Shown: one piece after another, positions 1 to 64,000 of the stretch
Layout of the letters: each line of letters opens with the position of its first letter
Numbering within the stretch: position 1 is the stretch's first letter
Assembly (NCBI RefSeq): GCF_000377205.1
Contig: NZ_KB897907.1
Span: 186,001 to 250,000, forward strand
Length of the DNA: 64,000 nt
Reading direction: 5' to 3'
DNA from: Thioalkalivibrio sp. ALJ3
GTDB taxonomy: Bacteria > Pseudomonadota > Gammaproteobacteria > Ectothiorhodospirales > Ectothiorhodospiraceae
Position numbers and translations under genes: made by a program
Notes under the pieces: generated by a model
Told to the model about the DNA's origin: nothing
What the model saw: the letters and a program-made list of their open reading frames with translations, nothing else
The model's database searches: none

Positions 1-23
1 CACCAGACGACAAGGAGCACGAC

Positions 24-248
24 ATGGAGGCCACACTGAAGGACGGGACCCTGACCCTGAAGATCGACAAGAAGACCGCCGAGAGCATCGCGGAGAACAT
101 CACCGAGCTTGAGGGCGAGATCAGCAACGGGGCGCGCGCGCTCGGCTCCGTACTGCAGCAGGGCGTCTACGAGCTGGGGAACGAATTCCGCCAGCCGCCG
201 CATGCCTTCGACGAGCACGCGCCCAAGCAGCCATCGATCGAGGACTGA
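24..248 (+). CDS. Small hypothetical protein (74 aa)
   Basis: A 74-residue soluble, acidic protein that I do not recognise. It starts at an ATG preceded by the purine-rich AAGGAGCACGAC, a good ribosome binding site. There is no signal peptide or membrane segment. The next small gene follows 44 bases later on the same strand and is also acidic and Glu-rich, so the two are probably co-transcribed, possibly with genes left of the window. No function is assigned. Confidence 0.6.
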   Translation: MEATLKDGTLTLKIDKKTAESIAENITELEGEISNGARALGSVLQQGVYELGNEFRQPPHAFDEHAPKQPSIED

Positions 249-292
249 TCCGAGCCCTCTCGCACGTACACGGAACCCGCAAGGAGGACACC

Positions 293-496
293 ATGCACCT
301 GGAAAAAGCCGAAAACGGCGAACTGGTGATCACAATGCCGGAGGCGGAGGCCTCCGATACCCTGGCCACGCTGAAAAAGCGCGCCGATGAACTGGACGAA
401 TGCGAAGAACTGACCGAGGCCCTGGAAGAGGCCGGGATCCAGTTGCCCACGCAGCCCGATCACATACGGCACGAGTACATGCCTCCGGCGGACTAA
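293..496 (+). CDS. Small hypothetical protein (67 aa)
   Basis: A 67-residue acidic protein, mostly predicted helix, with a central Lys/Glu-rich stretch (LKKRADELDECEELTEALEE). The upstream AAGGAGGACACC is a strong ribosome binding site for this ATG. It has one Cys and no membrane segment. It follows another small acidic gene and ends just before a hairpin terminator. Family and function unknown. Confidence 0.6.
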   Translation: MHLEKAENGELVITMPEAEASDTLATLKKRADELDECEELTEALEEAGIQLPTQPDHIRHEYMPPAD

Positions 497-510
497 CCAC
501 GCGATATACG

Positions 511-534
511 ACCCGGCCCGTCCCCGGGCCGGGT
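511..534. terminator. Bidirectional hairpin terminator
   Basis: Perfect 10-bp GC-rich stem ACCCGGCCCG / CGGGCCGGGT with a 4-base loop. It sits between the convergent small gene ending at 496 and the STAS gene ending at 542. The T run is weak (GTTTCC on the + strand). Confidence 0.6.
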
Positions 535-541
535 GTTTCCG

Positions 542-877
542 TCAAGCGTTGACGCGCTCCACCGCCCCGCGGGGGTCATCGCACACCTCGAGGATGGTCA
601 GGAAACCGCTGATCTCGAACACCTCGCGTATCGGATCCCCGATCTCGCACAACACCAGTCGCCCCCCGTTCTGCTTGATCTTCTTCGCGGTCATCAGCAT
701 CACCCGCAGCCCCGCGCTGGAGATGTAGTCGACATCACCGAACCGAATCACCAGCGAAGGGTGTTCCTCCATCCGCTGGAACAGATGGGCCTCGAATTCC
801 GGCGACGTATTGCTGTCCAGGCGACCGGCCGGACTGACGACCAGCACGCCGTCGATCGTCTCTTCGTTGACTTGCAT
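542..877 (-). CDS. STAS-domain anti-sigma factor antagonist (RsbV/SpoIIAA-like)
   Basis: A single STAS domain of 111 residues. The signature DVDYISSAGLRVM (about residues 48-60) holds the serines (S53/S54) that in RsbV/SpoIIAA-type proteins are phosphorylated by the partner kinase. I chose the start MQVNEET at 877. The open frame extends 16 codons upstream to 925, but the STAS fold begins here. The gene lies 67 bases downstream of, and on the same strand as, an HATPase anti-sigma factor-like gene, the usual pairing for a partner-switching module. No sigma factor or PP2C phosphatase lies nearby, so the output is unknown. Confidence 0.85.
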   Translation of the reverse strand: MQVNEETIDGVLVVSPAGRLDSNTSPEFEAHLFQRMEEHPSLVIRFGDVDYISSAGLRVMLMTAKKIKQNGGRLVLCEIGDPIREVFEISGFLTILEVCDDPRGAVERVNA

Positions 878-944
878 CGGTTCGCTTTGCCTGTGTTGTG
901 TTGAGTGGATCTCTCGTCCCGCCACTCGCCCAGCGGCAATCGGA

Positions 945-1361
945 TCAGACCGGCTGCTTGCGCAGGGTCAGGCGATTGACGCCATCGGCGGAGTGATAGT
1001 CGATCTCGTCCATCAGCGTCTTCATGAAGTGGATCCCCAGCCCGCCGACCTGACGCGACTCGATATCACCGTCGAGCTGGGCCTCGGGGGCATCGGTCAG
1101 CGGATTGAAGGCCTGGCCATCGTCGGTGACCGTGATCGTCAGTCCGTCGTCCGCCTTGCACAGATTCACCTCGATCGTGTGCTCCGCCTCATCATCGAAG
1201 GCATAGGTGATCAGATTGGTCAGCCACTCGTCCAGCACCAGATTGATCGGGTAGACCGAGGACATCGAAATCCCCGCCTCCTCGCAGAACGCTTCCACCT
1301 GCTCGGCCAGGTGCGGGATCTCCCGCAATTCAGTCCGGATCCGGAAAGCCCGCTGCATCAT
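945..1361 (-). CDS. Anti-sigma factor-type serine kinase (RsbW-like HATPase)
   Basis: A 138-residue GHKL ATPase domain without sensor or histidine-phosphotransfer parts, as in RsbW/SpoIIAB. The N box is LDEWLTNLITYAF (E45, N49), the G1 box is VTDDGQAF (about 78-85) and the G2 box is VGGLGIHFM (about 105-113). In this family the protein binds a target (often a sigma factor) and phosphorylates its STAS antagonist, here encoded immediately downstream. The upstream gene is the Nfu-type protein, 42 bases away, so the pair may share the sdh-side transcript. The target is not identifiable. Confidence 0.85.
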   Translation of the reverse strand: MMQRAFRIRTELREIPHLAEQVEAFCEEAGISMSSVYPINLVLDEWLTNLITYAFDDEAEHTIEVNLCKADDGLTITVTDDGQAFNPLTDAPEAQLDGDIESRQVGGLGIHFMKTLMDEIDYHSADGVNRLTLRKQPV

Positions 1362-1403
1362 GCACTCCCTGATGGCGACCGACGCACGGACCGCCCCGTC
1401 GAA

Positions 1404-1817
1404 TCAAAAGGTGTTCGCGACGCTTGCCACGCCCGGCGCGCGCGAGCGCACCAGGCGCTCGACCACGTTCTTCAGGTCCAGCGTCGAACGCGGACACCCC
1501 ACGCAGGCCCCCTTGAGCCGCACACGCACAGTGCGCCCGTCGAGCTCCACGAACTCGATATCGCCGCCGTCCTGCATCAGGATGCGACGCGCCTCCTCGA
1601 CAGCCGCGCGCACCGCGTCCTCGTCGATCGGCCCGTCCGCCGGGACATCGGCGGCCTCGCGCTCGGCGAAGGTCTGTGCCCGATCCAGGCGCAGTGCCAG
1701 TTCCGGATCGAGCTCCTCGATCGCGTCCAGCTCGTCCTCGCTGTACACATGATCCGGGTCGTCGTTCAGCAGGTGGGAGACATCCACCATCACCTGAGCC
1801 TTGTCGGGTCCCGCCAT
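1404..1817 (-). CDS. NifU C-terminal (Nfu-type) Fe-S scaffold protein
   Basis: 137 residues: an acidic N-terminal half of unknown fold, then a NifU C-terminal domain (about 66-137) with GACVGCPR. The two cysteines C105 and C108 form the CxxC that binds an Fe-S cluster in this family. Such proteins carry or repair clusters for apoproteins, and the sdhB product upstream would be a plausible client. I place the start at the ATG at 1817 because GGAGGACCGACG precedes it at good spacing. The reading frame nevertheless stays open upstream to 2357 through a YgfX-like domain, so a 317-residue fusion cannot be excluded. Confidence 0.8.
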   Translation of the reverse strand: MAGPDKAQVMVDVSHLLNDDPDHVYSEDELDAIEELDPELALRLDRAQTFAEREAADVPADGPIDEDAVRAAVEEARRILMQDGGDIEFVELDGRTVRVRLKGACVGCPRSTLDLKNVVERLVRSRAPGVASVANTF

Positions 1818-2357
1818 CGTCGGTCCTCCGCGTGATCGCATTCGCGCCAGTATAGCAACGGCCCGTTCCCGACCGGCCCGAAGCCGCACGCGCCAACCGG
1901 ATTCCGGTGGCGCGACCGGCGGCCAGCGCAGGCGGACCCGCATCCGCCGCAGATCATCGCGATCCATGCGCGCGGCATGCAGCCAGAGCCGCATCAATCG
2001 GCCGCCGTCCCGCTCGCGCAGCACCAGCAGGACCATCCCGGCCAGCACCCGGCTGTCGGGCAACAATTCGACCCACGTCACCTGCTCCTGGCGCAGACCC
2101 TCGAGTGTCGCCACCCAGGTATCCCCCTCCGGCGTCTGTCCCAGCCAGACCCAGCCCGGTGCCACAGCACGGCGCTGCCACCACCAGCCAACCGCCGCCA
2201 GGCCCCAGACCGGCAGCAGCATCCACAAGGGGCTGTAGACCAGCACAAACCCGGAGACGGCGAGGACCAGCAGGATCTGCCCGGCTAGCGTCAGCCGTGG
2301 CAGAACGGAGTCAGGGTGCAGTCTCAGCCGCAGCGGCGGCGCGGATCGCCGGGACAA
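1818..2357 (-). CDS. YgfX/CptA-like membrane protein, in frame with the Nfu gene and without its own stop
   Basis: 180 codons from MSRRSAPPLRL at 2357. Two hydrophobic segments (about residues 24-42 and 44-60) are followed by a soluble domain rich in Trp, Arg and Leu. Size, topology and position directly after sdhE match YgfX (CptA), the inner-membrane partner encoded with SdhE in gammaproteobacteria. The start overlaps the end of sdhE by 47 bases. No stop codon separates this segment from the downstream Nfu domain, so the full open frame is 1404-2357 (317 aa). Either this is a true YgfX-Nfu fusion with an internal Nfu start, or ygfX has lost its stop. The family call rests mainly on context. 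Confidence 0.6.
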
Positions 2358-2565
2358 GCCGGGCTATTCCGTCATCCACCGTGGTCTGGCGACCCATGAC
2401 CACATCCAGCAGCACATTGTCGGGGTAGTCGAGCAGGCGCTCGAAGGCATCGCGACCCTCCTGGTCCAGTTGCGCATATCCCTGCGCGAGAAACTGCCCG
2501 AGCAGCCAGTCGTTCTCCAGCATGCCGCGGCGGCAGCGCCAGCGGGTACGGCTGTCGGGTTCCAT
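2311..2565 (-). CDS. sdhE: SdhE, FAD assembly factor 2 for succinate dehydrogenase
   Basis: 84 residues, the usual size of SdhE/CptB. RRGMLENDW (about 12-20) contains the RGxxE motif needed for flavinylation of SdhA. The ATG at 2565 overlaps the sdhB stop as ATGA, so translation is coupled. In the family it binds apo-SdhA in the cytoplasm and promotes covalent FAD attachment. Here it is encoded inside the sdh operon it serves, followed by the ygfX-like frame. Confidence 0.92.
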   Translation of the reverse strand: MEPDSRTRWRCRRGMLENDWLLGQFLAQGYAQLDQEGRDAFERLLDYPDNVLLDVVMGRQTTVDDGIARLVPAIRAAAAAETAP

Positions 2566-3266
2566 CAAAGCGATTTCTTCAGCATGGTGCGGCGAATATC
2601 GCCGATCGCCCGGCTGGGGTTCAGCCCCTTCGGGCAGACCTGGGTGCAGTTCATGATGGTGTGGCAGCGGTAAAGCTTCCAGGCATCGTCCAGCTGTGCC
2701 AGGCGGTGATCGGTGGCCTCGTCGCGGCTGTCCTGGATAAAGCGCGCGGCCTGCAGCAGTGCGGCCGGGCCGAGGAACTTGTCCGGGTTCCACCAGTACG
2801 ACGGGCAGGCGGCGGAACAACAGCCGCACAGGATGCACTCGTACAGTCCGTCCAGTTCTTCACGATCGTCCGGACTCTGCTTGCGTTCGACCTCGGGCTC
2901 AGGGCTGTCGTTGATCAGCCAGGGCTCGGCTCTTCGGTACTGCTCCCAGAAGTTGCCCATGTCCACGATCAGGTCGCGGATCACCGGCATCCCCGGGAAC
3001 GGGCGCAGCGTGACCGGCGCCTCCAGGTCCGCCAGCGGCGTGATGCAGGCCAGGCCGTTCATGCCGTTGATGTTCATGCCGTCGGAACCACAGACCCCGT
3101 GCTGGCAAGAGCGGCGAAAACCCAGGGAATCGTCCTGCTCCTTCAGTAGCAGCAGGGCATCCAGCAGCATCATCCCTGGCTCGACCTGGTCGTCGGGCAG
3201 GGTGAAGCGCTGCATCTTCGGCAGCGTGTCCGTCTCCGGGTTGAAGCGGTAGATCGAGAATTCCAA
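2565..3266 (-). CDS. sdhB: Succinate dehydrogenase iron-sulfur subunit
   Basis: 233 residues. The N-terminal ferredoxin-like domain carries the [2Fe-2S] motif SCQHGVCGSDGM, with Asp in the third ligand position as in E. coli SdhB, and NGLAC. The C-terminal domain carries CILCGCCSAACP and CHTIMNCTQVCPKGL for the [4Fe-4S] and [3Fe-4S] clusters. It passes electrons from SdhA FADH2 to quinone at SdhCD. Its stop overlaps sdhE. A 151-base gap containing a short repeat separates it from sdhA, whereas the other sdh genes overlap. Confidence 0.96.
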   Translation of the reverse strand: MEFSIYRFNPETDTLPKMQRFTLPDDQVEPGMMLLDALLLLKEQDDSLGFRRSCQHGVCGSDGMNINGMNGLACITPLADLEAPVTLRPFPGMPVIRDLIVDMGNFWEQYRRAEPWLINDSPEPEVERKQSPDDREELDGLYECILCGCCSAACPSYWWNPDKFLGPAALLQAARFIQDSRDEATDHRLAQLDDAWKLYRCHTIMNCTQVCPKGLNPSRAIGDIRRTMLKKSL

Positions 3267-3346
3267 TGGTCTCTCCTGTCAGCGTTGCTACAGGTTGCCT
3301 ATTTCAATCCGGGCCCCTGAATCGCCGCATCCTGCCTCGCACAGCC

Positions 3347-3392
3347 CAGGGTGCGCAGGGCGCGTTGAGCCCCGCGAAACGCATCCTACGGC
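3347..3392. repeat. Short GTAGGATGC-type intergenic repeat in the sdhA-sdhB gap
   Basis: On the minus strand the segment begins CCGTAGGATGCGTTTCGCGG and ends GCGCACCCTGGG. It resembles the GTAGGATGC...CACCCTA intergenic repeat seen at 47052-47137. It occupies part of the 151-base gap between sdhA and sdhB (3267-3417). I see no gene there. Confidence 0.4.
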
Positions 3393-3417
3393 CCCGTATT
3401 TCGGCACCGGTCGATGA

Positions 3418-5193
3418 TCAATAGACCCGCTCCTTCGGCGGGAACGAGGCCACGGTGTTCGGCTGGGTACGCACCGGCTTGTAGTCCAGGCTGTCGTCCA
3501 CCAGCGAGTACAGGCTGTGCTTGAGCCAGTGCTGGTCATCACGCTCGGGGAAGTCGATGCGCGAATGCGCCCCGCGGCTCTCCTCGCGCCCCAGCGCGGA
3601 ACGGATGGTCGCGAGCGCGCAGTCCATCAGGTTCTCCAGCTCCATTGCCTCGACCCGCGCGGTGTTAAAGGTGGCCGAGTGGTCGGCAATCACCGCGTGG
3701 TTCAGGCGTTCGCGCAGGGCACGTACCTTCTCCACCCCCTCGCGCATCACCTCGTCGGTGCGGAACACCGAGCAGTGGTCCTCCATTACCTTGCGCAGCT
3801 CCCGCCGGAGCGGCTCGATGCGTTCCGCCGTACCATCGCCCGGGTCCTTGCGGTCCCAGCGTGTGAGCCGTGCCATTGCCCGTTCCACCGCGCCCTCATC
3901 CAGCGGCCGGTGATACCGGTTCTCGGAAAGGTACTCAAGAATGTGATTGGCGGCCGCGCGCCCGAACACGAGGATATCCAGAAGCGAATTGCCGCCGAGG
4001 CGGTTGGCCCCATGCACCGATACACAGGCCGCCTCGCCGGCCGCGTACAGTCCGGGGACTGGATCTTCCGGCGTATCCTTGACCGGCGCGACCACCTGCC
4101 CGAGGCAGTTGGTCGGGATACCGCCCATGCTGTAGTGACAGGTGGGAAACACCGGGATCGGGGCTTCGATCGGGTCGATGCCGAGAAAGGTCATGCTCGC
4201 CTCGCGAATGCCCGGCAACCGGTGGTGAATCGCGTCTGCGCCAAGGTGGCGCAGATCCAGCAATACGTGATCGCGGTTGCGTCCGCAGCCACGGCCTTCG
4301 CGCACCTCGGTGGCAATGGAGCGGCTGACCACGTCGCGCGAGGCCAGGTCCTTCGCCCGCGGGGCATAGCGCTCCATGAAGCGCTCGCCATCGGCGTTGA
4401 CCAGGAACCCGCCCTCGCCGCGCGCACCCTCGGTAATCAGCATCCCGCGCCCGGCGATCCCGGTCGGGTGGAACTGCACGAACTCCATGTCCTCCAGCGG
4501 CACCCCGGCTCGCAGGGCCATCGCCATGCCGTCCCCGGTATTGATCAGGGCGTTGGTGGTGGTGCGGAACAACTGCCCCGCCCCGCCGGTGGCGATCAGC
4601 GTGGTCTTGGCCTCGATCACGATCGGCTCGCCGGTCAGGATCTCGAAGGCCAGCACACCGAGCACGAAGCCCTGTTCGTCACGTAGCAGGTCCACCGCGA
4701 AGTACTCGTCGAAAAAGTGCGTGCGTGCGCGCAGGTTCTGCTGGTACAGCGAATGCAGGATTGCGTGCCCGGTCCGATCGGCCGCCGCACAGGTGCGCGC
4801 CGCCTGAGTCTGGCCAAAGTTCTGGCTCTGCCCGCCGAAGGCACGCTGATAGATATTGCCGTTGTCCAGGCGCGAGAACGGCACGCCGAAGTGATCCAGT
4901 TCGTATACCACCTTGGATGCGGCGCGACACATGTACTCGATCGCGTCCTGATCGCCCAGATAGTCCGAGCCTTTCACGGTGTCGAACATGTGCCAGTGCC
5001 AGGAGTCCGGCAGCACGTTGGCCAGCGCGGCATTCACTCCGCCCTGCGCGGCCACCGTGTGTGAGCGCGTGGGAAACACCTTGGAGACCACCGCGACCTT
5101 GGCATCGCCATTGGACAACTGCAGCGCAGCACGCAGGCCCGCGCCGCCGGCACCGATAATCAGCGCGTCGAATTTGCGCCGGGTCAGGTTCAT
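3418..5193 (-). CDS. sdhA: Succinate dehydrogenase flavoprotein subunit
   Basis: 591 residues. The N-terminal FAD fold IIGAGGAGLRAAL (about 12-24) is followed by TRSHTVAAQGGVNAAL, in which H45 is the expected covalent FAD ligand. HPTGI, and the substrate-region GARGEGGFL and RFMERYAP, are also present, with a helical C-terminal domain. It oxidises succinate to fumarate on the cytoplasmic face. The chosen start MNLTRRKFDA at 5193 overlaps the sdhD stop as ATGA. A 12-codon upstream extension to 5229 is unlikely. Confidence 0.96.
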   Translation of the reverse strand: MNLTRRKFDALIIGAGGAGLRAALQLSNGDAKVAVVSKVFPTRSHTVAAQGGVNAALANVLPDSWHWHMFDTVKGSDYLGDQDAIEYMCRAASKVVYELDHFGVPFSRLDNGNIYQRAFGGQSQNFGQTQAARTCAAADRTGHAILHSLYQQNLRARTHFFDEYFAVDLLRDEQGFVLGVLAFEILTGEPIVIEAKTTLIATGGAGQLFRTTTNALINTGDGMAMALRAGVPLEDMEFVQFHPTGIAGRGMLITEGARGEGGFLVNADGERFMERYAPRAKDLASRDVVSRSIATEVREGRGCGRNRDHVLLDLRHLGADAIHHRLPGIREASMTFLGIDPIEAPIPVFPTCHYSMGGIPTNCLGQVVAPVKDTPEDPVPGLYAAGEAACVSVHGANRLGGNSLLDILVFGRAAANHILEYLSENRYHRPLDEGAVERAMARLTRWDRKDPGDGTAERIEPLRRELRKVMEDHCSVFRTDEVMREGVEKVRALRERLNHAVIADHSATFNTARVEAMELENLMDCALATIRSALGREESRGAHSRIDFPERDDQHWLKHSLYSLVDDSLDYKPVRTQPNTVASFPPKERVY

Positions 5194-5546
5194 GCAAGCC
5201 CCGTTCGAATCAGGAGGTAGAGGGCCCACAGGCCCAGAAAGATGAGCGCACCCGCGCCAAGGGTCAGCACGGTCAGGCGCAGTGCCAGTGGCTTCGCGTA
5301 ATCGAGCACGACATCACGCAGCCCGATCCACGCATGCAACAACAGCAGCACGACAAACAGCGAACTGCCCAGCGCCACAGCCGGGTGCCCGACCACCGCC
5401 ACCCAGGCCGCGTGATCCGCCGGCGGGGCGATCAGGAAATAGCCCAGGGTCACGATCACGAACAGCCCGACATAGACAGCCGTGATGCGCTGCAGCAGCC
5501 AGGCCCCCTGCCCCGACAGCAGCCTCACAGGATCAACCCCAGCCAA
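5190..5546 (-). CDS. sdhD: Succinate dehydrogenase membrane anchor subunit SdhD
   Basis: 118 residues with three hydrophobic helices. LLHAWIGLRDVVLDYAKP holds the His (heme b) and Asp-Tyr (quinone site) positions conserved in SdhD. It overlaps the end of sdhC by 22 bases and the start of sdhA by 4, so the order is sdhC-D-A-B. With SdhC it forms the quinone-reducing membrane domain. Confidence 0.92.
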   Translation of the reverse strand: MAGVDPVRLLSGQGAWLLQRITAVYVGLFVIVTLGYFLIAPPADHAAWVAVVGHPAVALGSSLFVVLLLLHAWIGLRDVVLDYAKPLALRLTVLTLGAGALIFLGLWALYLLIRTGLA

Positions 5547-5905
5547 ACGGCGAATGTGGCGAAGATCGCGGCGTACAGGGCATCACGTGCGGTGCGCAGC
5601 GAGCCCGCCCGGTCCTCGCCCACACCAAATTCCATCAGCAGAAAGCGAATCCCGGCGAACAGGTGATGCAGCAGCCACCACAGGCCGATCAGCAGCAGCG
5701 CCAGCCCAACCGGATGCTGGATGATCGCGGCCACCTGGGCAAAGCCCTCCGGGCTCGACAGCGAGCGATCCAATAGCCACAACAGCACGGGGATGGCGAG
5801 AATCAGGAGAATCCCGGTAATACGGTGCAGGATGGAAACCACGGCATTCAGCGGTAGGCGGATCTTGCGCAGATCCAGGAAAACGGGCCGTGCCGGAGAA
5901 CTCAT
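5525..5905 (-). CDS. sdhC: Succinate dehydrogenase cytochrome b556 subunit SdhC
   Basis: 126 residues from MSSPARPVFLDL at 5905, preceded by GGGGGTGGC. It has three membrane helices. SILHRITGILL (N-terminal Ser/Arg quinone-site motif) and LHHLFAGIRFLLMEFG (heme-ligand His region) match SdhC. A 14-codon longer frame to 5947 would begin with residues unlike the family. It is first in the sdh operon. The 188 bases upstream (5906-6093) separate it from the divergent ygfZ. Confidence 0.92.
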   Translation of the reverse strand: MSSPARPVFLDLRKIRLPLNAVVSILHRITGILLILAIPVLLWLLDRSLSSPEGFAQVAAIIQHPVGLALLLIGLWWLLHHLFAGIRFLLMEFGVGEDRAGSLRTARDALYAAIFATFAVWLGLIL

Positions 5906-6093
5906 GCCACCCCCAAAACCGGATGATAAAAAATGTCGGGCTGACACCCTGCAAGAGGTTCGTCTACTATCGACCCGCTTGGTTCAGCCGGTCGCCCGAC
6001 CTGTGTTGAGCTTACCACCTCAATCCGCCGCCGTGGGTCCCCAAGGCCACAAGCCGAACGGACACACGACGCGCTGCCACGGGAGAGTTTTCG
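5906..6093. promoter_or_regulatory. Divergent intergenic region sdhC / ygfZ
   Basis: 188 bases between two divergent genes, so it must hold promoters for the sdh operon (minus strand) and ygfZ (plus strand). An AT-rich patch GATGATAAAAAATG lies at about 5922-5935 near sdhC. No clear -35/-10 pair or operator can be named. Confidence 0.35.
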
Positions 6094-7140
6094 ATGCGCG
6101 AAGACTGGAAGAATCACCTGATCGACGCCGGGGCCGAGTTCGAGGACGACGACCTCCTGCACTACGGCAACCCCGAGCGCGAACGCCGCATGGCCATCAA
6201 TGGCGAGGTGATCTGCGACCTGTCCCACCGGGGCCTGCTGGAGGTCCGCGGCGAGGATGCGACCGACTTCCTGCAGGGCCAGTTCGGCAACGACATCACC
6301 CAGGTCGATGCCAGCCACAGCCAGATCTCCAGCTATTCCAGCCCGAAGGGGCGCGCCTACGCGGTGTTTCGGGTGCTGCGCACCGCGGACAGCTACCTGC
6401 TGGAGATGCCGGCCGACCGCCTGGAGACGATCGCCAAGCGGCTGCGGATGTTCGTGCTGCGGGCCCATGTGGTAGTCGAACGCGCCGACGACTCGCGCAT
6501 CCACTTCGGGCTTTCCGGCCCCGACGCGGAATCCGAATTGCAAAACGCCCTGGGGGCCTGTCCCGCGAACGTGGACGACGTGGTGGAAAAAGACGGTGTG
6601 ACCATCGTGCGCGTACCCGGGGTGCACCCGCGCTTCGAGTTGTTCGGCGAGTTCGAGCCGATGCGCAACGCCTGGGACAAACTGAACGTGCGCTCGGGCC
6701 CGGTGGGGCCGCGCGAGTGGGCATTGCTCGACATCCTTGCCGGGATGCCGACCGTGGTCGAGGCGACCAGCGAGATGTTCGTGCCGCAGATGCTGAACCT
6801 GCACGCGCTGGGGGCGATCAACTTCGAGAAAGGCTGCTACCCGGGACAGGAGGTAGTGGCCCGCATGCACTACCTCGGCAAGCTGAAGCGACGCATGTTC
6901 CGCCTGGCGATCCATGCCGCGGAGCCGCCGCAGCCGGGCTCGCCGGTGTTTCGCGCCGACGGCAAGCCGGAGCAGTCGGATGGCGAGATCGTGGCCGCGG
7001 AGCTGCACCCGGACGGCCTCTACTCGGCCCTGGCGGTGTTGCAGGTCGCGGCTGCCCAAGGCGAACTGCGCTGGGGGTCACCGGACGGTCCGCCGGCGGA
7101 GGTCGTCGACCTGCCCTACGCGGTACCGGAAGGAGCCTGA
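6094..7140 (+). CDS. ygfZ: Folate-binding protein YgfZ
   Basis: 348 residues of the GcvT-like fold. The family signature KGCYPGQEVVARMHYLG is at about 248-264; its Cys is the conserved YgfZ cysteine. YgfZ proteins bind tetrahydrofolate and support Fe-S cluster enzymes such as MiaB, and here the gene is divergent from the Fe-S-containing sdh operon. A short membrane-protein gene starts 4 bases after its stop. Confidence 0.92.
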   Translation: MREDWKNHLIDAGAEFEDDDLLHYGNPERERRMAINGEVICDLSHRGLLEVRGEDATDFLQGQFGNDITQVDASHSQISSYSSPKGRAYAVFRVLRTADSYLLEMPADRLETIAKRLRMFVLRAHVVVERADDSRIHFGLSGPDAESELQNALGACPANVDDVVEKDGVTIVRVPGVHPRFELFGEFEPMRNAWDKLNVRSGPVGPREWALLDILAGMPTVVEATSEMFVPQMLNLHALGAINFEKGCYPGQEVVARMHYLGKLKRRMFRLAIHAAEPPQPGSPVFRADGKPEQSDGEIVAAELHPDGLYSALAVLQVAAAQGELRWGSPDGPPAEVVDLPYAVPEGA

Positions 7141-7143
7141 TCC

Positions 7144-7308
7144 ATGCGATTCCTGTTCTTCTTTTTCGTCCTGATCCTGCTGGCGCTGTGGGCGGCCTTC
7201 TTCAGCCGCCCCAACAACCCCACGCTGTCCAACTGGCTATACGTGCTGGCCGGGGTCCTCGCCGTGCTGTTCCTGATCGGCTACCTGCGCCTGGACGGGG
7301 TGATATAG
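7144..7308 (+). CDS. Small membrane protein (54 aa), unknown function
   Basis: Begins MRFLFFFFVLILLALWAAFF. It has two hydrophobic helices (about residues 3-20 and 31-47) joined by the polar turn SRPNNPTLSN, ending RLDGVI. The start follows the ygfZ stop by 3 bases after GGAGCCTGATCC, so it is probably translationally coupled. No family recognised. Confidence 0.7.
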   Translation: MRFLFFFFVLILLALWAAFFSRPNNPTLSNWLYVLAGVLAVLFLIGYLRLDGVI

Positions 7309-7353
7309 CGCGGACGCATCACGCAGAGCTCCCTGCGCTATTCGTAGCCCGGG

Positions 7354-8460
7354 CTATTCGTGAATGTAGTCGACGACCTCGAGCCCGAAACCGCCCAGGC
7401 CATGGAAGCGCTTGGGCGCTGACATCAGCTGCATGCGGCCCACACCGCAGTCGGCCAGAATCTGCGCACCGATGCCGTACATGCGCCACTCGGCCGAATT
7501 CTCGCGCCCTCCGCGCTCCTCCTGCTGAGGCTGCCCGAGCTGTTCCAGCCGCTGCGCCAGGGCCTCGGCGCTCTCGTGCTTGCGCAGCACCACCACAACC
7601 CCCTCGCCGGCCTCGTCGATGCGGCGCAGGGCATCGTCCAGCGGCCAGCCACGATCCGGGCCGGCATAGCCCAGGGTGTCATGCAGTGTGTTTTCCAGGT
7701 GCACGCGCACCAGGGTGTCCTGCTCCGGATTCGGCTCCCCGCGCACCAGCGCAAAGTGCAGCTGGTGGTCGACCTCGTCCTGGAATGACAGCAGGCGGAA
7801 TTCACCATGCGCGGTCGGGAACGGGCGCTCCGAGACCCGCTGAACGGTCTTCTCGTTCTCGATGCGGTAGCGGATCAGATCCTCGATCGTACCCATCTTC
7901 AGGTCGTGTTCGGCACAGAAGCGCTCGAGGTCCGGGCGCCGCGCCATGGTGCCGTCCTCGTTGAGGATCTCCACGATCACCGCGGCCGGCTCGGCCCCGG
8001 CCAGGCGCGCAAGGTCGCAGCCGGCCTCGGTATGGCCGGCGCGCACGATCACCCCGCCCGGCTGCGCCATCAGCGGGAACACATGCCCCGGCTGGACGAT
8101 GTCGCCCGGCTGCGCGTTTGGCGCCACGGCCGTGCGAATCGTGTGCGCGCGGTCATAGGCAGAAATACCCGTAGTCACGCCCTCGGCGGCCTCGATGGAC
8201 AGCGTGAAGTTGGTGCCGTGCACATCGTTGGTGTCGGTCACCATCAGCGGAAGCGCGAGCTGCTTGCAGCGCTCGCGGGTCAGCGTCAGGCAGATCAGCC
8301 CGCGGCCATACTTGGCCATGAAGTTGATGTCCTCGGGGCGCACATGCGAGGCGAGCATCAGCAGATCGCCCTCGTTCTCGCGGTCCTCGTCGTCGACGAT
8401 GACCACCATGCGGCCGGCCTGCAGTTCCTCGAGGATGGTTTCGGTATTGGAAAATTCCAT
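7354..8460 (-). CDS. ribBA: RibBA-type 3,4-dihydroxy-2-butanone-4-phosphate synthase with degenerate GTP cyclohydrolase II domain
   Basis: 368 residues. The N-terminal DHBP synthase domain is intact: VDDEDRENEGDLLMLA (about 22-37) and RAGHTEAGCDLARLAG. It makes the four-carbon riboflavin precursor from ribulose 5-phosphate. The C-terminal half is homologous to GTP cyclohydrolase II but lacks the zinc-site CxTGDxxxSxRCDC; the corresponding segment reads LENTLHDTLGYAGPDRGW, with no Cys pair. GTP cyclohydrolase activity is therefore not expected from this protein, as in other gammaproteobacterial RibB-X fusions. It lies 27 bases after ribE on the same strand. Confidence 0.92.
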   Translation of the reverse strand: MEFSNTETILEELQAGRMVVIVDDEDRENEGDLLMLASHVRPEDINFMAKYGRGLICLTLTRERCKQLALPLMVTDTNDVHGTNFTLSIEAAEGVTTGISAYDRAHTIRTAVAPNAQPGDIVQPGHVFPLMAQPGGVIVRAGHTEAGCDLARLAGAEPAAVIVEILNEDGTMARRPDLERFCAEHDLKMGTIEDLIRYRIENEKTVQRVSERPFPTAHGEFRLLSFQDEVDHQLHFALVRGEPNPEQDTLVRVHLENTLHDTLGYAGPDRGWPLDDALRRIDEAGEGVVVVLRKHESAEALAQRLEQLGQPQQEERGGRENSAEWRMYGIGAQILADCGVGRMQLMSAPKRFHGLGGFGLEVVDYIHE

Positions 8461-8487
8461 GCGTGCCTTCGGTCGGGGGCCGTGCGC

Positions 8488-9171
8488 TCAGTCGCGCGGC
8501 CCGGGATGATTGGGGAAGCCCTGTTCGGCCAGCCAGGCCTCGGACAGATCGCCGGCGTCCGTGCCCGGCTCCGCCGCGCGTTCGCCCAGCATCAACCGTT
8601 CCAGGTAGCGGGCGATCAGGTCGACCTCCAGGTTCACCGGCGTACCCACGGCGTACACAGAGAAGCGGGTCAGCGACCAGGTGTGGGGGATGATGTTGAC
8701 CTCGAACTCGGCCCCGTCGACCTGATTCACGGTCAGGCTGGTGCCGTCGATGGTGATCGAGCCCTTCGCCGCGATGTAGCGCGCCAGCGCGGCGGGGGCA
8801 CGAAAGCGCACGCGGGTCGAGCGCGCGTCCGGCTCCATCGCGACCACCTCGCCCACGCCATCGACGTGGCCCGAGACCATGTGGCCGCCGAGGCGGTCGC
8901 CCAGGGCCAGCGCCCGCTCCAGGTTAACCCGGTCGCCGGGCTCCAGCCCGCCCAGCGTGGTCACGTTCAGGGACTCGCGCGAGACATCGGCGGCGAAGCC
9001 CGCGGCTGTCAGGTCGGTCACGGTTAGGCACACGCCGTTCACCGCGATGGAATCGCCCAGGCGCGTGTCCGACAGGTCCATTCCGGGGGCATCCACGTAC
9101 AGGCGTACGTCGCCGCCACTAGGCGTCAGGCGATCCAGGCTGCCGAGGGTCTCGATGATTCCGGTGAACAT
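8488..9171 (-). CDS. ribE: Riboflavin synthase, alpha subunit
   Basis: 227 residues from MFTGIIETLG, the canonical N-terminus. The open frame extends 41 codons further to 9294 without family similarity. There are two lumazine-binding repeats, the second starting near GGHMVSGHVDGVG (about residue 95). It dismutates two 6,7-dimethyl-8-ribityllumazines to riboflavin. It sits between ribD and ribBA, all on the minus strand. The 138-base ribD-ribE gap (9172-9309) shows no element I can name. Confidence 0.94.
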   Translation of the reverse strand: MFTGIIETLGSLDRLTPSGGDVRLYVDAPGMDLSDTRLGDSIAVNGVCLTVTDLTAAGFAADVSRESLNVTTLGGLEPGDRVNLERALALGDRLGGHMVSGHVDGVGEVVAMEPDARSTRVRFRAPAALARYIAAKGSITIDGTSLTVNQVDGAEFEVNIIPHTWSLTRFSVYAVGTPVNLEVDLIARYLERLMLGERAAEPGTDAGDLSEAWLAEQGFPNHPGPRD

Positions 9172-9309
9172 GGGCCTTGTTTCAGTTGCAGGCCGCCCCG
9201 GGAGAGGGTGCCGCGAGCCGCCCATCTTAGGGAAACGCGAAGGCGTTCGCACCACACGATGGAGGACGTATGGATTTAGCACCCGACAAGGCACAGGACG
9301 ATCGGACCA

Positions 9310-10485
9310 TCAGGAGCGCGGGCGGGCCCGCAGGCGCAGGCTGTCGCCGACCCAGCGGCTTTCGAGGATCTCCAGCTCCGCGCGCTCGTCCATGCGCGCC
9401 AGCGGCCACTCCACAAGCGGGCGGGCACTCGAGCCCAGCAGCAACGGCGCCTGGTACAACAGCCACTCGTCCACCCAGCCCCCGCGGGCCAAGGCCCCGG
9501 CGAGGCCCGGGCCGGACTCCACATGCAGCTCGTTGACCTCGGCCCGCGCCAGTTCCGCCAGCACCTCGCCGAGATCCAGCCCGCCCTCGGGCGAGTCGCT
9601 GGCCAATGCGATCGGACGCACGTCCGCGCCGTGCCCGCGCAAGGTATCGGCCGCCGGCGAGCGCGCGGCATCCGGCCCGGTCAGGACCCACACAGGGCCG
9701 CTCTTCAGGATCTGGGCGCCGGGGGGCGTGCGCAGACGGGCATCCAGGATCACCCTGAGCGGCTGGCGGGTCGGCAGATCCGAGTAGTGCGGGTCATCGG
9801 GGAAGCCGGCCTGGGCGGCCAGCTGGTGCGGTTTCATGCGCACGGTCAGGCGCGGGTCGTCGGCCACCACGGTACCGCTGCCGGTCAGGATCGCCCCGGC
9901 GCGCGCCCGCCACAGCTGTACGTCGCGACGCGCCGCCTCGCCGGTAATCCAGCGCGACTCGCCCGAGGCCATCGCCGTGCGCCCGTCCAGGCTCGCCGCG
10001 AGCTTGATCCGGACCCAGGGGCGTCCCTGCTCCATGCGCTGGACAAAGCCCGGGTTCAGCGCCCGCGCCTCGGCCTCGAGCACCCCGGTTTCGACCTCGA
10101 TCCCGGCCGCGCGCAGGGCCTCCATGCCGCCGCCACAAACCTGCGGATTCGGATCCTGCATCGCGATCACGACCCGGGCCACTCCGGCCTGGATCAGCGC
10201 CTCGGTGCAGGGTGGGGTGCGGCCGTAATGACTGCACGGCTCGAGCGTCACGTAGACGGTGGCCCCGCGCGCGTCGTCGCCGGCCGCGCGCAGGGCGTTC
10301 ACCTCGGCGTGCGGCTCGCCGGCACGCCAGTGCAGCCCCTCTCCGACGACCTCGTCATCGCGTACCAGCACACAGCCCACCCGAGGATTGGGATCGGCAC
10401 TGAAGCGGCCCAGATCGGCCAGCTCCAGCGCCCGCGCCATGTGGAGTCGATCGTCCACCGCCTGCTCGTGTCCCGGCTGTGCCAT
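9310..10485 (-). CDS. ribD: Bifunctional pyrimidine deaminase/reductase RibD
   Basis: 391 residues. The N-terminal cytidine-deaminase-like domain carries the zinc motif HAEVNAL (59-65) and EPCSHYGRTPPC (C84, C93). The C-terminal reductase domain contains VRIKLAASLDGRTA and DDPRLTVR. It performs deamination then reduction in riboflavin synthesis. The start codon overlaps the nrdR stop as ATGA, so the two genes are translationally coupled. Confidence 0.94.
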   Translation of the reverse strand: MAQPGHEQAVDDRLHMARALELADLGRFSADPNPRVGCVLVRDDEVVGEGLHWRAGEPHAEVNALRAAGDDARGATVYVTLEPCSHYGRTPPCTEALIQAGVARVVIAMQDPNPQVCGGGMEALRAAGIEVETGVLEAEARALNPGFVQRMEQGRPWVRIKLAASLDGRTAMASGESRWITGEAARRDVQLWRARAGAILTGSGTVVADDPRLTVRMKPHQLAAQAGFPDDPHYSDLPTRQPLRVILDARLRTPPGAQILKSGPVWVLTGPDAARSPAADTLRGHGADVRPIALASDSPEGGLDLGEVLAELARAEVNELHVESGPGLAGALARGGWVDEWLLYQAPLLLGSSARPLVEWPLARMDERAELEILESRWVGDSLRLRARPRS

Positions 10486-11036
10486 CAGTCGTCCTCCTGC
10501 GAATCCCCCGACGCGGCGGTATCCGTGTCGGAGAGTCCTTCATCGATCAGGCGCAGCTGTGAACGGCGCATCTCCGGCGTCAGGTCATCCTCGAGCCGTT
10601 CGATGGCCTCGCGGAAGGATTGCACGCTGGCAAAGCTCAGATAGATGGAGGCAAAACGGATATAGGCCACATGGTCCAGGGCATGCAAGGCCGCCAGGAC
10701 CATCTCGCCAATACGGTCGGACTTGACCTCGGGGGCCGCCAGGGAGGCGAGCTGGCGCTTGATGTCGTCGATCACGCGCTCGACATCCTCGGTCTTCACC
10801 GGGCGCTTGTGCAGCGCCCGGCGCAGACCGCTGCGCAGCTTGTCCTCGTCGAAGGCGACGCGCTCGCCGGAGCGCTTGACCACCCGCGGCAGGCTGAACT
10901 CCGCCCGTTCGAAGGTGGTGAACCGCGCCCGGCATTCGCGGCACTCGCGCCGGCGCCGGATCTGTTCCTGCTCCGGGCCGGCCACCCGCGAGTCCACCAC
11001 ACGGGTGTCGTGGGCGCCACAGGCCGGGCAGCGCAT
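10485..11036 (-). CDS. nrdR: Transcriptional repressor NrdR
   Basis: 183 residues. The N-terminal zinc ribbon uses C3, C6, C32 and C35 (MRCPACG; RECREC), followed by an ATP-cone domain. NrdR represses ribonucleotide reductase genes in response to adenine nucleotides. About 30 residues of an acidic, low-complexity tail (ending SGDSQEDD) extend past the usual length. It lies 22 bases after glyA and overlaps ribD, an arrangement common in gammaproteobacteria. Confidence 0.94.
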   Translation of the reverse strand: MRCPACGAHDTRVVDSRVAGPEQEQIRRRRECRECRARFTTFERAEFSLPRVVKRSGERVAFDEDKLRSGLRRALHKRPVKTEDVERVIDDIKRQLASLAAPEVKSDRIGEMVLAALHALDHVAYIRFASIYLSFASVQSFREAIERLEDDLTPEMRRSQLRLIDEGLSDTDTAASGDSQEDD

Positions 11037-11058
11037 GGCAGGCCGCCGCTACGCCGCG

Positions 11059-12318
<1,260 letters not shown>

Positions 12319-12808
12319 TCGGATCTCCCGTTTCATTACTTTCGTGGATTCGGTTTCCCGGCGCGCCGACTCACCGGCGCAGGCCAGGGAAGGGGGAAAC
12401 AAAGACGCGTAATGATAGGGGATGCGGGTCTTTTTTTCAGGCCGGCGCTGCGGCGTCGACCTGCCGGCGGCGGACCGACATGCCGTACCTGAACGACTTT
12501 ATTGCAATTTTTTCAGAACGATACACCCGACGATCTCATTCGCTAATGCCGCCGTCATCACCGCGTTCGCGACATGGGACACCCTGCTCGCGCCCCCCTT
12601 GTCCAGTTTCTTTACACCAACCCGGACTCGAAAGCGGCCAACCCGACTCCAGGTGCACTCCCTTCGCCTGCAATGGCTACATTGATTCAACCACAGTAAC
12701 AACAGTGTCGTATTTCTTTACGCATCCACTGCGACTGATTCGCGACAGCATCTGGAATATACGGCTATGCGTATGTTTTTCCAAACCGATTTTCCGCACC
12801 ATCCAACA
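12319..12808. other. Long intergenic region glyA / PEP-CTERM gene 1
   Basis: About 490 bases between divergent genes, with AT-rich patches unlike the surrounding GC-rich DNA. No convincing coding frame or RNA gene was seen. TTTACACCAACCC (12611-12623) resembles TTTACACCTGAACCC upstream of the second PEP-CTERM gene (about 13705-13719). The shared string could be an activator site. Confidence 0.4.
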
Positions 12809-12824
12809 TGGCACCGTTTCTGCT
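12809..12824 (+). promoter_or_regulatory. Sigma-54-type (-24/-12) promoter for PEP-CTERM gene 1
   Basis: TGGCACCGTTTCTGCT matches TGGCAC-N5-YTGCW with exact GG-to-GC spacing. The start codon is 80 bases downstream. A similar element precedes the paralogous gene. Confidence 0.6.
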
Positions 12825-12904
12825 TCGAATTCATATGCAGGAGGACCGGACTGTCCGGAACCGCGCATTTTCCCGGAGGCAATACCCCCGGGGAGGCCAA
12901 CAAA

Positions 12905-13594
12905 ATGAAACCAACACGATTGACACCCTATTTCGCGAGTGCGGTCTTCTTGCTGGGCCTGGGATTTTCCGGCGCCGCGCAGTCTGCCGTAATTGACCCG
13001 TTGCTCGACTGCGCCAACCTGGACGGGGGCGTACAGAATCGCGTGACCACCAACATCGGCTGCCAGATTCTTTCTCCGCTGGGCGGGAATGTGAATGACC
13101 CCGTAGGGGGCGACCCCTCCAACTGGATCGTCAACACGGCCGGTGGCACGGGCTTCTTCGGCATCAGCAACTGGCAATACGATGGACGCTGGGAAGACCC
13201 GCCGGACAGCAATGGCGATCCCCTGGAATTCGATCCGGCGGACCCGACCCTCAACCTGGTCACTCTGAACGGCCACGCGCAGAGCGGGACCTGGACGCTC
13301 GATCCGAGCTTCGTCTACGGCGACCTGCTATTCCTGTTCAAGGACGGCGGCAGCACCAACCTGACCGGCTTCCTGATGACCGGCTTCAGCGGCTCCTACG
13401 CCACGCCGTTCACCAGTCCGCCCTTCCCGCTGCCGGGCGCGGGGAATGACAGGGATATCTCGCATGTGAGTATTTACTACCGTCCGGGCGTACCGGTCCC
13501 CGAACCCCGTACCCTGCTGCTGCTGGGCCTGGGGCTGGGCTTGCTGGGTATCGTCTTCCGGCGCAAAGCGCACAAGGGCTCGATTGCGGCCTGA
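12905..13594 (+). CDS. PEP-CTERM sorting-domain exported protein 1
   Basis: 229 residues. A signal peptide ends near GAAQSA (residue about 26). The mature domain has a conserved Cys pair (LLDCANL ... NIGCQILSPL), and the tail reads VPEPRTLLLLGLGLGLLG followed by FRRK. The PEP motif, hydrophobic helix and basic end are the exosortase recognition signal, so the protein is exported and processed by an exosortase encoded elsewhere. GGGGAGGCC precedes the ATG. It is a clear paralogue of the next gene. The function of the mature part is unknown. Confidence 0.88.
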   Translation: MKPTRLTPYFASAVFLLGLGFSGAAQSAVIDPLLDCANLDGGVQNRVTTNIGCQILSPLGGNVNDPVGGDPSNWIVNTAGGTGFFGISNWQYDGRWEDPPDSNGDPLEFDPADPTLNLVTLNGHAQSGTWTLDPSFVYGDLLFLFKDGGSTNLTGFLMTGFSGSYATPFTSPPFPLPGAGNDRDISHVSIYYRPGVPVPEPRTLLLLGLGLGLLGIVFRRKAHKGSIAA

Positions 13595-13613
13595 GCATCC
13601 CCACTGCACAACA

Positions 13614-13643
13614 CGAAGATGGCGCCACGTGGCGCCATCTTCG
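13614..13643. terminator. Perfect 30-bp palindrome terminator after PEP-CTERM gene 1
   Basis: CGAAGATGGCGCCAC and its exact reverse complement form a fully palindromic 30-base sequence 19 bases after the stop. There is no long T run. It is probably a transcription terminator or 3' stabilising hairpin. Confidence 0.65.
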
Positions 13644-13796
13644 CGTTCAAGTCTTCTGGCCAGCGATGCATGTGCCCGGCCGCCGCCGGCCATGTCGGGA
13701 TTTTTTACACCTGAACCCTGATCGTCCGCTGGTCCCTCCGCACCATTCGCTACAACCCGTTGTTTTGAGAACCCAATCACCGCAACACCCCCAAAT

Positions 13797-13812
13797 TGGC
13801 ATGGACCATGCT
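13797..13812 (+). promoter_or_regulatory. Sigma-54-type (-24/-12) promoter for PEP-CTERM gene 2
   Basis: TGGCATGGACCATGCT has GG and GC at the same spacing as the element before the first paralogue. It lies 112 bases upstream of the start codon. Confidence 0.5.
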
Positions 13813-13924
13813 TAATTACCTCTCGGTGAGTGATGGCACTTTCGGGCGATGTCGGCCACAGCCGCATTCATGAGGGAAACACTACAAACCATGGAGGGAC
13901 TTTGGTCCCATGGAGGTAGGTCCG

Positions 13925-14572
13925 ATGTCATCCAAGCCTTTGCCCTCGTTCTTGGCCGGGACGTTGCTCCTGTTGAGCCTGTCGCTCTCCGGGACCACCC
14001 AGGCCGCCCTTCTCGACTGCAGTGCCCTGTCCGGCAGTGTCGCTGACCGCGTCACCAACAATGCCGGCTGTCAGATCCTGTCGCCCCTGGATGGTGCGGC
14101 TGCCGACTTCACCGCCGGGGACCCCTCGAGCTGGCTGGTCAATACTGCCGGGGGTACGGGATTTTTCGGGTTCAGCGACTGGCTGTTCGACGGCCGCTGG
14201 ACCTCTCCCGGCACAAACAGCTCGACCCTCGCCAGCTTTGACGGCAATCGCCACAGTGGCCAATGGGCCCTGGATGCGGAATGGGAATACGGCGACCTGT
14301 TGTTCCTGTTCAACCATGGCAGCGGCACCAACCTGGTCGGGTTCCTGATGACCGGCATGAGTGGCAGCTACAACAGCCCCTTTACCCAGCCCCCGTTCGA
14401 TTATCCCGGCATGGCCACGCGCAACATCTCGCATATCAGCGTCTATTACCGTTCGGGCGCGGCCGGCACCGTCCCCGAACCCCGGACGATGCTGCTGATG
14501 GGCCTGGGACTCGGGCTGCTCGGGCTGGTTCTACGCCGCAACCGACGATTGGGGCCCAGTTCTCCGGTTTGA
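13925..14572 (+). CDS. PEP-CTERM sorting-domain exported protein 2
   Basis: 215 residues, paralogous to the preceding gene across the whole length. Shared features are LLDCSALSGSVADRVTNNAG, the GCQILSPL Cys, NTAGGTGFFGFSDW, GDLLFLFNHG and NLVGFLMTGMSGSY. A signal peptide ends near TTQA. The tail is VPEPRTMLLMGLGLGLLG then LRRNRR, an exosortase signal. I prefer the ATG at 13925 because GGAGGTAGGTCC sits before it; an in-frame ATG at 13910 is possible. It lies about 330 bases after gene 1 with its own promoter-like site, so it is separately transcribed. Confidence 0.88.
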   Translation: MSSKPLPSFLAGTLLLLSLSLSGTTQAALLDCSALSGSVADRVTNNAGCQILSPLDGAAADFTAGDPSSWLVNTAGGTGFFGFSDWLFDGRWTSPGTNSSTLASFDGNRHSGQWALDAEWEYGDLLFLFNHGSGTNLVGFLMTGMSGSYNSPFTQPPFDYPGMATRNISHISVYYRSGAAGTVPEPRTMLLMGLGLGLLGLVLRRNRRLGPSSPV

Positions 14573-14603
14573 CCCAACTTCCTGCGACCCGCCACCAAGC
14601 AAT

Positions 14604-14632
14604 CACGAGCACGCCCGCCGGGCGTGCTCGTG
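14604..14632. terminator. Hairpin terminator after PEP-CTERM gene 2
   Basis: CACGAGCACGCCCG is followed by its exact reverse complement after one base, starting 32 bases after the stop codon. A downstream T run is lacking. Confidence 0.65.
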
Positions 14633-14737
14633 CATCTGACGGAGGGCTGTCCTGCGCGGGACCCCAGACTTCCCGAATGAGGATTGCCCTCATCGCTCCG
14701 GCCCACTGGCAAGATCGACCTGAAGGCGAACGTGCTA

Positions 14738-14757
14738 TTTGATCTGCGTCTCCCTAG
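14738..14757. repeat. Possible solitary end of the terminal-inverted-repeat element
   Basis: TTTGATCTGCGTCTCCCTAG matches the right end of the element at 44811-45127 (ending TTCAATCAGCGTCTCCCTAG) at 17 of 20 positions. There is no internal element sequence beside it. It may be a remnant or a chance match. Confidence 0.35.
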
Positions 14758-14806
14758 AATCCTCGGCACTGCCGCGATTCATTCCCGGCATAACCCCGGA
14801 GGGCGT

Positions 14807-15808
14807 ATGAGTCGATCCAGTGTGCCGAGAGCCAACCGACCATGGCTGCAACGCCTGCTGCCATTGCTTGCTCTTGTCGGCCTGCTTGTTGCCCCCACCG
14901 CGCAAGCCGAGTCTCGATTCATCAACATCGGCACCGGCGGTGTAACCGGGGTGTACTATCCGGCGGGACAGCATCTGTGCCGCCTGTTCAACACCCGGCG
15001 CGGCGAACACGGGATGCGCTGTACGGCCGAAAGTACCGGCGGCTCGGTATTCAATCTCAACATGATCCGTTCGGGCGACATGGATTTCGGTGTCGCGCAG
15101 TCGGATCTTCAGCACCACGCCTACCGGGGCTCCGGGCGCTTCGAGGAATTTGGCCCCGCCGCCCACTTGCGAGCGGTCTTCAGCTTGCATGCCGAACCCC
15201 TGACGCTGGTGGTACGCCCCGACTCGGGTATCGAGGGCCTGGATGACCTGCCCGGCAAGCGCGTCAACATCGGCAACCCGGGCTCCGGCCAGCGCATCCT
15301 GATGGAAGACCTGATGGAAGCACTGGATTGGGACCATGCCACCTTCCGCCGGGTCAGCGAACTGCCCTCCCGCGAACAGGCCCAGGCACTGTGCGACAAC
15401 CGCATCGATGCCTTTGTCTTTTCGGTTGGGCATCCCTCGGCCGCGATCCAGGAGCCCATCGCAACCTGCGACGCCCGCCTGGTTTCGATCACGGGGACAA
15501 CCGTCGACCAGTTGGTCGAGGAGACCCCCTACTACCTGCGAGCCGTGATCCCGGCCGGCACCTACCCCGGCCAGGACGACGACATACACACCTACGGTGT
15601 CGGCGCCACACTGGTCACCTCGACCCGCACCTCGGACCGGGCTGTATACGAGATCACCCGCGCGGTTTTCGAGAACTTCGAGACCTTTCGCGGCCTTCAC
15701 CCGGCTTTCGCACCGCTGGAACGCGAGACGATGGTGGACGAGGGACTGTCGGCCCCCCTGCACCCGGGGGCCCAACGCTACTTCCGTGAAGCGGGGTTGA
15801 TTGAATGA
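14807..15808 (+). CDS. TAXI-family TRAP transporter solute-binding protein
   Basis: 333 residues. A Sec signal peptide LLPLLALVGLLVAPTAQA ends near residue 36. FINIGTGGVTGVYYPAGQHL is the TAXI N-terminal signature, and LPGKRVNIGNPGSGQR lies in the ligand-binding region. It is a periplasmic receptor delivering an organic acid-type ligand to the fused permease, whose start overlaps this stop (ATGA). GGAGGGCGT precedes the ATG at 14807. The ligand cannot be read from sequence; downstream glycolate oxidation genes hint at a small carboxylate. Confidence 0.9.
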   Translation: MSRSSVPRANRPWLQRLLPLLALVGLLVAPTAQAESRFINIGTGGVTGVYYPAGQHLCRLFNTRRGEHGMRCTAESTGGSVFNLNMIRSGDMDFGVAQSDLQHHAYRGSGRFEEFGPAAHLRAVFSLHAEPLTLVVRPDSGIEGLDDLPGKRVNIGNPGSGQRILMEDLMEALDWDHATFRRVSELPSREQAQALCDNRIDAFVFSVGHPSAAIQEPIATCDARLVSITGTTVDQLVEETPYYLRAVIPAGTYPGQDDDIHTYGVGATLVTSTRTSDRAVYEITRAVFENFETFRGLHPAFAPLERETMVDEGLSAPLHPGAQRYFREAGLIE

Positions 15809-18597
15809 GCGAGACCAGGGGGACGACCGAACCCGCCACGGAATCGGCGGACAAGGCGGCCGAGACCGCCCAGGAACTGGAATCCGGCGCCCGTCATCCA
15901 GGACGCCCCACGCGCAGCCTGATCTGGCTGACTGCCGTGGCCTGGTCCCTGTTCCAGATCTGGATTGCCTCGCCCCTGGGCGACTGGCTGGACTTCTTCG
16001 TGGTCTCGGACACCGAGGCGCGCTCGATTCATCTTGCGTTTGCGGTATTCCTGGCCTACCTGCTGTTTCCCGCGATCCGTCCGGGCACTCGCCACGCATC
16101 CTGGCCACGTGCGATCGGCCTGATCTATGCCCTGGGCGGGCTGTCGCTGATGGTGCTCGGGACCTGGCAGCTACTGGGCCTGGAACGCCTGGCCGAGGTC
16201 TATGTGATCATCGGCCTGACCCTGCTGGTGATTGCGTTGCCACTATTGCGCGGCCGCGACCCCATCCACCACGTACCATTGACCGACTGGATGTTTGCGG
16301 CAATCGCGGCCTTCAGCGCGCTGTATCTGTATCTGTTCCACAGCGAGCTGGCCGATCGCCCGGGGGCCCCGACGGATGTCGACCTGATTGTGGCCGGGAT
16401 CGGCCTGATCCTGCTGCTGGAGGCCACTCGTCGCGTACTGGGTCCGGCACTGACGATCATCGCCGCGATCTTCCTGTTCTACACCTTCGCCGGCCCGATC
16501 ATGCCGGACCTGATTGCCCACCGCGGTGCCAGCTACCCGCGCGCGATGGCCCAGCAGTGGCTGTCCAACGAGGGCGTGTTCGGAATCGCGCTCGGGGTCT
16601 CGACCAGCTTCGTATTCCTGTTCGTACTGTTCGGCGCGCTGCTGGAACGAGCCGGCGCGGGCGACTACTTCATCCGGGTCGCCTTCTCCCTGCTGGGGCA
16701 TCTGCGCGGTGGCCCGGCCAAGGCGGCGGTGATGGCCTCGGGGATGACCGGCGTTGTCTCGGGCTCGTCCATCGCCAACGTCGTCACCACCGGGACCTTC
16801 ACCGTGCCGCTGATGAAGAGGATCGGCTTTGCACCACACAAGGCCGGGGCCGTGGAGGTCGCCAGTTCGGTGAACGGACAATTGATGCCACCGGTCATGG
16901 GGGCCGCTGCGTTCCTGATGGTCGAATACGTCGGCATCCCTTATGTCGAGGTCCTCAAGCACGCGATCCTTCCGGCCCTGATCGCCTATATCGCGCTGAT
17001 CTACATCGTGCACCTGGAGGCGTGCAAGAACGGCATGGAGGGGCTCAAGCGCGCCACTGTCACCACCTGGCGGGGCCGCCTGATCAGCTTCGGGATCACT
17101 GTCTCCAGCCTGATCATCCTCGCCGCCGCGGTGTACTGGGGGCTCGGCTGGATCAAGGACGTGGCCGGCGACGCGGCCGCCTGGATCATCGCCGGTCTGC
17201 TGTTTACCGCCTACCTGGTGCTGCTGTGGATTGCTGCCCACGAGCCGGAAGCGGAGCCGCTGGATACCGAACGCCCCCTGCCGCGCGTGCTGCCCACGGT
17301 GCTGGGCGGCCTGCACTATGTGCTGCCCCTGGTGGTACTCGTCTGGGCCCTGGTCGTGGAACGCCTGTCGCCCGGGCTATCCGCCTTCTGGGCCGTTGCG
17401 TTCATGATCTTCATCGTGCTGACCCAGCGGCCGCTGGTGGCGCTGTTCCGGCGCCAGGGCCGGCTCGCCCAGGCGGCCTGGGTCGGCGTATGGGAGCTGT
17501 TCCAGGGATTCGAGACCGGTGCGCGCAACATGATCGGCATCGGTGTCGCGACCGCAGCGGCCGGGATCATTGTCGGCACCGTCGCGATGACCGGGGTCGG
17601 TCTGGTGCTGACAGATCTGGTCGACACCCTCTCCGGCGGCAACCTGCTAATGGTGCTGCTGCTGACCGCACTGATCAGCCTGGTGCTGGGCCTGGGACTC
17701 CCTACGACCGCGAACTACATCGTGGTCGCAACCTTGATGGCCCCGGTGATCGTCGAGCTGGGGGCACAGAACGAGATCCTGATCCCGCTCATTGCCGCAC
17801 ACCTGTTCGTGTTCTATTTCGGCATCATGGCGGACGTGACGCCACCCGTGGGCCTGGCCTCCTTCGCCGGTGCAGCTGTCGCGAAGGCGGACCCCATTCG
17901 CACCGGTCTGCAGGCCTTCGCCTACAGTCTGCGTACGATCGCACTGCCGTTCTTCTTCATCTTCAACAGCCAGTTGCTACTGATCGGTGTGGACAACGTG
18001 TTCCAGCTGACGCTTGTCTTCCTCGGTTCGCTGGCGGGTATCCTCGCGTTCACCGCGGCGACTCAGGGATGGTTCCTGACCCGCAACCGATACTGGGAGT
18101 CGGCACTTTTGCTGGTCACCGCAATCGTGCTGCTGGCCCCGACCGTGCTGATGGACCGAGTGGTCGATCCGTACGAACGCCTGCCGGCCGATCAGCTGTT
18201 CGAGGTGGTGGAAACCATCCCGGACCGCGACTCGCTGCGGGTGGAGGCCACCGGCATCGACCTGGAGGGCCGCGAAGTTACCCGTACCGTGATGTTCCCG
18301 CTGGGTGACCCGGATCTGGAGCCACGCGAACGCCTGGCCGATGCCGGGCTCGACGTAACCTTCGACGAGGACGCGGAAAAGGCTCGCATTCAGACGGTTG
18401 CTTTCGGCAGTCCGGCCGGGCGGGTAGGCTTGGAAGGTGGCTGGACGATTACCAGTGTGCTCGTGGAGACGGACCGTCCGAGCCCCTACTGGTGGTACCT
18501 TCCGGGTCTGCTGCCGGCACTGCTGGTGGCCTGGAACCAGCGCCGGCGCGAGCCGCCCACCGGGCCGACCGCGACGGCCCCCGCACTCAGCGCGTGA
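15805..18597 (+). CDS. TRAP transporter permease, DctQ-DctM fusion
   Basis: 930 residues. The N-terminal DctQ-like helices are fused to a large DctM domain. GVVSGSSIANVVTTGTF, NGQLMPPVMGAAAFLM and MADVTPPVGLASFAGAA are typical of TAXI-associated fused permeases. The C-terminal 150 residues include a soluble segment (about 775-885) of the kind attached to such permeases, then a last helix. It is a Na+- or H+-driven importer in the inner membrane. It overlaps the binding-protein gene by 4 bases and is followed 27 bases later by the DUF302 gene. Confidence 0.93.
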   Translation: MSETRGTTEPATESADKAAETAQELESGARHPGRPTRSLIWLTAVAWSLFQIWIASPLGDWLDFFVVSDTEARSIHLAFAVFLAYLLFPAIRPGTRHASWPRAIGLIYALGGLSLMVLGTWQLLGLERLAEVYVIIGLTLLVIALPLLRGRDPIHHVPLTDWMFAAIAAFSALYLYLFHSELADRPGAPTDVDLIVAGIGLILLLEATRRVLGPALTIIAAIFLFYTFAGPIMPDLIAHRGASYPRAMAQQWLSNEGVFGIALGVSTSFVFLFVLFGALLERAGAGDYFIRVAFSLLGHLRGGPAKAAVMASGMTGVVSGSSIANVVTTGTFTVPLMKRIGFAPHKAGAVEVASSVNGQLMPPVMGAAAFLMVEYVGIPYVEVLKHAILPALIAYIALIYIVHLEACKNGMEGLKRATVTTWRGRLISFGITVSSLIILAAAVYWGLGWIKDVAGDAAAWIIAGLLFTAYLVLLWIAAHEPEAEPLDTERPLPRVLPTVLGGLHYVLPLVVLVWALVVERLSPGLSAFWAVAFMIFIVLTQRPLVALFRRQGRLAQAAWVGVWELFQGFETGARNMIGIGVATAAAGIIVGTVAMTGVGLVLTDLVDTLSGGNLLMVLLLTALISLVLGLGLPTTANYIVVATLMAPVIVELGAQNEILIPLIAAHLFVFYFGIMADVTPPVGLASFAGAAVAKADPIRTGLQAFAYSLRTIALPFFFIFNSQLLLIGVDNVFQLTLVFLGSLAGILAFTAATQGWFLTRNRYWESALLLVTAIVLLAPTVLMDRVVDPYERLPADQLFEVVETIPDRDSLRVEATGIDLEGREVTRTVMFPLGDPDLEPRERLADAGLDVTFDEDAEKARIQTVAFGSPAGRVGLEGGWTITSVLVETDRPSPYWWYLPGLLPALLVAWNQRRREPPTGPTATAPALSA

Positions 18598-18624
18598 ATC
18601 CCATCCCGACAGGACGACTGCACC

Positions 18625-19029
18625 ATGGAACAACCAAGATATAGCTTCAACGTGGTCGTGAACGAATCGATGGATACGACCATTGAGCGCACGACGGCTG
18701 CACTGGGCGAGGAGGGCTTCGGCATCCTCAGCGAGATCGACGTAGCCGCCGCTTTCAAGAAGAAACTGGACCTCGACCATCGTCCCTACCGCATTCTCGG
18801 TGCCTGCAATCCGCACCTCGCCCGCCACGCCATCGAGGCCGATCCCAACATCGGGCTGCTTCTGCCCTGCAACGTCCTGGTGCAGGACAACCAGGACGGC
18901 ACCTGCACGGTTGGTTTCATGGACCCGGTGGCAGTAATGAGCCTGGTCGACAAACCCGGTGTCGAAGCCCTCGCCAGCGATGTACGGGAACGTCTAGAGC
19001 GGGTGCGCCAGGCACTGGAAACCGGCTGA
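18625..19029 (+). CDS. DUF302-domain protein
   Basis: 134 residues. YSFNVVVNESMDTTIERTTA, GFGILSEIDVAAAFKKKLD and ILGACNPHLARHAIEADPNI are the conserved parts of DUF302, a small soluble fold of unknown role. LLPCNVLVQD is also typical. It lies between the TRAP permease and glcE in a tight co-directional array, 11 bases before glcE. Function not assigned. Confidence 0.88.
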   Translation: MEQPRYSFNVVVNESMDTTIERTTAALGEEGFGILSEIDVAAAFKKKLDLDHRPYRILGACNPHLARHAIEADPNIGLLLPCNVLVQDNQDGTCTVGFMDPVAVMSLVDKPGVEALASDVRERLERVRQALETG

Positions 19030-19040
19030 GTCACCCTCCC

Positions 19041-20153
19041 GTGACCGACACCAAGGACCATGCTGCTCCGCTCGCGGAGGCGATCCGCGAGGCCAGCGTG
19101 GCCGGGACACGAATTGCCCTGCGCGGTGGTCGCCAGCATGGTGAACAGAGCTTCCCCGATGGCCTCCCCTCCGGTGTACTCCAGCTGGAGACCCGAGAAC
19201 ACCGGGGTATCGTGACCCTGGAGCCGAGCGAACTGGTCGTCACCGTACGCAGCGGCACCCCCGTGGTCACCCTGGACCAAGCCCTGGCCGAGGTCGGCAT
19301 GATGCTCCCCTTCGAGCCCGCGCTGGGTGCACCGGAATCCAGCGTCGGTGGCATGGTCGCGCTGGGGCTCTCGGGGCCACGCCGGCCATGGGCGGCTGCG
19401 CTGCGCGACGCGGTGCTGGGCACCCGGATCGTGAACGGGCGCGGCGAGATTCTGCAGTTCGGCGGGCAGGTTATGAAGAATGTCGCGGGCTTCGATGTTT
19501 CGCGCCTGATGTGCGGCAGCCTGGGCGGTCTTGGGCTGATCCTGGAGACAAGCTTCAAGCTGCTGCCACGACCGGCCTGCGAGCGCTACCTGCAACGCGA
19601 AGACGATGCCGAATCGTTCGTCGCGCGCTGCAGCGCCTGGGGGCGCACCGGGTGGCCGTTCTCGGGAATCGCCTGGCACGAGGGCGTCACCCATATCCGT
19701 CTTGGCGGCGGCGAGGAGGCGGTGGACGAGGCCATCCAGCGCATCGACGCAGAACCGGGCGACCCGGCCCGGGGCTTCTGGAACGGGCTCAGGGACCGCA
19801 GCCTGCCCTTTTTCGCTGACGAACTGGCTGCTAACGCCCGACTGTGGCGGATCAGCCTGCCACCGGCGACGGAACCACTCGCACTGACCGGCGAGTGGCT
19901 GATGAACTGGGGCGGTGCCGAACGCTGGCTGCGCACAACGGAATCCCCGGAGACGGTGCGCCGTGCGGTGACCGCGGCCGGGGGGCATGCCCGCCTGTGG
20001 TTGGGCGACGCCCCGGACGTGCCCCGACTGCACCCGCGCGGCGATGGTCTGGAGACTCTGGAAGGCCGTCTGCGCGAGGCCCTGGACCCGGACGGCGTCT
20101 TCTTCGCCCCCCTGCTGCCGAACCCCCGTGCCCGCCGGCCGCGCGCGACCTGA
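19041..20153 (+). CDS. glcE: Glycolate oxidase FAD-binding subunit GlcE
   Basis: 370 residues, GTG start. The FAD-binding PCMH domain shows SSVGGMVALGLSGP, LRDAVLGTRIVNGRG and VMKNVAGFDVSRLMCGSLGG, which distinguish GlcE. With GlcD and GlcF it oxidises glycolate to glyoxylate at the membrane. glcF follows 3 bases after the stop. No glcD lies in this window, so the catalytic subunit must be encoded elsewhere or to be replaced by another protein. Confidence 0.9.
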   Translation: MTDTKDHAAPLAEAIREASVAGTRIALRGGRQHGEQSFPDGLPSGVLQLETREHRGIVTLEPSELVVTVRSGTPVVTLDQALAEVGMMLPFEPALGAPESSVGGMVALGLSGPRRPWAAALRDAVLGTRIVNGRGEILQFGGQVMKNVAGFDVSRLMCGSLGGLGLILETSFKLLPRPACERYLQREDDAESFVARCSAWGRTGWPFSGIAWHEGVTHIRLGGGEEAVDEAIQRIDAEPGDPARGFWNGLRDRSLPFFADELAANARLWRISLPPATEPLALTGEWLMNWGGAERWLRTTESPETVRRAVTAAGGHARLWLGDAPDVPRLHPRGDGLETLEGRLREALDPDGVFFAPLLPNPRARRPRAT

Positions 20154-20156
20154 GCC

Positions 20157-21422
20157 ATGGAGACCCGACTGCACGAACGCTTCGCGAACGATCCGGCCGC
20201 ACGCATTGCGGAGGATGCGCTGCGCGCCTGCGTACACTGTGGCTTCTGCAACGCGACCTGCCCGACCTATCAGGAACTGGGCGACGAGGTCGACGGGCCG
20301 CGCGGGCGCATCTACCAGATCAAGGAAATCCTCGAGTCCGGCGAGGCCAACCCGACCGCGCGTACCCACCTGGACCGCTGCCTGACCTGCCTCAACTGCA
20401 TGACCACCTGCCCTTCCGGGGTGGACTACAACCACCTGGTCGCCTATGGCCGGGAGGTGATCGAGCACGACCTCGACCGGAACTGGCGCGAGCGGGCCCT
20501 GCGTGGTCTGCTGGCCCGGGCCCTGCCCGCACGCTGGCCGTTCCGAATGGCCCTGGGGCTGGGGCGCCTGGTGCGCCCCGCCCTGCCCGCGACCCTGCGC
20601 CGCCGGGTACCCGAGCGACAGGACGCCAAAAAAGCGACGCAACCGGCCCCTTCGCAAGCGCTGGAAGGCTTTCCCCACGGGCGCATCCTGCTGCTGGCTG
20701 GCTGCGTGCATGACGCGATTGACGCGCGCACCAACGCCTCGCTGAAGAACCTGCTGGGGCGCCTCGGCATCGACGTCGTGGAAATCGCTGAAACGCGTTG
20801 CTGCGGCGCGGTCGAACATCACCTGGCGTTCGAGGAGCGCGCCCGGCAACGGGTGCGCGCCAACCTCGACGCCTGGAAAGGCGTGCTCGATCAGGGCGTG
20901 GACGCAGTGGTCAGCACCGCCAGTGGCTGTAGCGTAATGCTGCGCGACTACGGCCACCTGCTGGCTGGCGACCCCGACTACGCGGAACGCGCACGCACCG
21001 TTTCCGAGTGCGTACGCGACCCGGTGGAGCTGTTCACCCCGGCTGCCATCCAGACGCTGGGCATTCGAGCGCCGCAGGGCCACGACCCGATCGCCTGGCA
21101 CGCCCCCTGCACCCTGCAACATGGCCAGCGCCTGGCCGGGCACGTAGAGCCGCTTCTGCAGGCGGCCGGCTTCGAGCTGACACCCGCAGCCGAGCCTCAC
21201 CTGTGCTGCGGCTCGGCAGGGACCTACTCGATCACCCAGCCGACCATGGCCGCCCGACTGCGTACCCGCAAGCTGGGCAACCTGGAGGCCGCCGCGCCCG
21301 CGCGCATCGTGACCGCCAACGTCGGCTGCCAGACGCATCTCCAGTCCGGGACCGACACCCCGGTCGAGCACTGGCTGACGCTGCTCGAGCGCCATTGCCC
21401 GACAACTCCCGCCGGTGCGTAG
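20157..21422 (+). CDS. glcF: Glycolate oxidase iron-sulfur subunit GlcF
   Basis: 421 residues. Two N-terminal [4Fe-4S] motifs are CVHCGFCNATCP and CLTCLNCMTTCPSG. Two C-terminal CCG domains carry TRCCGAVEHHL and LCCGSAGTYSI. It carries electrons from the flavin subunits toward the quinone pool. It is tightly linked to glcE and followed by the glyoxylate aminotransferase, giving the sequence glycolate, glyoxylate, glycine. Confidence 0.92.
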   Translation: METRLHERFANDPAARIAEDALRACVHCGFCNATCPTYQELGDEVDGPRGRIYQIKEILESGEANPTARTHLDRCLTCLNCMTTCPSGVDYNHLVAYGREVIEHDLDRNWRERALRGLLARALPARWPFRMALGLGRLVRPALPATLRRRVPERQDAKKATQPAPSQALEGFPHGRILLLAGCVHDAIDARTNASLKNLLGRLGIDVVEIAETRCCGAVEHHLAFEERARQRVRANLDAWKGVLDQGVDAVVSTASGCSVMLRDYGHLLAGDPDYAERARTVSECVRDPVELFTPAAIQTLGIRAPQGHDPIAWHAPCTLQHGQRLAGHVEPLLQAAGFELTPAAEPHLCCGSAGTYSITQPTMAARLRTRKLGNLEAAAPARIVTANVGCQTHLQSGTDTPVEHWLTLLERHCPTTPAGA

Positions 21423-21486
21423 GGGCGCTTGCCCGGGCCCCTGCGGCGAACTAGATTCCCCCTTTTCCAATCCGGTAGACGCATCC

Positions 21487-22668
21487 ATGCAGGCAAAATC
21501 CTTTCTCCCCCCGCAGCGCACCCTGATGGGCCCCGGCCCCTCCGACGTGAACCCGCGCGTGCTGAGCGCGATGAGCCGCCCGATCATCGGCCATCTGGAC
21601 CCGGTGTTCGTCGGCATGATGGAGGAGATGAAGGGCCTGCTGCAGTACGCGTTCCAGACCAACAACGCACTGACCCTGCCGGTCTCCGCCCCCGGCTCCG
21701 CCGGCATGGAGACCTGCTTCGCCAACCTGGTGGAGCCGGGCGACAAGGTGATCGTCTGCATCAATGGCGTATTCGGCACGCGCATGAAGGAGAACGTTGA
21801 GCGCTGCGGCGGCACCGCCGTGGTGGTCGAGGATGACTGGGGCGCCCCGGTCTCCCCGGACAAGGTCGAGGACGCACTGAAGGGCAACCCGGACGCGAAG
21901 ATCCTGGCCTTCGTGCATGCCGAGACCTCCACCGGAGCCTGCTCCGATGTCGAGACCCTGTGCCGGATGGCCCGCGAACACGACTGCCTGACCATCGTGG
22001 ACGCCGTCACCAGCCTGGGCGGCAGCCCGCTGAAGGTCGACGACTGGGGCGTGGATGCGATCTACTCCGGCAGCCAGAAGTGCCTGTCCTGCACCCCGGG
22101 TCTGTCGCCGGTCAGCTTCAGCCAGCGCGCGGTGGAGCGCATCCAGGCGCGCAGCCACAAGGTGCAGAGCTGGTTCCTCGACCTGAACCTGGTGATGGGC
22201 TACTGGGGTGGTGGCGGCAAGCGCGCCTACCACCACACCGCGCCGATCAACGCCCTTTACGCGCTGCACGAGTCGCTGGTCATCCTCGCCGAGGAAGGCC
22301 TGGAGAACAGCTGGGACCGCCACGCCCGCCACCACGCGGCACTGCGCGCGGGCCTCGAGGCGATGGGCCTGACGTTCCTGGTCGACGAGGCCCACCGCCT
22401 GCCGCAGCTCAACGCCGTACACGTCCCCGAAGGCGTAGACGAGGCCGCCGTGCGTTCGGAGCTGCTGGAGCGCTACAACCTCGAGATCGGCGCCGGGCTC
22501 GGCCCCTATGCCGGCAAGGTCTGGCGCATCGGCCTGATGGGCCATGGTGCGAACGAGCGCAACGTGTCGCTGTGCCTGTCCGCGCTGGAGGCGGTACTGG
22601 CCGACATGGGCGCGGTGAAGCCGGGCCAGGCCCTGGCCGCCGCCCGTGCGAGCTACAAACAAGCGTAG
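21487..22668 (+). CDS. Alanine/serine--glyoxylate aminotransferase family protein
   Basis: 393 residues of the class V PLP aminotransferase fold. LMGPGPSDVNPRVL opens the protein, ALTLPVSAPGSAGMET and VDAVTSLGGSP follow, and the PLP lysine is in YSGSQKCLSCTPG. It most likely converts glyoxylate to glycine using alanine or serine. The start at 21487 gives the family N-terminus; the frame extends 24 codons further up. It lies 64 bases after glcF. Amino-donor specificity cannot be settled from sequence. Confidence 0.9.
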   Translation: MQAKSFLPPQRTLMGPGPSDVNPRVLSAMSRPIIGHLDPVFVGMMEEMKGLLQYAFQTNNALTLPVSAPGSAGMETCFANLVEPGDKVIVCINGVFGTRMKENVERCGGTAVVVEDDWGAPVSPDKVEDALKGNPDAKILAFVHAETSTGACSDVETLCRMAREHDCLTIVDAVTSLGGSPLKVDDWGVDAIYSGSQKCLSCTPGLSPVSFSQRAVERIQARSHKVQSWFLDLNLVMGYWGGGGKRAYHHTAPINALYALHESLVILAEEGLENSWDRHARHHAALRAGLEAMGLTFLVDEAHRLPQLNAVHVPEGVDEAAVRSELLERYNLEIGAGLGPYAGKVWRIGLMGHGANERNVSLCLSALEAVLADMGAVKPGQALAAARASYKQA

Positions 22669-22716
22669 GGCCAGACAGACCGCCCGAGCCGATAACGAAC
22701 CTGCGGGAGACGCAAC

Positions 22717-23046
22717 ATGACGCTTTCCGAACTGCTGCAGTACCTGGACGAGAACATGGATGGGGTCTTCCTGGACGGCGACCCCGCCAGCACCCTGGAA
22801 AAGGCCCGTGCAGGCCAGCACCGCAACCCGATCGCGGCCGAGGTGCTGACCACGCTGATGGACGGTGCCGGTGCCGACGGCCCGGACACCACCCTGGAGC
22901 GTGCCGAGGCGGTAAAGGCCATCGGCCCGCTGCGGCTGAAGTACATGGCCGACGACGCCCCGGTCGAGGGCTTCCGCCTGGTCGAGAAGACCATCGTCAC
23001 CATCGACGCCGCCTACAACGACGAGGCCCTCTCCTCGCGCGGCTGA
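22717..23046 (+). CDS. Hypothetical protein (109 aa)
   Basis: A 109-residue soluble acidic protein with no recognised domain, signal peptide or membrane segment. TGCGGGAGACGCAAC precedes the ATG as a ribosome binding site. It follows the glyoxylate aminotransferase by 48 bases on the same strand and is the last gene of that run. No function proposed. Confidence 0.65.
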   Translation: MTLSELLQYLDENMDGVFLDGDPASTLEKARAGQHRNPIAAEVLTTLMDGAGADGPDTTLERAEAVKAIGPLRLKYMADDAPVEGFRLVEKTIVTIDAAYNDEALSSRG

Positions 23047-23154
23047 CACCCCTCGGCCCAGTCATCCTCCCGGATCATCGCTTCACCGCCTCCGGGTCAG
23101 GGCTGCCTGGTTCGGCGGGTAGAACCGGGTTGTGTCGCGTGCTGACCCTTGCGG

Positions 23155-23937
23155 TCAGTGCGCCTTTCTTCTTCGCTTCGCGGCGGGTGGATCCAGAGGC
23201 TTTGCAGGAAGCCCCAGTCGGTCGACGATCGCGGACCGCGAGGCCTCGGCCAGCGAGCGACGATCCTCGTCAGCGGTTTCGATAGGCTCCAGGAAATGCA
23301 CCCGCACCCGTGTCTCGCGGCGGCACAGCAGGCGCCAGGCGTTGGCAAGCAGGCGGTCGTCGTCGGCGTAGGCAACCGGGACCGGGCCGCCCTCGGGGCG
23401 CTCGTAGTCCAGCGCTACCGGCTGCACCGGATGGCCGTTCTCGGCCACCGCGGCAAACAGGCGCGGGTGGAAGCGGCGCACGCCCTGCCCGCGACTGGTC
23501 GTCCCTTCCGGGAACACCACGAAGTGCCGACCCTCGTCGAGGCCCTCGCGCATGGCCTCGATGTGGGCGTTGGCCTCGCCCGCGCCACGGCGGATGAAAC
23601 GCGTGTCATGCTGCCGCGCCAGCCAGCCGATCACCGGCCAGCGGGCAATCTCGTCCTTGGACAGAAAGCATGGATCCACGGCCGCACCGATCAACGGGAT
23701 GTCCAGCCAGGAAACGTGGTTGGCGACCACCAGCGAGGCCCGTTCCGGCGGAGTACCGGTCGGGCGGAAACGCACGCCCGCCAGCCACAGCGCACGGTCG
23801 TACCAGTCGCGGCGGATGCGGCTGCGCGTCTCGAAGTCATCACCCCGGCGCGACATGCGCCAGGTCAGCCAAACGCCCTTCAGCAGGTGCAGGAGAATGC
23901 GCATCAGCCTACCCGATGCCCGCAGGTTTCCCATCAT
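23155..23937 (-). CDS. 1-acylglycerol-3-phosphate acyltransferase family protein (PlsC-like)
   Basis: 260 residues. The acyltransferase motif HX4D is in VVANHVSWLDIPL, and VVFPEGTTSRGQG is the second conserved block. An N-terminal amphipathic/hydrophobic stretch suits membrane association. The likely reaction is acyl transfer to lysophosphatidate, but the family also includes lyso-ornithine lipid enzymes. The C-terminus is basic (AAKRRRKAH). Convergent with the 22717 gene; a rhodanese gene lies 136 bases upstream on the same strand. Confidence 0.88.
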   Translation of the reverse strand: MMGNLRASGRLMRILLHLLKGVWLTWRMSRRGDDFETRSRIRRDWYDRALWLAGVRFRPTGTPPERASLVVANHVSWLDIPLIGAAVDPCFLSKDEIARWPVIGWLARQHDTRFIRRGAGEANAHIEAMREGLDEGRHFVVFPEGTTSRGQGVRRFHPRLFAAVAENGHPVQPVALDYERPEGGPVPVAYADDDRLLANAWRLLCRRETRVRVHFLEPIETADEDRRSLAEASRSAIVDRLGLPAKPLDPPAAKRRRKAH

Positions 23938-24073
23938 GTTGCGATCCCTGGCTGGCGAATGCGTGGCCGCACCCGGAAAACATCAATCCTGGTCCTGGCG
24001 GCCCACAAGACCCCTGTCCGAGAGCCACCACGCCCCTGCGAGCAGGCCATGCAGGTCAGCCGCAACGGGTTCT

Positions 24074-24487
24074 TTACGGGAGCTGGCCGGTATAGACGCC
24101 GGATTCCACCGGCAGGTCCTCGGCCTCCCAGCCCTTGATGCCGCCGGCCACGTTCACGACCTGGCCGAAGCCCATTTCGCGCAGGCGCTGCACCGACATC
24201 GCGGCACGTCCGCCCGTGGCGCACATCACGGCCACCGGCTTCTCGCGGGCGTTGACCAGCGCATCGATGCGATGCGGGGTGTTCGGGTCCGCCGCGCCTT
24301 CCAGCAGGCCGCGCGGGATCAGGAGCGAGTTCGGCACATGGACCTTTTCGTATTCGTACGGTTCGCGCACGTCCACCAGCAGCCAGTCCTCGCCGGCCTC
24401 CATCTTCTCGGAGAGCTCCTCCGGGGAGATCTCCTCGACGTGCTGGCGCGCCTCGGCGACGAAATCCATCAACTTCTTCTCGCTCAT
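24074..24487 (-). CDS. Rhodanese-like domain protein
   Basis: 137 residues with one rhodanese domain (about 17-130). The active-site loop is MCATGGRAAMS with a catalytic Cys, and VDVREPYEYEKVHVP is the CH2A-type motif. It probably moves sulfane sulfur or binds a persulfide in the cytoplasm, since no signal peptide is seen. AGGGAAGGTTCG precedes the ATG. The specific sulfur acceptor is unknown. Confidence 0.9.
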   Translation of the reverse strand: MSEKKLMDFVAEARQHVEEISPEELSEKMEAGEDWLLVDVREPYEYEKVHVPNSLLIPRGLLEGAADPNTPHRIDALVNAREKPVAVMCATGGRAAMSVQRLREMGFGQVVNVAGGIKGWEAEDLPVESGVYTGQLP

Positions 24488-24579
24488 TCGAACCTTCCCT
24501 TTTGCAATGATCTGGATGTTTTTGTGGGAGCCTGCTTGCGGGGCTGACCCATTCTACTGTGGGTACGCGACCAGGCGTT

Positions 24580-26613
24580 TCAACCCGGTGAGAGCGCGTT
24601 GTCCAGCGCCGCGGGGTCGGTTACCGGCGCCTCGCAGTGCAGGCTGCGGCAGAAATAGGCGCACACGCCGCTCTCCGGCGGCACCTTCTCCGCCAGGGCG
24701 GACGGCAGGTCGTCGGCCTCGCCCGCGATGGCGAAGCCCCATGCCGGATGGCCCTGTGAACGCAGGCGCTGCTGCCAGGCCGGCAACTCGTCCGCCTTGC
24801 CGCGCAGCACGACCAGCGGCGGCGGCTGATGATGCATGTCCAGTGCGATCAGCAGGCTCATGTGCCCCAGCGGGGCCTGCTCGATCATCGGCCCCGCGTT
24901 GACCAGCGTGCGCTCGGCGGCCTCCAGATAGCGCGGCTCGGCCAGCAGGAAACCGAGCTTCTGCAAGGCCTGCGCGGCAATGCCATTGCCGGCGGCCATC
25001 GCATCGTCGGCGTAGACCTTGGGCCGCTGGATCAGCGCCTCGTGATCACGCGCGGTGTAGAAGAAGCCGCCGTGCTCGGCATCCTCGAAGTCGGCCAGCA
25101 GGGCCTCTGCCAGGGTCGTCGCCCAACCGAGCAGGTCACTGTCCCATTCGGCCTCCAGCAGCGCCAGCGTCGCCTCCAGCAACAGGGCATGGTCGTCCAG
25201 ATAGGCGCGCGGCTGTTCGCTGGTCGCCCCTTCGCGGTAGCTGGCGAACAGCCGGCCGTCGCGCCAGAGCCGTTCGCGCACCGCATCCATCGCCGCGCGG
25301 GCGAGTCCCAGCCAGTCGGGCCGTTCGAGCGCGCGCGCCGCGCGGGCGAGCCCGGTGATCATTAGCGCGTTCCAGGCGCCCAGAACCTTGACGTCGCGAT
25401 GCGGTCGCACGCGCTGCTCGCGCGCGGCCAGCAGCCGTTCGCGGGCACGGTCCAGGCGCGTGCTCGCCTCGGACTCGTCGATGCCCAGGGCATCGGCCAC
25501 GGTCGCGATCGGGGCCACCTCGTGCAGGTGCCAGCGACCCTCGAAATTGGCCGGCCCGTTCAGCCCCCAGACCCGGCTGGCGACCGCCCACTCGTCCTCC
25601 GCCAGCAGGCCCTCGACCGTCTCCGGGTCCCAGACGTAGAAGCGCCCCTCTTCGCCCTCGGAATCGGCGTCGAGGCTGGAGTAGAACGCGCCGGAGGGGT
25701 CGCGCATCTCGCGCTCCAGCCAGGCGACCGTCTGTTCGGCCACACACCGCGCACGGTGGTCGCCGGCGCCCGCGCGCTCGGCATACAAGCCCAGCAGCGG
25801 CCCGTTGTCGTAGAGCATCTTCTCGAAGTGCGGGATCATCCAGCGCGCATCCACCGAGTAGCGGCAGAAGCCGCCGCCGACCTGGTCGAAGATCCCGCCG
25901 GCGGCCATCGCTGCGAGCGTCCGCTCGAGCATGCGGTCGGCCTCGGCATCATCGTGGCGCGCGGCGTGCCAGGCCAGCCATTCGAGGCTGGCCGGGTGCG
26001 GGAACTTGGGTGCGTCGCCGAACCCCCCGAATTGCGCGTCGAAGGTCTGCGCGAGTTCCGCGCGCGCCTTGTCCAGCACGGCGATCGCTGGGATCGCCCC
26101 GCCCGCCGGACGGTAGATGCGTGCCAGCGCCTGCTGCAGGGATTCATTCTGGCGCTGGATCTCGTCCGGGTGCTCCGCGAGGAAATCGGCCACCCGGTTC
26201 ATCAGGTCGACGAACGACGGAAGCCCGTGACGCGGCGTACTGGGGAAGTACGTCCCGGCAAAGAACGGCACCTGGTCGGGGGTCAGGAACACCGTCAGTG
26301 GCCAGCCACCCGGGCGCTGGGACAGCAGCATGTGGGCGTTCTGGTAGATGCGATCGAGGTCCGGGCGCTCCTCGCGGTCCACCTTGATGTTGATGAAGCG
26401 ACGGTTCATCACCTCGGCGGTGGCCGGGTCCTCGAACGATTCGTGCGCCATCACGTGACACCAGTGACAGGCGGAGTAGCCGATCGACAGCAGGATCGGC
26501 TTGTCCTCGCGGCGGGCACGCTGCAGCGCCTCCTCGCCCCACGGGTACCAGTCCACCGGGTTGTCGGCATGCTGCAGCAGGTACGGGCTGCTGGCTCCAA
26601 CCAGTCGGTTCAT
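24580..26613 (-). CDS. Thioredoxin-fold DUF255 protein (YyaL/SSP411 family)
   Basis: 677 residues. The N-terminal thioredoxin-like DUF255 domain opens [20 protein letters not shown] and carries [19 protein letters not shown] large alpha/alpha barrel of the glycosidase-like superfamily follows ([32 protein letters not shown]). The family is widespread and its biochemical role is unclear. AGGGAGGTCGCGCG precedes the ATG at 26613. The much longer upstream open frame to 27228 is antisense to lgt and rejected. Divergent from lgt. Confidence 0.92.
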
Positions 26614-26715
26614 CGCGCGACCTCCCTGGAAATCGGATTCGCCCCGGCGGGTACAGGTGCAAGCCAGGGCCAGGCCGGGTAGCATGTGCAGCCGATTTTC
26701 CATCCGCAAGCGACC

Positions 26716-27531
26716 ATGCCCACGCACCCGTTTATCGATCCGGTAGCCCTGTCGCTGGGCCCACTGACCCTGTACTGGTACGGGCTGATGTACCTGATCG
26801 GCTTCGTGGCCTTCTGGGCACTGGGGGCCTGGCGTGCGCGCACACAGGGCTGGGCGCCCCTGCAGCCGGTACAGGTCGGCGACCTGCTGTTCTGGGGCGC
26901 GATCGGCGTGATCATCGGCGGGCGTCTGGGCTATGCCCTGTTCTACAACCTGGATGCGACGCTGGCCGACCCGATCAGCCTTTTCCGCGTCTGGGAGGGC
27001 GGCATGGCCTTCCACGGCGGGCTGGTCGGGGTGCTGGTGACCGCCTGGCTTTATGCGCGCCGTCTCGGGGTGGGCTTCTTCCGGCTGACAGATTTCATTG
27101 CCCCGCTGGTGCCGATCGGCCTGGGCGCAGGGCGCATCGGCAACTGGATCAACGGCGAACTGTGGGGCAAGCCCACCGACCTGCCCTGGGCGATGATCTT
27201 CCCGGCCGCGGACTACGTGCCACGCCACCCGTCACAGCTCTACCAGGCGTTCCTTGAAGGACTGGTGCTGTTCGTGGTGCTGTGGATCGTCTCGCGTCAT
27301 CCGCGCCGCACGGGGCTCGTCTCCGGGCTGTTCCTGACGCTCTACGGCGGCTTCCGCTTCCTGGTCGAATTCGTGCGCGTGCCGGATGCACATATCGGCT
27401 ATCTGGCCTTCGACTGGCTGACACTCGGCCAGGTCCTGAGCCTGCCGGTCATCCTGTTCGGGATCGGTCTGATCCTCTGGTCACGCAAGAACGCCGTGCC
27501 AGAATCCCGACCGGCCAGCGAGAACCCCTGA
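26716..27531 (+). CDS. lgt: Prolipoprotein diacylglyceryl transferase
   Basis: 271 residues with about seven membrane helices. [35 protein letters not shown] and the signature [17 protein letters not shown] are diagnostic. It transfers diacylglycerol from phosphatidylglycerol to the lipobox Cys of prolipoproteins. The start MPTHPFIDP at 26716 is the usual N-terminus. thyA begins one base after the stop, so lgt-thyA-folA form an operon. Confidence 0.95.
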
Positions 27532-27532
27532 C

Positions 27533-28351
27533 ATGCAGCAATACCTCGACCTCGTCCGCCATATTCGCGAGCACGGCACCGACCGCCCGGACCGTACCGG
27601 CACCGGCACGCGTTCGGTGTTCGGCTACCAGATGCGCTTCGACCTGGCTGCGGGCTTTCCGCTGGTCACCACCAAGCGCACGCACCTGCGCTCGGTGATC
27701 CACGAGTTGTTGTGGTTCATCCGCGGCGAGACGAACATCGGCTATCTCAAGGAACACAAGGTCCGCATCTGGGACGAGTGGGCCACCGAGCACGGCGACC
27801 TGGGCCCGATCTACGGGGCGCAGTGGCGCAACTGGGCCGGGCACGACCAGCTGGCCGAACTGGTGGACAACCTGAAGCAGCGCCCCTACTCGCGGCGCCA
27901 CATCATCAGCGCCTGGAACGTGGCCGACCTGCCGGACGAGTCCGTCTCGCCACAGGAGAACGCGAACGCCGGGCGCATGGCGCTGGCACCCTGCCACACC
28001 CTGTTCCAGTTCTACGTCGCCGACGGCAGGCTATCCTGTCAGCTCTACCAGCGCAGCGCCGATGTCTTCCTGGGCGTGCCATTCAACATCGCCAGCTATG
28101 CCCTGTTCACGCACATGCTGGCGCAGGTGGCCGGCCTGGAACCGGGCGACTTCGTACACACCTTCGGCGACGCCCACCTGTATCACAACCACGAGCAGCA
28201 GGTGGTCGAGCTGCTGGGCCGCGAGCCCCTGCCGCTGCCCACCCTGCACCTGAATCCCGAGGTCACCGACCTGTTCGCCTTCACCTTCGATGACATCGAG
28301 GTACGCGACTACCAGTCGCACCCGCCGATCAAGGCACCAGTGGCGATCTGA
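27533..28351 (+). CDS. thyA: Thymidylate synthase
   Basis: 272 residues. The catalytic Cys is C154 in [43 protein letters not shown] and HLYHNHEQQ are the other conserved blocks. It makes dTMP from dUMP with methylene-THF, producing DHF. It is about eight residues longer than the E. coli enzyme owing to a loop just before the active site ([14 protein letters not shown]). Its stop overlaps the folA start by one base (TGATG). Confidence 0.96.
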
Positions 28352-28842
28352 TGGTGACACCCGAGATTCACCTGATCGTCGCGCTGGACCCGGACCATGT
28401 AATCGGACGCGACAACGATCTGCCCTGGCATCTGCCGAAGGACCTGCAGCACTTCAAGCGCGTGACCAACGGGCACCCGATGATCATGGGACGGCGCACG
28501 TTCGAGTCCATCGGCCGCCCCCTGCCGAAACGCCGCAACCTGGTGCTGACGCGCCAGGCGGACTGGCAGGCAAACGGCGTGGAGGTCTACCCGGATCTGG
28601 ACAGCGCCCTGGCCTCCATCCCGGAGGGCCCGGCCTTCGTGATCGGCGGCGCCGGGCTGTTTGCCGAGGCCCTGCCCCGGGCCTCGGTGCTGCACCTGAC
28701 ACGCGTGCACGAACCCCATGCCGGGGACACCTGGTTCCCGGTCATCAACCCCGATGACTGGGACCGCGTCTGGTCCGAACGCCACGAGTCGGACGACCGC
28801 CACGCCTGCGCCTTTACCTTCGAGCGCCTGGAACGGCGCTGA
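28351..28842 (+). CDS. folA: Dihydrofolate reductase
   Basis: 163 residues. LIVALDPDHVIGRDNDLPWHLPKDLQHFK has the substrate Asp/Trp region (only key parts: VIGRDNDLPWHLP), with MGRRTFESIGRPLPKR and FVIGGAGLFAEAL. It regenerates THF from the DHF made by ThyA, encoded directly upstream and overlapping by one base. The start reads [12 protein letters not shown]. Convergent with the BCCT transporter gene. Confidence 0.94.
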   Translation: MVTPEIHLIVALDPDHVIGRDNDLPWHLPKDLQHFKRVTNGHPMIMGRRTFESIGRPLPKRRNLVLTRQADWQANGVEVYPDLDSALASIPEGPAFVIGGAGLFAEALPRASVLHLTRVHEPHAGDTWFPVINPDDWDRVWSERHESDDRHACAFTFERLERR

Positions 28843-28866
28843 CGCCCGTACGCCCCCTCACCCGGA

Positions 28867-30411
28867 TCAGCGCCAGGGCGGGTCCACGCCCTCGACCCGG
28901 TATTCGCGGCTCAACGCGCGCAGCAGGCTGAAGCAGCAGAAGACCAGGATGATCGCCACGGGCAGCCCGGCGGTCAGGGAACCGGTCTGCAGGCTGTCCA
29001 GCGCGCGCTCGCCGCCGACGATCAGCAGGGTGGCGGCCACCGCCCCCTCGGTAATCCCCCAGATCACCCGCTGGCGCTTCGGCGAGTGCTTCGAGCCGCG
29101 CGAGATCAGCGCATCCACTACATAGGTGCCGGAGGCCGACGAGGTGATGAAGTAGGTCGCGATCAGCAGGGTTGCCACACTGGAGGCGATCGTGGTCCAG
29201 GGCAGCTGGGCAAGGGTTGCGTACAGGGCCACGGTGGTGTCCTCGGCGACCGCCGCGGCGATGCCCGCGCCGTCGTCGAACAGCTCCATGTGCAATGCGG
29301 TGCCGCCGAAGATCGCCATCCAGGCGAACACGAACAGGCTGGGCAGCGCGAGCACGCCGACGATGAACTCGCGGATGGTGCGCCCGCGCGAGATGCGCGC
29401 GATGAAGATGCCGACGAACGGTGACCAGGCGATCCACCACGCCCAGTAGAACATGGTCCAGTCCTTCTGCCACTGCGAGCCGCCGATGGCGTCGGTGTGC
29501 AGGCTGAGCTGGATGATCTGCTGCAGATAGCCGCCGGTGGAGTCGAGGAAGAAGCGCAGGATGAATAATGTGGGCCCGGCGATCAGCACGAACAGCATGA
29601 AACTGACCGCCAGCACCAGGTTGAACACGCTGACCCACTTCAGCCCGCGATCCAGCCCGGAGATCACCGACAGCACCGCCACCGCGGTAATCGCGGTGAT
29701 GATGCCCACCTGCCACCAGTGCGAGACCGGCATGTCGACCAGCACGTTGAGCCCGGTATTGAGCTGCATCGCCCCGAACCCCAGCGAGGTGGCCAGCCCG
29801 AACAGGGTGCCGAACACCGCGAGGATGTCGATCACATGCCCGATCGGGCCGTAGATGCGGTCCCCCAGCAGCGGGTAGAAGATCGAGCGGATGGTCAGCG
29901 GCAGGCGGTGACGGAAGCTGAAATAGGCCACGGACAGCCCCAGCACCACGTACACCGCCCAGGCGTGCAGCCCCCAGTGGAAGAAGGTGTAGACCATCGC
30001 CTGGCGCGCGGCTGCGTCGGTCTCGCCATCGCCGGTCGGCGGATGCTGGTAGTGCAGGATCGGCTCGGCCACGCTCCAGAACACGAGGCCAATCCCCATA
30101 CCGGCGGAGAACAGCATCGCGAACCAGGCGGCAAAGCCGAACTCCGGCCGGTCGTCCGGCTGCCCCAGCCGGATCGCGCCGTAACGGCTGAAGCCCAGCC
30201 AGATCAGAAAGCCGAGGAAGAAGGTCACCACCAGCAGGTAGCCCCAGCCGAGATACTCGGTGATGAAGCCGTGGATAGAGGCGAACACCTCGCTGGCCGT
30301 GGACGGGAAGATCACCCCGAAGGCGACGAACACCACCACCATGATCGCGGAGGCGGTGAACACCGTCGGGTTCACCGTGGCGAAGAAGGCCTCCGGTCGG
30401 TAGTGGTTCAT
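28867..30411 (-). CDS. BCCT-family betaine/choline/carnitine transporter
   Basis: 514 residues with twelve predicted membrane helices. The family motif AGMGIGLVFWSVAEP precedes a Trp-rich segment, and MFYWAWWIAWSPFVGIFIARISRG is the eighth-helix substrate-site region (key part YWAWWIAWSP). The cytoplasmic ends are short. It imports a quaternary-amine compatible solute with Na+ or H+, consistent with a saline habitat. PEBP-type gene lies 24 bases upstream on the same strand. Exact substrate not predictable. Confidence 0.93.
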   Translation of the reverse strand: MNHYRPEAFFATVNPTVFTASAIMVVVFVAFGVIFPSTASEVFASIHGFITEYLGWGYLLVVTFFLGFLIWLGFSRYGAIRLGQPDDRPEFGFAAWFAMLFSAGMGIGLVFWSVAEPILHYQHPPTGDGETDAAARQAMVYTFFHWGLHAWAVYVVLGLSVAYFSFRHRLPLTIRSIFYPLLGDRIYGPIGHVIDILAVFGTLFGLATSLGFGAMQLNTGLNVLVDMPVSHWWQVGIITAITAVAVLSVISGLDRGLKWVSVFNLVLAVSFMLFVLIAGPTLFILRFFLDSTGGYLQQIIQLSLHTDAIGGSQWQKDWTMFYWAWWIAWSPFVGIFIARISRGRTIREFIVGVLALPSLFVFAWMAIFGGTALHMELFDDGAGIAAAVAEDTTVALYATLAQLPWTTIASSVATLLIATYFITSSASGTYVVDALISRGSKHSPKRQRVIWGITEGAVAATLLIVGGERALDSLQTGSLTAGLPVAIILVFCCFSLLRALSREYRVEGVDPPWR

Positions 30412-30435
30412 GCCGCGGCCTCCCTGCGGGCGGAA

Positions 30436-30906
30436 TCAGGCCGGATCATCGGCATCCGCGTCCTCGTCCGCGGAGCACAGCGCCCCGGTGAGATCCGCCT
30501 CGTCCAGTACGTGCCCCTCGGCCGAGGCATCGAACTGGCTGCGGGTCGCCCTCGCCTCCAGATCCAGCTCGGCATCCAGCGCCAACAGGCGGAAGCGGTA
30601 GTGATGACAGCCCTCCGGCGGCACCGGGCCGAGATAGCCGACCTTGCCGAAGGCATCCATCCCCACGCGCCCCTCACAGGGCAGGTGCAGGGCATCCACG
30701 CAATGCGTATCCGGTGGCAGGTTCCAGACCAGCCAGTGGGTGACCTCCCCCAGCGGCGAGTCCAGGTCCTCCAGGATCAGCGCGAGGCTGCGCGTACCCG
30801 CCGGCACCTCGCCAATCTCCAGCTGCGGCAGCTCGTTGGCATCCCGCGCCGAGACCTCGATCGGCATCCGTTCTCCATCGGCAAAGGCCGGACTGCTCAA
30901 CCGCAT
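30436..30906 (-). CDS. PEBP/YbhB family protein
   Basis: 156 residues of the phosphatidylethanolamine-binding protein fold. LDSPLGEVTHWLVWNLP corresponds to the conserved ligand-site block, and GYLGPVPPEGCHHYRFRLLAL to the second (key part PPEGCHHYRF). Bacterial YbhB-like proteins have no settled function. An in-frame ATG lies at 30915, but GGAGGAGG directly abuts it, so I prefer the ATG at 30906, about 8 bases from that site. Acidic C-terminal tail. Confidence 0.85.
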   Translation of the reverse strand: MRLSSPAFADGERMPIEVSARDANELPQLEIGEVPAGTRSLALILEDLDSPLGEVTHWLVWNLPPDTHCVDALHLPCEGRVGMDAFGKVGYLGPVPPEGCHHYRFRLLALDAELDLEARATRSQFDASAEGHVLDEADLTGALCSADEDADADDPA

Positions 30907-30971
30907 GGCCCGCATCCTCCTCCATGACCCGGTTACAGGCTCGCCCGCGGCCGGGGGCGGGTCAAGCCGTC

Positions 30972-31240
30972 AAGGAGACGCTGATTGAATCGCGCGTCCG
31001 CGTTGGTGCCCCCTGTTTTCCGAGACAAGGCGCGTCGTGCAGCGGGTAGTGGTTCTACCTGCAAGCGGCGCAACGCAGGATCGGGGAACCTGGGGTACCA
31101 ACCCCAAGGGGCTCGGCCGCTTTTGCGCGGGAACGGCGTTGCGGCTCCCTTGTGCAGAGTGACTGCACGGCGGTCACCGCGCCTTGTGCGCACGCAAAAG
31201 CGACTCGAGCGCGGACGCGCGATTCAATCAGCGTCTCCTT
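30972..31240 (+). repeat. TIR element copy A (269 bp)
   Basis: The ends are a perfect 31-bp inverted repeat beginning AAGGAGACGCTGATTGAATC. Inside lie a hairpin GCGGGTAG-TGGTT-CTACCTGC (31042-31062) and GTGACTGC-ACG-GCGGTCAC. There is no transposase frame. Copies B (44811) and C (55974) share the interior, but A lacks about 50 loop bases present in B and C. It fills most of the 425-base gap before the beta-CASP gene, ending 91 bases from its start. Confidence 0.85.
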
Positions 31241-31331
31241 AACCCCAACAATCCGGGGGCCAGATTGATCGGGATCAAGTCCGGACCCATTGGTTGCCCA
31301 TTGCACCCGCGTCCCGCGTACACTTCTCCTC

Positions 31332-32732
31332 ATGGCACAACTGACCTTTCAGGGGGCGACCGGCGAGGTCACCGGATCGCGTTATCTCCTCGAGACCGAC
31401 GACGCCCGCATCCTGCTGGAATGCGGCATGTATCAGGGCAACAGCGATGCGGACGAGGCGAACCGCGCCCCGCTCGCCGAACTGGCGGAAAGCCTCGACG
31501 CGGTGGTGCTCTCGCACGGCCACCTCGACCACTCGGGGCTGCTGCCAAAGCTGGTGCGCGACGGCTACCGCGGTCCGATCTACTGCACGCCGGGCACCGA
31601 GGAGTTGCTCGAGATCATGCTCGAGGATGCCGCGTTCGTGACGAGCAAGGACATCGAGTGGGAGAACAAGTGGCGCCGGCGGGCGGACAAGCCGCTGCTG
31701 GAGCCGGTCTACGACATCGATGATGTCGCCACCACCCTCGGGCTGTGCGAGGCCGTGCCCTACGGCCAGGCGCGCAAGATCGCGGGCGGAATCGGCCTGA
31801 CCTTCCGCGATGCCGGGCACATCCTCGGTTCCGCGATCGTGGATCTGATCGTGCCCTCCGGCGGGCGCGACCGTCACTTGGTGTTCTCGGGCGATCTCGG
31901 CAATGACGACGCCGTACTGATGCACGAGCCCGCGCGCCCGGAACACGCCGACCACGTGCTGCTGGAGAGCACCTACGGCGACCGCGACCACCGCCCGATG
32001 GAAGAAACGGTCGAGGAGTTCGCGCAGGTACTGGCCGAGGCCGACGAGAGCGGCGGCAACGTGCTGATCCCGGCCTTCGCGGTCGGCCGCACCCAGGAGA
32101 TCCTCTACCACCTGAGCATGCTGCACCACGCCGGGCGCCTGCCGCAGCAGAAGGTCTTTCTCGACAGCCCGATGGCGATCAAGGTCACCGAGCTGTACAC
32201 CCGCCTGCGGCGGACGCTGGACCCGGAGGACATGGACCGCCTGCATGAAGCCGCAAATGGGAATCCAGCGGCCTACCTGCCCGGGCTGCAGGTCTGCCGC
32301 TCGGTGGAAGAGTCCATGTCGATCAACCGCATCACCGGCGGCGCGATCATCATCGCCGGTTCCGGCATGTGCAATGGCGGGCGCATCCGTCACCACATGA
32401 AGTACAACCTGTGGCGACGCGAGGCCCATCTGGTGATCGTCGGCTTCCAGGCCTCCGGTACGCTCGGTCGGCGTCTGGTGGATGGCGCCGAACGGGTCAA
32501 GCTGTTGGGCGACGAGGTCGCGGTGAACTCCAAGATCCACACCCTGGGCGGCTTTTCCGCCCACGCCGGGCGCAGCCAGCTGCTCGACTGGGCGCGCGGC
32601 TTTCAGGACCAGCCGGTGTTCCATCTGGTCCACGGCGAGCCAGAGGCGCGCGAGGCCCTGGCTGCCGGCCTGCGCGACGAGCTGGGGGCCGAGGCGCATG
32701 TGCCGGCCTTCGGCGAGACCATCACCCTGTAA
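31332..32732 (+). CDS. MBL-fold beta-CASP ribonuclease (CPSF73-like)
   Basis: 466 residues. The metallo-beta-lactamase motif is SHGHLDHSG (H62, H64, D66, H67); DAGHILGSAIV and FSGDLGNDD give further metal ligands. The beta-CASP domain has LLESTYGDRDH, VLIPAFAVGRTQE and SGMCNGGRIRHH. The C-terminal RNA-specificity block is GGFSAHAGRSQLLDW. The enzyme is a predicted zinc-dependent RNA endo/exonuclease of the archaeal/eukaryotic CPSF type rather than RNase J. It starts at MAQLTFQGAT; the Na/Pi cotransporter gene follows 21 bases on, then an RNA ligase. Confidence 0.92.
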   Translation: MAQLTFQGATGEVTGSRYLLETDDARILLECGMYQGNSDADEANRAPLAELAESLDAVVLSHGHLDHSGLLPKLVRDGYRGPIYCTPGTEELLEIMLEDAAFVTSKDIEWENKWRRRADKPLLEPVYDIDDVATTLGLCEAVPYGQARKIAGGIGLTFRDAGHILGSAIVDLIVPSGGRDRHLVFSGDLGNDDAVLMHEPARPEHADHVLLESTYGDRDHRPMEETVEEFAQVLAEADESGGNVLIPAFAVGRTQEILYHLSMLHHAGRLPQQKVFLDSPMAIKVTELYTRLRRTLDPEDMDRLHEAANGNPAAYLPGLQVCRSVEESMSINRITGGAIIIAGSGMCNGGRIRHHMKYNLWRREAHLVIVGFQASGTLGRRLVDGAERVKLLGDEVAVNSKIHTLGGFSAHAGRSQLLDWARGFQDQPVFHLVHGEPEAREALAAGLRDELGAEAHVPAFGETITL

Positions 32733-32753
32733 CGCCGCACCCCCACAACCGCG

Positions 32754-34433
32754 ATGCCGGAGGCCGAAGCCGTCAGCACCTACGCCCTGATCGCCGGCTT
32801 CCTCGGCGGTCTCGGGCTGTTCCTGCTCGGCATGACCCTGCTGACCGACGGCCTGAAGACCGCTGGCGGCAAGGCGTTGCAGCACATCCTCGGGCAGTGG
32901 ACCCGTACCCGGCCGCGCGCCCTCGCCTCGGGCATGGGCGTGACCGCGCTGGTGCAGTCCTCCAGCGCGGTCACCGTTGCCACCATCGGCTTCGCCAACG
33001 CCGGCCTGCTGACGCTCGGACAGTCGGTCTGGGTGATCTTCGGCTCCAACGTCGGCACCACCATGACCGGCTGGCTGGTCGCGCTGATCGGCTTCAACAT
33101 CCGCATCGAGGCCTTCGCCCTGCCGGCGATCGGCATCGGCGCCCTGCTCTACCTGTTCATGAAGGCCGCGCGGCCGCGCTATCTGGGCCTGGCCCTGGCC
33201 GGCTTCGGCCTGCTGTTCTTCGGCATCGACGTACTGCGCGAGGCCTTCGAGGGGCTCAGTGCCACCTTCGACCTGGGCGCGCTGGCCCGCCCCGGCTTCC
33301 TCGGGCTGGTCATCATGGTCGGGATCGGCGCGCTACTGACGGTGCTGATGCAGAGCTCCTCGGCCTCCATGGCCATGGCCCTGACCGCCGCGATGAGCGG
33401 CGCGGTACCGCTGGAGGCGGCGGCCGCCGCCGTGATCGGCGCCAACCTCGGCACCACGGTCAAAGCGCTGCTGGTGGTGATCGGTGCGACCCCGAACGCC
33501 AAGCGCGTCGCCGCGGCCCATGTGATCTTCAACGGCCTGACCGCAATCGTCGCCCTGCTGATCCTGCCCTGGTTCCTGGCCGCGATCGCCTGGATCTGGG
33601 GCAGCACCGGCGAGGCCCCGGCCCCGGCGGTGCTGCTGGCGCTGTTCCACACTGCGTTCAACCTGCTGGGCGTGGCGCTGATGGTCCCGGTCGCTCCGCC
33701 GATGATCCGCTGGCTGCAGACTCGCTTTCGCACCATCGAGGAAGACATCGCCCGGCCCCAGTATCTGGACCGCAGCAGTTCCGGGGTACCGGATCTTGCC
33801 CTGCAGTCGCTGATCCAGGAGACCGAACGCCTGGCCGACATCGGCCACTCGATGGCACGCGAAGCCCTGCAGACCGCGCCGCCGGCGGCCGGCATCCTCG
33901 ACCGCCGGCGCCTGGCCGCAGAGCAGCTGACCCAGGCCATCGCCGACTTCGCGGCAAACACAGCCAACCACCCGATGCCGGAACAGGTCGGACACGGCAT
34001 CGCCGAGGCCGTACGCATCGCCCGCTACCACCGTGAGGTCGCCATACTGGCCGACGACATCGCCGATCTGCGCCGCCAGTCCAGTGGCGAGGAGCGCCCG
34101 ATCGTGACCGAACAACGCCGCGCCTGGCAGGAACAGGCGATCCGCGCCCTGGACCTGTGCAACCTGGAGGCGGACGATGGCGACAACGGCCATGACCTGG
34201 CCGCCGCCGAGGCTGTGGACACGGTGGAAACCACCTACGCCGAACTGAAGGCCGCCCTGCTACGCGAAGGAACCTTTGGCTCGCTGAGCATGGCCGAGAT
34301 GGAACGCCAGCTGCGGATCATCAGCATGGCGCGGCGCCTGGTCACCCAGGCAGCCAAGGCGCGTCGCCATACCGAGGCCCTGAGGGCTCAGATACGGGGC
34401 CTGCGGAAGGCCCTGACGGAAGAGGACGCATGA
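32754..34433 (+). CDS. Na/Pi cotransporter family protein with PhoU-like C-terminal domain
   Basis: 559 residues. The membrane half has the duplicated QSSSA motif (TALVQSSSAVTVA at about 64-76 and VLMQSSSASMAMA) and paired GSNVGTT / GANLGTT. The C-terminal 220 residues are soluble helices like PhoU. It probably moves phosphate with Na+ across the inner membrane. The stop overlaps the RNA ligase start as ATGA, so the two are translationally coupled, an odd pairing with no obvious metabolic reason. Confidence 0.92.
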   Translation: MPEAEAVSTYALIAGFLGGLGLFLLGMTLLTDGLKTAGGKALQHILGQWTRTRPRALASGMGVTALVQSSSAVTVATIGFANAGLLTLGQSVWVIFGSNVGTTMTGWLVALIGFNIRIEAFALPAIGIGALLYLFMKAARPRYLGLALAGFGLLFFGIDVLREAFEGLSATFDLGALARPGFLGLVIMVGIGALLTVLMQSSSASMAMALTAAMSGAVPLEAAAAAVIGANLGTTVKALLVVIGATPNAKRVAAAHVIFNGLTAIVALLILPWFLAAIAWIWGSTGEAPAPAVLLALFHTAFNLLGVALMVPVAPPMIRWLQTRFRTIEEDIARPQYLDRSSSGVPDLALQSLIQETERLADIGHSMAREALQTAPPAAGILDRRRLAAEQLTQAIADFAANTANHPMPEQVGHGIAEAVRIARYHREVAILADDIADLRRQSSGEERPIVTEQRRAWQEQAIRALDLCNLEADDGDNGHDLAAAEAVDTVETTYAELKAALLREGTFGSLSMAEMERQLRIISMARRLVTQAAKARRHTEALRAQIRGLRKALTEEDA

Positions 34434-35530
34434 TCGAGCAGGAAACACTGCAGGATGCCATCGCAAATCGCCGCGCCGAGGCTCTGACCTTTGACGGGCT
34501 GGAATACGCCCGATTGCTGGAGCCGGTAAATCACTACCCCCGCGGGTCCGTGGTGCTGCCGGATGGCTCGGTGGTGCCCGGGTACCCGTCGATCGGGCGC
34601 ATTCAGTCTCTGGAGGCCGGACTTCCCCGCCAGTTCGAGCAGCCGTTCTGGGCAGAAGAAAAGATCGATGGCTTCAACGTGCGCATCCTGCGCTGGCAGG
34701 GACGCGTCTATGCCTTCAGCCGCGGTGGCTACGTCTGCGCATTCAGCAGCGACCGGGTGACGGATTTCATGGACCCGGCGATCTTCGATGCCGAACCCGA
34801 CCTGATCCTGTGCGCGGAGATCGCCGGGCCGGATACACCCTACCTGGAGGGCTCCACACCCCGGGTCGCCCACGATGTGGGCTTGTTCGTGTTCGATCTG
34901 ATGCGCCTGGGTCAACCCGGTTTCGTTTCCCAGCCAGAGAAATTCTCCCTGATCGAGCACCACGCCCTGCCCCCGGCTCCGCTGCACGGGCAGTTCACCC
35001 CACGCGACACCAAGCCACTCGGACGGTTGATTCAACAACTGGACGAAGAAGGTGCCGAGGGACTGGTGCTGAAGACTGCGGACGGGCAGCACCGGGCCAA
35101 GTATGTCACCGGGAGTTCCTGTGTCTCCGATATCCGGGTGTGCGCAGAACAGCTGCTGGATCTGCCGCCCGAATACTTCACCAACCGCCTGACACGCCTG
35201 GCGATTTTCCTGTCCGAGCACCCGAACCAGCATCATGCCGATCTCGAACAGACACTGGGACAGGCGTTTTTGTCAGGACTCTATGGCGCGGTCGCGCAGC
35301 ACCGTCGACAGGGGCATGTCGGCCATCGCTATCGCTGCCGCTTTCGCGAACATACCAACGCATTGCATTTCATGAAGCACATGCGCACCACGGGCGGGCG
35401 TCACGTGAGCTTTGCCGACGATTCGCCGCGACAGGAGGATGGATACTGGGTACTGGAATTCGAGCGCCAGTTCGACCGCATCACCGGTACACTGGCCTCC
35501 GCCCTGGCCGGTGACCGCCAGTACGACTGA
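34430..35530 (+). CDS. ATP-dependent RNA ligase, Rnl3 (Pab1020-like) family
   Basis: 366 residues, close to the length of archaeal Rnl3 enzymes. Nucleotidyltransferase motif I is WAEEKIDGFNVR with K78 as the AMP-accepting lysine; motif III is GLFVFDL (151-157), motif IV EGLVLK (210-215), motif V HRAKYV (221-226). A helical C-terminal dimerisation region follows. Known members seal 5'-phosphate to 3'-OH RNA ends and circularise RNA. The gene overlaps the Na/Pi cotransporter stop. It converges on the PIN-like partner gene, whose stop is 13 bases away. Physiological RNA target unknown. Confidence 0.9.
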   Translation: MIEQETLQDAIANRRAEALTFDGLEYARLLEPVNHYPRGSVVLPDGSVVPGYPSIGRIQSLEAGLPRQFEQPFWAEEKIDGFNVRILRWQGRVYAFSRGGYVCAFSSDRVTDFMDPAIFDAEPDLILCAEIAGPDTPYLEGSTPRVAHDVGLFVFDLMRLGQPGFVSQPEKFSLIEHHALPPAPLHGQFTPRDTKPLGRLIQQLDEEGAEGLVLKTADGQHRAKYVTGSSCVSDIRVCAEQLLDLPPEYFTNRLTRLAIFLSEHPNQHHADLEQTLGQAFLSGLYGAVAQHRRQGHVGHRYRCRFREHTNALHFMKHMRTTGGRHVSFADDSPRQEDGYWVLEFERQFDRITGTLASALAGDRQYD

Positions 35531-35543
35531 CCCGGGCGCCGAG

Positions 35544-36134
35544 TCAAGCGCCGGGGCGCTCCATGTCCGAAAGGTTCTCCATCACCCGGCGCAGGTAGTC
35601 GGCCGTGACGAGCTTGATCCCCATGCGATTGCCCAGCTTGCGCATGCCCTCATCGGCGCTGGCGAGTTCTGCATCCAGCTCCATGGCCAGCAGGACGGCG
35701 TCGACATCCTCGCGCGAATCTACCAGCCCCTTACGCATGGCCTCGCGAAATCGTTCGCGCAGCTGGGTGATGAGTTCCGGTCGGAGTGAGTCGGCCGCAC
35801 CCGCCTGGCGGGTGTGCTCCTCGGCAATGCGGAGCCCGCGGTCGATGCGCGTGCGCACCTCGTCGATGAATTCGTAGAGGATGTCGCTCGGCAGCGTCAG
35901 CGCGAAGCGGCGGGGAGAACGTACCCAGACCACGGTCTCGAAATCCGGAGCCAGGGCCTCGAGATCGCGCATGCCCCGAAACTCCTCGTACACCGACAGC
36001 GGCATGTAGAACTCGGCCGGGCAGTCCCGCGCCAAATGCAAAAAGGTCCTCAGGATGTCTTCCGGGTCCGCACCGAACTGACCCGCCACATGCGGGTTGG
36101 TGAACACGCTGGTATCCAGCACAAAGCGGCGCAT
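35544..36134 (-). CDS. RNA ligase partner protein, PIN-like nuclease
   Basis: 196 residues. MRRFVLDTSVFTNP (D7) opens a PIN-like fold; later acidic positions lie in YEEFRGM, SREDVDAVLLAMELDA and SADEGMRKLGNRMG. This matches the protein family that co-occurs with Rnl3 ligases in archaea and some bacteria and is described as an RNA ligase partner. CAGGAGGTCGTG precedes the ATG at 36134; the frame extends 30 codons further. I infer a metal-dependent RNase that produces or trims ends for the adjacent ligase; no activity can be read directly. Confidence 0.87.
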   Translation of the reverse strand: MRRFVLDTSVFTNPHVAGQFGADPEDILRTFLHLARDCPAEFYMPLSVYEEFRGMRDLEALAPDFETVVWVRSPRRFALTLPSDILYEFIDEVRTRIDRGLRIAEEHTRQAGAADSLRPELITQLRERFREAMRKGLVDSREDVDAVLLAMELDAELASADEGMRKLGNRMGIKLVTADYLRRVMENLSDMERPGA

Positions 36135-36270
36135 CACGACCTCCTGTCGGGTTCTTTCTCCATCATCGGCGGCGGTCGGAAACCCGTCAACCAGGGACAC
36201 CCGTCCGATCGGCGTCAGGGGCACCCTGTGGCATAATCGCGCCTGATCTCCCAGCCCACAGGGACAACCC

Positions 36271-37122
36271 TTGGCTACCCGCGCGGAAGTGGAAAAATTC
36301 CTCGAGCGCCTGCGCTCGGATCTGGAACGTCAGCAGATCGATATCCCGACGCTGCCGGACATCTCCGTGCAGGCGCTGTTCATCGTGCAGGACGATTCCA
36401 GTTCCATCGCCGATCTGGTGAACCTGATCTCTCGTGATACGGCGCTGGCCACGCGGCTGGTGCGCCATGCCAACAGCCCCGCCTATCGGGGACTAAGTCG
36501 CTGTGCAACCATCCGTTCCGCGGTGACCCGCCTGGGGATGGAACGTGCGCGCCAGACCATCATCGCCCTGTCGATGAAAGAGGTGTTTCAGAGCGGCAAC
36601 GACATGATCCGGCAGCGCATGGAGGCGTTGTGGAACCACAGCCTGGAGGTGGCGATCATCAGCTACCTGCTGGCCCGCCGGCATCCCCATCTGGACCCGG
36701 ACACCGCCCTGCTCGCAGGCCTGGTGCACGACATCGGCATGATCCCGATCCTGCGCCGTGCGGAGAAGACACCGGAGATCTACGAGGACCCGCGTGCCCT
36801 GCAGGCGGCGGCGGATGCTGCGCATGTCGCGATCGGCCGCGCGATGCTGAAGTACTGGAATTTCGAGCCCGACATCATCCGCGCGGTCGCCGATCACGAG
36901 AATCTCCAGCGCGAGTCAGAGGCCGAAACCCCCATCAGCTACAGCGACATCGTGCAGGCCGCGAACATCGAAAGCCACGCCGGCACTCGGCACTACCTGG
37001 CCCACATCGACCGTGAGGGGGTCGCCGCATTGCGTCGTCTAGCCCCGCGTTCGCCTCGCCGCGAACTGGAATGGGAAAACGACGCGATCGGGCTGGAACA
37101 CGTCAACCAGATCATCGAATAG
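36271..37122 (+). CDS. HDOD-domain signalling protein
   Basis: 283 residues, with a TTG start after AGGGACAACC. The HDOD domain (about 20-230) contains LPDISVQALFIVQDDSSSIA, DTALATRLVRHANSPAY and the partly retained HD motif LAGLVHDIGMI; a second His lies in VADHENLQ. HDOD proteins are regulatory relatives of HD-type hydrolases and usually act in signalling. It lies between the RNA ligase partner and the BLUF gene, 84 bases before the latter on the same strand. Enzyme activity uncertain. Confidence 0.87.
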   Translation: MATRAEVEKFLERLRSDLERQQIDIPTLPDISVQALFIVQDDSSSIADLVNLISRDTALATRLVRHANSPAYRGLSRCATIRSAVTRLGMERARQTIIALSMKEVFQSGNDMIRQRMEALWNHSLEVAIISYLLARRHPHLDPDTALLAGLVHDIGMIPILRRAEKTPEIYEDPRALQAAADAAHVAIGRAMLKYWNFEPDIIRAVADHENLQRESEAETPISYSDIVQAANIESHAGTRHYLAHIDREGVAALRRLAPRSPRRELEWENDAIGLEHVNQIIE

Positions 37123-37206
37123 CGGCAAGGCACCACCGCTTCCTGCGGAACGCAGTACCACGCGGATGGTCTTCTCTTACAGTACCCTGCCAGGGATGTT
37201 CCGCTG

Positions 37207-37797
37207 ATGACGCTCCAACTGGTGTATGTCAGCCGCGCGGCCTTCGCGCCCCACGAGCATGAGGCCCTGGGCATCGAGCCCGAGGTCGGGCGGATCTTGC
37301 TGCAATCGCGTCAGAACAACCCGCACGCGGGTATCGTCGGTGCCCTCTATTACGGCGATGGCCACTTTTTCCAGTGTCTGGAGGGCGAACCCGAAGCGGT
37401 GTACGCGACCTTGGAGCGCATCCGGCGCGACCCGCGCCACGAAGAGATCACCGTACTGCGCGAACGTGAGCTGGAACATCCCGGCTTCGGAGAATGGTCG
37501 ATGAAATATGTACCCGCGGCCGGCGAGGTACGCGCCCTGCTGCAGCAATTCGGGCAGCGCCGGTTTGATCCCTTCGGCTTCGACGACCAGCAGATCGAGG
37601 CGATGCTGGATCTCCTGCGCAGCGGCCGTGACACCGAGCTGGAGGCCACACCCGCTACCAGCGAACGCACAGCGTCAACGAACACTGCCCCTCAGGGCGA
37701 CCGTCGGCGCCTGCTGGCCCTGACGGGCTGGGTTGCGGCCGCCGTGGCCGCGGGCATCGCCGGTACGGCGGGCTATCTGTTCCTGGCCGGGGCCTGA
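37207..37797 (+). CDS. BLUF blue-light sensor with C-terminal membrane anchor
   Basis: 196 residues. The BLUF domain (1-100) keeps flavin-site residues Y7, N37/N38 in SRQNNPHAGIVGALYY, Q56 in FFQCLEG, and W97/M99 in GEWSMKYV. A linker follows, then a hydrophobic helix at about 171-193 (ALTGWVAAAVAAGIAG) ending in LAGA. The domain binds FAD and senses blue light; most short BLUF proteins have no such tail. The neighbouring HDOD gene, co-directional and 84 bases upstream, is a candidate partner. Confidence 0.9.
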   Translation: MTLQLVYVSRAAFAPHEHEALGIEPEVGRILLQSRQNNPHAGIVGALYYGDGHFFQCLEGEPEAVYATLERIRRDPRHEEITVLRERELEHPGFGEWSMKYVPAAGEVRALLQQFGQRRFDPFGFDDQQIEAMLDLLRSGRDTELEATPATSERTASTNTAPQGDRRRLLALTGWVAAAVAAGIAGTAGYLFLAGA

Positions 37798-37816
37798 GTT
37801 AGACACCCCGCAGCAG

Positions 37817-39394
37817 CTATTCCCACTCGATGGTGGCGGGAGGCTTGCCGGAGATGTCGTAGGTCACGCGCGAGATGCCGGGGATCTCGTTGATGATGCG
37901 GCGCGAGACGTGGTCGAGGAAGTCGTATGGCAGGTGCGCCCAGCGCGCGGTCATGAAATCGATGGTCTCCACCGCGCGCAGCGCGACCACGTAGTCGTAG
38001 CGCCGGCCGTCGCCCATTACCCCGACCGACTTCACCGGCAGGAATACCGCAAATGCCTGCGAGGTCTTGTCGTACAGATCCGCCTTGCGCAGCTCCTCGA
38101 TGAAGATCGCATCGGCCCGGCGCAGCAGATCGGCGTATTCCTTCTTTACTTCCCCGAGGATGCGTACGCCCAGACCCGGCCCAGGGAACGGATGGCGGTA
38201 GACCATCTCGGTGGGCAGGCCCAGCTCCACGCCGATCTTGCGCACCTCGTCCTTGAACAGTTCGCGCAGCGGCTCCACCAGTCCCAGCTTCATGTTCTCC
38301 GGCAGCCCGCCCACGTTGTGGTGCGACTTGATCACATGCGCCTTGCCGGTCTTGGAGTCGGCTGACTCGATCACGTCCGGGTAGATCGTGCCCTGGGCCA
38401 GCCACTGCACGTTGTTCAGTTTCGCGGCCTCCTCGTCGAACACGTCGATGAACAGCCCGCCGATGACCTTGCGCTTGGCCTCCGGGTCCTCGACCCCAGC
38501 GAGCGCACGCATGAAGCGGTCCTCGGCATCGACGCGGATCACGTTCACGCCCATATGGCGGGCGAAGGTCGCCATCACGTGGTCGCCCTCGCCCTCGCGC
38601 AGCAACCCGGTATCCACGAACACGCAGGTCAGCTGATCGCCGATCGCCTTGTGCAGCAGCGCGCCCACCACCGAGGAGTCGACCCCACCGGACAGACCCA
38701 GCACCACGTGGTCGTCCCCGACCTGTTCGCGCACCCGCGCGGCCATGTCGTCGATGATGTTGTCGGCGGTCCACAGTGCCTCGCAGCCACATATCTCGTG
38801 CAGGAAACGTTCGATGATGCGCTGGCCCTGGGTCGTGTGCGTGACCTCGGGGTGGAATTGCACGCCGTAGAAGCCGCGATCCGGGTCGGCCATACCGGCG
38901 ATCGGCGCGGAATCGGTGGAGGCCATCAGGCGAAAGCCCTCCGGCAGTTCGGTCACGTGGTCGCCATGCGACATCCACACGTCCAGCAGGCCGTAGCCCT
39001 CCGGTGTGGTGTGATCCTCGATGTCGCGCAACAGCGGCGTATGGCCGCGGGCGCGCACCTGGGCATAGCCAAACTCGCGGCGTTCGGACGGCTCGACTCG
39101 GCCACCCAGCTGCGCGGCCATGGTCTGCATGCCGTAGCAGATTCCCAGCACCGGCGAACCCAGCTCGAACACCGCATCCTCGGCGCGTGGCGGGTGGTCA
39201 ACATTCACCGACTCCGGGCCGCCGGACAGAATGATACCGGTGGCGTTGAACGCGCGAATGTCCGCCGCCGGCATGTCCCAGGCGTGCACCTCGGAGTAGA
39301 CCCCGGCCTCGCGTACGCGACGGGCGATCAGCTGGGTGTACTGGGAGCCGAAATCCAGCACCAGAATGCGGTGGGCGTGAAGATCCTGGGTCAT
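37817..39394 (-). CDS. guaA: GMP synthase (glutamine-hydrolysing)
   Basis: 525 residues. The N-terminal class I amidotransferase has the nucleophile in [10 protein letters not shown]. The ATP-pyrophosphatase domain has [14 protein letters not shown], and the C-terminal dimerisation domain ends PPATIEWE. It converts XMP to GMP with glutamine and ATP. It lies 62 bases downstream of guaB; the gap contains GC-rich palindromes (39410-39427) that may attenuate or stabilise the transcript. Convergent with the BLUF gene. Confidence 0.96.
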
Positions 39395-39456
39395 GAGGTC
39401 ATCCGGTATCCCGGCCGGACGGCCGGGGGGCTGTCGGGGATCCGGCCGGGGCCGGG

Positions 39457-41118
<1,662 letters not shown>

Positions 41119-41874
41119 ATGCCCCGCCTGAGCCGCCGCCGCCTGCTTGCCCTGATGCTTGCGCCCGGATTGATGGCGGTCACCGCGGCACCGGTGGCCC
41201 GCGCCAGTTGGTGGCCCTTCAGCCCGGAGGTACTGCGTTCGCTGACCCGCCGCCCCGACGCCTCGGATCTCAGTACGGCCGAGATCATCGAGGCAGTACA
41301 CGAGGCCTTGATCATCGCCTCTCATTCGGCCACGGAGACCCTGGCCCAGCGCAACGGCTTCTTCGGCAACCCGGACGTACGCATCCCGCTACCGGAGGTG
41401 CTCGCGACCGCTCGGCGCTCGCTGGACCGCATCGGCATGGCAACGCCGCTGACCCAGCTTGAGGAGGGGATGAACCGGGCCGCCGAGGCCGCCATACCCG
41501 AGGCCCGCGAGCCGCTGGTGCGGGCCGTGTTCGCGCTGGATCTGGACAACGCCCGCGAAATCCTGGTCGGCGATGACGACGCCGCCACCCGGCATCTCGA
41601 ATACCACGCACGCGTCGGCATCACCGAGGCCATGCGCCCGGCCATCCAGCAGAGTCTGGAGCAGGTACAGGCCCTGGACACCTACGGCGAGCTGAAGGAA
41701 CGCATGCGCGACATCCCCTTCCTCTCACGCGTGCGCTTCGACCCGGTCGAGCACGTCTTGGAGCATGCGATGGACGGCCTATTCTTCATGCTGGCCGAGG
41801 AGGAGGCCCGCCTGCGCGCCAATCCGCAGGGACGCGGCACCGATGTCTTGCACCGCGTGTTCCGGCGCCAGTAG
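41119..41874 (+). CDS. DUF4197-domain exported protein
   Basis: 251 residues. The N-terminus MPRLSRRRLLALMLAPGLM resembles a twin-arginine or Sec signal with cleavage near VARA. The mature protein is helical, with PLPEVLATARRSLDRIGMA, DLDNAREILVGDDDAATRHL and RVRFDPVEHVLEHAMDGLFF typical of DUF4197. Periplasmic, function unknown. Divergent from guaB and followed by xseA. Confidence 0.85.
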   Translation: MPRLSRRRLLALMLAPGLMAVTAAPVARASWWPFSPEVLRSLTRRPDASDLSTAEIIEAVHEALIIASHSATETLAQRNGFFGNPDVRIPLPEVLATARRSLDRIGMATPLTQLEEGMNRAAEAAIPEAREPLVRAVFALDLDNAREILVGDDDAATRHLEYHARVGITEAMRPAIQQSLEQVQALDTYGELKERMRDIPFLSRVRFDPVEHVLEHAMDGLFFMLAEEEARLRANPQGRGTDVLHRVFRRQ

Positions 41875-41893
41875 CCCCTTGCCACGCACATCC

Positions 41894-41916
41894 TTAGAAA
41901 AACACTGATTCATGAG
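41894..41916. repeat. Possible solitary TIR-element end at the xseA start
   Basis: TTAGAAAAACACTGATTCATG closely matches the left end of element copy C (TAGGGAAACACTGATTAATG). No other element part lies beside it. The xseA ATG at 41912 falls within this sequence, so an element end may have supplied or displaced the translation start region. Confidence 0.45.
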
Positions 41917-43327
41917 CGACGCCCCCGTACTGACCGTCACCGAACTCAACCAGTGCGCGGACGGCCTGCTGCGCGACGGCCTGGGCCGGGTACGCGTGGA
42001 GGGAGAGGTCTCCAACCTGCGCCAGTACGCCTCCGGCCACCAGTACTTCTCGCTGAAAGACGAGAACAGCTCGGTGAGCTGCGTGCTCTTTCGCGGCAAT
42101 GCCCGCAACGCCGCCCGCTTCGCCGATGGCGACGCCGTGCAGATCCAGGGCCGCGCCGGGATCTATGCCGCACGCGGCCAGTTCCAGATCATCGTCGAGC
42201 AGCTGCAGCCGGCCGGCGAGGGCCAGCTCCTGGCGGCCTTCCAGCGCCTGAAGGAAAAGCTCGCCGCCGAGGGCCTGTTCGACCCCGGCCGGAAGAAGCC
42301 CCTCCCCGCCTGGACCCATCGCCTCGGCGTAATCACCTCCACCCAGGGCGATGTGCGGCACGATATCGAACGCACCCTGGCGCGGCGCTTCCCGCTGCTG
42401 CTGCCCTTCACCCTCTACCCCACCGCGGTACAGGGCGCGCAGGCCGCCAGCCAGATCGTCGCGGCCCTGGAGCAGGCCGCCCGCGAGGGCGCCGTAGACG
42501 TGATCATCCTCGCGCGCGGCGGCGGTTCGCTGGAGGACCTGCAGGCGTTCAACGAGGAGAGCGTGGCCCGCGCCATCGCGGCCTCGCCGATCCCGGTCGT
42601 GACGGGTGTCGGGCACGAGACCGACACCACCATTGCGGACTTCGTCGCCGACCTGCGCGCCTCCACACCAACCGCGGCCGCCGAGGCGGTCAGCCCGGAT
42701 GGCGCCACCCTGCGCCACCGGATCGAACGGGCGCGCGACCGGATGACTACACTCGCGGCCCAGCGCGTTTCCCAGCACCGGCAGACGCTGAACGCCCTGT
42801 GGACCCGACTCGAACGGCGCCACCCGCGCCAGCTGATGGAACGCAACGCGCAGCGCCTGGACGACCAGAACGAGCGCCTGCAACGCGCCTGGCAGCGCCG
42901 GCACGAGCAGGCCGGCCAGCGCCTGCAGCATCTACGCCTGCGCCTGGCCGGGGCCTCGCCCGGCAACCGCATCGCCTCCGCGCGAATGCGCCTTGACCAC
43001 CTGCACCAGCGTCTCGCGCGCGCCGCCCCGGCACACGACATCCCCACGCACCGCGAACGCCTCGCGCGCCTGCACCGGGATCTCGAATACCAGATGCGCC
43101 AGGCGCTGACGATCCGCCAGCAGCGGCTGCAGGCGACCCAGCGCCAGCTGAACGCCCTCGGCCCCCAGGCGGTCCTGGAACGCGGCTATGCGATCCTGCA
43201 GACGGAAGAAGGACAGGTCCTGCGCGACGCCGCGCGCACCGAGATCGGCGCGCCGCTGAAGGCCCGCCTGGCTCGCGGCGCACTGGAACTGAAGGTGACG
43301 GCGACGAAATCGCCCGAGGGAGACTGA
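41912..43327 (+). CDS. xseA: Exodeoxyribonuclease VII large subunit
   Basis: 471 residues. An N-terminal OB fold (VEGEVSNLRQYASGHQYFSL) is followed by the catalytic region with VITSTQGDVRHDIERTLARR, DVIILARGGGSLEDLQAFN and GVGHETDTTIADFVADLRA (key parts). The C-terminus is a long coiled coil with repeated Arg/Gln/His. With XseB it degrades single-stranded DNA. xseB is not in the window. Ribosome-site sequence before ATG is poor because the solitary repeat end occupies it. Confidence 0.94.
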   Translation: MSDAPVLTVTELNQCADGLLRDGLGRVRVEGEVSNLRQYASGHQYFSLKDENSSVSCVLFRGNARNAARFADGDAVQIQGRAGIYAARGQFQIIVEQLQPAGEGQLLAAFQRLKEKLAAEGLFDPGRKKPLPAWTHRLGVITSTQGDVRHDIERTLARRFPLLLPFTLYPTAVQGAQAASQIVAALEQAAREGAVDVIILARGGGSLEDLQAFNEESVARAIAASPIPVVTGVGHETDTTIADFVADLRASTPTAAAEAVSPDGATLRHRIERARDRMTTLAAQRVSQHRQTLNALWTRLERRHPRQLMERNAQRLDDQNERLQRAWQRRHEQAGQRLQHLRLRLAGASPGNRIASARMRLDHLHQRLARAAPAHDIPTHRERLARLHRDLEYQMRQALTIRQQRLQATQRQLNALGPQAVLERGYAILQTEEGQVLRDAARTEIGAPLKARLARGALELKVTATKSPEGD

Positions 43328-43336
43328 AAAAGCGCT

Positions 43337-44764
43337 TCAGCCCGCCTGTTCGAGCGCGACCTGCAGGCGCGCACGTACACGCTCGCGCCCCAGATACTCG
43401 AAGATACGCGGCAGCTCGGGCCCATGCGTCTGGCCGGACAGCGCTGCGCGCAGCGGCATGAACAGCTTGCGTCCCTTCGCACCCGTCGCCGCGCTGACGG
43501 CCTTTGCCAGAGCCGGGAAATCCTCGGCCTCGTCCAGGGCGTCCAGGGCGGCACGGTAGAAATCCGCGCCCGCCTGCTGCAGCTCGGCGGCGGCTGTCTC
43601 GCTCACCGGCGCCGGATCGGTCGCAAAGGCCTCCACCCAGATCCGGGCGTCCTCGGCACGGGTGATGTTGTCGCGCAACAGCCCCGCCAGTGCCGGGCGC
43701 TGGTCCTCTGACACCTGCCCGAACACATCGAAGTCCTCGAGATAGGCCAGCAGGTCGGCATCGGACAGCTGGCGCAGGGCCTCGGTCTGCCAGTGTTCCA
43801 GCTGCTGCGCATCGTGGCGCGCGGCGCTGTGACCAATGCGCTCCGGGCTGAACCCGGCCGCGAGTTCCTGCGCACTCAGTAACTCGTCCGACTCGTAGCG
43901 ATGCCCGAGGCGTGCCAGGTGATTAAGGATCGCGAGCGGCAAGTAACCCGCACTACGCAGATCCTCCACGCTGGCCGAGCCATTGCGCTTGGACAGCGGT
44001 GCACCGTCGTGCCCCATTACCAGCGGCAGATGGTGATAGGCCGGCGCCGCCAGCCCCAGCGCCTCCAGCAGCAGCATCTGGCGCGGGGTGTTGGCGATAT
44101 GGTCCTCGCCGCGCACCACGTCGGTTACGCCCATCAGGGCATCGTCGATCGCATTGGAGAAGAAGAAGGCGGGTGTGCCGTCGGAGCGACGGATCACGAA
44201 ATCGCCGATCTCGTCGGTGCGAAAGCTCACCGGCCCGCGCACCCCGTCCTCGAAACGGACCGTGCGGCCCAGCGGCACACGAAAGCGCAGGGTCGGTTTC
44301 TGCCCTTCGGCCGCGCGCCGCTCGGCCTCTTCCACGCTCAGATGGGCACAGGTCCCCGGGTAGCGCGGCGGCTTGCCCTGGGCGCGCATGCGCTTGCGCC
44401 CCCGTTCCAGCTCGGCGGGCGAACAGAAGCAGGGGTAGGCCTGACCGGCATCGATCAACTGCTGGTAATACCCATCGAAGATCCCGCCACGTTCGGACTG
44501 GGCATACGGTCCGGCATCGCCACCGGCGTCAACGCCCTCGTCCCAGTCCAGCTTCAGCCAGCGCAGGTCGCGCATCAGCGCGGCCACGAACTCCGGGCGC
44601 GAGCGCTCGGCGTCGGTGTCCTCGATCCGCAGCAGAAAATGCCCGCCGCGCGAGCGGGCGAACAGCGCGCTGAACAACGCGGTGCGCACGTTGCCCAGAT
44701 GGAGGAGCCCCGTGGGACTGGGCGCGAAACGGGTCTTGGTCGGCGGTGTCGTCATCGCGCGCAT
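43337..44764 (-). CDS. gltX: Glutamyl-tRNA synthetase
   Basis: 475 residues. The HIGH-type motif is in RFAPSPTGLLHLGNVRTALF and the KMSKS-type motif is LSKRNGSASVEDL. A class-I-type fold with an alpha-helical anticodon domain follows. It charges tRNA-Glu; whether it also charges tRNA-Gln was not determined. The start at 44764 is favoured by GAGGTG ten bases before it; an ATG at 44755 is the alternative. Convergent with xseA. Repeat copy B begins 47 bases upstream. Confidence 0.94.
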   Translation of the reverse strand: MRAMTTPPTKTRFAPSPTGLLHLGNVRTALFSALFARSRGGHFLLRIEDTDAERSRPEFVAALMRDLRWLKLDWDEGVDAGGDAGPYAQSERGGIFDGYYQQLIDAGQAYPCFCSPAELERGRKRMRAQGKPPRYPGTCAHLSVEEAERRAAEGQKPTLRFRVPLGRTVRFEDGVRGPVSFRTDEIGDFVIRRSDGTPAFFFSNAIDDALMGVTDVVRGEDHIANTPRQMLLLEALGLAAPAYHHLPLVMGHDGAPLSKRNGSASVEDLRSAGYLPLAILNHLARLGHRYESDELLSAQELAAGFSPERIGHSAARHDAQQLEHWQTEALRQLSDADLLAYLEDFDVFGQVSEDQRPALAGLLRDNITRAEDARIWVEAFATDPAPVSETAAAELQQAGADFYRAALDALDEAEDFPALAKAVSAATGAKGRKLFMPLRAALSGQTHGPELPRIFEYLGRERVRARLQVALEQAG

Positions 44765-44810
44765 GGTAGCGGAGCACCTCGCGGGCCACCAGCCGGGCTG
44801 GCCGTGGCCC

Positions 44811-45127
44811 TAGGGAGACGCTGATTGAATCGCACGTCCGCGTTGGTGCCCCCTGTTTTCCGAGACAAGGCGCGTTGTGCAGCGGGTAGTGGTTCTACCC
44901 GCCCGTTGCTGATTGATTCGGGGCGCAACGCAGGATCGGGGAACAGGGGGCACCAACCCCACAAGCCATTGAAAGCAGGGGCTCGGCCGTCCGTTGTTGA
45001 TCAAAAACGGGCGCGGGAACGGCGTTGCGGTTCCCTTGTGCAGAATGACTGCACGGCAGTCGCCGCGCCTTGTTCGCACGCAAAAGCGACTTGAGCGCGG
45101 ACGCGCGATTCAATCAGCGTCTCCCTA
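44811..45127 (+). repeat. TIR element copy B (317 bp)
   Basis: Inverted ends begin TAGGGAGACGCTGATTGAAT, 32 bp with one mismatch, and a TA dinucleotide stands at both edges as a possible target duplication. The hairpin GCGGGTAG-TGGTT-CTACCCGC lies at 44882-44902. The longer interior (compared with copy A) includes CCGTTGTTGATCAAAAACGG. No transposase frame. It fills most of the gap between gltX and ppiA and likely contributes to the ppiA leader. Confidence 0.87.
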
Positions 45128-45199
45128 GCAGCGTTGCTGGCAGGCACCCCGCCTGCCGGGTACCATGGCCGCCCGACATTCATCCGGAGGGCCAGTCCC

Positions 45200-45790
45200 G
45201 TGCAGCAATCCCGTTTCCGGCTTGGCATTGTGCTGGCCACCGCCCTTCTTGCCCTACTGCTTTCAGGAGCCCCCATGGCCGATACCAATCCGCAGGTCGC
45301 GATCGAAACCAACCATGGCCGCATCGTGCTGGAACTCAACGCCGAAGCCGCCCCGGAGACGGTCGCCAACTTCCTGTCCTACGTGGATGACGGCTTCTAC
45401 GACGGTACGATCTTTCACCGCGTGATCCCGGGCTTCATGGTCCAGGGCGGCGGCTTCGACAAGAACATGAGCCAGAAGTCCGCCGGCGAACCGATCCGCA
45501 ACGAGGCGGACAATGGCCTGAAGAATGAAGTCGGTGCGATCTCGATGGCCCGCACCCAGGATCCGCACTCGGCCACCGCGCAGTTCTTCATCAACGTGAA
45601 CGACAACGACTTCCTTAACCACACGGCCCCGAATGCGCAGGGCTGGGGTTATGCGGTGTTCGGCAAGGTGACCGAGGGCATGGACGTCGTGCGCCAGATC
45701 GAGTCCGTGCCCACCGGGCGTTCCGGCATGCACCAGGATGTGCCGCAGGAGCCGGTCGTGATGGAAAGCGTGAAACGCGTCGAGGACTGA
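45200..45790 (+). CDS. Periplasmic-type peptidyl-prolyl cis-trans isomerase, cyclophilin
   Basis: 196 residues. [33 protein letters not shown] and [13 protein letters not shown] are cyclophilin signatures. I use the GTG at 45200, which follows CGGAGGGCCAGTCCC and yields a signal-like N-terminus ([18 protein letters not shown]). The ATG at 45275 would give a cytoplasmic form. The open frame to 45134 runs into the repeat. It is followed 8 bases later by lpxH. Confidence 0.92.
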
Positions 45791-45798
45791 GCCACCCC

Positions 45799-46554
45799 GT
45801 GGCTTCGAGCGCGCCGGCCCTGGTCATTTCCGACCTGCATCTGGATCGCGAGCCCGGCCCCCTGCTGGAGGCCGCACTCGCCTTCCTGGAGGGACCGGCG
45901 CGCGGTGCCTCGGCGCTGTACATCCTCGGCGACCTGTTCGAATACTGGGTCGGCGATGACGCCGGATTCCCGGCCGCCGAACAGCTGGCCAACGCCCTCA
46001 AGTCACTCGATATCCCGGTCGTCTTCATCCATGGCAACCGGGATTTTCTCGTGGGCCCGGACTATGCCACGCGCGCCGGGATGCAGCTGGCGCCCGAGCC
46101 GCTGCACGCGGCCCTGCCCTGCGGGCCCGCCGTGCTGCTGCATGGCGATTCCCTGTGCACCGACGACACCGAGCACATGGCCTTTCGCCAGCAGGTACGC
46201 GGCGGCGAATGGCAGCGGGCCTTCCTGGCCCAGCCGCTGGAGGAACGCATCCGGCAGGCCGAGTCCATGCGCGCCACCAGTCGTGACAACAGCCGGATAA
46301 AGGCCGACGCCATCATGGACGTGAATGCGAACGCCGTGGCGGATACCTTCCGCGACGCCGATGTCCCGCTGATGATCCATGGCCACACCCACCGCCCCGC
46401 GATCCACGACCTGACGGTCGACGGTCAGCCCCGCCAGCGCTGCGTCCTCCCGGCCTGGGACGAGCACCCGGGCTATCTGGAGGTCGCGGCGACCGGCCCC
46501 GTCCTGCGCGAGTTGGACGGCTCGCCCTACCCCGCGCACCTGCTGCACGCCTGA
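45799..46554 (+). CDS. lpxH: UDP-2,3-diacylglucosamine diphosphatase
   Basis: 251 residues, GTG start. Metallophosphoesterase motifs are ISDLHLDRE, ILGDLFEYWVGDD, IHGNRDFLVG, LLHGDSLCTDD and IHGHTHRPAIH. It cleaves UDP-diacylglucosamine to lipid X in lipid A synthesis at the membrane surface. It is co-directional with the cyclophilin gene, a common gammaproteobacterial pairing. Confidence 0.95.
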   Translation: MASSAPALVISDLHLDREPGPLLEAALAFLEGPARGASALYILGDLFEYWVGDDAGFPAAEQLANALKSLDIPVVFIHGNRDFLVGPDYATRAGMQLAPEPLHAALPCGPAVLLHGDSLCTDDTEHMAFRQQVRGGEWQRAFLAQPLEERIRQAESMRATSRDNSRIKADAIMDVNANAVADTFRDADVPLMIHGHTHRPAIHDLTVDGQPRQRCVLPAWDEHPGYLEVAATGPVLRELDGSPYPAHLLHA

Positions 46555-46636
46555 ACCACGCGCTTCGCGCCGTTGTACGGCTGGGCCTGGTTCGTCGTCG
46601 GTGTTTATGGTGGGTTCGTCGGACTACCTACCTTGT

Positions 46637-46884
46637 TGTGGCTGGCCCTGGTTCGGCATCCGGTGTTTACGGTGCCTTCGGTCCGCCGCCTGCCAGGCGC
46701 TGTCTCGCCAGCGCGCCGCGAGGTACTTCTTTGCTCGTGCAAAGAAGTACCCAAGAAACACGCCCGACTGCCGCGACCCCGGCCCGCATAGCGGGCCGGG
46801 GTTTCCCTCGCTCCGAGACTTTTCGCGGGCGGCGCTGAAACTCGCTGCGCTACGCTCCGCTCAGACAGTCAGCGCCTCTCTTCC
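46637..46884. repeat. Left arm of a ~230-bp inverted repeat pair
   Basis: From TGTGGCTGGCCCTGGTTCGG to GCGCCTCTCTTCC. The same sequence recurs, inverted and diverged, at 47227-47451. It includes a perfect 13-bp hairpin GGTACTTCTTTGC-TCGT-GCAAAGAAGTACC (46722-46751). A degenerate direct copy of the first ~40 bases precedes it (about 46580-46620). Confidence 0.8.
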
Positions 46885-47051
46885 CGCGAAAATCCTCTCC
46901 ACTCGGCGCGACGACAACGGGGGTGAAGGTCCAAACAACGGCTGTCCCAGCGACGTAGCACATAGATGGAGGCTGGGTTTTCCGACATCTTAGGCACGCG
47001 CGGCCTTCGGCCATGGCGTGCCGCGCCCGCCAGCGGGCGCCAAACCCCATC

Positions 47052-47137
47052 GTAGGATGCCGATGAGCGCAGCGAATCGCATCAGGGTTGCCCCGACGTC
47101 GGACCGGTGCATTTTGCTGCGCTCAACCGCACCCTAT
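47052..47137. repeat. GTAGGATGC...CACCCTA intergenic repeat
   Basis: Between the two inverted arms. It starts CGTAGGATGCCGATGAGCGC and ends GCTCAACCGCACCCTATG, with imperfect inverted symmetry. It is related to the short segment at 3347-3392. The rest of 46555-47479, outside these repeats, contains a GGCACGCGCGG / CCATGGCGTGCC hairpin region (46993-47020) but no gene. Confidence 0.55.
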
Positions 47138-47226
47138 GGCGTTGGAGCCAAGCATAAGCGCGGGGAGGCCTTCTGTTTTGACCTTCCTCCCCCGTATGAA
47201 GCCCCTTGCGGAAGGGTCCTCGGGAC

Positions 47227-47451
47227 GGAAGAGAGGCGCTGACTGTCTGAGCGAAGCGTAGCGTAGCGAGTTTCAGCGCCGCCGGCCCGAGGGCCCTGGA
47301 GCAAGGTTCCCGGGCGGAATCTGGGTGCCCTTCTTTGGGTACTTTCTTGGGCAAGCAAGAAAGTACCTCGCGGCGCGCTGGCGAGACAGCGCAGGCAGGC
47401 GGCCGGACGAAGCCATCGTAAACACCGGATGCCGAACCAGGTCCAGCCACA
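47227..47451. repeat. Right arm of the ~230-bp inverted repeat pair
   Basis: Inverted copy of the left arm: GGAAGAGAGGCGCTGACTGT to CCAGCCACA. Its own hairpin GGTACTTTCTTG-GGCAAG-CAAGAAAGTACC (47338-47367) differs in sequence from the left arm's hairpin but stays perfectly paired. It ends 28 bases before the DUF455 stop codon. Confidence 0.8.
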
Positions 47452-47479
47452 GAACGGCACAGAGCCGATCCACTGGAGT

Positions 47480-48316
47480 CTAGGGCGATGGTTCGCCGAT
47501 GGCCTGGGCCTCCAGTTGCGCCATCTCGGTATCGGTGAAGCCGGCGGCGCGGCGGGCGGCGTGGGCGAAGGGCGGGCGTACGCGGCCGGGCATGTACTCG
47601 GCCAGCAGCTCGAGGAAGAGCGGCTCGGGATCGAGTCCGCGTGCATCGGCCAGCTCGCGGAACCAGCGCGTGCCAATCGCCACGTGGGCGACCTCCTCGC
47701 GCTGGATGATCTCGAGAAGCGCCACGGTCACGTGATCGCCCGCCGCCGTCAGGCGCTCGATCATGCCCGGGGTCACGTCCAGCCCGCGCGCCTCCAGCAC
47801 GCGCGGCACCAGAGCCATACGGATCATCACGTCGTGGTCGGTCGCGAGTGCGGCCTCCCACAGCCCATTGTGGGCCGGCAAGTCGCCGTAGTCCGCCCCC
47901 AGCTCGTTGAGCCGCGCACGCAACAGCTGGAAATGGCGCGCCTCCTCGGCCGCCACCTGCAGCCAGTCGCTGACAAAGGGTGCCGGCATGTCGCGAAAGC
48001 GATAGACGGCGTCCAGCGCCAGGTTGATCGCGTTGAACTCGATATGCGCGACGGCATGCACCAGGGCCACCCGCCCGGCCGTGGTGTGCAGCCCGCGCCG
48101 CGGCAGCTCGCGCGGATGCACGAGCACCGGACGCTCGGGGCGCCCGGGCACCTCCAGGCGCCGCGGGGGTGGCGCCGCTTCCGGTGCCGTCGCGCCGGAC
48201 CACCAGGCGTCCATCAGCGTCAGCACCTGCTCGCACTTGGCCTCCGGGTCGGATTCCAGCAGGGCGGCCTGGGCCACCCGGTAGAGGTCCGCCTCCGGTC
48301 GCGGTGTCGTCTTCAT
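47480..48316 (-). CDS. DUF455 ferritin-like domain protein
   Basis: 278 residues. Ferritin-like metal-ligand positions lie in VAHIEFNAINLALDAVYRF, EEARHFQLLRARL, PRVLEARGLDVTPGM and REEVAHVAIGTRWF (key E and H residues). DUF455 proteins are predicted diiron proteins of unknown substrate. CAGGGAGATCC precedes the ATG at 48316; the open frame to 48649 lies antisense to the multicopper oxidase and is rejected. It lies 29 bases after the multicopper oxidase gene. Confidence 0.87.
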   Translation of the reverse strand: MKTTPRPEADLYRVAQAALLESDPEAKCEQVLTLMDAWWSGATAPEAAPPPRRLEVPGRPERPVLVHPRELPRRGLHTTAGRVALVHAVAHIEFNAINLALDAVYRFRDMPAPFVSDWLQVAAEEARHFQLLRARLNELGADYGDLPAHNGLWEAALATDHDVMIRMALVPRVLEARGLDVTPGMIERLTAAGDHVTVALLEIIQREEVAHVAIGTRWFRELADARGLDPEPLFLELLAEYMPGRVRPPFAHAARRAAGFTDTEMAQLEAQAIGEPSP

Positions 48317-48345
48317 GGATCTCCCTGTACGTGCAGGCGTGCCCC

Positions 48346-49932
48346 TCAGGCACGCACGCGGACGTTCACCATCATGTCGTTGTCCTCGTGCTCCAGGTTG
48401 TGGCAGTGGAACACGTAGAGCTGGTCGCCATCGTAATCGTGCGTGAAGTCGATGGCGATGCGCACGGTCTCGCCGGGCCACAGCAGGACCGTGTCCTTCC
48501 AGCCGAGATCCGCGACCGTGAGCCCGTCGTCGTTGACCGCCTGTTCGCGCACGAAGTCCGGGCCACCGGAGCGCGACAGCACCTGGAACGAGAAACCATG
48601 GATATGCATTGGGTGCGGCATGCTGTGGTCCGCATTGCGGATGACCCACACCTCCTGCGTATTGGCATCCACCTCGATCGGCACCCGGTCCGGGTCATAG
48701 ACCTCGCCGTTGATGCGCCATTGCATCGGGGCCATGTCCAGGCGGATGTCCCGCTCCCTGGCATCGGTGACGTCGATGGGCTCGATCCGTGACAGGCGCT
48801 CGGGCACCCGGGCAGTCACGGCCTCGCCCTCGCGGACGACGAATTCGAGCAGCGCGAGCGGGTCGCCGTCGTGCATCGCGCCGCCCATCATCCGGCCCAT
48901 GCCACCGCCGCCCATGCCTCCTCCAATGCCACCGCGGCCCATCATGCCGCCGCCGGCCATCGGGTCGAATTCGAGGCTGTGCAGTTCCACCCGGTCGCCC
49001 CCGGCAAAGGCCGCGAAGTCGACCAGCACCTCCAGACGCTCGCCCGGTGACAGGAAGGCCTCTTTCACCTCCCGGGGCGACTCCAGCAGACCCGCGTCCG
49101 TGCCGATGACCTGGAACGGGACCACGTCGCCATCGGCCCGCAGGGCGAGGCGATAGATCCGGGCGGTGGATCCGTTCAGCAGGCGCAGGCGATGGATGCG
49201 ACGCTCGACCTCGTGGCTGGCGGACGGTGTCATGTTCACCAGCACCTCGTCCCCGAGATACCCCATCATCCCCTGCATCGGATTCGGCCGGTACACCAGA
49301 TGCCCGAGCCGGTCGAAGCGCTTGTCCTGCAGCACCAGCGGCAGATCGGTGCTGCCCAGCTCCAGATCCAGTGCCTCGTTCAGAGCGTCGTTGTCGTCAT
49401 CCCCGACCAGCAGGAAGCTGGCCAGCCCCTGGTGGGCCTGGCGCGCGGTCCGGTGGTGGGCATGGGTGTGATACCAGTAGGTACCGCCGCGGTTGGTCAC
49501 CTTGAAGCGGTATTCGTACTGCTCCCCGGGGTCGACCGTATGGATCGGGTGGCCGTCCTCCCGTCCCGGCACATGCAGGCCGTGCCAGTGGATGATGGTG
49601 CCCTCGTCGAGCTGGTTGTCCAGGGTCACGTCCAGTTCGTCACCCGTACGCAGCAGCAGGATCGGATTCTGATAGTCGGCGCCGTTCACCTGCGTGCGGT
49701 ACCACAGGAATGGGGTCTCGCTACGGCCCGGCACCGGCAACCACCCCTGTTCGGCCACCAAGGTGAACGGCGCATCGGGCGCCAGTACTGCAAACGGCCC
49801 GTCACTCCCGGGCAGGAACAGCGTATTGTCGAAACGCGGGGCGGAGACCGCATGGTTGAACAGGGTCCAGCCGCCAAACGTGGTGACCACGGGCAGCGCC
49901 GCGGCCAGCCCGAGAAACTGACGTCGTTTCAT
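48346..49932 (-). CDS. Multicopper oxidase (CueO-like) with Met/Gly-rich loop
   Basis: 528 residues. The N-terminus [16 protein letters not shown] is a twin-arginine-type signal. Copper motifs are HWHGLHV (114-120), [18 protein letters not shown] and [14 protein letters not shown] Met/Gly-rich insert at 324-352 (GGMMGRGG...[10 protein letters not shown]) resembles the Cu(I)-binding Met-rich region of copper-tolerance oxidases. It would oxidise periplasmic Cu(I). The start overlaps the copA stop as ATGA, and AAAGGAGAACAATC precedes it. Confidence 0.93.
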
Positions 49933-52436
49933 GATTGTTCTCCTTTGGGCATGCTGCGGCGCAGCAGAATGGAGTTGCCGATCACCGAGAGCGAGCTGGC
50001 GGTCATCGCGATCACGCCGATCATCGGGTGCAGCAGACCGACCGCGGCGATGGGGATCGCGGCGGTGTTGTAGCCCCAGGCCCAGAACAGGTTCTGCACG
50101 ATCTTGCGGAACGTCATGCGCGAGAGTTGCACGGCCTCGACGACCTTGGTCAGCTCGCCACGCACCAGAGTGACGTCGGCGGCCTCGATGGCCACGTCCG
50201 CCCCGGCCCCGATCGCGATGCCCACGTTTGCCTGCTGCAGCGCAGGGGCATCGTTGATGCCGTCACCGACCATCGCCACGTGATCACCGTACTCGGCCTG
50301 CAGTTCGCGGATCGCCTCGACCTTGCCCTCCGGCAGCACGCCGGCGCGGACCTCGTCGATCCCGACCTGCGCGGCCACGGCCTTGGCGGTGCGCTCGTTG
50401 TCGCCGGTCACCATCACGCAGCGGATGCCGAGGGCATGCAACTGTTCGATGGCGGCCTGTGACTCTTCCTTGAGCGTGTCGGCGACCGCGACGATGCCGG
50501 CCGGTCGATCGCCAATGGCCACCAGCATCGCGGTCTTGCCGGCATCCTCGAGCTGCCGCAGCGATTCCAGAAGGCCGGACGGATCCAGGCCATGTTCCTC
50601 CAGCAGCCGCTCGCTGCCCACCAGAACGCGTTCTCCGTCGAGGCGGGCCTCCACCCCGCGCGCGGTGTGCGACTGGAACTGTTCGACCTCGGCGATCGCC
50701 AGTTCCTGGTCGCGCGCGCCCTGCACAATGGCCTCGGCCAGCGGGTGCGCGGAGCCGGCCTCCACGGCCGCGGCCGCGCGCAGCACGCGCGACTCGTCAA
50801 AGTCCTCGGACGCGATCACGTCGGTCAGTGCCGGCTGCCCGCGGGTGATGGTGCCGGTCTTGTCGAGCACGATCACGCGGATGTCCTTCAGCGTCTGGAT
50901 CGCGGCGCCCGACCGGATCAGCACGCCGCGCTCGGCCCCCATGCCGGAGCCCACCATCAGGGCGGTGGGCGTGGCCAGCCCCAGCGCACAGGGACAAGCA
51001 ATGACCAGCACGGCAATGGCCGCGAGGATGGCCAGCACGATCGGCGGCCGCTCCGAGTCGACCCAAGGCAGGAACCCCTCGCCCCAGATCAGGATCGGCT
51101 GCAGCGCCCCGGAGAACGCCAGCCAGGCCGCGAACGCCGCCAGCGCGATGACCAGCACCGCCGGCACGAAGCGCGCAGTGATGCGGTCCGCCAGCTCCTG
51201 CACCGGCACCCGCGAACCCTGCGCCTCGTTCACCAGACGGATCACCTGCGACAGGAAGGTGTCGGCCCCCACGCGGGTCGCACGCACCTTCAGCCGCCCC
51301 TGCTGGTTCAGGGTCGCGCCGAGCACGGTATCGCCCTCGCCCTTGTCCACCGGTACCGACTCGCCGGTGGCGATGGATTCGTCTACGGTGCTCTCGCCAG
51401 AGACCACCTCGCCATCGGTGGGGACCTTTTCGCCCGGGCGCACGATCATCACCTCGCCCACCTGCAGCGATTTCACCGGCACCTCGACCTCTTCGCCATC
51501 ACGTTCGACCCGGGCCGTCTTCGCGCCCAGATCCAGCAGCTTGCGGATCGCAGAGGAGGCTTCGCCCTTGGCGCGGTACTCCAGGTACCGCCCGAGCATG
51601 TGGAAGGCCATGATGGTCGCGGCCATCTCGATGAACGAGGTCATCGGATAGACGAAGCCGATCAGCCCGATCAGATAGGGCGGCAGCGAGCCCATGGAAA
51701 TCAGCACGTCCATGTTGAGGCTGCCGCTTTTCAGCGCGCGCCAGGACGAACGGTGGGTCGCCGCACCGCCCGCCATGAACACCACCGGGAAGGCCAGCAC
51801 GGCGATGATCAGGAGATAGCCGGGGATCTCCTGCCAGAACATGTGCGGCATCATCAGCACCATGATCGCGATGGTCGGGATCATCGCGATCCACAGCCGG
51901 CGCCAGGCCTGCTTCAGGTAGGCGGCGTCGATCTCGGCGTCGTCCGCCTCGCTGCCGGCCTCCTCGGTCTCCACCGCCGCCACGTCATATCCGGCCCCCT
52001 CGACCGCGGCGCGCAGGGCCTCGGCGTCGGGGCCTCCGGGACCGGGTTCCACGGTCACACGGTGATCGCCGATGTTGGTGCTCACCGCCTGGATGCCGTC
52101 CAGCTTCTCGATCGCACCGCGCACAATCCCCGCGCAGTGATCCGAACCCATGCCGGGTACCACCAGACGCACCGCACCGGCACCGCCCGCCGCGCCCTCG
52201 ACCTGAGCAACATCGTAGCCGGCCCCTTCCACGGCGGCCCGCAACCCCTGCGGGTCCACCTGCTCGGGATCGTATCCCACGGTGACCCGGTGGCGGGCGA
52301 TATTGGTCCCCACCGACGCCACGCCCGGCATCTTCTCCAGCGCCGCGCGCACAATCCCCGCGCAATGGTCCGACCCCATACCGGGGACGATCACTACTGC
52401 CTCGCGGGCATCCGCTGGCTTCGTTTCCGTCGTCAT
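49929..52436 (-). CDS. copA: Copper-translocating P1B-type ATPase (CopA-like)
   Basis: 835 residues. The ion-channel motif is [11 protein letters not shown], the phosphorylation site DKTGTITRG, and the hinge [12 protein letters not shown]. Eight membrane helices are predicted. Two N-terminal HMA-like domains (about 12-78 and 84-150) both read [12 protein letters not shown] instead of the usual GMxCxxC, so the first Cys is Ser in each. It exports Cu(I) from the cytoplasm and is coupled to the multicopper oxidase gene downstream. Metal selectivity for Cu/Ag follows from CPC and context. Confidence 0.94.
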
Positions 52437-52448
52437 TGCACGATTCCT

Positions 52449-52580
52449 TTAGCGATTGCTGAACAGATATTTGATCAGGGCCGCGATCCCGAGGATCAGC
52501 AGCACCAGAATCAGGAGACCAATCCAGCCATGGCCGAAGCCGAGGCCCGTCATCCAGCCAAAACCTTGTTCATGCATCAT
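52449..52580 (-). CDS. Small membrane protein in the copper cluster (43 aa)
   Basis: 43 residues starting MMHEQGFGWMTGLGFGHG, then one membrane helix (LLILVLLILGIAALI) and a basic end. GGGAGGACTACACC precedes the ATG at 52580. The N-terminal Met/His content could bind copper, but this is speculation from position 12 bases before copA. The longer open frame to 52664 lacks a ribosome site. Confidence 0.75.
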   Translation of the reverse strand: MMHEQGFGWMTGLGFGHGWIGLLILVLLILGIAALIKYLFSNR

Positions 52581-52697
52581 GGTGTAGTCCTCCCGGGGAC
52601 AGAGTGAAAAACGCAGTGCGCGTAGTGCGCGTAAAGACGCATTGCACGGGTGGTCCACGACCACCCGGCGCCGGGCGGAACCCCGGCCAGGGAGGAA

Positions 52698-53066
52698 TCA
52701 GAGCGGTGGGCGCAGATCCGGTGCTGCAGGGATACCGGGGCCCATGGCCACGGGAAGGGAGGCAAGAACGGGTGCCGCCGCGGTGACCGGCGTACCGGCG
52801 GGCGAAGGCAGGGCCGAGATCCCGCAGACGCCACAGACCGCGCAGGGCATCTCGCAGGCCGAAGGCTCGGCCTGGATCACGAGGTCCGAGGAAGGGTCCA
52901 ACGACACGGGTTCCGAAAGCGATCCGGTACCCTGGTCCGGGCAGTGGCCCGCCGCCGTCATGCCACCGCGGGCATCGCCGTGCATCATCCCCGCACCGGC
53001 GATCGGCGCCAGCAACAAGGCGGCGACGATCAACAGGTTCAGCAGATGGTGCAGGGCTCGCGACAC
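52698..53066 (-). CDS. Exported Cys/Met/His-rich small protein, CopL/DUF2946-like
   Basis: 122 residues, GTG start. The signal peptide LLNLLIVAALLLAPIAGAG is followed by MMHGDARGGM and CEMPCAVCGVCG, then a Pro/Ala-rich tail ending PDLRPPL. The layout resembles small copper-inducible periplasmic proteins. It is first in the minus-strand copper cluster, 117 bases ahead of the small membrane protein. Metal binding is an inference. Confidence 0.7.
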   Translation of the reverse strand: MSRALHHLLNLLIVAALLLAPIAGAGMMHGDARGGMTAAGHCPDQGTGSLSEPVSLDPSSDLVIQAEPSACEMPCAVCGVCGISALPSPAGTPVTAAAPVLASLPVAMGPGIPAAPDLRPPL

Positions 53067-53226
53067 GGCAGGCCTCTAAGCGGCATGTTCTGTGCAAGTC
53101 TAGCACTGGCGCTGCGCCTGCACATGACACAGATCAAGCCTACCGGTCACTGCCTTGAACGCTAGTTGAAATCCCTCATTAGATTGTCCCCGCGTAGGCC
53201 GAGGACAACCTTGTGAGACGCCACAT

Positions 53227-54699
53227 CTACAGCACCGGCGCCAGCAGATAGGCAGCCCGCGCGGCCACGCGGCGCCACAGCGGCAGGTCGTCCACGTCCT
53301 GCCGGGTCATCTCGCGCGAGCGGGCGAAATCGGCCTCGAACATGCGCGCCGTCTCGTGGGCAAACCCCGGGTCCATCACCAGCGCGGTGACCTCGAAATT
53401 CAGCCGGAACGAACGGTTGTCCAGGTTCACGGTCCCCACCGCCGCGCCCATGTCGTCCACCACGAAGGCCTTGCCGTGCAGGAAGCCCTCCTGATAGCGG
53501 TAGACGCGCACGCCGGCGTCCAGCAGCGGGCCCAGGAAAGCGTAGGCCGCATGCGTGGTCAACGGGTTGTCGGTGACCTCGGGGATCAGCACGCGCACGT
53601 CGACGCCACTGAGCGCGGCCAGCTTGAGCATGCCCTGCACACCCTCGTCCGGCACGAAGTACGGGCTGGCGATCCAGATGCGTCGCTCGGCCGCGTGGAT
53701 CGCCTGCTGCATCATCAGGCTGGCGGTCTCGAACTCGTCGGCCGGGCCGGAGGGCAGGATCAGCACCGGGACACCATCGTCCGCCATGGTTGCCGGCTGC
53801 CATTCCAGCTCCGGGATCTCTTCGGTGGCCCAGTGCCAGTCCTCCAGGAAAACCGACTGCAGGGCCAGGGCGGACGGCCCCTCGATACGCAGGTGGGTGT
53901 CGCGCCAGGGCCCGATCTTCGGGTCCCGCCCGAGGTACTCGTCCCCCACGTTCAGGCCACCGACCCAGCCCTGTTCGCCATCGGCCACCACGATCTTGCG
54001 GTGGTTGCGGAAATTCAGCTGAAAGCGATTGCCCCGCCCGCGGGTGGAGTGGAAGTGCTGCACATGCACCCCCGCCTCGCGCAGGGTGTCCAGATAGTTC
54101 CCGGGCAGACGGTAGCTGCCGATCTCGTCATACAGGAAGTAGACCTCGACCCCGTCCTGCGCCCGCTCCACCAGCCGCCGCTGGAGTTCGCGCCCGATCG
54201 CGTCGTCGCGCACGATATAGAACTGCACCAGCAGGTAGCGCTCGGCCTCCTCGATCCCCTGAAAGATACTGTCGAAGGTCGCTTCGCCATCCACCAGGAG
54301 CTCGACCTCGTTGCCGTGCAGGAACGGCCAGCGGGCGAGCCGCTGTACGCCGTCCAGGTGCTTGCTCGGCTCTTGTGCGATGTACTGGTGCGACCACAGC
54401 TCCTCGGTCTTCGGCTGCAGGGCCCGAGCCAGGCTGGAATCCTCGTCGCGGCGCGCCACCACGTAGCCGCGAAACTCGCTGGCGCCGAATACCCAGTAGG
54501 CCGGGACGGCCACATAGGGGACGGTGTTGAGCGACACGATCCAGGCCACCGCGCCCTGCGGCGTCCGGGTGGACATCAGCGCATCCAGCGACGACAGGAA
54601 TCCCAGCAGGTGGAAGCCAATAACAACCGTCAGCAGGATCCGCCAGCGCGGGCGTCGCCGCGGCTTCGGATGGACATCACCGGATCTAGGATTGGACAT
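53227..54699 (-). CDS. cls: Cardiolipin synthase, phospholipase D type
   Basis: 490 residues. Two N-terminal membrane helices (about 20-40 and 50-72) are followed by two HKD motifs: NFRNHRKIVVADGEQGWVGG (first) and GFLHGKAFVVDDMGAAVGT (second). It joins two phosphatidyl groups to cardiolipin at the inner membrane. The N-terminus begins MSNPRSGDVHPKPRRRPRW. Which of the ClsA/B/C groups it belongs to is not certain, although the two N-terminal helices favour ClsA. Confidence 0.92.
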   Translation of the reverse strand: MSNPRSGDVHPKPRRRPRWRILLTVVIGFHLLGFLSSLDALMSTRTPQGAVAWIVSLNTVPYVAVPAYWVFGASEFRGYVVARRDEDSSLARALQPKTEELWSHQYIAQEPSKHLDGVQRLARWPFLHGNEVELLVDGEATFDSIFQGIEEAERYLLVQFYIVRDDAIGRELQRRLVERAQDGVEVYFLYDEIGSYRLPGNYLDTLREAGVHVQHFHSTRGRGNRFQLNFRNHRKIVVADGEQGWVGGLNVGDEYLGRDPKIGPWRDTHLRIEGPSALALQSVFLEDWHWATEEIPELEWQPATMADDGVPVLILPSGPADEFETASLMMQQAIHAAERRIWIASPYFVPDEGVQGMLKLAALSGVDVRVLIPEVTDNPLTTHAAYAFLGPLLDAGVRVYRYQEGFLHGKAFVVDDMGAAVGTVNLDNRSFRLNFEVTALVMDPGFAHETARMFEADFARSREMTRQDVDDLPLWRRVAARAAYLLAPVL

Positions 54700-54726
54700 A
54701 CCCGTGCGGTCGATCCGGCTCCGGCG

Positions 54727-55962
54727 TCAGAGCGCGTCGAGCCCGCGGGCCAGGTCGCGCTGGATGTCGGCGACCGCCTCCAGCCCCACGGCAACCCGCA
54801 CCAGGGCCTCGGTAATGCCCTGGGCCTCGCGCTTGTCCGGGTCCACGCGGCCGTGGGTGGTGGTGGCCGGGTGCGTGATGGTGCTCTTGGTATCGCCCAG
54901 ATTCGCAGTGATCGACAGGAACCTCGTGGCGTCGATCACCGACCAGGCGGCCTCGCGTCCGCCGGCGACCTCGAAGCTCAGCACGCCGCCGAACCCGCAT
55001 TGCTGGCGCTTCGCGATCGCGTGCTGCGGATGGTCCGCCAGCCCCGGATAATGCACCGCGGTGACCTTCGGGTGGGCCTGTAGCCACTGCGCCAGGGTCA
55101 GGGCGTTGTCGCTGTGGGCGCGCATGCGCAGGGCCAGGGTCTCCAGCCCCTTCAGGAACACCCAGGCGTTGAACGGCGACAGCGTCGGGCCGGCCGTGCG
55201 CAGGAAGCCGTAGACGTCCTTTCCGACGCGCTCGGCGTCGCCCACCACCGCGCCGCCCAGGCAGCGGCCCTGACCGTCGAGGAACTTGGTCGCCGAGTGG
55301 ATGATGATGTCGGCGCCCAGATCCAGCGGACGCTGCAGGATCGGCGTGCAGAAGCAGTTGTCCACCGCCAGCAGCGCGTCATGCCGATGCGCGATCTCCG
55401 CCAGCGCGGCGATGTCCACCACCTCGCCCAGCGGGTTGGACGGCGTCTCGCAGAAATACAGCCGGGTGTTCGGCTGTGTGGCGGCCTCCCAGGCCTCGAG
55501 GTTCGACAACTCGACGTAGGTGACCTCCACGCCGAAACGGCCGAGGTAATTGTTGAACAGCACGGTCGTCGTGCCGAACACCGAACGCGAGCAGACCACG
55601 TGATCGCCGGCCTTCAACAGCCCCATCATGGTCGCGAGGATCGCGGACATGCCGGAAGCGGTGGCCACGCAGGCCTCGCCCCCCTCCAGCGCGGCCAGTC
55701 GGTCCTGGAAGGTGCGCACGGTCGGGTTGGTGAAGCGCGAGTAGATGTTGCCGGGGACCTCCCCACCGAAGCGCGCGGCGGCCTCCGCGGCCGAACCGAA
55801 CACGAAGCTGGAGGTCGGGAAGATCGCCTCGGAGTGCTCGCCCTCCGGCGTGCGCTGGTAGCCATGCCGGATGGCCACGGTCTGCGGGTCGTAGTCCCGA
55901 GGGTCGAAAGGATCCCCGTCGAAAGGCGCGGGGTCGAACGGGTCGTGATCGAAGTCGGTCAT
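54727..55962 (-). CDS. metZ: O-succinylhomoserine sulfhydrylase
   Basis: 411 residues of the Cys/Met-metabolism PLP family. YSRFTNPTVRTFQDRLAALE, TASGMSAILATMMG and the PLP Lys in HSATKFLDGQGRCLGG match MetZ. It makes homocysteine from O-succinylhomoserine and sulfide. The first 25 residues are an acidic Asp/Pro/Phe repeat (DFDHDPFDPAPFDGDPFDP) not usual for the family. The Shine-Dalgarno-like AGGA abuts the end of repeat copy C, which begins 11 bases upstream. Confidence 0.9.
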   Translation of the reverse strand: MTDFDHDPFDPAPFDGDPFDPRDYDPQTVAIRHGYQRTPEGEHSEAIFPTSSFVFGSAAEAAARFGGEVPGNIYSRFTNPTVRTFQDRLAALEGGEACVATASGMSAILATMMGLLKAGDHVVCSRSVFGTTTVLFNNYLGRFGVEVTYVELSNLEAWEAATQPNTRLYFCETPSNPLGEVVDIAALAEIAHRHDALLAVDNCFCTPILQRPLDLGADIIIHSATKFLDGQGRCLGGAVVGDAERVGKDVYGFLRTAGPTLSPFNAWVFLKGLETLALRMRAHSDNALTLAQWLQAHPKVTAVHYPGLADHPQHAIAKRQQCGFGGVLSFEVAGGREAAWSVIDATRFLSITANLGDTKSTITHPATTTHGRVDPDKREAQGITEALVRVAVGLEAVADIQRDLARGLDAL

Positions 55963-55973
55963 CGCGGCATCCT

Positions 55974-56274
55974 AGGGAAACACTGATTAATGTACACGCT
56001 CGCTGCTTCGTCGCTTTTGCGTGCGAACAAGGCGCGGTGACTGCCATGCAGTCATTCTGCACAAGGGAACCGCAACGCCGTTCCCGCGCCCGTTGTTATC
56101 AAAAACGGGCGACCGAGCCCCTGCTTTCAATGATTTGTGGGGTTAGCACCCCAGGTTCCCCGATCCTGCGTTGCGGCCCTTGCCGGTAGAACCACTACCG
56201 GCTGCGCACCGCGCCTGCTCTCGGAAAATCTGGGGTGCCAACGCGAGTGTATACATTAATCAGTGTTTCCCTGG
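55974..56274 (-). repeat. TIR element copy C (301 bp), opposite orientation
   Basis: Ends begin AGGGAAACACTGATTAATGT, 29 bp with two mismatches, a diverged version of copies A and B. On the minus strand its hairpin GCCGGTAG-TGGTT-CTACCGGC (56182-56202) changes one base pair relative to A and B yet still pairs. Interior sequence otherwise matches B, inverted. It fills the alr-metZ gap, so it would lie in the metZ leader. No coding frame. Confidence 0.85.
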
Positions 56275-56295
56275 AATCCGGGATGCGACAGTGTA

Positions 56296-57405
56296 TCAGC
56301 GCGCCGGCTGCAGGCGGTCCGCCACGCGCGTCAGCAGCTCGTAGCTGATGGTGCCCGCCGCGCGCGCGACCCGTTCCACCGGCAGCCCTTCGCCCCACAG
56401 CGTGGCAAGATCACCGACCCCGGCCTGGGGGCAATCCGTCAGGTCCACCGCCAGCATGTCCATGGACACGCGTCCGATCAACGGGCAGATCCGGTCGCGC
56501 ACCCGCACGGGCGTGCCGGAGGGGGCGTGGCGCGGATAACCATCGGCGTAGCCCATGGCCACGATGCCGGCGCGACCGGGCGCATCGGCGGTCCAGGTCG
56601 CGCCGTAGCCAACCATGCTGCCCGGCTCCAAGGGCTGGATCGCGATGATTGGGGCCTGCACGGTCATCGCCGGACGCAGGTCGGCCTGTGGCCCTTCCGG
56701 CGGGGCATCTGCGGGGACCGAGGCCGGATGGGCCCCGTAGAGCATGATCCCGGGTCGCGCCCAGCAGACGCGCTCGGGGTCCAGACCCGGCGCACGCCCC
56801 CAGCCCGCGAACAGCGCCGCGGAGTTGGCCACGCTGGCCTGGCCCGGCAGGGGCGACACGGCGGCAGCGAACCCCTCCAGCTGCCGGGCGTTCTGCGGGT
56901 GTTCGGGCTCGTCCGCGCAGGCCAGGTGGGTCATCCAGTGCACACCCCAGGACCCGTGCCCGGCCGCGCGCAGGCGGCGGGCCACGCCTTCGGCATCCGG
57001 CGGGCCGAAGCCGAGACGGTTCATGCCGGTGTTGAGCTTGACCCATACGGTGGGGAGCCGGACCGGGACCGCATCCAGGTGATCGAGCTGGGCAGTCTCG
57101 TGAATCACCGGCTCCAGGCGCAGCTGGTGGCAGGCACGCAGCTCGCCCACATCGTGCGGCCCCTGCAGCACCAGCAGTGGGCCGTCAAAGCCCGCCTCGC
57201 GCAGCGCCCGGGCCTCGCCGATTTGCGAGACGGCCAGCCCGTCGCTGGCCCCCGCCAGCACCTCGGCCGCCCACAGCAGGCCGTGGCCGTAGCCTTCGGC
57301 CTTGATCACGGTCCACATGGAGACACCCGGTGCGAGGCCGCGCGCCACGGCCAGGTTGTGCCGCAGGGCCTCGGGATGGAGCTGGATGCTGGCCGCGCGT
57401 CTCAC
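56296..57405 (-). CDS. alr: Alanine racemase
   Basis: 369 residues. The PLP lysine is K35 in WTVIKAEGYGHGL; MLYGAHPAS holds the second catalytic Tyr region, and VSMDMLAVDLTDCP is also typical. It makes D-alanine for peptidoglycan. It lies 8 bases downstream of dnaB, the usual gammaproteobacterial order. N-terminus MRRAASIQLHPEAL. Confidence 0.94.
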   Translation of the reverse strand: MRRAASIQLHPEALRHNLAVARGLAPGVSMWTVIKAEGYGHGLLWAAEVLAGASDGLAVSQIGEARALREAGFDGPLLVLQGPHDVGELRACHQLRLEPVIHETAQLDHLDAVPVRLPTVWVKLNTGMNRLGFGPPDAEGVARRLRAAGHGSWGVHWMTHLACADEPEHPQNARQLEGFAAAVSPLPGQASVANSAALFAGWGRAPGLDPERVCWARPGIMLYGAHPASVPADAPPEGPQADLRPAMTVQAPIIAIQPLEPGSMVGYGATWTADAPGRAGIVAMGYADGYPRHAPSGTPVRVRDRICPLIGRVSMDMLAVDLTDCPQAGVGDLATLWGEGLPVERVARAAGTISYELLTRVADRLQPAR

Positions 57406-57413
57406 GCCCTGCC

Positions 57414-58787
57414 TCAGGCCTGACCGATCTCGCCGTAGACATCGGGGGCGTAGTTCTCGAAGCGGGTGAACTGCCCGCGGAAGGTCAGGCGCACCGTGCC
57501 GATCGGGCCGTTACGCTGCTTGGCAATGATGATCTCGGCTGTGCCCTTGTCCGGCGATTCTTCGTTGTAGACCTCGTCCCGGTAGACGAAGGCGATGATG
57601 TCCGCGTCCTGTTCGATGGCCCCGGATTCGCGCAGGTCGGACATCACCGGGCGCTTGTTCGGGCGCTGTTCCAGCGAACGGTTGAGCTGGGAGAGCGCGA
57701 TCATCGGCACGTTCAGCTCCTTGGCCAGGGCCTTCAACGAACGCGAGATCTCGGAGATCTCGTGGGCACGGCTCTCGCCACTGCCGGGAAACTGCATCAA
57801 CTGTAGATAGTCGACCACGATCAGCTTGAGCCCCTTGTGCTCGCGCATCAGCCGACGCGTACGGGCACGCAGCTCGGTGGGTGACAGTGCCGGGGTGTCG
57901 TCGATAAAAAGCGGCGCCGAGGACAACATCTGTACCGCGCTGGTCAGCCGCGGCCAGTCGCCGTCCTCCAGGCGACCGGAACGCAGCTTCTGCTGGTTGA
58001 TCCGCCCCATCGACGAGAGCAGACGCATCGCCAGCTGCTCGCCGGGCATCTCCATGGAAAAGATCGCCACCGGTTCCGCGTTCTTCATCGCCACGTACTC
58101 GGCGATGTTCATCGCGAACGAGGTCTTGCCCATCGAGGGTCGGCCAGCGACGATCACCAGGTCACCGGGGTTAAGCCCGGAGGTCAGGCGGTCCAGGTCG
58201 TCATATCCGGTGGCGACCCCGGTGATCGGGTTCTGGGTCTCGTAGAGATGCTCGATCTGCTCGACCGCGGCGGTCAGCAGCGGCTTCATACCACGAAAGC
58301 CCTGGGACCCGCGCGCGCCCTGCTCGGCGATGCGGAAAACCTTCTGCTCCGCCAGATCCAGGAGTTCCTTGGATTCCCGGCCATCGGGGACAAAGGCCGA
58401 GTCGGCGATCTCGGTGCCCACCGAAATCAGGGAGCGCAGGATGGAGCGCTCGCGAACGATATCCGCGTAGGCAACGATGTTGGCGGCACTCGGGGTTTCG
58501 GACGCCAGGCGCCCGAGATAGGCCATGCCGCCCGCGTCCTCCAGCTCGGAGGTGCGCTCGAGCTGCTCCGAGACGGTCACCATGTCGAACGGGGCGTTGC
58601 GTTCGGCCAGGGCGGCCACCGCCCGGAAGATCAGGCGATGGTCGTGGCGATAGAAATCTTCATCGGTAATGCGGTCCGCCACCCGGTCCCAGGCGGCGTT
58701 GTCCAGCATCAGCCCGCCGAGGACCGACTGTTCGGCCTCCTCGGAATGCGGCGGGATGCGCGGATTCGGCGTCATGGGCCGGTTCAT
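57414..58787 (-). CDS. dnaB: Replicative DNA helicase DnaB
   Basis: 457 residues from the ATG at 58787 (MNRPMTPNPRIPPHS); a GTG at 58799 and an ATG at 58775 are alternatives. Walker A is VIVAGRPSMGKTSFAMN, Walker B includes LIVVDYLQLMQ, and the C-terminus has IIIAKQRNGPIGTVRLTF. The N-terminal collar starts PHSEEAEQSVLGGLMLD. It unwinds DNA at the fork. It lies between rplI and alr. No intein was found. Confidence 0.95.
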   Translation of the reverse strand: MNRPMTPNPRIPPHSEEAEQSVLGGLMLDNAAWDRVADRITDEDFYRHDHRLIFRAVAALAERNAPFDMVTVSEQLERTSELEDAGGMAYLGRLASETPSAANIVAYADIVRERSILRSLISVGTEIADSAFVPDGRESKELLDLAEQKVFRIAEQGARGSQGFRGMKPLLTAAVEQIEHLYETQNPITGVATGYDDLDRLTSGLNPGDLVIVAGRPSMGKTSFAMNIAEYVAMKNAEPVAIFSMEMPGEQLAMRLLSSMGRINQQKLRSGRLEDGDWPRLTSAVQMLSSAPLFIDDTPALSPTELRARTRRLMREHKGLKLIVVDYLQLMQFPGSGESRAHEISEISRSLKALAKELNVPMIALSQLNRSLEQRPNKRPVMSDLRESGAIEQDADIIAFVYRDEVYNEESPDKGTAEIIIAKQRNGPIGTVRLTFRGQFTRFENYAPDVYGEIGQA

Positions 58788-58860
58788 GCCCGGGGGCACC
58801 CGAACCGGCCGGCCTGCCGGGCATCAGCGACCTGCGGCCACTCTCCCGACATGGAGAGGA

Positions 58861-59310
58861 TCACTCCTCGCCGATGACCACGACGTGGATCTCGACGTCC
58901 ACGCCCGAGTGCAGGTGCAGCCCCACCTCGAACTCGCCAGTGGTGCGCAGCGGGCCTTCCGGCATGCGCACTTCCTTCTTCTCCACGTCGGTACCCTTGG
59001 CGGTCAGGGCATCGGCGATATCGGCGGGGCCGATGGAACCGAACAGCTTGCCCTCGCCACCGGCCTTCGCGGTGATTTCCAGCACGGTGCCTTCCAGCTG
59101 TGCCTTGCGCGCCTCGGCAGCAGCCAGCGCCTCGGCGGCAGCCTTTTCCAGCTCCGCACGGCGAGCCTCGAACTCGGCAATGTTCTCCGCGGTGGCGAAC
59201 TTGGCCTTGCCCTGCGGCAGCAGGTAGTTGCGGGCGAAGCCGGAGCGCACGTTCACGCGGTCACCCAGACCACCCAGGTTATCGATTTTTTCCAGCAGAA
59301 TGACTTCCAT
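58861..59310 (-). CDS. rplI: 50S ribosomal protein L9
   Basis: 149 residues. [20 protein letters not shown] and [13 protein letters not shown] are the L9 signature, followed by the long connecting helix and C-terminal rRNA-binding domain. Part of rpsF-rpsR-DUF2232-rplI-dnaB-alr, 67 bases after the DUF2232 gene. Confidence 0.97.
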
Positions 59311-59377
59311 CTTCGGTATTCCTGTAACGTTGGGTCAGCCCCAAAACGAGGCATTTTACACCGGTCGCGGACCGGCC

Positions 59378-60325
59378 TCACGAATTGTTGTCACCGCCCG
59401 GTCCGTCACCCGGACCCTTGCGCTCGCCCAGCGCGCCCAGACGCGAGCGGATGTCCGCCCAGGCATCGATCACCCCGATCGTCGCCAGCAGCAGAAACAC
59501 CTGGGGCAGGGCCAGCACCATCAGCACATACATGCCTACCAGCCAGAAGCTGCTCATGTTCTGGTGATGCGTCAGCGCATGCACCAGCGCGATCCCCTGG
59601 AGGAAGAACAGCACCCCCAGGATGAACGCCAGCTCGGTGGCCAGCGGCACCGGACCGAGATGCCCGATCAGCCCCAGCGCGACGGTCACGCCGCTCATGG
59701 CGCGACCGAACTGCAGTGCCCGGAACTCCTCGCCAAACGCCCCCGGGTTGTACAGAAGCGCCTGCCAATAGCGGCCGATCAGCAGACTCAGCGTCAGGCT
59801 CAGCAGCACAATCCCGGCGAAAAGCCCCGTCAGGTAGGGCGCCGCACGGCGCAGCGCGGCCTCCAGTTCCTGCGGCCCGGTATCCGTACCCTCGACCAGC
59901 GGTCCCAGCAGGGCCATGCCCGCCTCGGACCAGGCCGTCTGCACGTCCGGTACCAGGGCATGCACTGCCAGCACGCCGAGCCCGGCGACCATCGCGCCGG
60001 CCTTCAGCGTCATGCGCCAGGACACCGTACGGCGCAGGACCTCGGCCAGCAGGACCACAGGTGCCCACTGCACAAACCCCGCGGCCACGCCCGCCATCGG
60101 CGGGGCCTCCGGGATCAGCACGAACATCGCGGCCCCGAGCACCAGCGCCGACAGCGCGGCGACGAGCAGAGCCTGCCCCAGGCCGACACGCAGACCGACC
60201 AGTGCAATCAGGGCACTGCTGACGATCGCGATCGGCGGCAGGAAGAGCCCCGCAACGCCAAAACCGGAGACCGCACCCACGGCGCGGCCCCGGCTTTTCA
60301 TCGCGAATTCGGCCAGTACACGCAT
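59378..60325 (-). CDS. DUF2232 membrane protein
   Basis: 315 residues with about eight membrane helices and a short polar C-terminus (GPGDGPGGDNNS). QFGRAMSGVTVALGLIGHL and FLQGIALVHALTHHQNMSSF are typical of the DUF2232 protein found between rpsR and rplI in many gammaproteobacteria. Function unknown. Start at 60325; an ATG at 60301 is possible. Confidence 0.87.
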   Translation of the reverse strand: MRVLAEFAMKSRGRAVGAVSGFGVAGLFLPPIAIVSSALIALVGLRVGLGQALLVAALSALVLGAAMFVLIPEAPPMAGVAAGFVQWAPVVLLAEVLRRTVSWRMTLKAGAMVAGLGVLAVHALVPDVQTAWSEAGMALLGPLVEGTDTGPQELEAALRRAAPYLTGLFAGIVLLSLTLSLLIGRYWQALLYNPGAFGEEFRALQFGRAMSGVTVALGLIGHLGPVPLATELAFILGVLFFLQGIALVHALTHHQNMSSFWLVGMYVLMVLALPQVFLLLATIGVIDAWADIRSRLGALGERKGPGDGPGGDNNS

Positions 60326-60356
60326 GGCCGTGCGTCCGGGCGAACCGGAGCGCGGA

Positions 60357-60581
60357 TCAGTGGTTGTCGCTGTACGGCAGCAGCGCGAGGTAGCGCGCGC
60401 GCTTCACGGCCGTGGCCAGCTGGCGCTGATACTTCGCGCTGGTACCGGTGACGCGGCTGGGCACGATCTTGCCGGTCTCGGTTACAAAACCCTTCAGCAG
60501 GTTCAGGTCCTTGTAATCGATGTAATCGATGCCTTCGGCGGTGAACTTGCAGTATTTGCGACGACGCGGGAAACGGGCCAT
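60357..60581 (-). CDS. rpsR: 30S ribosomal protein S18
   Basis: 74 residues. [20 protein letters not shown] and [19 protein letters not shown] are conserved S18 sequence. It binds S6 on the small subunit; rpsF lies 42 bases upstream. A single Cys (CKF) means only one of the family's zinc-type positions is retained. Confidence 0.97.
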
Positions 60582-60623
60582 TTCAGATCTCCTTCGAAAA
60601 TTCGGTCAACGGACGGGCGGGGC

Positions 60624-61028
60624 TTACTCGGCGGAGGCCGAGTCGTCGGAGGCGGCCTGGCCACCTTCGTCGTCACGCTCGCGGCGACGGCCCTTGGCAC
60701 CTTCCTCTTCCTGGCCCTTGGCCAGCGGGGAGGTTTCGGTGACGGCCTCTTCCATGCGCATGGCCAGGTGGCGCAGCACGGCATCGTTGAACCGGAAGGC
60801 ACTGACCAGTTCTTCCAGCGCCTCTTCCGAGGCCTCGATGTTCATCAGCACGTAGTGGGCCTTGACCAGCTTCTGGATCGGGTAGGCCAGCTGACGACGG
60901 CCCCAGTCTTCCAGACGGTGGATCTTGCCCTCGTGACCTTCGACCAGGCCCTTGTAGCGCTCGATCATCGCCGGGACCTGCTCGCTCTGGTCCGGGTGGA
61001 CCAGGAACACAACTTCGTAATGACGCAT
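60624..61028 (-). CDS. rpsF: 30S ribosomal protein S6
   Basis: 134 residues. [20 protein letters not shown] and [20 protein letters not shown] are S6 signatures. A charged, low-complexity tail (about 100-134) ends DDSASAE, as in many gammaproteobacteria. CAAGGAGTCGAAA precedes the ATG. It opens the ribosomal-protein transcript; the 166-base gap to the cytochrome gene (61029-61194) should contain its promoter. Confidence 0.97.
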
Positions 61029-61194
61029 TTTCGACTCCTTGCGGGTATCAGCCTCCCGTCCACGCGGTGAGGCAAGGATGCCGCCCGCCGGAAAAACCGG
61101 CAGACGGAAAGGCGCGATACCTTAAACGAACTGGGCTGCGGCAACAAGCCCGATGGCCCTCGCCGGCAGCACCGCGCCACGCGCGGCGGTGGGC

Positions 61195-61731
61195 TCACTC
61201 CTCGTTCACCGGCCACTCGTCGTCCGGGATGATCCCGTCGTCGCGCTGCTCGTGCCGCACCCAGGCGACGATATCCGCCACATCCTGGTGATCCAGCCCG
61301 GGGACCGGCGGCATGTCGCCATACTCCCAGTGGTGCGCGATCACCCCGCGCTCGACCGCGATGAAGAACGTGACATCGGCATGATGGGACGGCTCGTAGA
61401 TCCGGTGGATCAGCGCGGGCCCCTGCTCGGTACCGCGGGCATCGGCGCCATGACACTCCGCACAGCTCTGTGCGAAGCGCTCCCGCCCGACCTGTGGATC
61501 CCCCACCAGTTCGATATTAATGCCCTGGATGGGATAGGGCGCGCGCTCCTGCTGTGCCGCATCCGAGGCTTCATCGCCACATCCCGCGAGGACCAGGCTC
61601 AGCCCCACGACCACGGTGGCCAGGGTGGACCGGGTGATAATGAACGCTCCTCTTCCCGCGCCCTTCCGGTCAAGCGCCGGGTGCGGACGGCCCGCCAGGG
61701 CACGGACCATGGTTCGGTTTTTCTTTGGCAT
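61195..61731 (-). CDS. Mono-heme cytochrome c, probable lipoprotein
   Basis: 178 residues. CAECH (residues 90-94) is the heme c site and MPPVPGL near the C-terminus gives the likely Met ligand. A hydrophobic helix ends in a lipobox-like SLVLAGC (Cys 51), so the protein may be anchored in a membrane facing the periplasm. I accept the start at 61731 since GAGAGGGATTCAAC precedes it, though this makes the n-region unusually long (about 35 residues). It lies between rlmB and rpsF, not a standard partner there. Electron partner unknown. Confidence 0.85.
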   Translation of the reverse strand: MPKKNRTMVRALAGRPHPALDRKGAGRGAFIITRSTLATVVVGLSLVLAGCGDEASDAAQQERAPYPIQGINIELVGDPQVGRERFAQSCAECHGADARGTEQGPALIHRIYEPSHHADVTFFIAVERGVIAHHWEYGDMPPVPGLDHQDVADIVAWVRHEQRDDGIIPDDEWPVNEE

Positions 61732-61796
61732 GTTGAATCCCTCTCACTCGAAAACGAAAACGGATGCCCGCCAGGACATCCTGGACGCACAACGCG

Positions 61797-62102
61797 TCAG
61801 GTCTTCGGCGGGGGATTGGGGGGTTCGGCGGGCGTTCTCGCGCTCAAAGGCCCAAACACTGCGGTTGCCGCCAATGGGCCGGAGACCACGGACGGGCTGA
61901 CGGACGGAGGCGCCACGCAACAGCCATGACCGAGGCATTCGGCCGTCTCCGAGCCATGCTCACCGTGGAGGTCCACACACAACACGCCCGAATCGCTATC
62001 GTTCATGGTCGCCGCCGCGGCTGGCTGCACGAAGGCGAGAACCAGGGCCACCACCAAGGCCAACAGCAACCGCCACTGCACTGAACCGGATCGCACGCAC
62101 AT
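61797..62102 (-). CDS. Exported Cys/His-containing small protein, DUF2946-like
   Basis: 101 residues. The signal peptide LLLALVVALVLAFVQPAAAA is followed by VLCVDLHGEHG and ECLGHGCCVAPP, then a Pro-rich tail ending NPPPKT. The arrangement recalls the copper-cluster protein at 52698-53066 but sequence similarity is low. It lies 12 bases after rlmB and 65 bases before the cytochrome c gene, same strand. Metal binding is inferred only from residues. Confidence 0.6.
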   Translation of the reverse strand: MCVRSGSVQWRLLLALVVALVLAFVQPAAAATMNDSDSGVLCVDLHGEHGSETAECLGHGCCVAPPSVSPSVVSGPLAATAVFGPLSARTPAEPPNPPPKT

Positions 62103-62114
62103 TCCAGGAGCATA

Positions 62115-62870
62115 TCAGCGCTGACGCTGACGCCGGACCTCGAACAGCGTGATACCGGTCGCCACCGAGACGTTCAGACTCTCCACCGTGCCAGCCATCG
62201 GGATCCTGGCGAGATGATCGCAGGCCTCGCGGGTCAGGCGCCGCATGCCCTCGCCCTCGGCCCCCATCACGATCGCGGTCGGCGGCCGCAGATCCACCGC
62301 ATAGAGGTCCTCGCGCGCGGCACCGTCCAGGCCCACGGTCCACATGCCGGCCTCCTTCAATGCCGCCAGGGTCCGCGCGAGGTTGCCGACGGCGACCACC
62401 GGCACGGTTTCCGCCGCGCCCGAGGCGACCTTGATCGCCGCCGGCGTGAGCGCCGCGCTGTGGTGTCGGGGTGTCACGATCGCACCCGCGCCGGCCGCGT
62501 CCGCGGTGCGCAGGCAGGCGCCCAGGTTGTGCGGATCGGTCACCCCGTCCAGCACCAGCACGAGGTCCAGCCCGTCCTGTACCCGCCGGACCAGGGTCTT
62601 TTCCTCCATCACCGGGCGCGGGGCGCAATGCACGATCACGCCCTGATGCTGGAAACCGGGGTGGTGCTGGTCGAGCTTGTCGCGCCCCGCCCGCTCGATC
62701 GAAATCCCGCACGCCTGAGCCTGCTCCAGCAAATGAGCCAGCGCCGGCTCCAGGGTGCCGCTCGCCAGCTGGAGCAGACGCACGCGTTCCGGGGCATGCT
62801 GCAGCACGGCGGCGACCGCGTGGATCCCGCCGAAGGACTCACCGCGAGGTCCCTTGCCGCCCTTGCCCAT
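62115..62870 (-). CDS. rlmB: 23S rRNA (guanosine-2'-O-)-methyltransferase RlmB
   Basis: 251 residues of the SpoU family. GGIHAVAAVLQHAPE opens the N-terminal L30e-like domain; the SPOUT knot shows VLDGVTDPHNLGACLRTADA, IVMGAEGEGMRRLT and IPMAGTVESLNVSVATGI. It methylates G2251 (E. coli numbering) in 23S rRNA. It lies 11 bases after rnr, as in other gammaproteobacteria. Confidence 0.94.
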   Translation of the reverse strand: MGKGGKGPRGESFGGIHAVAAVLQHAPERVRLLQLASGTLEPALAHLLEQAQACGISIERAGRDKLDQHHPGFQHQGVIVHCAPRPVMEEKTLVRRVQDGLDLVLVLDGVTDPHNLGACLRTADAAGAGAIVTPRHHSAALTPAAIKVASGAAETVPVVAVGNLARTLAALKEAGMWTVGLDGAAREDLYAVDLRPPTAIVMGAEGEGMRRLTREACDHLARIPMAGTVESLNVSVATGITLFEVRRQRQR

Positions 62871-62881
62871 CGCTCAGGTTC

Positions 62882-64000
62882 CTAGGAGGAGCTGGACGAA
62901 CGGCGCCGCCGACCACGACGACGCCGGCCGGACTTGCCGCCGGGCTCGCCACCGGCGCCGGACGACGTCTCCGAAGTGTCGGCGGCCGGGGCCTCGGCCG
63001 AGGATTCAGCAGCGGACTCCGGCGACCTGCCGCGACCGCGCCCACCGCGACGGCGGCGCTTCTTCTTCGGCGGGGCATCGTCCTGGCCCTGCTCGGGCGC
63101 GGCCTCCGGCGCCGGCTGCACGGCCTCGGCGTCCTTGCGTTTGCGGCCACGGCCGCCCTTCTTCTTCGGCGCGGCCTGGGCTTTCGGCTCTTCGGCCAGC
63201 GCCAGATCGATCTTGCGATCGTCCAGGCTGACACGCACGACCTGCACACGCACCTCGTCGCCAATACGGAACACGCGACCGCCGCGTTCGCCGGTCAGCG
63301 TGTGGCGCGACGGCTCGAAGTGGTAGAAGTCGTTATCGAGTGCGGTCACATGCACCAGGCCCTCGATGTAGACATCCTTGATCTCGACGAACAGCCCGAA
63401 CCCGGTCACCCCGGAGACCACGCCGTCAAAGGTCTCGCCGACCTTGTCCTGCATGTATTCGGCCTTGAGCCAGGCGACCGCGTCGCGCGTGGCGTCGTCC
63501 GCACGGCGCTCCGCCATGGAGCAGTGCTCGCCGAGCGATTCCATGTCGTTGTGCGAATACGGAAAGCCCTTGTTGCTGCCCTTGCGCAGCACATGGCGGA
63601 TTCCGCGATGCACCAGCAGGTCCGGGTAGCGCCGGATCGGCGAGGTGAAGTGGGCGTAGTCATCCAGCGCCAGCCCGAAGTGGCCGTCCAGTTCCGGGGC
63701 GTACACCGCCTGACTCAGCGAGCGCAGCAGCACGGTCTGGATCAGCTGCTGATCGGGGCGCTTCTTCGCCGCCTTCAGCACCTCGGTGTAGTCGCGGGGG
63801 CTCGGTTCACTGCCCCCGCCGAGCGTCAGGCCCACGCCATTGAGGAAGTCGCGCAGGTCGTCGACCTTGTCCGTCGGCGGCTGGTCATGGATGCGGTAGA
63901 GCGCCGGCACCTTGTGCTTCTTGAGAAAGCGCGCGGCCGCCACATTGGCCATGATCATGCATTCCTCGACCATGCGATGCGCGTCGTTGCGCTCGGTCGG
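62882..64000 (-). CDS. rnr: Ribonuclease R, 3' part (truncated by window edge)
   Basis: The last 372 codons; the gene continues beyond position 64000. PTERNDAHRMVEECMIMANV and HFTSPIRRYPDLLVHRGIRH are RNB-domain sequence; FDGVVSGVTGFGLFVEIKDV opens the S1 domain (key part GFGLFVEI). A long basic, low-complexity tail (about the last 90 residues, ending RRRRSSSSS) suits RNA binding. It degrades structured RNA 3' to 5'. It is upstream of rlmB in the same orientation. N-terminal start not visible. Confidence 0.94.
   Translation of the reverse strand, partial: PTERNDAHRMVEECMIMANVAAARFLKKHKVPALYRIHDQPPTDKVDDLRDFLNGVGLTLGGGSEPSPRDYTEVLKAAKKRPDQQLIQTVLLRSLSQAVYAPELDGHFGLALDDYAHFTSPIRRYPDLLVHRGIRHVLRKGSNKGFPYSHNDMESLGEHCSMAERRADDATRDAVAWLKAEYMQDKVGETFDGVVSGVTGFGLFVEIKDVYIEGLVHVTALDNDFYHFEPSRHTLTGERGGRVFRIGDEVRVQVVRVSLDDRKIDLALAEEPKAQAAPKKKGGRGRKRKDAEAVQPAPEAAPEQGQDDAPPKKKRRRRGGRGRGRSPESAAESSAEAPAADTSETSSGAGGEPGGKSGRRRRGRRRRSSSSS

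Follow-up and report, generated by a model that had tools for sequence, protein, structure and literature searches.

BLUF photoreceptors follow an established mechanism in which light switches the flavin hydrogen bonds, the C-terminal cap helices move, and protein contacts change; those of the short type are normally regarded as soluble. In the portions of two publications available to us, the mechanism is also treated through BlrP1, PapB, and PixD (PMC8846402, PMC5899715), and a third, likewise available in part, portrays short BLUFs as having a core with variable helices at its flanks (PMC4844311). When the short BLUF protein encoded in the window (the whole 64,000-nucleotide stretch of Thioalkalivibrio sp. 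ALJ3 DNA analyzed here) was compared with solved structures by PDB sequence and fold searches, the nearest among the matches listed was BlsA of Acinetobacter (6w6z/6w72), a short BLUF regulator; also close were PixD-type proteins (Slr1694/Tll0078), which have their fold in common with the window protein. The match with BlsA spanned the domain and cap helices only. Changes in the basic C-terminal part of BlsA, namely deletion of its last 14 residues and the substitutions K144E and K145E, alter its light-regulated motility, the photoresponse of K144E and K145E being unaffected, and the description of BlsA in the accessible portion of that paper mentions no membrane anchor (PMC6695109). PixD is described in excerpts as working through the interaction partner PixE (PMC5899715) and is termed not membrane-integral (PMC5812497). 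PapB, also a short BLUF like the window protein, controls a separate output protein, the EAL protein PapA; the sections of this source at hand mention neither HDOD nor an anchor for PapB-PapA, and state that BLUF does not occur in HD_5 (HD-GYP) proteins (PMC8846402). A single C-terminal hydrophobic helix without an N-terminal signal, as found in the window protein, is described in excerpts on ElaB/YqjD and TssL (PMC5525287, PMC6389858, PMC3426401), but their soluble domains are unrelated, and the anchoring of the window BLUF is predicted from sequence. In the open-access literature searched, no anchored BLUF was named, an earlier report in print being possible, and there was no match for BLUF together with HDOD.

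The first-pass annotation had described a membrane-tethered BLUF photoreceptor next to an HDOD protein, and open reading frames and Pfam matches identified both genes on the forward strand. The upstream gene (36271–37122, 283 amino acids, TTG start) encodes an HDOD-domain protein that matched PF08668 with an E-value of 2.8e-43 and 148.1 bits, above the cut-off of 22.9, and also matched PF01966 (HD, 1.9e-13) and TIGR00277 (HDIG, 35.6 bits). It is followed, after a gap of 84 bp (37123–37206), by the co-directional gene of the short BLUF protein (37207–37797, 196 amino acids, ATG start), which matched PF04940 with an E-value of 1.4e-25 and 89.7 bits, above the curated cut-off of 25, and was the only BLUF match in its own genome. 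A search of the gap for a promoter- or terminator-like site found none, which is compatible with, but not proof of, co-transcription of the two genes.

The BLUF domain occupies residues 1–104 (37207–37518; Pfam match, residues 4–100) and is followed by C-terminal cap helices at residues 105–140 (37519–37626), which AlphaFold2 placed at 105–114 and 127–139. Residues 1–140 of the model were mostly confident and showed the ferredoxin-like BLUF fold, and all 50 PDB matches listed were BLUF proteins. Between the two cap helices lies an F-x-P motif (120–122), of which F120 and P122 were invariant across 14 sequences. The retention of the flavin-site Tyr, Asn, Gln, Trp, and Met, read previously from the sequence, was borne out: Y7, N38, Q56, W97, and M99, which we take to be the residues with these roles at the BLUF flavin site, were all present in the window protein and conserved in 69, 69, 70, 69, and 69, respectively, of the 70 proteins in the clade defined below. 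The window BLUF is predicted to bind flavin and to undergo a photocycle. Beyond the cap helices, a variable and probably disordered linker, residues 141–168 (37627–37710), ends in DRRR; pLDDT was below 50 over residues 143–172, and the model then placed a helix at 169–195 with low confidence.

The last segment of the protein, residues 169–196 (37711–37794), is a predicted transmembrane anchor. It follows R168 and is a 28-residue run in which K, R, D, E, and H do not occur, with a maximum Kyte-Doolittle hydropathy over 19 residues (KD19, on which all transmembrane-tail calls in this work rest) of 1.82, the threshold used here being 1.6. When residues 141–196 were shuffled 20,000 times, the uncharged run was equalled in 91 shuffles and the hydropathy in 49. 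The hydrophobic C-terminal stretch noticed earlier was confirmed, its length being slightly greater than the approximately 23 residues first given. With hydropathy windows that place a hydrophobic helix in its final ~30 residues and no N-terminal signal, the BLUF match beginning already at residue 4, the protein has the makeup of a C-tail-anchored protein.

The absence of the tail from orthologues had been named in advance as evidence against the annotation; a tail with a KD19 of at least 1.6 was found in all 11 intact Thioalkalivibrio orthologues (KD19 1.68–2.64). Distribution of the gene within the genus was patchy, with an intact BLUF in 11 of 30 genomes and a broken one in another (G025). 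In the family to which the Rhodanobacter glycinis genome belongs, 14 unique short BLUFs were read and 10 had the tail; three of the four tailless ones lay outside the clade and one was removed as a near-copy. In the Marinobacter family, a BLUF match occurred in 82 of 163 genomes, and 57 loci were read. The loci of both families had been located by means of a full-length model, tail included (A1), and were mostly its best matches, so the 55 tails among the 57 Marinobacter-family loci are not an unbiased rate; the two exceptions (L216, L217) have basic/aromatic ends. A phylum-wide sample was made with the PF04940 model, which is blind to the tail: it gave a match in 119 of 398 genomes, and, among the matches listed, the 110 regions read contained 105 unique short complete BLUFs, three of them tailed and all three from the same Marinobacter-type branch. 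This agrees with the earlier remark that such a tail is unusual for short BLUF proteins. When 197 non-redundant proteins were placed on a tree, every one of the 50 whose KD19 was at least 1.6 fell into one 51-row group (support 87), the odd row being a tailless tandem copy (L170). One more protein, L039, had a KD19 of 1.58, just below 1.6, and was counted by hand as transmembrane in the set of 51 tails and in the clade counts; since its inclusion enlarges the smallest transmembrane group from 51 to 70 rows, a second origin of the tail is possible. The trees were quick searches on few columns, and the larger clade received a support of 91 in one run and 77 in another. Proteins without a stop at the end, partial domains, and tails of at least 150 amino acids were excluded, as were near-identical rows and tails of <30 or ≥120 amino acids from the tree of the 70-member clade. 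As predicted from hydropathy, the tail is common to a whole branch of short BLUFs in several bacterial groups and is unusual for this type of sensor.

The tails diverge far more than the domains that precede them. In 577 pairs of tailed proteins, chosen for equal domain length and a domain identity below 60%, the domains averaged 53% identity and the last 25 residues 17%. The 51 tails had a minimum KD19 of 1.58 and a median of 2.52, each with an uncharged run of at least 19 residues (median run 21), and the linkers before them had a median KD19 of −0.29 and a maximum of 1.14. Within the close relatives of the window protein, dN/dS was 0.05–0.08 for the domain, 0.11–0.30 for the tail, and 0.16–0.47 for the linker; values for the tail in the other Thioalkalivibrio clade were noisy (0.15 to 2.08). 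Across lineages the predicted anchor is retained for its hydrophobicity and not for its letters, and because the letters diverge while the hydrophobicity persists, the pattern points to selection for a membrane anchor. Net charge on the N-terminal side of the tail was positive in 42 of the 51 proteins, and no more than six residues followed the tail; the positive N-side charge and the short C-terminal remainder fit a tail anchor with its N-terminus inside, which we infer to be the topology of the window BLUF when inserted into the membrane. The annotated membrane tethering, here a predicted anchor, was strengthened by this comparison, with a tail in three lineages whose hydrophobicity is conserved without its sequence. 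Membrane tethering of a functional-looking BLUF protein is well supported as a prediction.

We assign a probability of roughly 0.7 to the window BLUF being a C-tail-anchored short BLUF photoreceptor that acts at the membrane. The BLUF domain would lie on the cytoplasmic side, with helix 169–196 in the inner membrane; a flexible linker and a basic patch precede this helix. On exposure to blue light, the hydrogen bonds of Tyr7, Gln56, and FAD would be rearranged together with the strand carrying W97 and M99, and the cap helices (residues 105–140) would shift and change how the protein contacts a partner located in the membrane or at it, along the lines of PixD-PixE, PapB-PapA, or BlsA and its partners. 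Since the cap helices are linked flexibly to the membrane helix, partner contact would take place at the inner membrane, and anchoring would confine the light switch there. In most lineages the gene for this partner probably lies elsewhere in the genome, and for Thioalkalivibrio the best local candidate would be the HDOD protein encoded upstream. Several observations weigh against the tail-anchor reading: the window tail is Ala/Gly-rich and moderately hydrophobic (1.82 against the median of 2.52 for tailed proteins), its helix was modeled with low confidence, tailless close relatives exist (the L170 copy, L074b, L102b), the distribution in the genus is patchy, and a partner shared across lineages was not seen. 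An anchored BLUF would be a natural blue-light switch already sited at the membrane, and the conservation of the anchor throughout a widespread branch directs the search for outputs toward partners on the membrane side.

In many of the nearest tailless BLUFs, the protein ended, behind a linker, in a few basic residues accompanied by F or W. When this was scored over the last 14 residues as a net charge of at least +2 plus an F or W (this and the MinD-like criterion were both set after the tails had been viewed), it held for 12 of the 20 nearest non-tailed rows and for 23 of 127 further rows (Fisher p 2e-4), ranked with a domain profile built from tailed proteins only, and for 14 of 20 against 21 of 127 when ranked by tree path. 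In the clade of 70, 15 of the 19 members without a transmembrane tail fit the charge-and-aromatic criterion; of the 127 proteins outside, 20 fit it and 0 had a transmembrane tail. These comparisons are partly circular, because the clade is the smallest holding both the tailed and the basic-tailed proteins. The C-terminal tail of MinD is membrane-targeting, and the ends of two sister BLUFs, L075 (...GGFFKRLFGGA) and L076 (...SGLFKRLFGGREKR), resemble that of E. coli K-12 MinD (...EEEKKGFLKRLFGG), in place of which the window BLUF has a hydrophobic helix. A MinD-like regular expression matched 9 of the 19 non-transmembrane clade members and 7 of the 127 proteins outside. Nine later sequences, picked by hand from newly reached genomes for an FxP motif after the domain and all from a single order that was already represented, included six that fit the charge/aromatic criterion (binomial p 8e-4) and one with the MinD-like pattern; the four short BLUFs without the FxP motif that were excluded from this set all failed the criterion (0 of 4). 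The hydrophobic moment separated the tail groups poorly (p 0.048). The tailless close relatives L170b, L074b, and L102b each stand in tandem with a protein whose end is of the membrane type, and when the 147 non-tailed rows were ordered by domain score, L074b came 10th and L102b 17th. Taken as support and not as proof, these data suggest that membrane attachment is the more general trait, of which the tail anchor is one form; less firmly, the terminal sequences imply that the group may use two devices to stay at the membrane. We put slightly below even odds on the tentative extension that a branch of short BLUFs works at the membrane through either a transmembrane anchor, as in the relatives from Thioalkalivibrio, Rhodanobacter, and Marinobacter, or an amphipathic, partly MinD-like C-terminal tail, with a switch that could act on the membrane or be gated by it, for example by light-dependent release of the proteins with amphipathic tails. 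If true, it would describe a membrane-bound class of BLUF receptors.

An alternative assignment of the output, which we regard as unlikely though it survives better than the others, is a split photoreceptor at the membrane in which the BLUF protein binds the adjacent HDOD protein and light-gates its output, such as nucleotide or c-di-GMP binding. The HDOD gene was directly upstream of the BLUF gene in the same order and on the same strand in all 12 BLUF-bearing Thioalkalivibrio genomes, the broken copy counted, and the 84-bp gap without a terminator-like site would suit such a module. PapB-PapA is a precedent for a short BLUF with a separate output protein (PMC8846402, in the part available), and the HDOD protein SadB is the subject of a paper whose accessible text includes a results section headed on c-di-GMP binding (PMC6543031). 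Against it, an HDOD orthologue of at least 69% identity was found in 15 of 30 Thioalkalivibrio genomes, three of which (G039, G021, and G012) had no BLUF match; in G039 the HDOD protein is 95% identical, and in G025 an intact HDOD gene stands beside a truncated BLUF that has lost the flavin Asn (L013). In two other genomes, G040 (L023) and G022 (L024), stop-containing BLUF remnants were observed ~20 kb from the intact gene. Because genomes with a missing or damaged BLUF gene still carry the HDOD gene, the latter appears from gene content to be the stable element in Thioalkalivibrio and BLUF the optional one. The HDOD protein has evolved faster in G025, with 16–19 lineage changes against 5–6 in its siblings and a pairwise dN/dS of 0.14 against 0.05 among siblings. 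The PIN neighbor in G025 was also raised (9–10 changes against 2–6 in the comparisons with six siblings and 4 against 1 in that with the seventh), and the HDOD protein of G039 was not accelerated (2–3 changes against 4–6); the signal in G025 is therefore a hint at most, and the relative-rate check in G025 and G039 did not find a clear HDOD-specific response to BLUF loss. Outside the genus, a search of 44 BLUF neighborhoods of 8–13 kb with the HDOD profile found no HDOD gene (0 of 44), so that the pairing was conserved within Thioalkalivibrio only, and HDOD was rejected as a general BLUF partner. Of the proposed signaling partnership, the co-directional adjacency held throughout the genus and the wider association did not; HDOD as signaling partner is weakly supported overall and possible within Thioalkalivibrio.

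It is improbable, in our estimate, that the tail is a helix serving oligomerization or core packing within a BLUF assembly that is soluble. PixD forms decamers in which C-terminal helices matter in signaling, according to the portion of the source available (PMC5899715), and the Gly/Ala-rich composition and modest hydropathy of the window tail would agree with such a role. The tails of relatives, however, reach a KD19 of 3.17 with the median uncharged run given above, and a low-confidence linker and unconserved tail letters suit lipid better than specific packing. Decay of a dispensable gene in Thioalkalivibrio, with the tail as neutral baggage, is the least probable alternative, since the intact flavin-site residues, the low dN/dS of the domain in close relatives, and the tail in 11 intact orthologues oppose it, despite the confinement of intact genes to 11 of 30 genomes, the truncation in G025, and the loss in G039 beside a nearly identical HDOD gene. 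The C-tail-anchored photoreceptor thus remains the preferred reading.

Clustering of the neighbors of BLUF loci found no partner conserved across lineages. A recurrent context was seen in Marinobacter, with a co-directional dehydrogenase-like gene downstream and permease- and phosphoribosyltransferase-like genes divergent (assigned by eye, without a profile); as a shared partner outside the genus it was rejected, because neither the Rhodanobacter-family genes nor those of Thioalkalivibrio were seen to have this context. At 13 Marinobacter-family loci (L190–L193, L195–L197, L199–L201, L218, L037, and L038; L037 and L190 are from one genome), a dehydrogenase/quinone-oxidoreductase-like gene, the oxidoreductase-like name likewise read by eye, lay 42–176 bp after the anchored BLUF gene and was co-directional with it. 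In the window, the BLUF gene is followed by guaA and guaB in that order (37817–40917), guaA being convergent to BLUF, and the Marinobacter BLUF genes are divergent from purine permease- and adenine phosphoribosyltransferase-like genes, also named by eye; the vicinity of purine genes in both is possibly a coincidence. Tandem BLUF pairs were observed at L170, L074/L103, L102/L104, L082, L362, and L375, and in the L170, L074, and L102 pairs one copy had a membrane-type end and the other did not, which suggests mixed assemblies. Longer BLUFs, with ~140–265 residues past the domain, were found at L367–L369, L378–L380, L383, L384, L108, L110, and L115–L118.
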